Source: Armatimonadota bacterium (lineage in GTDB: Bacteria > Armatimonadota > Chthonomonadetes > Chthonomonadales > JAMCWF01). From it: DNA of 36,317 nucleotides. Under the pieces are notes generated by a model, which did no database searches, was not told where the DNA came from, and saw only the letters and a list, made by a program, of their open reading frames with translations. The DNA lies in the NCBI GenBank assembly GCA_023481295.1, contig JAMCWF010000035.1:14582-50898 (forward strand). Direction: 5' to 3'. Position numbers and translations under genes: made by a program. Positions 1-36,317 of this stretch are shown here, piece after piece (positions within the stretch are counted from its first letter, which is position 1; every line of letters begins with the position of its first letter).

Positions 1-305
1 TAATTATCTGTAATTGTCGCAACCTAATCAACCTGCGGTCACCGTACCACACTGGCGCTGGGCTTGAAAGTATTCAAGTTAGTGGTATTCTGCTTAATAT
101 ACTACCCACATAAAATAGCGAGGAGCCATAAAATCCCGTTAATCTGAATTCTTACGGCATTCTTATAGGTTTATCAGACGGGCTTTTATATGGTATAATA
201 GGTACAATGGGTTGTTGGCATCTCTCACCTTTGAGTGGTACGACGTCGGATCACGTGGGAATTGCTGAGCGGCCCATTTAAGAGGGAGGTTACAAAGCTT
301 AAATT

Positions 306-1538
306 ATGAAAAAGAGCAAAATTGGAGTGGGATGGGCAGCCGTTTTGCTGACCCTCGCACTCCTTGTCGGCGCAACACTTGCCATCCAGGCTCAGCCCGG
401 ATCGCCCTCGCACTGGCGGGCGCACCGTCCCCTGATTGTTCGCGGGATGCTTATTGGTCCGCCTCGCAGAGGTGCACCATTCGTTAAATTCAAGATTAAC
501 TCCTCTAAACCCTCTAAAGGGAAGGGGGGCGGCGGATCATCAACCGTGGTCTACTACGGCCCTCAATCCATATGGTCCGCTTATTACTATCCATTCACGC
601 CCACGGCACCACCGAACTCAGAAGATGATGGCTCTGGCCAGACCATTGCGATCGTGGATGCATATTCCGATCCTTCCATCACTAAAGACCTATCTGCCTT
701 TGACTCTCAATTCGGTCTGCCGGCTCCCCCGTCATTTACGATTGAACAGCCGGAGGGAGAACCGAGTAACAACAGCGGTTGGGCGCTTGAGCAATCGCTG
801 GACGTCGAGTGGGCCCACGCGATGGCGCCCGGCGCTAACATCGTACTGGTTGAGGCGGTATCCCCTTCATTATCATATCTTTTAAACGCGGTGCAATATG
901 CAGCGACCTACCCCGGTGCTGAGGTTGTTTCGATGAGCTGGGGCGGCAGCGAATTTCCAGACGAAAGCTCCTACGATTCCTCCTTTAGTAGTTCCAGCGT
1001 GACTTTTGTCGCTGCGTCCGGCGATTCACACAGTGTTTATTGGCCTGCCGCTTCGCCCGACGTGATCGGTGTGGGCGGCACGACACTGGAGATGAAGAGA
1101 ACAACCATCAGCGAAACGGCCTGGTCTGACAGCGGGGGCGGCATTAGCGCGTACGAGAGTGAACCGGGCTACCAATTAAATTTCGTTAGTAGTGGGGACG
1201 GAACACGGCTGGGCGAAACGGGGAATATGCGCGGTGTTCCAGATGTGAGCTATGATGCAAACCCGAATACCGGTTTGCTGGTATTCTATAATCGTACTTG
1301 GTACGTAGTAGGCGGCACCAGTTGCGGCGCGCCCCAGTGGTCGGCGATTGTTGCGCTCGTTAACCAAGCTAACCAGAAGATATCACCACTCGGGGGAGGG
1401 GCGGGATCAGACCTGTATTCCGCCGCGACCTCGAATTACAACGCATATTTCAGAGATATCACGAACTCAGGTTTCGGTTATGATTTTTACACCGGGTTGG
1501 GAAGCCCCGATGTTAATGAATTAATTTCCGATCTGTAA
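306..1538 (+). CDS. Secreted sedolisin-like S53 family peptidase, apparently without the long N-terminal prodomain
   Basis: Signal peptide MKKSKIGVGWAAVLLTLALLVGATLA. Sedolisin motifs: E-x3-D in 'LEQSLDVEWAHAMAPGANIVLVEA', oxyanion Asp in 'AASGDS', catalytic Ser in 'GGTSCGAPQWSAIVALVNQ', and the C-terminal Ca-site-like 'RDIT...YDFYTGLGSPD'. Confidence 0.88.
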   Translation: MKKSKIGVGWAAVLLTLALLVGATLAIQAQPGSPSHWRAHRPLIVRGMLIGPPRRGAPFVKFKINSSKPSKGKGGGGSSTVVYYGPQSIWSAYYYPFTPTAPPNSEDDGSGQTIAIVDAYSDPSITKDLSAFDSQFGLPAPPSFTIEQPEGEPSNNSGWALEQSLDVEWAHAMAPGANIVLVEAVSPSLSYLLNAVQYAATYPGAEVVSMSWGGSEFPDESSYDSSFSSSSVTFVAASGDSHSVYWPAASPDVIGVGGTTLEMKRTTISETAWSDSGGGISAYESEPGYQLNFVSSGDGTRLGETGNMRGVPDVSYDANPNTGLLVFYNRTWYVVGGTSCGAPQWSAIVALVNQANQKISPLGGGAGSDLYSAATSNYNAYFRDITNSGFGYDFYTGLGSPDVNELISDL

Positions 1539-1628
1539 ACTATTGATGCCCGGATATCGCAAGAATCCGGAGGAGTTTATTCCGGGTCAGAGCCGACCCG
1601 ATCGTACCATCGTTCTGATCGCTATCCG

Positions 1629-1663
1629 CGGTATGCTTACCTTGAAACAAGGTAGGCATACCG
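1629..1663. promoter_or_regulatory. Near-perfect inverted repeat (16-bp stem with one G-T wobble, AAA loop) in the leader of the DUF2961 gene
   Basis: CGGTATGCTTACCTTG-AAA-CAAGGTAGGCATACCG, 22 nt upstream of the ATG at 1686; no flanking T-tract on either strand, so not an obvious intrinsic terminator. Confidence 0.7.
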
Positions 1664-1685
1664 AAACTATCATAGAGCGCTTCAA

Positions 1686-3236
1686 ATGAGAGGTTGCATC
1701 TTCAGGATCGTGATCGCCGCGGTTTACCTATTACTCACCGCATCGGGTGAGCTTTCGGCTGCTCCCATTCCAGGCTCCACCACCTTTTCCCAGCTCTACA
1801 GCCCCCGCCTCAATGACACTCATATGGTGAACTCGCTGTGGATTGAGACCCCGAAAGACCGGCAGTTTACCACCCGGCGTACCGTCACCATCGCTGATAT
1901 CAAAGGTCCGGGAGTGATCACGATGATCCACTTCGCTATGCCGGCCACCCTGCATCTGGGCCGAGAGGTGGTGCTTAGGATCTATTGGGACAATGAAAAG
2001 CATCCCAGCGTCGAAGCCCCCTTGGTGGACTTTTTCTGTGACCCGAACGGACAGTTAGACCGAGTGAACACCATTTTCCTGAATAAAAATCGAGGCTGGA
2101 ACTGTTATTTTCCGATGCCGTTTCGTCGCCGAGCGCTCATTACCTTGACCAACGATGCGCCTGACCCGGTTGGGCAAGGGCTCTGGCAGCTCTCACCTTG
2201 CTACGCTTATGTGATCTGGCATAATGCACCCAATCTTCCCAAAGACGTGCTCTATTTTTGCGCTCATTGGCGACAGCAGACATTGTTGCTCGGTAAACAA
2301 GATTATATTGCATTGCATGCGGCCGGCGCCGGGCGCTTTATCGGTTGGAACGTAACGGTTCGCGGCGTTGCACCGGGGGATATGGGCTATCCGGTGGATG
2401 AAAACGAAAAGTTTTACGTGGATGGTGCGCGGAACCCCACCATTCAGTTTATGGGACTGGAGGATTCATTCGGATTTTCCTGGGGATTTCCGGAAAAGGC
2501 GAGCCGGTTCTTATACACAGGCTGGCATCCTTATTACCAAGGCGCCTCCGCCTATCGTTTTTTCGTGAACGACGCCATCACCTTTCATAAAAGCCTGAAG
2601 GTGGCAATCGGTTTTGGGCCGCGTGATGACCCCTCGTTCCGCCGTATATTCAGCCGCTCGGATCACGTCTTGCAGTTCAGTAGCTGCTGTTACTGGTATC
2701 AGACCGAGCCTCACTTGCCCTGGGGTAAATTCCCCTTGCTCGCCGAACGCCGGCCGGCTCGGGATTTAGCCCAGCAAGCCCAGTGGGAAAAGAAGGCGAA
2801 AAAGTATCGCGATAAACATGAAACGCTGGTGGTGAACTGCGGAGCCCCCAATGATATGATCGAATTTGCGGATAACGGCTGGAGCTGCATGTTATCTCAT
2901 GGATACAGCTACAATGGCTTCCAGCGCGAGGTGACCCACTGCTGGGCCGACTATCATAACCTAAAGGTGACGATAGCCTGCCCCAAAAACGTGCAGGGCG
3001 TGCTCAGGCTCTACCTGCTGGACGGCGACCGGTTTATGGGCGGCCGGAAGGAGCGGATTTGGGTGGACGGCCGCGATATCGGTGACTTCAGTAACTTTTA
3101 TGAGGGTCGATGGGTGGAAATCCCCATTACACCGGCGGAAACGACGCGCGGGAGAATCTACATCCGCGCACAAAACTTGATTCCCGGCAACAATGCGGTC
3201 ATCTCCTCCATCATCTTTCAAGCTCAAGGCCGATAG
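1686..3236 (+). CDS. Secreted DUF2961 / GH172-like glycoside hydrolase family protein
   Basis: Signal peptide; DUF2961-type sequence 'IKGPGVITMIHFAMP...LRIYWDNEKHPSVEAPLVDFFCD', 'GLEDSFGFSWGF', 'YWYQTEPHLPW'. Confidence 0.75.
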   Translation: MRGCIFRIVIAAVYLLLTASGELSAAPIPGSTTFSQLYSPRLNDTHMVNSLWIETPKDRQFTTRRTVTIADIKGPGVITMIHFAMPATLHLGREVVLRIYWDNEKHPSVEAPLVDFFCDPNGQLDRVNTIFLNKNRGWNCYFPMPFRRRALITLTNDAPDPVGQGLWQLSPCYAYVIWHNAPNLPKDVLYFCAHWRQQTLLLGKQDYIALHAAGAGRFIGWNVTVRGVAPGDMGYPVDENEKFYVDGARNPTIQFMGLEDSFGFSWGFPEKASRFLYTGWHPYYQGASAYRFFVNDAITFHKSLKVAIGFGPRDDPSFRRIFSRSDHVLQFSSCCYWYQTEPHLPWGKFPLLAERRPARDLAQQAQWEKKAKKYRDKHETLVVNCGAPNDMIEFADNGWSCMLSHGYSYNGFQREVTHCWADYHNLKVTIACPKNVQGVLRLYLLDGDRFMGGRKERIWVDGRDIGDFSNFYEGRWVEIPITPAETTRGRIYIRAQNLIPGNNAVISSIIFQAQGR

Positions 3237-3452
3237 GCCGGTAGTAACGATGTGGTCGCTGACCAGCCGATGAAGGCCCGACAGCACGATGCGGGGTGAT
3301 ATTAACCCATGTTTGGGCTTCATTACGATATCGTAACCCGGTAACGTTTCGGTCTTACTGGAATATCAGTCAAAGAATCTTAAAAGAATTTTCAAGAATG
3401 GCCATCGAATAACATCTAGCGGCTGCCCAATATCCAGGCTGATCGGTAGCCG

Positions 3453-4754
3453 TCATCTTCGTATTAAGAATAACCGTCCTTCCGCCGATCCCAACGAAAT
3501 TTGCAATCCGGCCATAGCTGGACTGTCGTCCACTACCGATGTCTCCTTACCGTTTGTGGGATCAACTTCAACGACGTTTTCAATATCTGTCGCGAATTTC
3601 ACGGTCGGCCAAGCGGTGTAAGTATAGCTGTAGTTATTCAATAACACCGCGGTTCGCCCATCAGCGTGTTTAAATACGCCGACCAGGTAATCGCCGGGAG
3701 TCAACTGGATCGGCGCTCCGTTCAATATCTTCGCAGGGTCGGATCCTCGTGGCACACGATAGACCGCTTCACTGGCCAATTGCATCAAAGTAGGTCCCCA
3801 ATGTTTTAGTTTATTATTGATTCGGCGTGCCTGATTGTAATGATGCGTGGGACGCCCATCCTGAGCGATGATAGCACCGCCTTTCTGAAAGCCCGTTGGC
3901 GTCCAATAGCAAAAATAGAGGACCCCTTTAGCTCCGTATGCCAGCGAGGTGCTTATCTGCCAGCGTAATTGGGCTTCGGTGGGATCGTAGTGCTGATCGA
4001 ACGGCATGTCGTTGAAAAAGTTCCAGAATGGGATGTTTTGGGCGAGCGCATATTTACGTAAAACGGCCAAATTGTCGCAATAGGCGTCCCGCGTGTCTTG
4101 GTTGGGCTGCATCATCGGATAATGGTCCATACAGAGCACGTCCGGATTTACCTCACTCACAAACCGACTGACGTACTCCTCATACGTCGGCTCACCCAAT
4201 TGCCCCTCGTTCGCATAGGTGGGAAACAGGTTGATGAATCCCAGCTTGCCCGGTCGTTTTTCCCGCAGATGATCAACCATAAACCGCAGAGACGGAAAAA
4301 TCGATGAGTTCGGCTCGTCATGCAGCATATATCCCCAACAGGCGGGATGATTGGGGAATCGGTCTGCCTGCATAATTTCATCAATTTTCGATGAGCCATA
4401 CGCGGCGCCGTCTTCATAGCCCGGCAGATACACCAGCGCCTTGAGCCCGTGCTTTTGGCACAGATCCAATTGGCGCCGGTCCGTTTCCGGCGTATTCGCC
4501 CCGAATCCGCCCATCACCACCGTAAAGTTCGCCGCCGCGATTTGAGCGTAGTGTTCGTCCATGTGCGCATCAGCCGGTGGATCTGCCCAAAAACTGATAC
4601 AGAAGCGATCTTGCTTGAATCGCGCCGGATTTATAGCGATCGGCGCAAATCCGGCGCCGTATGAAGCCTTCTCCGTCATCGTGGATGCAACCGCAGCCAA
4701 CGATGACACGATGAACTCCCTCCGCCCGATCGATCTCTTTTTCAATATCATCAT
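3453..4754 (-). CDS. Exported (Tat-like signal) TIM-barrel glycoside-hydrolase-like protein
   Basis: N-terminal 'GRREFIVSSLAAVAS' Tat-like signal; barrel-like segments 'HYAQIAAANFTVVMGG', 'QKHGLKALVYLPG', 'WGYMLHDEPNSS', 'DVLCMDHYPMM', 'YGAKGVLYFCYWTP'. Confidence 0.6.
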   Translation of the reverse strand: MMILKKRSIGRREFIVSSLAAVASTMTEKASYGAGFAPIAINPARFKQDRFCISFWADPPADAHMDEHYAQIAAANFTVVMGGFGANTPETDRRQLDLCQKHGLKALVYLPGYEDGAAYGSSKIDEIMQADRFPNHPACWGYMLHDEPNSSIFPSLRFMVDHLREKRPGKLGFINLFPTYANEGQLGEPTYEEYVSRFVSEVNPDVLCMDHYPMMQPNQDTRDAYCDNLAVLRKYALAQNIPFWNFFNDMPFDQHYDPTEAQLRWQISTSLAYGAKGVLYFCYWTPTGFQKGGAIIAQDGRPTHHYNQARRINNKLKHWGPTLMQLASEAVYRVPRGSDPAKILNGAPIQLTPGDYLVGVFKHADGRTAVLLNNYSYTYTAWPTVKFATDIENVVEVDPTNGKETSVVDDSPAMAGLQISLGSAEGRLFLIRR

Positions 4755-4765
4755 CCTTTTATTTT

Positions 4766-6766
4766 TTATTTCTCACCAACCCGAGCATACCGCACCAACA
4801 GGCTGCCCGGCGCCTCGGAAATTACGATTACCATTTCCATCAATTGCTTTCCACTGAGCCGTTGACGTGAGGCTTCCTCATAGGTGGAGCTCAGGCTCAC
4901 CTCATATTGCGCATTCTCAATGATGGACTTCAATCCGATCTCCATGGTCGAAAACGGGCTGCGATGACGGCGAAAGAACAGCGCGAAACCCGCTTCCATA
5001 TCGCGCCGGTGAAACTGATAGGCACACCAGTCGTGGTAAGACACGGTGAGTGGCAACAGCAGGTGGAAATCTCCCAGGAAGAAGGGCCGAATGCTCCGCC
5101 ATTCCGCGATGGCCGCCCGGGCGTCTTCCAGCGGGAAGTCGTCATCGAGCATCGTTTTGCCTTTGGCCAGCACCTCGGTGTGGCTTACGATGGTGGAAAC
5201 ATCGTCGGGAGGAAAATCCGCATGCCCTATATGAAAGCCGAAGTTGAATCCGCCGATAATTCCACTCCGTACCCTGTAGGGCGTGAAGTTCCAAACACCG
5301 CCACCGAACAGTGGAACCCACCTCGCCAGCCCCGCGTTGATGCATTGATTGCCCACGTCCAGTCCTCCTCCGAACGGCAGCCCAACCACATCGTGGAAAT
5401 CGCTCGGCCACAGCGGCAATGAGCGCGAGAGGGTTTCGAGGTCAATTCGCCTGCCGCCGCTGGCGCAGTTGTCTATCCATACTGCCGGATGGCGACGGCG
5501 AATCTCATCCCAGAAGTCGTAAAGCCCCTCTACATAGCGAATCTCGGTTATACCGATCCGGTCCTCCTCGTCGGCCGCCTGCCAGTAAGGCAGCGGGTCG
5601 AAATTGAAATCCTGTCGGTAGACATCCACTCCATTTTCAACGATAAGATTGGATATAAGATCGGTGAGGTACTTCCGCGCCTCGAGCAAGCCGAGGTTAT
5701 ATAGCAGATTGGTGGCATCCTGATCACAGCCAATCAGGTATTCCGGATGCTCCCGGTGCAACTTCGAATTGGGCCGCACCCGCTCCGGCTCGAACCACAG
5801 CACGAATTTCATACCCGCCTTATGAACGGCGTCACTGATCGGCTTTAAACCGTGAGGAAACCTTTCCCGGTTGATGACCCAGGAGCCGACCGCTTCCCAC
5901 CACTGCTGCGACTGTTCACCATACCAGCAGGCGTCAATCCAGTACGCGTCGGCGCCGACTGCCGCCACCTTCGGCAGCGCCTTCATTTCAAATTGTTCCG
6001 ACGCCTGTCCGGTCAGATAAAAGTAGGCCTGCAGACACTGCGCGGTCGGCGGAGTGACGAGTTGACCATTTATGCGTGGAAGATAGTGCGACAGCAGTAT
6101 CCGGCGCATCTGGTTGTTTCCAATCTCAGCATCGTTTCCTTCCCAAGAGACCAGCAGGATTCGCGGCGTGCGGATCTTCTCACCCGGATGCAATCTCAGG
6201 CGCGTGCGCTCCATCCCCGCCGCGACCCGCAGAGAGCCGCTCTCCCTCTCGAATATCGCCTGCCACTGCCCTGACCATCCGACGGCAAGAACCAGCCCGC
6301 AATCCTTCCGCTGCAGATTCATGAATGGAAAGACGCCGTTGGACGATCGGCCTCCGAAGGGTTTCAGCGATTGCCGAACGTGGGGGGAGAGCTCCACCGT
6401 TTGCGGAAGGAAGTCATCCATTCGGCAGGAGCTGCCGTTGGCGTAGTGAAGCCGCAATCGCTCCTGATCCGCGATCGGAACCGAAATATCCAAAGCCAGG
6501 ATGTCCTCAATGAGGGGCGTATCCATCGCGCCGGTGTTTTCAATTTCTGCCACCCAATCTATGGCGGAAAAGTCATTAAACCTTTGAGTATGCACAGTGA
6601 CTTTCAGGCCGGTTGCGGGGTCTTTTGTACTCCGGTGGGTCAGCTCTCCGCCAGCATTGGTTTCGGTGGAAATCACGGCCGGCCACCCGACGAGCATATC
6701 TCCGGCATCTTTTCCACCATAGCGAAACGAAATTTGCGGGATTTCGGATTTTTCCAGAAAACGCAT
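4766..6766 (-). CDS. GH36-family alpha-galactosidase
   Basis: 'VGADAYWIDACWYGE...WVINRERFPHGLKPISDAVHKAGMKFVLWFEPERV', nucleophile region 'GVDVYRQDFNFDPL', 'IDNCASGGRRIDLETLSRSLPLWPSDF'. Confidence 0.93.
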   Translation of the reverse strand: MRFLEKSEIPQISFRYGGKDAGDMLVGWPAVISTETNAGGELTHRSTKDPATGLKVTVHTQRFNDFSAIDWVAEIENTGAMDTPLIEDILALDISVPIADQERLRLHYANGSSCRMDDFLPQTVELSPHVRQSLKPFGGRSSNGVFPFMNLQRKDCGLVLAVGWSGQWQAIFERESGSLRVAAGMERTRLRLHPGEKIRTPRILLVSWEGNDAEIGNNQMRRILLSHYLPRINGQLVTPPTAQCLQAYFYLTGQASEQFEMKALPKVAAVGADAYWIDACWYGEQSQQWWEAVGSWVINRERFPHGLKPISDAVHKAGMKFVLWFEPERVRPNSKLHREHPEYLIGCDQDATNLLYNLGLLEARKYLTDLISNLIVENGVDVYRQDFNFDPLPYWQAADEEDRIGITEIRYVEGLYDFWDEIRRRHPAVWIDNCASGGRRIDLETLSRSLPLWPSDFHDVVGLPFGGGLDVGNQCINAGLARWVPLFGGGVWNFTPYRVRSGIIGGFNFGFHIGHADFPPDDVSTIVSHTEVLAKGKTMLDDDFPLEDARAAIAEWRSIRPFFLGDFHLLLPLTVSYHDWCAYQFHRRDMEAGFALFFRRHRSPFSTMEIGLKSIIENAQYEVSLSSTYEEASRQRLSGKQLMEMVIVISEAPGSLLVRYARVGEK

Positions 6767-7035
6767 TGACCTCCCTTTCTCGGTATTTGACTAGATCTAT
6801 TTCAGCGGTTGCTAACCTTCAGCCTGCCGCCTATACGACGCTTGATAGTCGGTCTTTCGTCACTCGGATGAAATTCAGCGGCTGCGATCGGCGAACCCAT
6901 CAAACGAGTTTATATTCGCTTCCGTCGGTATTTAACCGAAATCCGGTCGATTTCCTCCAGGGAAACGGATCACCCGTCTGGGAAATCGTCCTCGTATTGA
7001 CATTGTAGAAATCCACACGAAATGCATTCGTTGCC

Positions 7036-7064
7036 TTGACAATTCAGACCGCTCGTGCGATAAT
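7036..7064 (+). promoter_or_regulatory. Predicted sigma70-type promoter driving the HTH gene and candidate graspetide locus
   Basis: TTGACA (7036-7041), 17-bp spacer, GATAAT (7059-7064), about 97 nt upstream of the ATG at 7161. Confidence 0.75.
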
Positions 7065-7160
7065 AACAGACGCTGAGCCGTTCTATCCGAGTGTCTTGCA
7101 ACGTTGTTTTATTGCAATAATGGCTGTGAACCCACATTTGGATCGCGAGGAGAACTGGCA

Positions 7161-7409
7161 ATGAAGCAACCACCTAGAGGTTTGATCCTCAGCCGGGCAT
7201 TGCTGGAGTTAATTCAAGCCAGCCTGGATAGGCGAACCACCAACCACCGTGACCTCGCAGCGCAACTCTGCAAGTCATCGGAGACGGTGCGCACCGAGTT
7301 TGCTCAGATCAGGGAAAAGCTAGGCGCCAAAACCCTCTTTGAGGCGATATTGATCGCAGTCCAAAAAGGTTGGGTGAAGCCGCCCCCCCCGCAGGATGAT
7401 GGATCTTGA
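7161..7409 (+). CDS. Stand-alone LuxR-type helix-turn-helix regulator (82 aa)
   Basis: ATG at 7161 preceded by 'GCGAGGAGAACTGGCA' (SD). HTH pattern 'TTNHRDLAAQLCKSSETVRTEFAQIREKLGAKTLFEAILIAVQKGWV'. The ORF track start at 7104 is probably too far upstream. Confidence 0.72.
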   Translation: MKQPPRGLILSRALLELIQASLDRRTTNHRDLAAQLCKSSETVRTEFAQIREKLGAKTLFEAILIAVQKGWVKPPPPQDDGS

Positions 7410-7429
7410 ACCCTGCCGATTTACGAAAA

Positions 7430-7449
7430 AATACCTCAATTGAGGTATT
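7430..7449. promoter_or_regulatory. 20-bp perfect palindrome, candidate operator
   Basis: AATACCTCAATTGAGGTATT, 21 bp after the HTH gene stop and about 98 bp upstream of the candidate precursor ORF. Confidence 0.55.
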
Positions 7450-7547
7450 CACAAGCCAATCGGACATATCGTAGAATATCGCTGATGGTTCGGTAATATG
7501 ATCAATAATCAGTTACCGGACTAAATCCGGAGAAAGTAAGCGTCGGA

Positions 7548-7760
7548 ATGGAAAGTTTAAACCCATCACAAACGCAGGAATGCTTTACCCCATTCGTGAT
7601 GCTCTGGGCAAAAAGCGTGCCGGCGGGATCGTTTTACGGGCCCCAGGCTCAGTTTTCGGAGGCGAGCGGCGGATTTCGCATCGATCCGGAAGATACGGAC
7701 GCCGAAAATAGCAATGAAAACACACATCACATTGAGTCGAGCATTTCGTACACTTGGTGA
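7548..7760 (+). CDS. Candidate ATP-grasp-modified RiPP (graspetide) precursor peptide, 70 aa
   Basis: MESLNPSQTQECFTPFVMLWAKSVPAGSFYGPQAQFSEASGGFRIDPEDTDAENSNENTHHIESSISYTW. The leader-like 'TPFVMLWAKSVPAGSF' resembles the PFxxxxAxxVP signature I recall for putative ATP-grasp target RiPPs. The tail is rich in D/E and S/T. It lies upstream of an MvdC/D-like ATP-grasp gene, and GGAGAAAG lies upstream of the ATG. Confidence 0.6.
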   Translation: MESLNPSQTQECFTPFVMLWAKSVPAGSFYGPQAQFSEASGGFRIDPEDTDAENSNENTHHIESSISYTW

Positions 7761-7791
7761 TATGGAAAAAAACATAGCGAATTCCATATCA
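7758..7791 (+). promoter_or_regulatory. Hairpin overlapping the precursor stop codon (10-bp perfect stem, 14-nt loop)
   Basis: TGATATGGAA (7758-7767) / TTCCATATCA (7782-7791); no U-tract follows. Confidence 0.55.
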
Positions 7792-7829
7792 TTGTGACAG
7801 GTAGGGAATGCTCACGATTGAAGAAACTA

Positions 7830-7871
7830 TCTCCATCTTGCCGTAAAATATCCTCTATGGCAAGATGGAGA
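7830..7871 (+). promoter_or_regulatory. Hairpin (13-bp perfect stem, 16-nt loop) immediately upstream of the SD of the 7887 gene
   Basis: TCTCCATCTTGCC (7830-7842) / GGCAAGATGGAGA (7859-7871), followed by GAAGGA and the ATG at 7887. Confidence 0.65.
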
Positions 7872-7886
7872 CGAAGGAATTGATTT

Positions 7887-8459
7887 ATGAACCGAATAAA
7901 AAAGAGGATCTTATTTTCAATCCTTGTTTGCTGTTTTCTAGGAGGCATTATTTATCTTACAGGATGGGTTGGAGGGAGATTCGGTGGTTCAGTCAATGGA
8001 TTCCCGCAACAACTCGTCCCTAGAGTACTACACCTAACACCGCAGACAGTGCAGGTATGCCAGCAGCTCAATGCCTTTATTGGTGTTAGACCAGGTGTAG
8101 GACCACAGAAGACACATTATAACCGTCCGGAATTCGACAAACTTCTTTCATATATCTACTACCCCGACAAGTCACCTGGCGATTGGATGGTAAATGGTAC
8201 AGGGGTAGGCACATTATATTTTGTACATCTTCCGAAGAATGATCCTGCTTTAAGGCAGTATGAGAGGGCGTGGATGGTAAAAGTTGTAAACGATTTCATA
8301 GAACACCCTCTGCCGGTGATTCGGTGGGAAGCCGCACACATTGTGGATGTTCAACATTTGAAGAGGGCAGTTCCGGCATTGCAATCTGCGCTGAAAGTTG
8401 AGAAGAACCCTGTCGTAGCCAAAGAGATACGGGCCGCGATTAAGGCATGTAATAAATAG
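7887..8459 (+). CDS. Membrane-anchored hypothetical protein with a HEAT-repeat-like C-terminus
   Basis: N-terminal TM segment 'KKRILFSILVCCFLGGIIYLTGWVGG'; C-terminal helical repeat-like 'HPLPVIRWEAAHIVDVQHLKRAVPALQSALKVEKNPVVAKEIRAAIKA'. SD GAAGGA; 10 nt upstream of the ATP-grasp gene. Confidence 0.7.
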   Translation: MNRIKKRILFSILVCCFLGGIIYLTGWVGGRFGGSVNGFPQQLVPRVLHLTPQTVQVCQQLNAFIGVRPGVGPQKTHYNRPEFDKLLSYIYYPDKSPGDWMVNGTGVGTLYFVHLPKNDPALRQYERAWMVKVVNDFIEHPLPVIRWEAAHIVDVQHLKRAVPALQSALKVEKNPVVAKEIRAAIKACNK

Positions 8460-8469
8460 GTGCAACCGC

Positions 8470-9552
8470 ATGAAAAAGCCGTATGTTTTTATTATTTCAC
8501 AATTTTTCGAGCCAAACGTTGATGCGGTGATCTCCAGATTAAACCAACGCGGTGTGTCATATTTTCGATTAAACACCGAGACAATTCCACTAATTACGAC
8601 TATAAGTCTTTATGAAGGCGCCGAGGAATTATACACGATAATTTCATGTGATGGCAAGCAGGTTGACACGCGCTGCATTACATCGGTATGGCGACGCCGA
8701 AATGGAGAGTTCGTTTACCCGAACGTTTCATGCGCACAGGAACGTGGGTTTATCAGGCACGAATCCGCCAGCATGCTTCACGGTGCTTTTGAAAGTATGC
8801 GTTGTTCATGGGTTAATCATTTTATGAGTGATTACCGAGCAAATGTAAAACCTTATCAATATGAGATAGCAAAGCAGGTTGGACTGACGGTTTCGCGAAC
8901 ACTAATCACCAATGATCCCGATGCGGTTAAAGAATTCGCAAGATCTTTGCCAGTGCCAGTGTTGTTTAAACCTGTTATTGGGTTAACGACCGGCGGGCCA
9001 CCCAATTTTTCGGCTGAAATCCAAGCCACGTATGATGGTAAATTCAATATCCCACCTGCTATACCGGAATCCCGTGGCTCGGAAGTTAGGGCATTATTCT
9101 CTCAAGTCTTAGACGATGATAAAATTAAACACCTTAATACTATCGCTGGTTGCCCAGCAATATTCCAAGAATATATAAAAAAGCGTGTCGAAATACGAAT
9201 TACAATTATTGGTAACGATATGTTCCCAGTAGAAATACATTCTCAGGATCGTGAAGATACTAAAGTTGATTTTCGTGCGCAAACTCTGCTAGAAACCTCT
9301 CAATTTCTTCACCATGAGGTCCATAAGTTGCCTGATGATATCAGTGCTAAACTTATGAAATTGATGAAAGAATTAAACCTTGTTTTTGGATGCGTAGATA
9401 TGATATTAACACCGAATGGTGAATATGTTTTTTTAGAAGTAAATACGGCCGGTCAATGGGGATGGATTGAGCACTTAACCGGATTAAAGATCACCGATGC
9501 GTTAACTGATTTGCTCATCCGAGGATCAATAGATTCAGAATATAACGTATGA
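8470..9552 (+). CDS. MvdC/MvdD/TgmB-like ATP-grasp RiPP maturase (graspetide ligase)
   Basis: Family-type segments: 'DTRCITSVWRRRNGEF', 'CSWVNHFMSDYRANVKPYQYEIAKQVGLTVSRTLITNDPDAVKEF', 'PVLFKPVIG', 'AIFQEYIKKRVEIRITIIGNDMFPVEIHSQDREDTKVDFR', 'VFGCVDMILTPNGEYVFLEVNTAGQWGWIEHLTGLKITDALTDLLI'. Confidence 0.88.
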   Translation: MKKPYVFIISQFFEPNVDAVISRLNQRGVSYFRLNTETIPLITTISLYEGAEELYTIISCDGKQVDTRCITSVWRRRNGEFVYPNVSCAQERGFIRHESASMLHGAFESMRCSWVNHFMSDYRANVKPYQYEIAKQVGLTVSRTLITNDPDAVKEFARSLPVPVLFKPVIGLTTGGPPNFSAEIQATYDGKFNIPPAIPESRGSEVRALFSQVLDDDKIKHLNTIAGCPAIFQEYIKKRVEIRITIIGNDMFPVEIHSQDREDTKVDFRAQTLLETSQFLHHEVHKLPDDISAKLMKLMKELNLVFGCVDMILTPNGEYVFLEVNTAGQWGWIEHLTGLKITDALTDLLIRGSIDSEYNV

Positions 9553-9577
9553 CATCCTTTGCGTAAGATAAGCCAAT

Positions 9578-11239
9578 ATGAAAGAATCCAATAATAAAAT
9601 TTTTGAGTCTAAGCAATTAGATCCAGTTGAAGGAAATAATGTCAAAAATAATGTTACGGTGAAAGCACCCGACAAGGCAGAAAGGGCTGCCGATCTTATC
9701 GTCTGTACCGGCATTTTAGCTTACGCTGTATTCTACGGGTTTCTATCAGTAAGACGGGTAATCCGATTAGAAGCCGGCGCCTTCGATCTCGGAATTTATG
9801 ACCAAGCAATCTGGCAAATAGCCCATTTTCAGCATCTATTCAGCACCGTGCGGGGGATGAACCTTTTCGGCGATCATTTCACTCCAATTCTATTTCTATT
9901 GGCTCCATTGTACTGGTTCTTCCCGGAGCCGCAGGGGTTGGTCGTTTTTCAAGCCATCGCGCTAGCCCTTGGTGCATGGCCGATATACCGAATTGCCCGG
10001 CGGCATTCTGTATCTCCTTTCCTGGCTACCGGACTTGCTCTATCTTACTTGATGGCGCCGGCCCTTGCCTATCCTCCCCTCTTCGACTTTCATCCGAACG
10101 TGCTCGCCGCACCCTTGTTGTTATTTGCAATCGATTCGGTGGAACGTGAAAACTACCGAATATTTGTAGTTTGGATAACGCTGGCTTTGCTATGTCGCCA
10201 AGACATTGCTTTAAGTGTGGCGGTGCTTGGGTTGGCTATCATCCTAAGAACCTTCTCGATTCGAGGAAATAATCATTATCATGATGAACCCGATCTCATA
10301 AACGATCAACGAGTGGCAAGACGCCGACGCGCTCGATTCATAGCGGGTATCTTAACGATGCTGGCCGGTATTTTATGGTTAATGGGCAGTATGTATATGA
10401 TTACCCTGGTATCCGGTCATGTGACAGGTTATGTTGCTCTCTATAGTCATTTCGGTCGTACACCGCTTCAGATCATTGAAAACGTTACACTGCATCCAAT
10501 CCGAACGATTTCCTATGTTTCCAATCCTGCAACGGCTGATTTTATATTACAACTTATTCTACCAACCGCTGGTCTTTGTCTTTTGTGCCCAGAAATATTA
10601 ATGGTGACGCTTCCAGAACTTGCAATGGATATTCTTAGTGACCGCTGGATTATGCAGACGATTCGCGCTCAATATACCCCGGCAATTCTTCCATTTGTTT
10701 ATGCAGCGGCCGCCGTTGGTTTAGGACGTTTGATGGCGGCGCTACACCGTTTTGAACTGGTTCCACAAATAACCGAGTCATTGGCGGGCCTGATTTTTGT
10801 TCTGTTAGTAGGTTTCTGTTTTTGGAGTTACGGCCCCAGGGACATCTTTCATGAAATTTGGTCCGGTTATTTGACTGAAACCGTGTTGCAAGAGCGGGAA
10901 GCATTACTGTCCAAAATACCGGCAGCGGCTTCAGTATCCGCTGGTTGGGACTTTGTGGTCCCGCTCGATCATCGGAATCAAATCTATATGTTTCCAAATC
11001 CATTCATTAAGGCTTGGTATGGACCCGGAACCGCAGTTATCCGACAAGAGGATTTGAACTATCACCCCCCGCTACCGACAAAATTAAAACCCTTGTTGGC
11101 AAAGCACCCAATAGATTATATCGTAGCAACCGACTCAGGCCAGTATAAATCGTTGCTTAAAGCAGCAGTTAAATATGGTTTATATAAGATCGTATCTAGA
11201 AAAGGCAAGATGATTATACTGAAACGATCCAATCAATGA
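9578..11239 (+). CDS. DUF2079 polytopic membrane protein (GT-C-like)
   Basis: 'RVIRLEAGAFDLGIYDQAIWQIAHFQHLFSTVRGMNLFGDHFTPILFLLAPLYWFFPEPQGLVVFQAIALALGAWPIYRIARR' typical of DUF2079; many TM segments. Confidence 0.85.
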   Translation: MKESNNKIFESKQLDPVEGNNVKNNVTVKAPDKAERAADLIVCTGILAYAVFYGFLSVRRVIRLEAGAFDLGIYDQAIWQIAHFQHLFSTVRGMNLFGDHFTPILFLLAPLYWFFPEPQGLVVFQAIALALGAWPIYRIARRHSVSPFLATGLALSYLMAPALAYPPLFDFHPNVLAAPLLLFAIDSVERENYRIFVVWITLALLCRQDIALSVAVLGLAIILRTFSIRGNNHYHDEPDLINDQRVARRRRARFIAGILTMLAGILWLMGSMYMITLVSGHVTGYVALYSHFGRTPLQIIENVTLHPIRTISYVSNPATADFILQLILPTAGLCLLCPEILMVTLPELAMDILSDRWIMQTIRAQYTPAILPFVYAAAAVGLGRLMAALHRFELVPQITESLAGLIFVLLVGFCFWSYGPRDIFHEIWSGYLTETVLQEREALLSKIPAAASVSAGWDFVVPLDHRNQIYMFPNPFIKAWYGPGTAVIRQEDLNYHPPLPTKLKPLLAKHPIDYIVATDSGQYKSLLKAAVKYGLYKIVSRKGKMIILKRSNQ

Positions 11240-11475
11240 TCGAAGGGGGCATCAGATACGTCTGTTATCAATCATAGGGTATAAAGTTATGGGGCACTAG
11301 AGTTCTCCTCCCCGCCATCTTATGTTGCTATTATCCCTTATAATCTCAATTTATCTCAATGCTTTTTATTATAGGTTTTTCGGACAGGCTCCTCGCCTCC
11401 ATTTTCGTCCCAATTAATGGTAGAGCGCATCGTGCCATTCCGGGTGACATAGATATCGGCAATATCCTGTTGAAC

Positions 11476-12615
11476 CTACTCAGCGTCACCGGAAAATGAG
11501 TTGCCGATCCAAGAGCTGATGGACCAACCAGGATACTTGCGGGCATACGATTGGAGCGTGTAATATGCCGGCACCGGTTTGCCGTCCTGGGTGAGGCTCA
11601 TACCGTCGTGACCCATACCGATCGTATACCAGAAGACACGCCGCATGACGCCCGATCGCCGCGCTCTCTCGAGGACCTGTCTCAGGTAATTTGACTGCTT
11701 CGCGGGCGAAACCTGGCAGGAGGGATTTTGGTTGGTTGAGTTGATGTTCCAGCCGAACTCGGTCACCCAGATCGGCTTGTCAGCCTGATCGTGAGCGGCC
11801 ATCACGTCGTGAATCGTGCGCCAAACCTGATCGAAGGAGGGATTTGGGTGATCGGACGATGGGCTTTGCCAGCAAGGGTAATAATGAAAGTTGGCAAAAT
11901 CGAAATCGTTGCCATAGCCATGGTTGTAGATCCATTCGTAAAAGCTACGGAAATGACCCAGGTCGAGCCACCACATGCCTTGAAAGCCAACGAGCGCAGC
12001 CGGATTCGCAGCACGGATGGCCCTTGCGGCCGCCGCCAGCACCGGGCCGTAGTATTTGGGCTGCCGGCATGGGAGTGAGTTTTCCCAGTATCCGCCCCAG
12101 TAGTTGTCGTACTCCTCATTTCCAACCTCGAAAGCGTCAATCTTGCCATGCCCATGCTTGCCGTCATAGCGGGTGGCGACGGCACCGGCGTAAGCCGCCA
12201 TCTGCTGCGGACCGGCGAAGAGGCGTTTGCCATCACACACCTGGGTCTTCGCCCAGTTCGGCGCGTCTTGTAGCGGAAAACTAACCTTCAACCCCGCCTG
12301 ATTGGCGATCTGGACGACTTTGTCGAGTTCGGTCCAGTGAAAATGGCCTCTCTCCGGCTCGATGGTCTGCCAGTCCCGCTGGTAGCGAATCCAGCCGACG
12401 CCGGCCGCTTTGATCTGCTGCACCGTCTTTGACGTCAGCCCCCAGACCGAAAAGCCATAGGGATTGCCGACCCCGGCCGCCGCCCGACCCCTCTCCGCCC
12501 TGGCATCTCCAACCCAGTTGGGCGCCAAAAAGAGGACAGCCGCAAGGCACAAAATCACCTTCTTGATGTCAATCCTTCCAACCATGATCGCCACCGTTTC
12601 ATACCAAAAACGCAT
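11476..12615 (-). CDS. Secreted clan GH-A-like glycoside hydrolase
   Basis: Signal-like N-terminus; 'GVGWIRYQRDWQTIEPERGHFHWTELDKVVQIANQAGLKV', acid/base-like 'FEVGNEEYDNYWGG', nucleophile-like 'PIWVTEFGWNINS'. Confidence 0.8.
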   Translation of the reverse strand: MRFWYETVAIMVGRIDIKKVILCLAAVLFLAPNWVGDARAERGRAAAGVGNPYGFSVWGLTSKTVQQIKAAGVGWIRYQRDWQTIEPERGHFHWTELDKVVQIANQAGLKVSFPLQDAPNWAKTQVCDGKRLFAGPQQMAAYAGAVATRYDGKHGHGKIDAFEVGNEEYDNYWGGYWENSLPCRQPKYYGPVLAAAARAIRAANPAALVGFQGMWWLDLGHFRSFYEWIYNHGYGNDFDFANFHYYPCWQSPSSDHPNPSFDQVWRTIHDVMAAHDQADKPIWVTEFGWNINSTNQNPSCQVSPAKQSNYLRQVLERARRSGVMRRVFWYTIGMGHDGMSLTQDGKPVPAYYTLQSYARKYPGWSISSWIGNSFSGDAE

Positions 12616-12724
12616 CAGTATCGTCCGGTACTATTCGTAAACTCGTTGCCTTACGCAAAGGCGCAGTACACACGGTCATACCAAGACATTGCATGTAGCT
12701 ACAATCGTTTGAAAGCCATTGTTT

Positions 12725-13513
12725 TCAATAAGTCTGCAAGATCGCGCCTTTAGGCAGTTTCAGGTCGAAAGTTTTTGAAGGGATCGGTTGATTGATCTGA
12801 TCGCTCACGACCCATTCGCGTATGATGGAGCGCTGACTGACTGTTTGAGTAAGATAATGATGATTCTTTTGTGGAATGAGCACTTTTACGGGAGCAGGGG
12901 GAAGCTTAAGCGATATTTTCATCAACAGATGGGTTTGCTTGTCGATCCACATTTTCAAAACGGCTCCGGCGTTTTGGTGGATCATTTTCAGCGAGCCTTT
13001 AACTACAGAGCAATCACTTCCATTCAACTTTTCACTCCCAACCAACGTTAGGGAACCGATATTGGGCGGTAAAGCACCCTCCAGGGCTAAGAGCAAGTTG
13101 TCAGGAATGGGTTCTATTACTCTCGCCTCCCCTGAAAGCAAGCCATAGAGGGCTTGTGGCGTGCTCGGCGCCGGATACCGTCTATAGAGGCTGTGCAAGC
13201 CATAATAGACGATGACCTGGCTTCCGTCGGAAGCGATAGTAGTCGAGCCGGCAATCGGATTTTGCAAAACCAATAGGAGGTGATTGGGAGGTTGCCAGAT
13301 TATCCGTGATGAGTTTGCAATGATCGTTACCTTGTTCCCAGTTACGGTGTATGTTTCGGCATTGCCCACCAATTGAAGGGATTGCACGCTTCGATAGGTG
13401 GCCAGCATCTGGTTCACGATATCCTGTGCAGTCTGTCCACAGGCCATTATGGGCTGCAGCAGAGCGAAGGCAACCGCAGCGACGAGTTCGATCCGTTTTA
13501 GTCGTTCGTTCAA
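12725..13513 (-). CDS. LolA/DUF2092-like secreted protein
   Basis: Signal peptide; 'AQDIVNQMLATYRSVQSLQLVGNAETY...IIWQPPNHLLLVLQNPIAGSTTIASDGSQVIVYYGLHSLYRRYPAP'. Confidence 0.6.
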   Translation of the reverse strand: MNERLKRIELVAAVAFALLQPIMACGQTAQDIVNQMLATYRSVQSLQLVGNAETYTVTGNKVTIIANSSRIIWQPPNHLLLVLQNPIAGSTTIASDGSQVIVYYGLHSLYRRYPAPSTPQALYGLLSGEARVIEPIPDNLLLALEGALPPNIGSLTLVGSEKLNGSDCSVVKGSLKMIHQNAGAVLKMWIDKQTHLLMKISLKLPPAPVKVLIPQKNHHYLTQTVSQRSIIREWVVSDQINQPIPSKTFDLKLPKGAILQTY

Positions 13514-14415
13514 CTCTGTGGCTCCTGAATGATTTCATGGGTGCCTGGTTTGGGGATGTATCGAAAGGCATCCGGCGGAAATGGTGGATTTGCGACCACG
13601 GCGGAGAAAGTCTCATCGGTTTTAAGGATGATTGAGCGTGACTGTGCAGCCGGAGTTCCTGAAGCAGGCGCCCACTCGAGATCGTGAGTAACTCTCAATA
13701 AGCAATAGGTCTGCTGGTCTACGTAGGCAGTGACGATCGCCTTCATCAGCCGATAGCCTTTATTTGGGAGGCCGGCCGCTTTTGCGATGGATTGCAACCA
13801 AGATGTCGAGATGTCGCTTCGGATGACCAGCGCTTTGCGCCCGTTGACTTGGGAGCTTCCAGCCAAGACTGGATGCGCGATCTCCATAGGAATGTTAGTG
13901 TTAGCCATAAATACGATCGCATCGAGGAGCTGTGGAGCGTCATGAGTGATCTTTGCGCAAACTTCCTCCAGCGTTTTCGGCGCCACCTCGCGCGTGTAGC
14001 TGTCATGGGCGCCATAGTAGTAGGCGATGGTATTTCCGTCACATTCAACCAGTATCTCACCTTCCTGGGGGTCATTGCTCTTTAAATAGACTCGATTGGG
14101 GCGTTGAAATCGGAATACCGTCGTTTGATAATATGGCACGGCCGATGCGAAGCCCAGTTGGATTTTAGCGCTGGACTGGGATTGAAAGCTGTTTAACTTA
14201 TGATAAGCGGCGCTAACGCGATTCAGTATGATGCGTGGATCGCTCGTGGGAGGATAATTTTGAATCGGCATTTGGTAGCCGCTGAAGGTTATTTTGGCAT
14301 CGCGAGCGGTGGTCACTTTCAAATCGGGTTTTGACTGATGGCAACCAGCCATGCTAATCAGTAGCACCGCAAGAAGCGGATAAGCCAATGCCAATCGGCA
14401 CCATTTTACCGTCAT
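13510..14415 (-). CDS. LolA/DUF2092-like lipoprotein, paralogue of the adjacent gene
   Basis: Lipobox 'LISMAGC'; 'FRFQRPNRVYLKSNDPQEGEILVECDGNTIAYYYGAHDSYTREVAPKTLEEV'. 4-bp ATGA overlap with the downstream paralogue. Confidence 0.62.
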   Translation of the reverse strand: MTVKWCRLALAYPLLAVLLISMAGCHQSKPDLKVTTARDAKITFSGYQMPIQNYPPTSDPRIILNRVSAAYHKLNSFQSQSSAKIQLGFASAVPYYQTTVFRFQRPNRVYLKSNDPQEGEILVECDGNTIAYYYGAHDSYTREVAPKTLEEVCAKITHDAPQLLDAIVFMANTNIPMEIAHPVLAGSSQVNGRKALVIRSDISTSWLQSIAKAAGLPNKGYRLMKAIVTAYVDQQTYCLLRVTHDLEWAPASGTPAAQSRSIILKTDETFSAVVANPPFPPDAFRYIPKPGTHEIIQEPQS

Positions 14416-14914
14416 AGTGGGTAAACTTCCTTCATCAATTGGTGTTGCTGCCCCCTACCGGGAATTCACAGCCCCTTATCTGGAGTATAACCGAGATTCA
14501 GTGTACCGGTCAAATTTATGAATGCTTTGTTCATCGCCCCATTTGAAATCGTACATTTCTTTGGGTCAAGATGATCGCCATTATCATTGTTGCCAATCGT
14601 TTGATCTTTCTTTATGGGACAAGCTCTGAGTCAAGTTCCCACCTACTTGTTGCACAACTCGTGCCAATAAGCGGAACAAGAAACCCTGTCAGGCAACTCG
14701 GTCACAAAACCGACGATTGTCTCGCTGAGATGGGAATTGAACCAGTACCGGTGTTAAGTGGGCAGACCAGAGCAGGGGTATGATATGGTTATTCCCGGCA
14801 TTCATAGGGTGTAGCGCGATCCACATCACCATTCGGGAGAATGCGTGGGGGGCATAGGGAAATTTTCTACATTCAGGTTATTCGGACCGTTACGATGAAG
14901 GAGGCAAGCATATC

Positions 14915-16093
14915 GTGATATCAAGAGCGAAGCGGTTGGATCGAATCCCGCCCTATCTTTTTGGTGAGATTGCAGCCGCCAAGCGAAAAGCATTCGCCGA
15001 GGGGATGGATGTGATAGACCTTGGAATTGGGGATCCGGATCGTCCGACTCCATCGGATATCATTGAGGAGCTGGATCGGGCTGCACATGATCCGATTACC
15101 CACCGATATGACGAATCGCCGGCCGGCGAACCGGTATTTTTGCAGGCGGTGGCGGACTGGTATCGGAAGCGATTTGGGGTGGAGTTGGATCCCGGCTCGG
15201 AGGTGCTGCTATTGATCGGCTCCAAAGAGGGACTGGCGCATACCGCGTGGACTTTCATTGATCGGGGAGACATTTCGCTCGTTCCTGATCCGGCCTATAC
15301 CGTATATAAGGTTGGAACGTGGCTGGCCGACGGAGAGGTCTATCCCTTGCCACTGCGAAAGGAAAACGGATTTCTGCCGGTACTGGATGAGGTGGCACCT
15401 GAAGTTGCAAATAAGGCGAAACTACTCTGGCTCAATTATCCCAATAATCCGACCGGTGCAGTGGCCAATGAAGCGTTTTATCGGCAAGCGGTGGAGTTTG
15501 CACACCGCTATCAGTTACTGATTATCAGTGATTTGGCCTACTCCGAATGTGCGTACGACGGCTATCGTCCGCCCTCCATTTTGCAGACAGAGGGCGCCAA
15601 AGAGGTTGCCATCGAGCTTCACTCGCTCTCGAAAATGTTTAATATGACCGGCTGGCGCATCGCGATGGCGGTCGGCAACGGGGAAGCGCTTTCACATTTG
15701 AATAAGCTGAAATCGAACGTGGACAGTAAGCAGTTTTCAGCCATATCACGGGCGGCTGCCTACGCCATTCGCCACGGGGATAACTCGGAGACGATCGAGC
15801 TCTACCGACATCGGCGCAATATATTGGTTGCCGGACTTAAATCGCTGGGCTGGCCGGTTGAGCCGCCGAAAGCGACCTTTTATGTCTGGACTCCCACTCC
15901 AAGTGGAGAAAGCTCCATTGCCTTCGCCAAGCGTCTGCTGGAGCGGGCTGGCGTGCTGGTAATCCCGGGAATCGGCTATGGAAACTATGGAGAGGGATAT
16001 GTCCGAATGTCGCTCACCGTGCCAGGAGATCAAAACGGCGAGCGATTGACTGAGGTGGTGAAACGTTTGGAGGCCAACGTCCCTTATTGCTGA
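14915..16093 (+). CDS. dapL: LL-diaminopimelate aminotransferase / class I-II aminotransferase
   Basis: GTG start with GAAGGAGG upstream; 'VIDLGIGDPDRPTP', 'LLWLNYPNNPTGA', PLP-Lys region 'ELHSLSKMFNMTGWRIAMAVGN'. Confidence 0.85.
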   Translation: MISRAKRLDRIPPYLFGEIAAAKRKAFAEGMDVIDLGIGDPDRPTPSDIIEELDRAAHDPITHRYDESPAGEPVFLQAVADWYRKRFGVELDPGSEVLLLIGSKEGLAHTAWTFIDRGDISLVPDPAYTVYKVGTWLADGEVYPLPLRKENGFLPVLDEVAPEVANKAKLLWLNYPNNPTGAVANEAFYRQAVEFAHRYQLLIISDLAYSECAYDGYRPPSILQTEGAKEVAIELHSLSKMFNMTGWRIAMAVGNGEALSHLNKLKSNVDSKQFSAISRAAAYAIRHGDNSETIELYRHRRNILVAGLKSLGWPVEPPKATFYVWTPTPSGESSIAFAKRLLERAGVLVIPGIGYGNYGEGYVRMSLTVPGDQNGERLTEVVKRLEANVPYC

Positions 16094-16130
16094 TGAAATG
16101 TAAAATCGAAAGCGATGAATTGATCTACAA

Positions 16131-17456
16131 ATGAAAACATCCGGTCATACGGTTGGGAACGTAGAGCGGGCACTGGTGGTTTGCGTAGAAAGCGATGAGG
16201 CCGTTGAACCCTATAGCATGAATGAGCTGATCTCACTGGCAACGATGGCCGGCGCGGAGGTGGTGGGAGCTCTACATCAGCACCGATCCCAGTCGGTCAG
16301 CGCGTTTTATGTGGGACGGGGCAAGGCGGAGGAAATATTTATGGTTGTAAAGGAGTTGGGTGTGGATCTGGTGATCGTGGACTGTGAGCTATCTCCAACC
16401 CAGCAGCGGAATTTGCAGGATATAACGGAGTGCCGGGTCATTGATCGAACCCAGCTCATTTTGGATATTTTTGCCCAGCGCGCTCATACTCGTGAGGGTA
16501 AACTTCAGGTCGAACTGGCGCGGAATACCTATCTACTACCGCGCATTTCAAATCTCTACACTCGGTTCGAGCGGCAGCAGGGTGGCATCGGAATCCGCGG
16601 TGGGTTCGGTGAGACGAAACTGGAAACCGACCGCCGTAAATTAAGGGATCGCATCGCTGAGCTGGGCGAGGAACTAGCCGAGGTCCGCAGCCAGCGCCGT
16701 CAACAGAGGGCGCTCCGACGTAAATTGCCGTTCCCGACCGCCGCCCTGGTGGGCTATACCAGCTCCGGCAAATCCACCCTGCTAAACGTCCTATCGGGAT
16801 CTGATGTCTATGCGGATCCCAAGCTGTTCGCCACGCTTGACCCCACGACCCGACGCGTTGCTTTGCCGGACGGCTGGGCGCTGCTGTTGACCGATACGGT
16901 TGGTTTTATCCGCAACTTACCCTTAGATCTGGTGGCCGCCTTCCGGGCGACGCTTGAGGAGGTGGTTGAAGCCGACATACTGGTTCATGTAGTGGATGTT
17001 TCACATCCGATGCGTGAGCTGCAGTGCCAAGTTGTGATCCAGATTCTCGATGAGCTGGGTGCCGGCGGCAAGCCCATCATCACCGTGTATAACAAGAGTG
17101 ACCAGGTTGAAGACGCCTCCAGCCTGAGAGAACTGGTCGCCGACACTCCGAACTCAGTCTATCTCTCGGCACTCAAGGCGGAGGGGATCAGTTACCTGAT
17201 GGATAGGGTCACCAAGACATTGAAGTCGCTACTGGTCCCGGTGTTGATAAAAATACCCTACCATCGCAGCGACCTGGTGGCGCAATGCTATGAGTACGGT
17301 CGAGTGATCCGAGCCGAGTATCAAGATGAGGCAATCATCGTCGAGGCGCAAGTAACCCACGAGTTCGCAGGTTGGTGCAGCCAGTACCGGATTGACTTGG
17401 CAAAGCGGGGAAGCGCGCCGCGGAAAAGAGTCAATAGGACAGGGAGCGAAACTTGA
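16131..17456 (+). CDS. hflX: GTPase HflX
   Basis: 'GGFGETKLETDRRKLRDRIAELGEELAEV', P-loop 'ALVGYTSSGKSTLLNVLSG', 'LDPTTRRVALPDGWALLLTDTVGFIRNLP', 'YNKSDQ'. Confidence 0.95.
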   Translation: MKTSGHTVGNVERALVVCVESDEAVEPYSMNELISLATMAGAEVVGALHQHRSQSVSAFYVGRGKAEEIFMVVKELGVDLVIVDCELSPTQQRNLQDITECRVIDRTQLILDIFAQRAHTREGKLQVELARNTYLLPRISNLYTRFERQQGGIGIRGGFGETKLETDRRKLRDRIAELGEELAEVRSQRRQQRALRRKLPFPTAALVGYTSSGKSTLLNVLSGSDVYADPKLFATLDPTTRRVALPDGWALLLTDTVGFIRNLPLDLVAAFRATLEEVVEADILVHVVDVSHPMRELQCQVVIQILDELGAGGKPIITVYNKSDQVEDASSLRELVADTPNSVYLSALKAEGISYLMDRVTKTLKSLLVPVLIKIPYHRSDLVAQCYEYGRVIRAEYQDEAIIVEAQVTHEFAGWCSQYRIDLAKRGSAPRKRVNRTGSET

Positions 17457-19291
17457 GGGTATTTTTTGTTCACGATCTTAAAGGTCATGCATGTAGGATG
17501 GGTAAAACCGTTCTTGTTTTAGCGATTTTCAGCACATGGACGACTTTTCAGGCGAAGGCGGCATCCCGGTCGGTTGCATTCGATGTGGTCCAATCTATTT
17601 CACGCTTAAAATCGGGGGATATACGCGGTGCGGCGGTTGAGATCAATCAGGCACGGTTGGCCGACCCGAACGACCGGTTGATCAACGATATGACCGGTGC
17701 GCTGTGGACGATGGTTGGAGCCGATCACCGGGCAAATTGGTATTTCAATGCGGCGCGGGCCGAAAATCCAAACGATGCGATTGCAAATTATGGGCTGGTT
17801 TTACACCTAATCTCAGAAGGCCGCTTTCAACAGGCGCTTTTGCGGCTGAATCGGATACAAAACGGCGACGTGGCGACCCTCAGCATCGCTCGTAAATACC
17901 TGTACTATTTATTGGGAAACGTCAACGGGGCAAGCGGGCTGGCTCTTCCGGATGTTTATGAGGCGCAGGTCGATTTTTTTAATGGACTATCGGCGGAGCA
18001 CCAAAAAAACTGGTCGGAGGCCTACAAGCAGTACCGCAAGGCCTTCTGGCTGCTCGGCACAAACCCAACCAGTGAACCAATCGGCATCTTAATGACTTTG
18101 AACCCCAAGCTACCACTCGCAACCGGATTTTCACAATCGCTCCCCATTCCAAAGCCGACCGTCCGCTTTCCAAGCCGTAAAGATGCCTTGCACGGCGTGG
18201 TATCGTTGACACCTGGAAACCTTGGCGGCGATTTTCAGTACCTTGTCTTCCGGATTGATGGCCACCCCCTTACCATTTTGAACCGCCCCCCTTATCAGTA
18301 TCTTTGGGATACCAGTAAGGAGGCGAATGGATCCCATACGATTGAACTGATCACCTATGGTGCCAATGCGCAAGTTATCGGTCGCTCAACCCGGCAAGCC
18401 TATACCTTGAATCCGGATGCTCCGCCGGCCGCCAGCCAACTGGACGACGAAGCGGCGATGGTTAAGGCGGAGTTGTGGCAGTTAGTCGCCCTTCAGCCAA
18501 GTCGTGCCGTGTTGAGCGACCGAATCGCTCAAGTCGCCCAAGAATTGGGCGACAAAAGCCGGGTTGTGAGTAAATGGCTAGAGCGTTCCATTGCGCTGGA
18601 TCCGAGCCGCCGTCTTGCTCGAAAAGAGCTGATGGCCGATTCGAATGAGGCTGAGTTGGCGCTTTGGAAGGGAGACCCGAAAGACAAGGGGGTCGCGCTG
18701 ACCTTTGATGATGGGCCGAAACCGGGCATTACGCCTGCTCTGCTGGCGATTTTAGACGCCAACGGGACACCCGCCACCTTTTTCGTAATCGGCCGCCACG
18801 TGGTGAAACATCCGAATTTGGTCAAAATGATGGTTCAGGATGGGATGGAGGTGGAAAACCACAGCTACAGCCATCCCGATCTGGCGCTTTTGACCCCTGA
18901 CGGGGTGGACCAGGAGCTCCTTAAAGCGAATGTTGCCATACAGGCGGCCGGAGCGCCCCGCCCTCAATTTTTCAGGCCGCCCGGCGGGGATATTAGCCCC
19001 ATGGTTATACGGGAAGCCGACCGTTGGGGACTGACGCCGGTTTTCTGGACGGTTGACGCCGAGAAGATGGAGTATCCGCCCATTGAGCGGTTGGCTCACT
19101 ACATCGTGAATAAGGCTCGCGATGGCGCGATCATTTTGCTGCACAACGGCCGCTCTGCCACGGTGCAGGCATTGCCGGAGATTATCGCCGGCCTGAAAGC
19201 ACGCGGATTTCGATTCGTCTTGCTCCGGCAGTTAGTTGCAACGGCGGAAAATCGGACACAGTTAACACGAGGAAGCGAAATTAACCGATAA
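17453..19291 (+). CDS. Polysaccharide deacetylase (CE4) with N-terminal TPR-like and Ig-like regions
   Basis: CE4 motifs 'ALTFDDGPKPGITP', 'ENHSYSHPDLALLT', 'FFRPPGGDISP', 'DGAIILLHNGR'. TTG start overlaps the hflX stop; ATG at 17498 is an alternative start. Confidence 0.9.
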   Translation: MRVFFVHDLKGHACRMGKTVLVLAIFSTWTTFQAKAASRSVAFDVVQSISRLKSGDIRGAAVEINQARLADPNDRLINDMTGALWTMVGADHRANWYFNAARAENPNDAIANYGLVLHLISEGRFQQALLRLNRIQNGDVATLSIARKYLYYLLGNVNGASGLALPDVYEAQVDFFNGLSAEHQKNWSEAYKQYRKAFWLLGTNPTSEPIGILMTLNPKLPLATGFSQSLPIPKPTVRFPSRKDALHGVVSLTPGNLGGDFQYLVFRIDGHPLTILNRPPYQYLWDTSKEANGSHTIELITYGANAQVIGRSTRQAYTLNPDAPPAASQLDDEAAMVKAELWQLVALQPSRAVLSDRIAQVAQELGDKSRVVSKWLERSIALDPSRRLARKELMADSNEAELALWKGDPKDKGVALTFDDGPKPGITPALLAILDANGTPATFFVIGRHVVKHPNLVKMMVQDGMEVENHSYSHPDLALLTPDGVDQELLKANVAIQAAGAPRPQFFRPPGGDISPMVIREADRWGLTPVFWTVDAEKMEYPPIERLAHYIVNKARDGAIILLHNGRSATVQALPEIIAGLKARGFRFVLLRQLVATAENRTQLTRGSEINR

Positions 19292-19426
19292 TCGAAGTTA
19301 ACCCGTATTGAAATGCGGAGAATTTAATTTTTGAAACTCCTTCAAAATTACAGAAGGAATTCGGTTAAGTCATGTATAATAGAACAATAGTTCAGTTTTA
19401 CGGGAATTTTTGAAGGGCGTTGGAAT

Positions 19427-19527
19427 TCACCCCCATCCCAGCCCTCCCCCTTACAAGGAGAAGGGGCCCGCGCGGTGAATAGATTGACTCCCTCCCCCTC
19501 AGAGGGGGAGGGTTTGGGTGGGGGTGG
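19427..19527. repeat. REP-like intergenic inverted repeat with C-rich and G-rich arms
   Basis: CACCCCCATCCCAGCCCTCCCCCTT ... CTCCCTCCCCCTCAGAGGGGGAGGGTTTGGGTGGGGGTG; nested complementary arms in a non-coding gap. Confidence 0.7.
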
Positions 19528-19656
19528 ATTGTGTAATCGAGAATGATTCCCGCAAAACCGAACTCATACATAATAGAGAAGTGGTTTAACCTTTTACGGA
19601 ACAGGGGCATAGATGCGTTACCTTTACGGATCAATGGATCGGGAGGAGGAAATCCT

Positions 19657-20601
19657 ATGAGGCGGAGTTCACTGTGTATTTTAATAACGGGCGTCCTAGC
19701 GATGGGGGGCTTGATGCCTGCACAGGCGGCCGGGCTGCATGTGGAGCGATCGTTACTGGGCATCTACCTTTTACGCAACTTTCGTTCGGTGCTCGACAAG
19801 TTCGGCTCCCCTTCAGAAATCATTTCGGGCGGTGCGGTGCAGCAAGGCAATATGTATCCTGGCATGGGCATGACCGGTATGACGCCCGGGATGCCAGGTG
19901 GATATCCGATGATGCCGGGTGGATACCCCACGATGCCGGGTAGCGCGCCATATATGGGCGGCAGCTCATTACCCACCTTGCCGGGATTGGGCGGCCCAGG
20001 TACCATTCCGGGAATGCCTACGATGCCGGGAACGACCATGGGCGGTGGAGGATTGAGCTATGTACCCGGTGGCGCCAAGAGAGGCGGTATCGGGATGGGC
20101 GGAATTCCTGGGCTGCCCCCATCCATAATGGGTGCCAGCTCCGCGATGCCTGGTATGCCTCCGTATATGACGACCGGCAGCACGCCCTATGGACTGCCGG
20201 GAATGCCCGGTACGGCCTATGGTGCGCAAAAATCGGGCGCTTCGATCTTCGGTTCAATGTCGGCTAGCACGACCGGTACCGAGCCGGGTGAGCAGACCTG
20301 GATCTATAAGACCAAAAACGATCAGTACGAAAAGCGGTTTCTCTTTAATAAAGATGGCCGAGTGATCCAGATACAGGTATTCGGTTACAGCGGGCCGGGT
20401 GAAACCGAGCGCGGCGTGCGGCTGGGAGATCCACTGTCCAAAGTGTTTAAGCTCTACGGTTGGACATCGCACGTGCAGCAGACCGGCGACACTCTTTACG
20501 TTGATTATCGCGAATCGGCGCACGCTGCATTTAACCTATTGGATCTCCCCAACGGTAAAGGATTTCGAGTGGTGGGGATAACGATCGCCATCACCGAATA
20601 A
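19657..20601 (+). CDS. Secreted protein with a long Met-Pro-Gly-rich low-complexity insert and a BamE/SmpA-like C-terminal module
   Basis: ATG at 19657 after GGGAGGAGGA; signal peptide MRRSSLCILITGVLAMGGLMPAQAA; repeated MPG/GMP motifs; C-terminal 'IYKTKNDQYEKRFLFNKDGRVIQIQVFG...VRLGDPLSKVFKLYGW'. Confidence 0.75.
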   Translation: MRRSSLCILITGVLAMGGLMPAQAAGLHVERSLLGIYLLRNFRSVLDKFGSPSEIISGGAVQQGNMYPGMGMTGMTPGMPGGYPMMPGGYPTMPGSAPYMGGSSLPTLPGLGGPGTIPGMPTMPGTTMGGGGLSYVPGGAKRGGIGMGGIPGLPPSIMGASSAMPGMPPYMTTGSTPYGLPGMPGTAYGAQKSGASIFGSMSASTTGTEPGEQTWIYKTKNDQYEKRFLFNKDGRVIQIQVFGYSGPGETERGVRLGDPLSKVFKLYGWTSHVQQTGDTLYVDYRESAHAAFNLLDLPNGKGFRVVGITIAITE

Positions 20602-20669
20602 AGGTCTCGGCTATGGGGCTGTCGTAAAACAGCCACCCTACCCAGCCCTAACCGGAGAGCAGGCGGAAA

Positions 20670-22535
20670 TTGGCGGCCGATCGGGAGGAGATACGAGACA
20701 AAAACGACGTTGTGTCTGTAATTGGAGAGTATATTCGTCTTAAAAAAGCGGGAAGGGTCTATAAAGCGCTCTGCCCGTTTCACGAGGAGAAGACGGCGTC
20801 GTTTCACGTGGATCCTACGTTTCAGTCTTGGAAATGTTTTGGTTGCGGACTAGGTGGGGATGTCTTCGATTTCATTGAGCGAATGGAAAACCTATCCTTT
20901 GTGGAAGCAGCCGAAAAGCTGGCGCGGAGGGTAGGCCTTGACTTCGAGCGTAAAGGTAAACAAGGAGCCACCAGCGAGCGCGATCAAATTGCGCAAGTCA
21001 ATCAAGTAGCCGCCCGATTATTTCGTGAATTCCTGGCTGAGAGCGACGTTGCAAAGCAGTATTTAAAAACTCGGCGCATTTCGCTTGAAAGCCAGGAGAA
21101 ATTTCAGATCGGCTACTCCCCCGAGAGTTGGAGTGCGTTGGCGGAAGCGTTGCGGCGGAAGGGGGTCTCCGATGCGGTTGCGATCAGCGCCGGGTTGATC
21201 CGCAAAAATCGAAACGGCGAGTTGAGCGATGTCTTCCGCAGTCGGCTTATGTTTCCCATTATTGACGCTCAAGATCGGATAGTGGGCTTCGGCGGGCGTG
21301 CCCTGGGTGTGGAGACACCGAAATATCTCAACTCATCTCAAACCGCCCTATTCGATAAAGGTAAAACGCTTTACGGCCTGTCACAATCCCGAAAATCCAT
21401 CGCAAGGGCCGACTATGCCTTACTGATGGAAGGATATATCGATGTGGTCGCCGCTCATCAAGCGGGCTTTAGTCAGGCGGTGGCCGGTTTGGGTACCGCC
21501 TTAACTCCGGAGCACGGAGCGCTACTGGCAAGATACTGCAGCCGGGTGGTGGCCTGTTATGACGGGGATGAAGCGGGTCGAAAGGCGGCCGTTCGAGCGG
21601 CTGAGGTTTTGACCGGAGCCGGCCTGGAGGTGAAGATCGCCCGAATTCGGGCTGGTGAAGATCCCGATTCGCTGCTAAGGGATGGAAAATCAGAGGTATT
21701 CCAAACCGCGATTCAAAAAGCGGTGGATTCGACGACTTTCCAGATCGAAAATTTAATCTCGTCAAGCGATCTCAGTCAAGAAACGGGTAAAGAGGCCTTT
21801 TTCCGTCGGGCGCTGCCCATTGTGGCGCGGCTGAACAGCGCCATCGAGCGCGAGCGGTTTGTGGGGATGCTGGCGCCCTACCATCCCCGCTACTCGAGCG
21901 GAATTACGGTTGCCGAGTCCCAAATAAGGGCCGACATTGAGGGAAGGCGCCCCCAACAGACAGTCGGAAAAGGGCGGGAGTGGAAATTGCCTCAACTCGC
22001 CCCAAGACATACCTCCACGAAAGTGGTCCGATCGGCCGATAACCGCGATTTAAGAGCGTCGGTAAAAGTTAAGTTGCCCACTGAACTGGCTGAACGCGAA
22101 TTGGTGCGCGCCTTGATAGCCTCTGAATGGCGTCAATTCGTGCTCGATCAGGTCACTGAGGAGGATTTTCAAACCCCTGCCTTCAGGCGACTTTACGATG
22201 TAATCCGTAACGCGACGGAGCTCCATGCAAGCGTTGATGTGCTCGATGTCATCGGAAAATTAGACGATGCCGAATTTTCATCCAACATTCGGATAACCTT
22301 GCAGGAAATAGTAGAACAGGCGGGGAATATGCCATTAACGCAGGCTTCAATTTTAGACTGTAGAGATCGCATCCGCCGGCAGCATCGCGAGGAGCTGCGC
22401 AGGCGTGTATCGGAAATGGTGCGGAAGCAGCCGGTTTTAACGGCGGAAGAGAGTGAGATCGTGCGGGAATATCATCGTCTATCGAGTGAGTTAAAAGATT
22501 CGGATGGTGTTCAGCCCGATATCGGAGGGTGCTGA
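20670..22535 (+). CDS. dnaG: DNA primase
   Basis: Zinc-binding '[37 protein letters not shown]', TOPRIM '[16 protein letters not shown]...[15 protein letters not shown]'; TTG start. Confidence 0.96.
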
Positions 22536-23685
22536 TTTGAACAGTGGTGTTTCAATGAGCCATCATCTTGCAGGGGATCATCTGCCCAGTGGATCGGCCC
22601 CGTTCCCTCAGCTTATACAGCAAGGGCAGCAAAAAGGTTTCATCACCTACGATGAGATCAACGATTCGCTGCCGCCGGATGGAGTGGATCCTGATCAGAT
22701 TGATGATTTGCTTTGCCAGTTGGAAGAAGAAAACATCTCGATTTTGGGGAAACAGAGTGATCTTGCCACCGCGGTAGGTGAACCGGTCCAATACGAACAG
22801 AGAGCGGATACTCACGAAATTGAAGTCACCGATCTGGAGCTTGCAGCGGTTGAGGGCGCTTCACTGGACGATTCGGTGAGGATGTGGCTCCGTGAGATCG
22901 GTAAGACCCCTCTGCTGACCTTAGAACGCGAGATCGAGCTGGCACAACGAATTGAAGGAGGCGATTGGGCGGCAAAACAGCTCCTCTGCGAATCGAACTT
23001 GAGGCTGGTTGTCTCGATCGCCAAACGTTACAGTGGACGCGGAATGTCGTTTCCAGATCTCATCCAGGAGGGTAATCTCGGACTGATCAGGGCGGTGGAA
23101 AAATTCGACTATCGCCGCGGATATAAATTCAGCACCTACGCAACCTGGTGGATTCGACAGGCCATTACCCGTGCAATTGCCGATCAGGCGCGCACCATTC
23201 GGGTGCCGGTTCATATGGTGGAAACGATCAACCGCTTGGTCAAGACCTCCACCCAATTGAGACAGAAGCTGGGCCGCGAGCCCTCGCTGTGTGAAATTGC
23301 CGATGAGCTGCATATCAAGGTTGAGCGGGTGTCTGAAATACTGAGGGTGGCATCGGAACCGGTCTCACTGGAGACGCCGGTAGGCGAAGAGGAAGAGAGC
23401 CATCTCGCCGATTTCATCGAGGACCGAGATTCCCTGAATCCCTCAGATGCAGCCAACTACCTGCTGCTTCGCCAAAAGATTGACGAGGCACTCGATCAAC
23501 TGACCCAACGAGAGCGAGAGGTGCTCATATTGCGTTTTGGCCTGGATGACGGCTGTTCAAAGACACTGGAAGAAGTAGGACGTCATTTTAAGGTGACTCG
23601 TGAGCGGATCCGCCAAATCGAATCTAAAGCACTGAAAAAATTGAAACATCCCAGCCGAAGCAAGAAACTGCGCGATTTTCAGTAA
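22504..23685 (+). CDS. rpoD: Primary sigma factor RpoD/SigA
   Basis: '[74 protein letters not shown]', '[15 protein letters not shown]', '[22 protein letters not shown]'. The start may be at 22534 (TTG) or 22555 (ATG). Confidence 0.96.
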
Positions 23686-23757
23686 TTCCACTAAACCGGA
23701 AAGCCTCGTCGTTAATCACTTCGAATTCGGGCGGGGATCCTCGAAAGGAGGGCCGGA

Positions 23758-23982
23758 TTGCCTGCCTGTAATATAGATCACCGTGGTCGTTTCATACGGC
23801 TGGGGGGTGGGGTCATTTCGCTCTTAATGGGGGGCACTCTATTTTTGTTGCATCTCCCAAAACTCTATGATCTCCGTGTCACCCTGGTCGTTTTGCTGGC
23901 GGCTGGTGGCACCTTCAGTCTTTATGAGGGACTTATCGGCTGGTGTGCAATTCGTGCGTTGGGAATAAAAACGCGATGGTAA
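23758..23982 (+). CDS. Small two-TM protein, DUF2892/YgaP-TM-like
   Basis: TTG start after GAAAGGAGGG; two hydrophobic helices in 'RFIRLGGGVISLLMGGTLFLLHLP...RVTLVVLLAAGGTFSLYEGLIGWCAIRALGI'. Confidence 0.6.
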   Translation: MPACNIDHRGRFIRLGGGVISLLMGGTLFLLHLPKLYDLRVTLVVLLAAGGTFSLYEGLIGWCAIRALGIKTRW

Positions 23983-25136
23983 ACTCGAAAAATTCCGGGC
24001 ACCTATTCATCTATCACGCTGACCTGTTGGGCTATAACCTGGGGGCGGAACACCCGCTCAACCCGCGGCGGTTGGAGTTGGCCGTAAAGTTGACCGAACG
24101 TTTAGGAATCTTGGATGACGTTCCCGTCATCAGGCCGAGGGAGGCTGGCTTTGAGGAGTTAAACACCGCTCACAGTGCCGATTATCTGAATGCCGTCAAA
24201 CGCCTTTCCCGAGATACCGATGACGATGAACCCAAAGAGGCAGCTCGGTATGGCTTCGGTGGCGGCGACAACCCCATCTTTCCAAATATGTACGAGGCAT
24301 CGGCACTGTACACCGGCGCTTCGCTTCAAGGGGCGGAAGCCATTATCGGTGGAGCAAAGCGGGTGGTCAACCTGTCCGGCGGCCAACACCATGCGCACTG
24401 GGCACGGGCGGCCGGTTTTTGCGTTTTCAACGACCCGGTTGTAGCCATCAAGCGGCTTCGACAAGCATTTAAGAAAGTCGCCTATGTAGACGTTGATGTC
24501 CATCACGGCGACGGGGTGCAGGAAGCGTTCTATGATGACCCAACCGTTTTGACGCTCTCCATTCATGAATCGGGTCGCCATCTCTTTCCAGGCACTGGCT
24601 GGGTCGCTGAGATGGGAAAAGAAGCGGGGAAGGGCTTTGCGGTCAACCTTCCGGTCGCACCTTATACCGATGATGAGAGCTGGAATTATGTATTTCAAGA
24701 AGCGGCGTTGCCCATCTTGCGTGCATTTCAACCGGAAGCGATCTGCCTTCAAATGGGTGCCGACGCTCACTACACCGATCCTTTGGCGCATGTTTGCCTG
24801 ACGGTTCAGGGTTGGCTGAAACCGATCGAAGCGGTGGCGGCAATGGGAGTTCCGGTGCTGGCGCTCGGCGGGGGAGGGTACAATCTTGACAATGTGCCTC
24901 GAATGTGGGCGTTGGCAAGCGCTGTGGTCTTTAGTAAGCCTCTACCGAAAGAGCTGCCACCGGATTGGAAGATCGGTACTGAAAATAGAGCGATGCTGGA
25001 TCCGGAGCCTGTTCAAATCCCGGATGCCTTAATTTCAATTGCAAAAACCACCGCCAACGCAACCGTAAAGGAAATAAAGATCAAACACTTTCCAATTCAC
25101 GGTTTGAGCTCTGACAGCAGGAAAAGCGGAGCATGA
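23976..25136 (+). CDS. Histone deacetylase / acetoin utilisation AcuC-like deacetylase
   Basis: 'EHPLNPRRLELAVKL', 'NLSGGQHHAHWARAAGFCVFNDPVVAIKRL', 'VAYVDVDVHHGDGVQEAFYDDPTVLTLSIHE', 'LALGGGGYN'. ATG at 23976 preferred over the ORF track start. Confidence 0.9.
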   Translation: MVNSKNSGHLFIYHADLLGYNLGAEHPLNPRRLELAVKLTERLGILDDVPVIRPREAGFEELNTAHSADYLNAVKRLSRDTDDDEPKEAARYGFGGGDNPIFPNMYEASALYTGASLQGAEAIIGGAKRVVNLSGGQHHAHWARAAGFCVFNDPVVAIKRLRQAFKKVAYVDVDVHHGDGVQEAFYDDPTVLTLSIHESGRHLFPGTGWVAEMGKEAGKGFAVNLPVAPYTDDESWNYVFQEAALPILRAFQPEAICLQMGADAHYTDPLAHVCLTVQGWLKPIEAVAAMGVPVLALGGGGYNLDNVPRMWALASAVVFSKPLPKELPPDWKIGTENRAMLDPEPVQIPDALISIAKTTANATVKEIKIKHFPIHGLSSDSRKSGA

Positions 25137-25139
25137 AAA

Positions 25140-25709
25140 ATGAAATGGATGGTTTCGCTTTCATTATTAACCCTGACCGCATTCCTGTGGGGATGCGGGG
25201 GATCGAACTCCGGTTTGAATCAATCCACCACCCGCGATAGTGCGATTGGACGTTCCATTAACCAAGTAACGGCGCCCTATGGCTTGCAAGTTAAGCTATC
25301 CACCGATAAAACGGTTTATCATAGCGGTGAAGCCATTCAAATAGACGTCGCAGTCACCAATCCCACCTCCTCCTTGATCCATGTAAACTATCCCACGCCG
25401 CCGCCCACTATTTGGTGGGGATATGCGGTCGTTCAAAACGGACGGGTGGTCACCTGGGAGTGGTGGCCAGGTCATAAGCTGGTAACAACTCAGCAAATCG
25501 TGCCGCAAGACTGGAACCCCGGCCAAACGATCCATTACTCCCTGACCTTTCCACAAAGCATAGCTCCCGGTCTCAACGACTCTTTGAATGAGCTGGCCCC
25601 GGGCACCTATCACATCTACCCACGAACGAATTTAACCTTGACCAACATGGTATCACCAACGGGTGATGATGTCATTGGCCCACCAGTGACGATTACGGTC
25701 GTTCAATAA
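25140..25709 (+). CDS. Lipoprotein with BsuPI-like (intracellular proteinase inhibitor) domain
   Basis: Lipobox '[10 protein letters not shown]'; '[36 protein letters not shown]...[18 protein letters not shown]...[13 protein letters not shown]'. Confidence 0.65.
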
Positions 25710-25731
25710 ACTAAATCAGAGAGGTTTTAAT

Positions 25732-26724
25732 TTGACGAGCAGATCGACTTTGATAGTTGGAGATCCCCTGCCCAATATTCCGTGGGAGGATAAGCCGGCT
25801 GGGTGTCCTGGTGTTGTATGGCGGTACTCTCACAACCCGATGATCCCCAGAAACCTCAATCCAAACTCAAATTCCATCTTTAACAGTGCGGTGGTGCCGT
25901 TCAACGGTGAGTTCGCAGGCGTTTTCCGGTGTGACGATACACGGCGGTTTATGCAGTTGCATGTTGGATTCAGTCGGGACGGCATTAACTGGAAAGTCAG
26001 CCCGGAACGAATCCAGTTTCAGGGGGATGATCCGGAAGTCTTGCGTTGGGAGTATGGGTATGATCCTCGAGTGGTGTGGCTGGAGGATCGGTACTACGTG
26101 ACCTGGTGTAACGGCTACCACGGTCCAACCATCGGCATCGCCTGGACACGAGACTTCGAGACCTTTAATAAGCTCGAGAATTCGTTCTTGCCGTTTAACC
26201 GCAACGGCGTCCTCTTTCCCCGCAAGATCAGGGGCAAGTATGCGATACTCTCTCGCCCTAGCGATAACGGGCATACTCCGTTCGGTGATATTTTCTACTC
26301 TGAAAGCCTCGACCTGGAGCATTGGGGCCATCACCGCCACGTGATGCGCCCGAACGGCGGCTGGCAGGCCACCAAGATCGGCGCCGGCCCGATTCCTATC
26401 GAAACCACCGAAGGCTGGTTGATGATCTATCACGGTGTGTTGACCTCGTGCAACGGCTTCGTATATAGCGCGGGAGCCGCGATACTAGACCTCGACGAGC
26501 CATGGAAAGTCCGATACCGCACCGAGCCTTACATCATATCCCCGCAGGAGCTATACGAATGCGTAGGGGATGTGCCGAACGTGGTGTTTCCCTGCGCCGC
26601 CTTAACCGATGCGTCAACTGGCCGGATTGCCATCTACTACGGCTGCGCCGACACCGTGACCGGACTTGCCTTCGCCCTGGTGGATGAGTTGATTGAGTTT
26701 ACAAAAACCCACTCGAGAGTTTAA
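25732..26724 (+). CDS. GH130-family beta-mannoside phosphorylase/hydrolase-like protein
   Basis: '[39 protein letters not shown]...[12 protein letters not shown]', '[39 protein letters not shown]', '[18 protein letters not shown]'. Confidence 0.88.
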
Positions 26725-26781
26725 CGGTAAAGTCGGAGTACTATCTCCACCGATCAACACAGGGATAGGGGATGAGGGACG

Positions 26782-27807
26782 ATGAAAGCGATTGTCTTTT
26801 ACGAGCACGGCGATGTGGATCGCCTGCAACTGGCTGAGGTCGAGACACCGGAGCCGGCGCGGGGAGAGGTGCTGGTCCAGGTCAGGGCCTGCGCTTTAAA
26901 CCACGTGGATATTTGGGTTCGACTGGGAGGTGGGGCCTATGGGCCGCCACTGCCTCACGTGCTGGGCGGCGATGTTGCCGGTGAAATCGCCATTTTGGGA
27001 AACGAGGTTGAAGGGCCGCCGGTCGGAACTCGGGTTGTGATAGCGCCCGGTATCTCCTGCGGTAATTGCAGCGAATGCCTAGCTGGGAGGGACAATCGCT
27101 GCAGCTCGGCTAAGATACTCGGCGCTCATGTATGGGGAGGATATGCGGAGTACGTGGTGGTGCCGGCCCGAAACGTGGTGCCGATTCACGATTCCTTCTC
27201 ATTCGTTGAGGCGGCCGCCGTTCCCATTACGTTTTTAACCGCCTGGCACCTGCTTGTAAATCGGGCCGCCGTCAGGCCGGGAGAAACGGTATTGGTGCTG
27301 GGTGCCGGCAGCGGGGTGGGCGCCGCCGCAATTCCGATCGCGAAGCTGGCCGGCGCACGGGTCATTGCGGCATCGCGAACCGAAGTCAAACGAAACCAGG
27401 CGCTTCAAATCGGCGCCGATGAAGCGGTGGATAGCGGTGGTAATTTTGCGGAGACGATTATGGCAATAACCGGTGGGCAGGGCGTGGATGTGGTGGTGGA
27501 ACACGTCGGCCCGGCCACCTTTTCCCAAAGTGTTGCGAGCTTGCGTCGCGGTGGGAGGTTAGTGACCTGCGGCTCAACCACCGGACCAACCACCGAGTTC
27601 ACCTTGCGGACCCTGTTCGGCCGCGAGCTATCGCTGATCGGCGGGATGTTGGGCACGCGCTCTGAGTTTGCCACCGTGATGTCTTTGGTGGCCGGTGGTA
27701 AGCTGAAGCCTACGATCGATCGCACTTTCCCGTTGGACGAGGCGGCCGATGCGCAACGTCGGTTACTGGCACAAGAGCAATTCGGAAAAATTGTGTTGAC
27801 CGCTTAA
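26782..27807 (+). CDS. Zinc-containing MDR alcohol dehydrogenase / quinone oxidoreductase
   Basis: 'HVLGGDVAGEIAILG', structural zinc motif 'CGNCSECLAGRDNRC', 'VLGAGSGVGAAAIPIAKLAGARVIAASR'. Confidence 0.9.
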   Translation: MKAIVFYEHGDVDRLQLAEVETPEPARGEVLVQVRACALNHVDIWVRLGGGAYGPPLPHVLGGDVAGEIAILGNEVEGPPVGTRVVIAPGISCGNCSECLAGRDNRCSSAKILGAHVWGGYAEYVVVPARNVVPIHDSFSFVEAAAVPITFLTAWHLLVNRAAVRPGETVLVLGAGSGVGAAAIPIAKLAGARVIAASRTEVKRNQALQIGADEAVDSGGNFAETIMAITGGQGVDVVVEHVGPATFSQSVASLRRGGRLVTCGSTTGPTTEFTLRTLFGRELSLIGGMLGTRSEFATVMSLVAGGKLKPTIDRTFPLDEAADAQRRLLAQEQFGKIVLTA

Positions 27808-27843
27808 GCGGATATTAATAAATCCGGTGACATCCTTCGGGTC

Positions 27844-27959
27844 GTCATTCCGAGGCTGAAAAGCGGAACCCGGGATACAGCGCATCTGGATTCCTGCATG
27901 CTGCTAGGAGGGGACTGGATTCCCGCTTTCGCGGAATGATGAGGTGGGGTGGGAATGAC
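27844..27959. repeat. REP/dRS3-like intergenic repeat (copy 1)
   Basis: Terminal IR GTCATTCC...GGAATGAC; contains CTGGATTCCCGCTTTCGC (27915-27932), the reverse complement of an 18-mer at 34319-34336. Confidence 0.75.
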
Positions 27960-28004
27960 AAAGCGGTAGGCACCAGAACTTTTTAAACAACCGCTAAACA
28001 ATGA

Positions 28005-28040
28005 GCCTGGTGCATCTCCACTGCTGGTGATGCACCAGGC
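28005..28040 (-). terminator. Hairpin, possible terminator for the minus-strand small ORF 28066-28296
   Basis: GCCTGGTGCATC (28005-28016) / GATGCACCAGGC (28029-28040), 12-bp perfect stem, just 3' of the minus ORF; only a weak T-rich stretch follows. Confidence 0.45.
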
Positions 28041-28065
28041 ACTGCCTGAAATGGCTACTTTGGAA

Positions 28066-28296
28066 TTAGGAATTTGGATCGGTTGTGTTCCCGCTTGGGG
28101 AACTGTCCGAGTTTTCGAACACCCGGCGGATAATCTCGGACCGGATATCCTCAATTGCGCCATTGATGCGGCGATCCAGCGTTTCTTCAAGCCTCTCTAC
28201 CCGCGAAGCGGAGGTATTGGTGGTTTCAACCTGATCGCAGGACGATTGGCTTGTCACATGGATCCGCAAAGCGCCGTTCCGCGCTGATTTTGCCAT
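28066..28296 (-). CDS. Small hypothetical coiled-coil protein (76 aa)
   Basis: ATG preceded on the minus strand by GGGAGATGCTAAACA (SD GGGAG); helical 'SRVERLEETLDRRINGAIEDIRSEIIRRVFEN'; hairpin at its 3' end. Confidence 0.45.
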   Translation of the reverse strand: MAKSARNGALRIHVTSQSSCDQVETTNTSASRVERLEETLDRRINGAIEDIRSEIIRRVFENSDSSPSGNTTDPNS

Positions 28297-28949
28297 TGTT
28301 TAGCATCTCCCTTTGTCTCCGCAAGTAGAGCGCATCCGGGTGAGACATCCCCGGCCGCTGGCTCCTGGGTTTAATGCATTCGCATTGTAAGCTCCTTACA
28401 CAGTGAATGCTCCTTAGGCCCTACTGCCCTTAAGAGATTCTTATGTGGAGCGGTGTTTTGGGAGACTTTGAAGGTGTCGCATCGCGATGGAATGATGGTA
28501 CAATCCAATCCGCAATCCAGCAATGACGATCGCTAATCCCCTTTCCTTGATGCCATTGGAGAGTCGGCTGCTTCTCCGTGTAAGTTTTGCCATGAATCCA
28601 CGCCATCTTCACATATGATTTGACAGTTGAAAGACTCGTTTTGAGACGGAAAAGGCGCTGCCCGTTACATTGCCGGTTTTATCCTTGAACCGATTATTCG
28701 CCCTGATGAAACGGGGCGGCGCTGCCAGAATATGCTTCGTGAGCGTACGATCAGTGCGGATGTACCAAAAGGGGTCGCCTCCTGGTCGTATCGGCTCCCG
28801 GTCCGCCGTGCAATGAGAGCCCATCCTTGTTGCGCGGCGGGTCGTTTTTGTTCCTCATATTGCAGCGAATCTTCCCGCTTGCAGGATTTTCAATTTGAGC
28901 CGGCCAATTACATCCCGAATCTAGGCCAAATCTCCAAGCACACTACTGT

Positions 28950-30128
28950 ATGAAAACACAATTCACCGCTCAGTGCCGGAAGTTCATTCGATCATTGCCG
29001 CTTTTGTGTGAGACTTTGCTACTGCCGGTCTTCCTTACGGTGGCCGTCGCGCCGGCCCGGGCTGCAGTTGCAAAGCATGCCGTTAGCCGCCCGAGCGATG
29101 TGCTGGTGGTCGCCAACATAAACAGTCGTATCTCGATGGAAATTGCAAACGATTACATGCATGCCCACCGCATTGATCCAAAGTACCGCTGCCTTGTGTT
29201 GGCTCCCGATACGGAGCAGATTTCTTACGCCGAGTATCAGGATGCCATTGAAAAGCCGATCCAACGATTTTTACAAGAGAGACATCTCAGCCGCCAAATT
29301 GATTACATCGTGCTGACCAAGGGGGTGCCATTAATCGTACATCAGGGGAGCCGAGATACCTGGTCAGTTGACAGTCTGCTTACGGTGATGGATATCCAGG
29401 GTCTGACGGGCAAGCAGGATAACCCCTATTTCGGGGCTGACCGGCCCTTCAGTCACCGGCGCTATTCGATCTACCTGGTGACCCGTCTGGATGGATACAC
29501 GCTGGCCGATGTGAACGCATTGATCCGGCATGCGGTTGAACCGCATTCTGAGAGCGGGTTGTTCGTGCTCGATGTGGATCCCGGAAGAAACTGGGGCGGC
29601 TACAAAGATATCAACGATGAGATGATATCAGCCGCTCATCACCTGAAAGGAATGGGTTTGCCGGTCATGCTGGATAAAACCGGCCATTTCCTGGGTGGGA
29701 TAAAAAATATTATCGGGTACTACTCGTGGGGCAGCAACGACTATCATTTCAGCGAGAAGGCCTTCTTAAGTCTGCGATTTATGCCCGGCGCCATCGCGGA
29801 GACCGCCGTTTCGACCAGCGCCAGGACCTTTCAAAAAACCTCGGGCGGCCAGTCACTGATCGCCGACCTCATCCACGACGGTGTTACCGGTGTCAAGGGT
29901 TATGTATCGGAGCCGTATGTGGATGCCCTATGCCACGCCGATCTCTTGTTTGAGCGCTACGCGGAGGGATTTAACCTGGCCGAGAGCTTTTATATCGCCT
30001 CACCCTATCTCCATTGGAAGGATGTGGTGGTCGGCGATCCGTTATGCCGCGTTTATCCATTCCATAACAAAACGCCGGGAAAGGGAGGGCGCAAAGATCG
30101 AAAGGAGCAAAAAAAGAGCGCAAATTAA
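28950..30128 (+). CDS. TIGR03790 family protein
   Basis: 'DVLVVANINSRISMEIANDYMHAHRIDPKYRCLVLAPDTEQISYAEYQDAIEKPIQRFL', 'IDYIVLTKGVPLIV', 'IIGYYSWGSND', 'GAIAETAVSTSARTF', 'HWKDVVVGDPLCRVY'. Confidence 0.75.
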   Translation: MKTQFTAQCRKFIRSLPLLCETLLLPVFLTVAVAPARAAVAKHAVSRPSDVLVVANINSRISMEIANDYMHAHRIDPKYRCLVLAPDTEQISYAEYQDAIEKPIQRFLQERHLSRQIDYIVLTKGVPLIVHQGSRDTWSVDSLLTVMDIQGLTGKQDNPYFGADRPFSHRRYSIYLVTRLDGYTLADVNALIRHAVEPHSESGLFVLDVDPGRNWGGYKDINDEMISAAHHLKGMGLPVMLDKTGHFLGGIKNIIGYYSWGSNDYHFSEKAFLSLRFMPGAIAETAVSTSARTFQKTSGGQSLIADLIHDGVTGVKGYVSEPYVDALCHADLLFERYAEGFNLAESFYIASPYLHWKDVVVGDPLCRVYPFHNKTPGKGGRKDRKEQKKSAN

Positions 30129-30148
30129 ATAGGCGACTGGCTGAACAT

Positions 30149-33100
30149 TTAATCGAGTGATTTCGGCGGCGGCGCATAACCGCGGCGGATCGTGTTTTCG
30201 GTAACGACACGCATCACCATAAAATGTTTCAAGTAATCTGGGCCTCCCGCCTTGCTGCCAGTGCCAGAGAATTTGTACCCGCCGAACGGTTGCCGGCCAA
30301 CCAGGGCGCCGGTGATTTTTCGATTGATGTAAAGGTTTCCAACTTTAAAATTTCGCCGCACAAAATCTATATGAGAAGGGCTTCGGGAATAGATGCCCCC
30401 AGTCAAGGCGTAAGCGCTTTGATTGGCGATCCGAACCGCAGTCTCGAGATCTTTCGCCGGTATCACACACAAAACCGGCCCGAATATTTCTTCCTGAGCG
30501 ATGGACGAGCTCGGGTCAACATCGCGGAAGATGACCGGGCCGACATAGTATCCCTCGTCCATATTTGTAGCAGGAACCTCGATCGCGATCGCAGCCTCTT
30601 TCTTTCCTCGATCTATCGCTTCGAGGATGCGATCCCTTGCCACTTCATCAATCACCGGCCCAGTCCGGTAGTAAGGGTCATCGGCGGGGCCTATTGGGAG
30701 GGTTTTCGTTGCTTCTGCTAATCGCTTCAAGAATGGTTCGTAGACCGATCCCACGCATATCACTCGGGAGCATGCTGAGCATTTTTGGCCTTGATAGCCA
30801 AATGCCGAGTCAACCACCCCACTGACCACCTCATCCAGGTCGGCGTCGGAATCGATGATGGTTGCGTTTTTCCCACCCATTTCGGCGATCACGTGCTTTA
30901 GCACATTCTGCCCTTCGTGAACGAGAGATGCCCGTTGATAGATTCTTTCCCCGGTCTTACGCGAGCCGGTGAAGGCTACCATAGCGATATTTGGATGATC
31001 CACCAGGTAATCGCCGATCACCGCGTTCCGCCCGGCGACAAAGTTTAAAACGCCGGCGGGCAAGCCTGCCGCACCCATAATTTGGGCAAATAGGGCCCCG
31101 ATCACCGGCGTTTGCGGGGCGGGCTTCAGCACCACCGTATTTCCGGTAACCAGCGCGGCCGATGTCATGCTGGTGAGGATGGCCAGCGGGAAATTCCAGG
31201 GCGGAATTACCGAAACGACTCCACGAGGCTCGTAGACTATTCGGTTGTCTTCGCCGGGCAAGCTCTCGACTGTCTCAGACGTCTCCATATTCAGCATTTG
31301 TTGCGAATAGTACTCCAAATAGTCAATACTTTCGGTGACATCGGCGTCGGCCTCGCGCCACTGTTTTCCCGCCTCGAACACCTCCCAGGCGGACAATTCA
31401 TCGCGGCGCGTTCGGATCAGTTCGGCGGCACGATGCAAAATTTCCGTTCTTTTAATTGCTTCGGTTTCACGCCAGGATTTGAGGGCAACGGTTGCCGACT
31501 GAATTGCCTGCTCGATATGGGAGGTACCAGCGGCGGCCACCCGCCCAACCACCGCCTTATTGTGGGAAGGATCGAGCGAGACCAGCCAGTCATCGGTATA
31601 AACGGGCTGATCGGCGATATAGAGTGGGTAATCTTGACCCAGTAGGCCACGGACTCGTTCAATTGCGTTTAAGAAAGCATTTCTTAGGTCAGGCTGAGAA
31701 AAATCGCGATCCGGCTCATTCGAAAAGTGTGCGGATTGGTTCTCAGGTTCAATTGACATGGTTTCGGATGACGGTCGCTCCGGTGGCGCCAGCACCTCTT
31801 CGGCGGAGCGGTCTTCAACCCAGCGAAGCCGCACCATCGAGGAGTTACTTGCATTTTCAAGCAATCGGCGGACCAGGTAGGCCATACCGGGGATGAGTTC
31901 GCCATAAGGAGTGTAGACACGCAGCCTCCATCCCATATCGGCTATGGCCCGTTTAACCGGATCGGCCATTCCGTAGAGCATTTGAAATTCGACTGCGTTC
32001 TCGGGCAACCCAAGCCGCTGCTGTATCGCCATCGCCAGTGCGATGCTGCGAATATTGTGAGTGGCTACTGCGGTTCGCACGTTCGGGTAGGCATCCAGCA
32101 ACATAAGCAAACAGGTTTCATAGGATCGGTCGGTTTCCCACTTTTCAGTAAAGACAGGTATCGGCCAGTGCCGCTGACGGGCGATAGTGGTCTCATAATC
32201 CCAATAAGCGCCGCGCACCAAACGAACCGTGATGGGAGCGCTGCGGTTCTTTGCCCACTGGATCAAGTCATTTAAATCACTGACCGTCTCTTTTAGATAG
32301 GCCTGAATGGCAATGCCGCAATCTTTCCATTTTTGGAACTCGGCCTCCGCCAAGATGTCACGAAAGATACGAAGAGTCATACTTTTGAGCTCGAATTGCT
32401 CCATATCAATGTTCACCGCCGCCTGGCGATCCACCGCTTGATGCAGAATTGGGCGCAAACGCCGGCGAACTGCTTCGCTGCTTTCCGACGGCGCAATGGG
32501 ATCAATCAATGGATGTAAAGAGGACAGCTTAACCGAGATATTGGTGCGAGGGAGTGGGTCACCGTCGACCTCATCCAGTAGCGGATTCGGTTTCCAGTGG
32601 TCGGTTTCATTTACCAGATTGTGGAGCAGATTGAGATATTGCTGCTCGTAAGCGGTGGCTTCTTCATCGCTGACGGTGGCCTCCCCCAAGATATCAACCG
32701 TAGCGGCGTACCGATTTTTCCTCAATTCACGTGTGGAGGATATGACCTCCGATATGGATTCACCGGCGATAAATCGGCGCGCCAGATGCACGATATTAGC
32801 CCTGACTATCGTAGCGGCAGCCTTTGACGCCAGCGGGTTGCTAGAAGCGACGCCCAATCCGACCCGGCCGACATCAGGAATGGGAAGTTTCGGTTGCAGG
32901 AGGTATTCTCGGATATGGGTTGCTATTTCTTCGGGCGAGCGAAGGGCTGGAACCACATCAATAAAGCGAAGAAGCTGAGTTTTGAGCTGCTCATCTCGGG
33001 TAACCCAATCCATAACCATCTGGTTGAAACGATTGACGCGCCCCGATGTAGAAGCGATTTTCGAGGATATTTCAAGAATGCGGCGACCAAAACGTTGGGT

Positions 33101-33154
33101 ACCACGCTCAATGCCTTCATCCGTCAGCGCAAATGTCATCAAAGGACCTCTCAA
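30149..33154 (-). CDS. putA: Fused proline dehydrogenase / delta-1-pyrroline-5-carboxylate dehydrogenase
   Basis: PRODH barrel 'VNIDMEQFELKSMTLRIFRDIL...VRLVRGAYWDYET', 'EFQMLYGMADPVKRAI'; ALDH domain 'PWNFPLAILTSMTSAALVTGNTVVLKPAPQTP', 'VAFTGSRKTGERI', 'AEMGGKNATIIDSDADLDEVVSGVVDSAFGYQGQKCSACSRVI'. Confidence 0.92.
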   Translation of the reverse strand: MRGPLMTFALTDEGIERGTQRFGRRILEISSKIASTSGRVNRFNQMVMDWVTRDEQLKTQLLRFIDVVPALRSPEEIATHIREYLLQPKLPIPDVGRVGLGVASSNPLASKAAATIVRANIVHLARRFIAGESISEVISSTRELRKNRYAATVDILGEATVSDEEATAYEQQYLNLLHNLVNETDHWKPNPLLDEVDGDPLPRTNISVKLSSLHPLIDPIAPSESSEAVRRRLRPILHQAVDRQAAVNIDMEQFELKSMTLRIFRDILAEAEFQKWKDCGIAIQAYLKETVSDLNDLIQWAKNRSAPITVRLVRGAYWDYETTIARQRHWPIPVFTEKWETDRSYETCLLMLLDAYPNVRTAVATHNIRSIALAMAIQQRLGLPENAVEFQMLYGMADPVKRAIADMGWRLRVYTPYGELIPGMAYLVRRLLENASNSSMVRLRWVEDRSAEEVLAPPERPSSETMSIEPENQSAHFSNEPDRDFSQPDLRNAFLNAIERVRGLLGQDYPLYIADQPVYTDDWLVSLDPSHNKAVVGRVAAAGTSHIEQAIQSATVALKSWRETEAIKRTEILHRAAELIRTRRDELSAWEVFEAGKQWREADADVTESIDYLEYYSQQMLNMETSETVESLPGEDNRIVYEPRGVVSVIPPWNFPLAILTSMTSAALVTGNTVVLKPAPQTPVIGALFAQIMGAAGLPAGVLNFVAGRNAVIGDYLVDHPNIAMVAFTGSRKTGERIYQRASLVHEGQNVLKHVIAEMGGKNATIIDSDADLDEVVSGVVDSAFGYQGQKCSACSRVICVGSVYEPFLKRLAEATKTLPIGPADDPYYRTGPVIDEVARDRILEAIDRGKKEAAIAIEVPATNMDEGYYVGPVIFRDVDPSSSIAQEEIFGPVLCVIPAKDLETAVRIANQSAYALTGGIYSRSPSHIDFVRRNFKVGNLYINRKITGALVGRQPFGGYKFSGTGSKAGGPDYLKHFMVMRVVTENTIRRGYAPPPKSLD

Positions 33155-33259
33155 CGATCGGTTTATTTTACGACTATATAATGATACGGATTACCAATTC
33201 ATTGGTTTCCAGACACCGGTGCTCCGAAACGAGGCTGGTTAATGGTGGCATATCATTCT

Positions 33260-34231
33260 TCATGTGAAAGCTCGGTTGATAAGAAATTTGTAAAGAAATT
33301 TTATCGCTTTTTTGTCGGAGTAGCGAATCTCTTGGCCCGGATAGACATCCAGATCGAGGTTGGCGGCCGAATCTAGGCTTGCGTATATGGTGCCTACCGA
33401 CTTAAATGAGGATAGTACCTCGTCCAGCGGTAGCTCGAATGAGGACTGCGGCGTTTCAATCAAGAGGGGACGGGGCGCGATAAGGCCGGCGATGTCGGCC
33501 GGGTCGGCGTAAAGGAAGAGACCGGGTACAGTATCGCATACACAACGTTTTTCAGAGTTCAGGTGACCGGCGGGTGAGGTGAGCGCGCCGTTTGCGATGG
33601 TAACCATTATTCGGGTGTCGAAGCCAGCCAAAAAGAGTGCGATATCCCCGCCGAGCTCCCACCCGATCACGCCGATCTGATCGGAAACGACATCGGAGCG
33701 GCTTAAGAGGTAGTCAACCGCACATTGTGCATCGAAAAGCCGCAATCCAGTTAAATTCATGCCCAACTGGCCCAGCAACTGGAACTCTTGAGAACAGGTT
33801 ACGGTGCCAGATTGGCCGGATAGCGAGCGTTTATCGAATCCACGCTGCATCGGAGCGATAACCAGATAGCCGTAGCTTGCAAATGTGGCGGCAACATTTA
33901 ATGAAGCCTTGTGTCCGTGTAAAAACAGCAGGGCGGGGTAGGGGGGATAGCCACTTTTAGGGCGATAAAGGTTGACCGGCATTCTGACCATGGCTTCGGT
34001 GGATATCAGTATCCGCTCGAAAAAAACGGCGGCCCACTCCTCCTGATGCACCGTTTGAGGTGCGAGCGGTACCACCTCTACCTGCTCCATGGTGAGCAAC
34101 TTTTTCAAGACGAAGGTCAGCTCATCCCGCCAGTTTGCCCACTGACTGCGCCCCCATGCCTTGTAGGAGTGGCTGGGCTGAAGTTGAGAGAGGGCGGACT
34201 CGTAGTATTGGCGTGAAGTTTGTTCGAGCAT
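33260..34231 (-). CDS. Alpha/beta-hydrolase fold protein of acetylxylan-esterase/Abhydrolase_7-like type, likely catalytically altered
   Basis: 'YPALLFLHGHKASLNVAATFASYGYLVIAPMQRGFDKRS', 'VIGWELGGDIALFLAGFDTRI', 'DIAGLIAPRPLLIETPQSS', 'LDVYPGQEI'. Confidence 0.72.
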   Translation of the reverse strand: MLEQTSRQYYESALSQLQPSHSYKAWGRSQWANWRDELTFVLKKLLTMEQVEVVPLAPQTVHQEEWAAVFFERILISTEAMVRMPVNLYRPKSGYPPYPALLFLHGHKASLNVAATFASYGYLVIAPMQRGFDKRSLSGQSGTVTCSQEFQLLGQLGMNLTGLRLFDAQCAVDYLLSRSDVVSDQIGVIGWELGGDIALFLAGFDTRIMVTIANGALTSPAGHLNSEKRCVCDTVPGLFLYADPADIAGLIAPRPLLIETPQSSFELPLDEVLSSFKSVGTIYASLDSAANLDLDVYPGQEIRYSDKKAIKFLYKFLINRAFT

Positions 34232-34309
34232 GAAAAGATATTACCACCAGAGCGGTGCCTCGTGGTATCTACTTCAATTATTAACCCGGCAGATAAATAT
34301 CCCGAATTT

Positions 34310-34370
34310 GTCATTCCCGCGAAAGCGGGAATCCAGACGGCTCTGGATGCCGGATCAAGTCTGGCATGAC
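34310..34370. repeat. REP/dRS3-like intergenic repeat (copy 2)
   Basis: GTCATTCCCGCGAAAGCGGGAATCCAG...CCGGATCAAGTCTGGCATGAC; shares an 18-mer with copy 1 in opposite orientation. Confidence 0.75.
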
Positions 34371-34393
34371 GGTATTTAATCGCCGGATTAATA

Positions 34394-35407
34394 TTATGGA
34401 CCGTAGAGGTTAGAGATCACCGCATCGAGCTGAGATGACGAGATCACAAAGCCGGTGGTGCTGGGTGAAACGGTCATAATGGCCAGTACTTCGGCCGGAG
34501 ATAGGCCGCTTCCCGATAGAGTGCTCATTTTCCCAAGCTCACGCCGGATTGCAACCGAGCCGCCCATGATGCCGGATTGATGGACTCCCATAATCCCAGC
34601 CATCATCATCGCACTTTTCAATGCGGCCGGAGTAATGATGGTGTGATTGAGCTGGGCTTTTGCCAACCGATTGACGGTTGTATCGGAAACCGATACCGTC
34701 CAACCATGATTGACATGCCCATACGCGATGATACACTGCATACTCACCACCAGGTCTGATAGTGGCTGCTGTGGTTGAGCCATGTCTCCAACCGCGTCGT
34801 TGGCGGTGTCGGTAATCAATTGAGCGGCGTGCGTATCGAGGTGGTGTGAGTTATGAATATCATCGTTTTCTTCCGATTCACTCTCCGTTTCACTGCTGGC
34901 AGTGTTCAACAGGCGGCTCTCCAAATTCGGCGAGGTGATCGAACTCGATATACCCGAGGCCTGTTCCAGTTGTACCGCACGGGCCACTACTGAGGACCGT
35001 GCATCAACGGTTCCGGTATTGAGCGGCTGGCCGCCAACCAGAGTGGGGTTCACCGGCATCGGGGCCAGCATTCGATAGCCGTTCGTGCCGATGGTTTGGA
35101 CGATGACGATTAAGCTGGGGTCAAAGGATATTGGCGGCGTCTGAAACCGGCCCTGGCCGTTCGTGACCACCGGTGTCGGGAGCAGGTTGGTGCTGGAATT
35201 GGCCAGCGTAACTTGGACGGTGGCGTTTGCAGCCGGCTGATTGCCGGGCAACACCGCTTGGCCGGTTATCGGAACCGCACGGCCGATCGGGATACTTCCA
35301 CCGGTGATGCTCAACGGAGCATCGGCACCGCACCCGGTGAGGGCGAAAAATAACAGAAGGGATCGGCACAATTTGGGGATGCGTGATCTGCGTATCAAGG
35401 TATCCAT
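34394..35407 (-). CDS. Hypothetical lipoprotein
   Basis: Lipobox 'LLLFFALTGCG'; N-terminal Ig/carboxypeptidase-regulatory-like 'ITGQAVLPGNQPAANATVQVTLANSS'. TGATG overlap with the upstream gene supports the ATG at 35407 over 35449. Confidence 0.65.
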   Translation of the reverse strand: MDTLIRRSRIPKLCRSLLLFFALTGCGADAPLSITGGSIPIGRAVPITGQAVLPGNQPAANATVQVTLANSSTNLLPTPVVTNGQGRFQTPPISFDPSLIVIVQTIGTNGYRMLAPMPVNPTLVGGQPLNTGTVDARSSVVARAVQLEQASGISSSITSPNLESRLLNTASSETESESEENDDIHNSHHLDTHAAQLITDTANDAVGDMAQPQQPLSDLVVSMQCIIAYGHVNHGWTVSVSDTTVNRLAKAQLNHTIITPAALKSAMMMAGIMGVHQSGIMGGSVAIRRELGKMSTLSGSGLSPAEVLAIMTVSPSTTGFVISSSQLDAVISNLYGP

Positions 35408-36317
35408 CAGTCCTTTGAATGCGAAATAATAGAGAGCAGGGGAGACCAATTGCTCTTGAGTGCGATCGCTTCCGCCTCGTCAGCCTGATTGGAATCCAAA
35501 AGGGCGGTTATTAACCGGCGATAGTAGCTATATTTTGTCTCTTCTTCCAATGAAGCATCCATCAATCCGGCCTGTCTTAGCTTTGATCGCAAATTCTCCA
35601 TAATATTTACCGCTTGCCTAAAGTGTTCCAATGCCCGTTCCAGGTCCCAATCACCAATCGCGTTACCGATTGCGGTGTGGGCCATCGCTTCCAGCTCCGG
35701 CATTTCGAGCTCTTGGGCAAGCCGAAGCGACCGTTCAGCCAGTCGGTGCGCGTCCTCCGGTCGACCGTTTGCTCTAGGAATATCCGACAGAACGCATAGT
35801 GCCTCCGCTTCAAGGTGGCGGGCGCCGATATTTTCGGCGCTGGTGAGGCCCGCTTCCCCCTCGGCAATCGCTTCCGAATGGCGTTTTGACTTTACGAGCA
35901 AGGTTGTTCTGGCGATCTGGACGGCCGCCAGCAGCGGTACCGCCTTTAACTCCGAGGCCAGCGTGCGCGCTTTATCAAGGTAGTAGAGGCACTCTCCCGC
36001 GTCCTCCTGCGCGCCTTGCAGCCGCCCCAATTGCCAGTAAGCGATCAACTGGCCTATTTTGTTATTGGTTTGCAAGGCTGATTTCAAAGCCTCGACTCCT
36101 TCCTGTTTCGCCTTATCAACCCCTTCGGTGAGCGATAGGACAGGGAGGAGCCAGGCGCGCATCGAGCTGTCTCGTGCTCGATCCCCCGCGAAATGGCAGA
36201 TATCAATGGCGCGTCGGGAATGATAAACGCTTTTATCCCAACTGCCAAGGTGGTATTCCGCTGTGGCCTGATTTGCTTCCGCCTCGATAAGCTGATCATT
36301 GAGACCAATCTGGTACG
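35407..36317 (-). CDS. TPR-repeat protein, 5' end outside the window
   Basis: Repeats such as 'ARHLEAEALCVLSDIPRANGRPEDAHRLAERSLRLAQELEMPELEAMAHTAIGNAIGDWDLERALEHFRQAV'. The frame stays open past the internal ATG at 36162 to the window end ('YHLGSWDKSVYHSRRAIDICHFAGDRARDSSM'). Confidence 0.8.
   Translation of the reverse strand, partial: YQIGLNDQLIEAEANQATAEYHLGSWDKSVYHSRRAIDICHFAGDRARDSSMRAWLLPVLSLTEGVDKAKQEGVEALKSALQTNNKIGQLIAYWQLGRLQGAQEDAGECLYYLDKARTLASELKAVPLLAAVQIARTTLLVKSKRHSEAIAEGEAGLTSAENIGARHLEAEALCVLSDIPRANGRPEDAHRLAERSLRLAQELEMPELEAMAHTAIGNAIGDWDLERALEHFRQAVNIMENLRSKLRQAGLMDASLEEETKYSYYRRLITALLDSNQADEAEAIALKSNWSPLLSIISHSKD

Follow-up and report, generated by a model that had tools for sequence, protein, structure and literature searches.

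A probable graspetide biosynthetic cluster with its own precursor and helper genes in an Armatimonadota genome

What is made by a compact group of genes in an Armatimonadota (Chthonomonadales) draft genome, in which an ATP-grasp ligase gene lies close to a gene for a 70-residue peptide? The stretch of DNA analysed here, referred to as the window, is 36,317 nucleotides long, and a first-pass annotation made from its letters alone had suggested that it contains a graspetide locus. The five open reading frames of that annotation, all on the + strand, were confirmed at their positions (Table 1). We conclude that the product of the five-gene locus is very probably a small ribosomal peptide stapled into rings by the ATP-grasp enzyme, and place the probability that it is a small graspetide biosynthetic cluster at about 0.85. 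Graspetides are a known class; the precursor and the helper genes of this cluster are peculiar to it, and the residues that would form the rings come in an unusual order.

Table 1. Features of the locus (window positions)
Feature	Position	Strand	Basis
Promoter-like TTGACA-N17-GATAAT, extended -10	7036..7064	+	11/12 bases match
Putative LuxR-type HTH protein, stand-alone, 82 aa, probable operon regulator	7161..7409	+	weak GerE match; G001 counterpart
Palindrome AATACCTCAATTGAGGTATT (20 bp, perfect), candidate operator for the HTH protein	7430..7449	.	pattern AATANNNCAATTGNNNTATT
Putative graspetide precursor peptide, 70 aa	7548..7760	+	conservation, dN/dS
Intercistronic RNA hairpin, 16-bp stem, 3' of precursor	7830..7871	+	hairpins in 4/4 precursor-partner gaps
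Partner protein, predicted membrane-anchored, helical (HEAT/armadillo-like), 190 aa	7887..8459	+	TM prediction, fold model, homologues
Predicted graspetide synthetase (ATP-grasp macrocyclase), 360 aa	8470..9552	+	profile, sequence, fold
DUF2079 multi-spanning membrane protein, cluster-specific orthologue, 553 aa	9578..11239	+	Pfam, orthologue group

Judged from its sequence and predicted fold, the product of the ATP-grasp gene is a graspetide synthetase, as had been proposed; its top profile, sequence, and predicted-fold matches were all characterised graspetide synthetases. In PDB profile searches, MdnC, MdnB, CdnC, AMdnB, PruB, and PsnB were matched with E values from 1e-44 to 1e-7; E was 0.02 for the next family. 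In a Foldseek search conducted with the ligase model, graspetide synthetases occupied all of ranks 1-32, and RimK and LysX came after them, which again places the enzyme inside the graspetide-synthetase group. PF21068 was matched above the Pfam gathering score, and the MvdD pre-ATP-grasp domain above its cut-off. The catalytic residues (D310, E323, and N325 for ATP/Mg) are conserved, as is the motif D267-F268-R269, the DFR motif that is required in graspetide synthetases (PMC13097080). The best-scoring NCBIfam model was TIGR04187 (TgmB subfamily; E 1.9e-70 versus 1.6e-13 for RimK), one of the models that had been named for checking the enzyme, but the score of 237.6 bits is under the curated cut-off of 350 bits, which was reached by no Armatimonadota genome. 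On the MvdC and MvdD equivalogs the ligase scored 204.5 and 205.5 bits (cut-offs of 425 and 475 bits, respectively), and none of the named graspetide-synthetase models gave it a score as high as the curated cut-off. In a tree whose backbone between graspetide groups was poorly supported, it formed a clade of its own.

Those subthreshold scores, the RimK and LysX folds that are the next neighbours of the ligase, and the acidic C-terminal half of the 70-residue protein could also be accommodated by a RimK/LysX-like ligase that adds amino acids to, or joins, a small protein, the 70-residue protein then being a carrier or target and not a cross-linked RiPP precursor. LysX-type enzymes use such a small acidic carrier protein, LysW. 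We regard this assignment as highly improbable: the profile and fold gap to RimK and LysX is wide, the MvdD pre-ATP-grasp domain scores above its cut-off, the LysW-type EDWGE C-terminus is lacking, and the copies of the 70-residue protein in genome G005 are split into a conserved leader and a variable core, which is unexpected for a carrier.

The 70-residue protein is best treated as the graspetide precursor. Its gene, a candidate in the first-pass annotation, is kept in two related genomes, and altogether four copies, two of them in G005, were found in three genomes. Since 23 residues are invariant across the four copies, and since in most pairs dS exceeds 2 or is saturated, well above a dN of approximately 0.5, we conclude that it is not a chance open reading frame. 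The G005 pair differs at 2 of 28 residues in the leader and at 22 of 46 in the core; a conserved leader followed by a variable core is the usual RiPP pattern. The leader contains a microviridin-like block, PFVM[LM]WAK (PFVMLWAK in the window copy). The short precursor is encoded close to the ligase and carries, behind the conserved leader, Ser/Thr/Lys and Asp/Glu in its core, where D49, D51, E53, E63, S64, S65, S67, and T69 are conserved. The graspetide leader motif Phhx(1,2)h (PMC8939145) was found in all four precursors, as PFVMLW or PFVMMW; because the bare string is present in 20% of the small open reading frames of the window, it is informative only through its conservation and was dropped as stand-alone evidence. 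Family models, which had been named for checking the precursor, did not recognise it: no match to Pfam or NCBIfam was obtained even at E 10. When the leader was scored pairwise against TgmA and the microviridin precursors and compared with shuffles, no significant similarity emerged, and leader homology is therefore not claimed.

The ligase and the partner co-occur in an identical set of 3 of 292 genomes of the phylum Armatimonadota, and the precursor was present in the same three among the 31 genomes of the order that were searched; no other genome among them carries the cluster. A scan of genome contigs with the ligase alignment (N-terminal patterns) returned two already-known loci and no others. 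Gene order is kept across the related genomes, with different flanks, but the HTH gene is missing from the G005 cluster, and the HTH protein is therefore not a core part. With this refinement the non-canonical architecture noted earlier stands: no methyltransferase, transporter, or peptidase was found inside the five-gene unit, and a cognate transporter and leader peptidase are absent from it, which, like the small number of cluster genomes, counts against the graspetide reading.

The peptidase nearest to the unit is a subtilase at 306-1538 of the window; in the sister genome G001, its orthologue lies directly upstream of the cluster, in divergent orientation. A defence-system reading of the locus was dropped, as PADLOC gave no match of note.

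The partner protein proved, as annotated, to be membrane-anchored by prediction, with a single N-terminal transmembrane stretch (residues 8-26) preceded by a lysine/arginine-rich N-terminus. Its fold model is HEAT/armadillo-like (best match at E 0.017, not significant by itself), no NCBIfam model was matched, TIGR04500 (PpiC-type) included, and homologues are restricted to the three cluster genomes. Under the positive-inside rule, positive residues before a transmembrane stretch direct the following domain out of the cytoplasm; the helical domain is therefore predicted to lie outside, a site without ATP-dependent ligation. This location argues against the partner being an obligatory helper of the synthetase, in the manner of MirC for rosaritide, rather than an external binding or self-protection protein. 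So does its copy number, since the three partner copies of G005 have multiplied along with the precursor and not with the single ligase. The helper role has in its favour the strict co-occurrence of partner and ligase, the 10 bp that separate the end of the partner gene from the ligase gene, and a precedent for partner dependence (PMC13097080); on balance we consider it unlikely, though a serious competitor to the external role.

The fifth protein was confirmed to be a DUF2079 membrane protein (Pfam, 1.2e-60). A reading of DUF2079 as a GT-C glycosyltransferase was not confirmed; no PDB relative was found by sequence. Paralogues are scattered through these genomes, and this, together with the G005 cluster that lacks the HTH gene, would be compatible with a cluster of precursor, partner, and ligase only, to which the DUF2079 and HTH genes are chance neighbours. 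We find that improbable. The DUF2079 protein of the cluster forms, with its orthologues, a group apart, and members of that group occur exclusively next to the ligase or a ligase remnant; its gene lies 25 bp downstream of the ligase gene in the window; and in a fourth genome, G015, it is itself broken where the ligase is broken. The HTH gene, for its part, is accompanied by a palindrome that is unique in the genome.

The HTH protein is tentatively assigned to the LuxR type: the match to GerE is weak (15 bits against a gathering score of 23.5; E 0.019), but the protein aligns to LuxR-type regulators at their HTH end and is 48% identical to a protein at the same place in G001. The promoter string annotated ahead of the unit is likewise present, but promoter-like sites as a whole show no excess over shuffled sequence (8 observed, shuffle mean of 9.5), and terminator counts were not enriched either. 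The palindrome pattern has a single occurrence in each of G000 and G001, in both cases between the HTH gene and the precursor gene; in G005, it has 3-mismatch matches only, in a number expected by chance. Hairpins are present in all four precursor-partner gaps (z from -3.1 to -4.8), and their sequences are unrelated. Both features, the palindrome with its single occurrence per genome and the hairpin that follows each precursor gene, favour one regulated unit.

From these observations we infer the cross-linking chemistry and the roles outside the ligase-precursor pair as follows. The operon is probably switched by the HTH protein through binding to the palindrome before the precursor gene, and the hairpin 3' of the precursor probably keeps precursor mRNA above the mRNA of downstream genes. 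The leader helix PFVMLWAK would dock on the ATP-grasp enzyme. Conserved Asp/Glu of the core would be phosphorylated on their side chains by this enzyme and linked through esters to the side chains of Ser/Thr, with a loss of 18 Da per link. After leader cleavage and export, the product would meet the membrane-anchored helical partner, whose most likely role is that of a dedicated protein for binding or self-protection outside the cytoplasm; the DUF2079 protein may be a membrane enzyme or carrier of the same pathway.

Microviridin systems (MdnA/MdnB/MdnC; MvdC/MvdD) supply the top fold and profile match of the ligase, MdnC, and a similar type of leader helix (PFFARFL versus PFVMLWAK), and the SEA-GG-like stretch after the leader recalls SEAVSGG of a Nostoc microviridin. 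In contrast, they employ two ligases and not one, their ligases fall in a separate clade, and neither the TxKYPSD core nor the HlyD/ABC exporter of the Nostoc locus is found here. The TgmA/TgmB systems (SAV_5884-type; graspimiditides, group 13) share the best NCBIfam model, under whose cut-off the ligase falls (238 versus 350 bits), and the TgmA block RPWALRFAR resembles TPFVMLWAK, a similarity that is not significant; the core is unlike TgmA, and their isoaspartyl methyltransferase is absent. The rosaritide cluster (mir; group 21 graspetides, Micromonospora rosaria) likewise combines a TIGR04187-matching synthetase with a short precursor and a strictly linked partner (PMC13097080). That partner is PpiC/SurA-like, whereas ours is membrane-anchored and HEAT-like, and the HTH and DUF2079 genes are found instead of its peptidase-transporter (PCAT).

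The two precursors also look alike in having a triad of acceptors (D-x-D-x-D) and a set of donors (S-S-x-T), but the rosaritide donors S8, S9, and T11 precede acceptors D22, D24, and D26 (PMC13097080), and the like-looking sets of the window precursor are reversed. Its class-conserved acceptors 49, 51, and 53 are N-terminal to class-conserved donors 64, 65, 67, and 69, and only S37, plus K22 in the leader block, could serve as donors before them. Most of the conserved acceptors appear, from the alignment, to lie ahead of the conserved donors. This inverts the usual core, in which N-terminal nucleophiles are joined to C-terminal acids; an engineered precursor with swapped order was not modified (PMC12291112). 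We tentatively propose, with the odds somewhat against it, a reverse-order graspetide in which D-x-D-x-[D/E] acceptors are joined to the Ser/Thr of [ST]-S-x-[TS]-Y-T at the very C-terminus, a mirror of rosaritide, the product being handled outside the membrane by the precursor-linked HEAT-like protein and the DUF2079 membrane protein. The graspetide papers searched name neither of these two families in their main text. The question of order can be tested with two small genes, and a reverse order, if true in a natural family, would widen the possible uses of graspetide synthetases.

The window corresponds to G000:C20:14582-50898, part of a draft genome (1.23 Mb, 65% complete) from Chthonomonadales, an order of Armatimonadota. 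All five open reading frames that the first-pass annotation had assigned to a candidate graspetide locus (7036-11239) were found where it had placed them, separated by 138 bp (HTH-precursor), 126 bp (precursor-partner), 10 bp (partner-ligase) and 25 bp (ligase-DUF2079). The promoter proposed in front of them, TTGACA-N17-GATAAT, is present as a string (11/12 match, extended -10), but such sites were equally common in shuffled sequence. The ligase is present in 3/292 Armatimonadota genomes, and the partner and the precursor are confined to the same three, the precursor search covering the order. Relatives of G000 include G001, a congener, and G005, from the same order. Genes flanking the cluster are different or rearranged from genome to genome, which delimits the unit.

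Locations of cluster genes and other features (no prefix, window coordinates)
Feature	Location	Strand	Remark
HTH regulator	7161-7409	+	
Perfect palindrome, 20 bp	7430-7449		counterpart in G001, likewise between HTH and precursor
Precursor	7548-7760	+	70 aa
Partner (P0003)	7887-8459	+	190 aa
Ligase (P0004)	8470-9552	+	360 aa
DUF2079 protein	9578-11239	+	
Subtilase (PF00082)	306-1538		5.6 kb from cluster
G001 subtilase	L009:12819-13976		immediately upstream of cluster, divergent; DUF2961 gene adjoining
G015 ligase-DUF2079 fusion	L011:8614-9778		
Region 3' of G005 cluster	L010:4000-8782		
S. americanum short protein	L070:1273-1482		
P. aeruginosa short protein	L073:1090-1452		
Tandem ATP-grasp loci	L017, L020, L022: ~1400-3900		

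Profile searches with P0004 revealed an MvdD pre-ATP-grasp domain scoring over the Pfam gathering threshold. The top NCBIfam models were TIGR04187, MvdD and MvdC (1.9e-70 to 2.2e-60), with RimK at 1.6e-13; P0004 lies under all of the curated cut-offs. In the PDB, a three-member ligase profile matched only graspetide synthetases (E 8.5e-44 to 1.7e-7; next at least 0.02). In a Foldseek search with the AlphaFold model (mean pLDDT 72; weak at 80-95, 170-210 and 259-279), graspetide synthetases occupied ranks 1-32, MdnC first, and RimK/LysX came later. The DFR motif, called critical (PMC13097080), is D267-F268-R269, and D267, R269, D310, E323 and N325 are retained by distant Armatimonadota homologues. 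The family is marked by an insertion at ~172-207 that neither MdnC nor any other aligned homologue has. In a small tree whose backbone lacked resolution, the three ligases formed a 100/100 clade outside the Tgm and Mvd groups.

P0004 is ~30% identical to its closest plasmid-borne homologues. Ligases annotated 'hypothetical' and 'rimK_1', on plasmids of Sinorhizobium americanum and Pseudomonas aeruginosa RW109, are preceded by short proteins in which a TKTxxxxExDD unit recurs; these proteins look like unannotated multi-core graspetide precursors, and a ~220-aa membrane protein lies downstream at each locus. A separate Armatimonadota locus type has two ATP-grasp genes in tandem; in L020 and L022 these follow a protein that resembles the C-terminal portion of a galactose-oxidase-like enzyme.

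Four precursor copies from the three genomes have 23 invariant residues in common. Between genomes, dN was ~0.5-0.6 and dS >2 or saturated (Nei-Gojobori, whole gene); by these values the gene is under coding constraint. The two G005 copies differ at 2/28 leader and 22/46 core residues. Because the G005 repeat units share DNA stretches of 81-96% identity, recent recombination may lie behind part of this contrast. The PFVM[LM]WAK leader block satisfies the graspetide rule Phhx(1,2)h (PMC8939145), but on its own the rule discriminates poorly: among small ORFs of the window, 20% match it.

Class-conserved precursor residues are S37, E38, D49, D51, [ED]53, [ED]63, [ST]64, S65, [TS]67 and T69; an acid triad, PxDxDx[ED], thus precedes a Ser/Thr cluster. 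Rosaritide, with donors S8, S9 and T11 and acceptors D22, D24 and D26 (PMC13097080), has the same two motifs in reversed order. Graspetides typically carry nucleophiles N-terminally and acids C-terminally, and a ThfA variant with swapped order was not modified (PMC12291112). The SEA(S/V)G(G/N) stretch resembles SEAVSGG of a Nostoc microviridin precursor, and cleavage there, if it occurs, would leave a core without conserved Ser/Thr ahead of the triad; the GG-like stretch is not kept by the second G005 copy. We put the probability of a reverse order, with acid acceptors N-terminal of Ser/Thr donors, at roughly one in three; alternatively, S37 or K22 could be the donor. In the genus of G000 and G001, the subtilase could be the leader peptidase; none was seen next to the G005 cluster.

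The pattern AATANNNCAATTGNNNTATT was built from the G000 and G001 palindrome sites themselves, so it is their common position and rarity that are informative: it occurs once in each genome, was not found in G005, whose cluster is without the HTH gene, and has a single copy in G015, on a different contig. A long hairpin fills the gap 3' of 4/4 precursors (z -3.1 to -4.8; sequences unrelated). This fits a processing, stabilising or attenuating element, which would hold precursor mRNA high.

P0003 has a transmembrane stretch (residues 8-26) and a confidently modelled all-helical domain (mean pLDDT 84, mostly >90 beyond residue 80), closest to armadillo/HEAT-type repeat proteins at non-significant E values (at least 0.017). 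Full-length homologues occur only in the three cluster genomes of 292; two further matches span a small part of the model. In the G005 cluster, three partners alternate with two precursors beside one ligase. Given this pairing with the precursor and a likely location outside the membrane, we favour product binding or self-protection over a synthetase subunit; a helper of the synthetase is the less likely reading.

Cluster DUF2079 copies are 56-63% identical, and the order's other paralogues, the G015 remnant excepted, reach at most 50% over shorter stretches. In the draft genome G015, a congener of G005, the ligase survives only as its last 40-odd residues, joined in frame to a DUF2079 gene missing ~170 internal residues and changing frame. 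This joint decay supports DUF2079 membership in the cluster. The fusion reflects either natural decay of the entire cluster or an artefact of draft assembly. A place for the DUF2079 family near GT-C glycosyltransferases has been proposed. A prepilin-like protein and a more distant second DUF2079 gene, split in two frames, lie 3' of the G005 cluster, with an apparent transposase pair beyond.

Neither Armatimonadota nor DUF2079 is mentioned in the main text of the 174-family survey (PMC8939145) or of the survey that raised the group total to 43 (PMC13097080). The cluster is a novel form within a kind already known, the graspetides.
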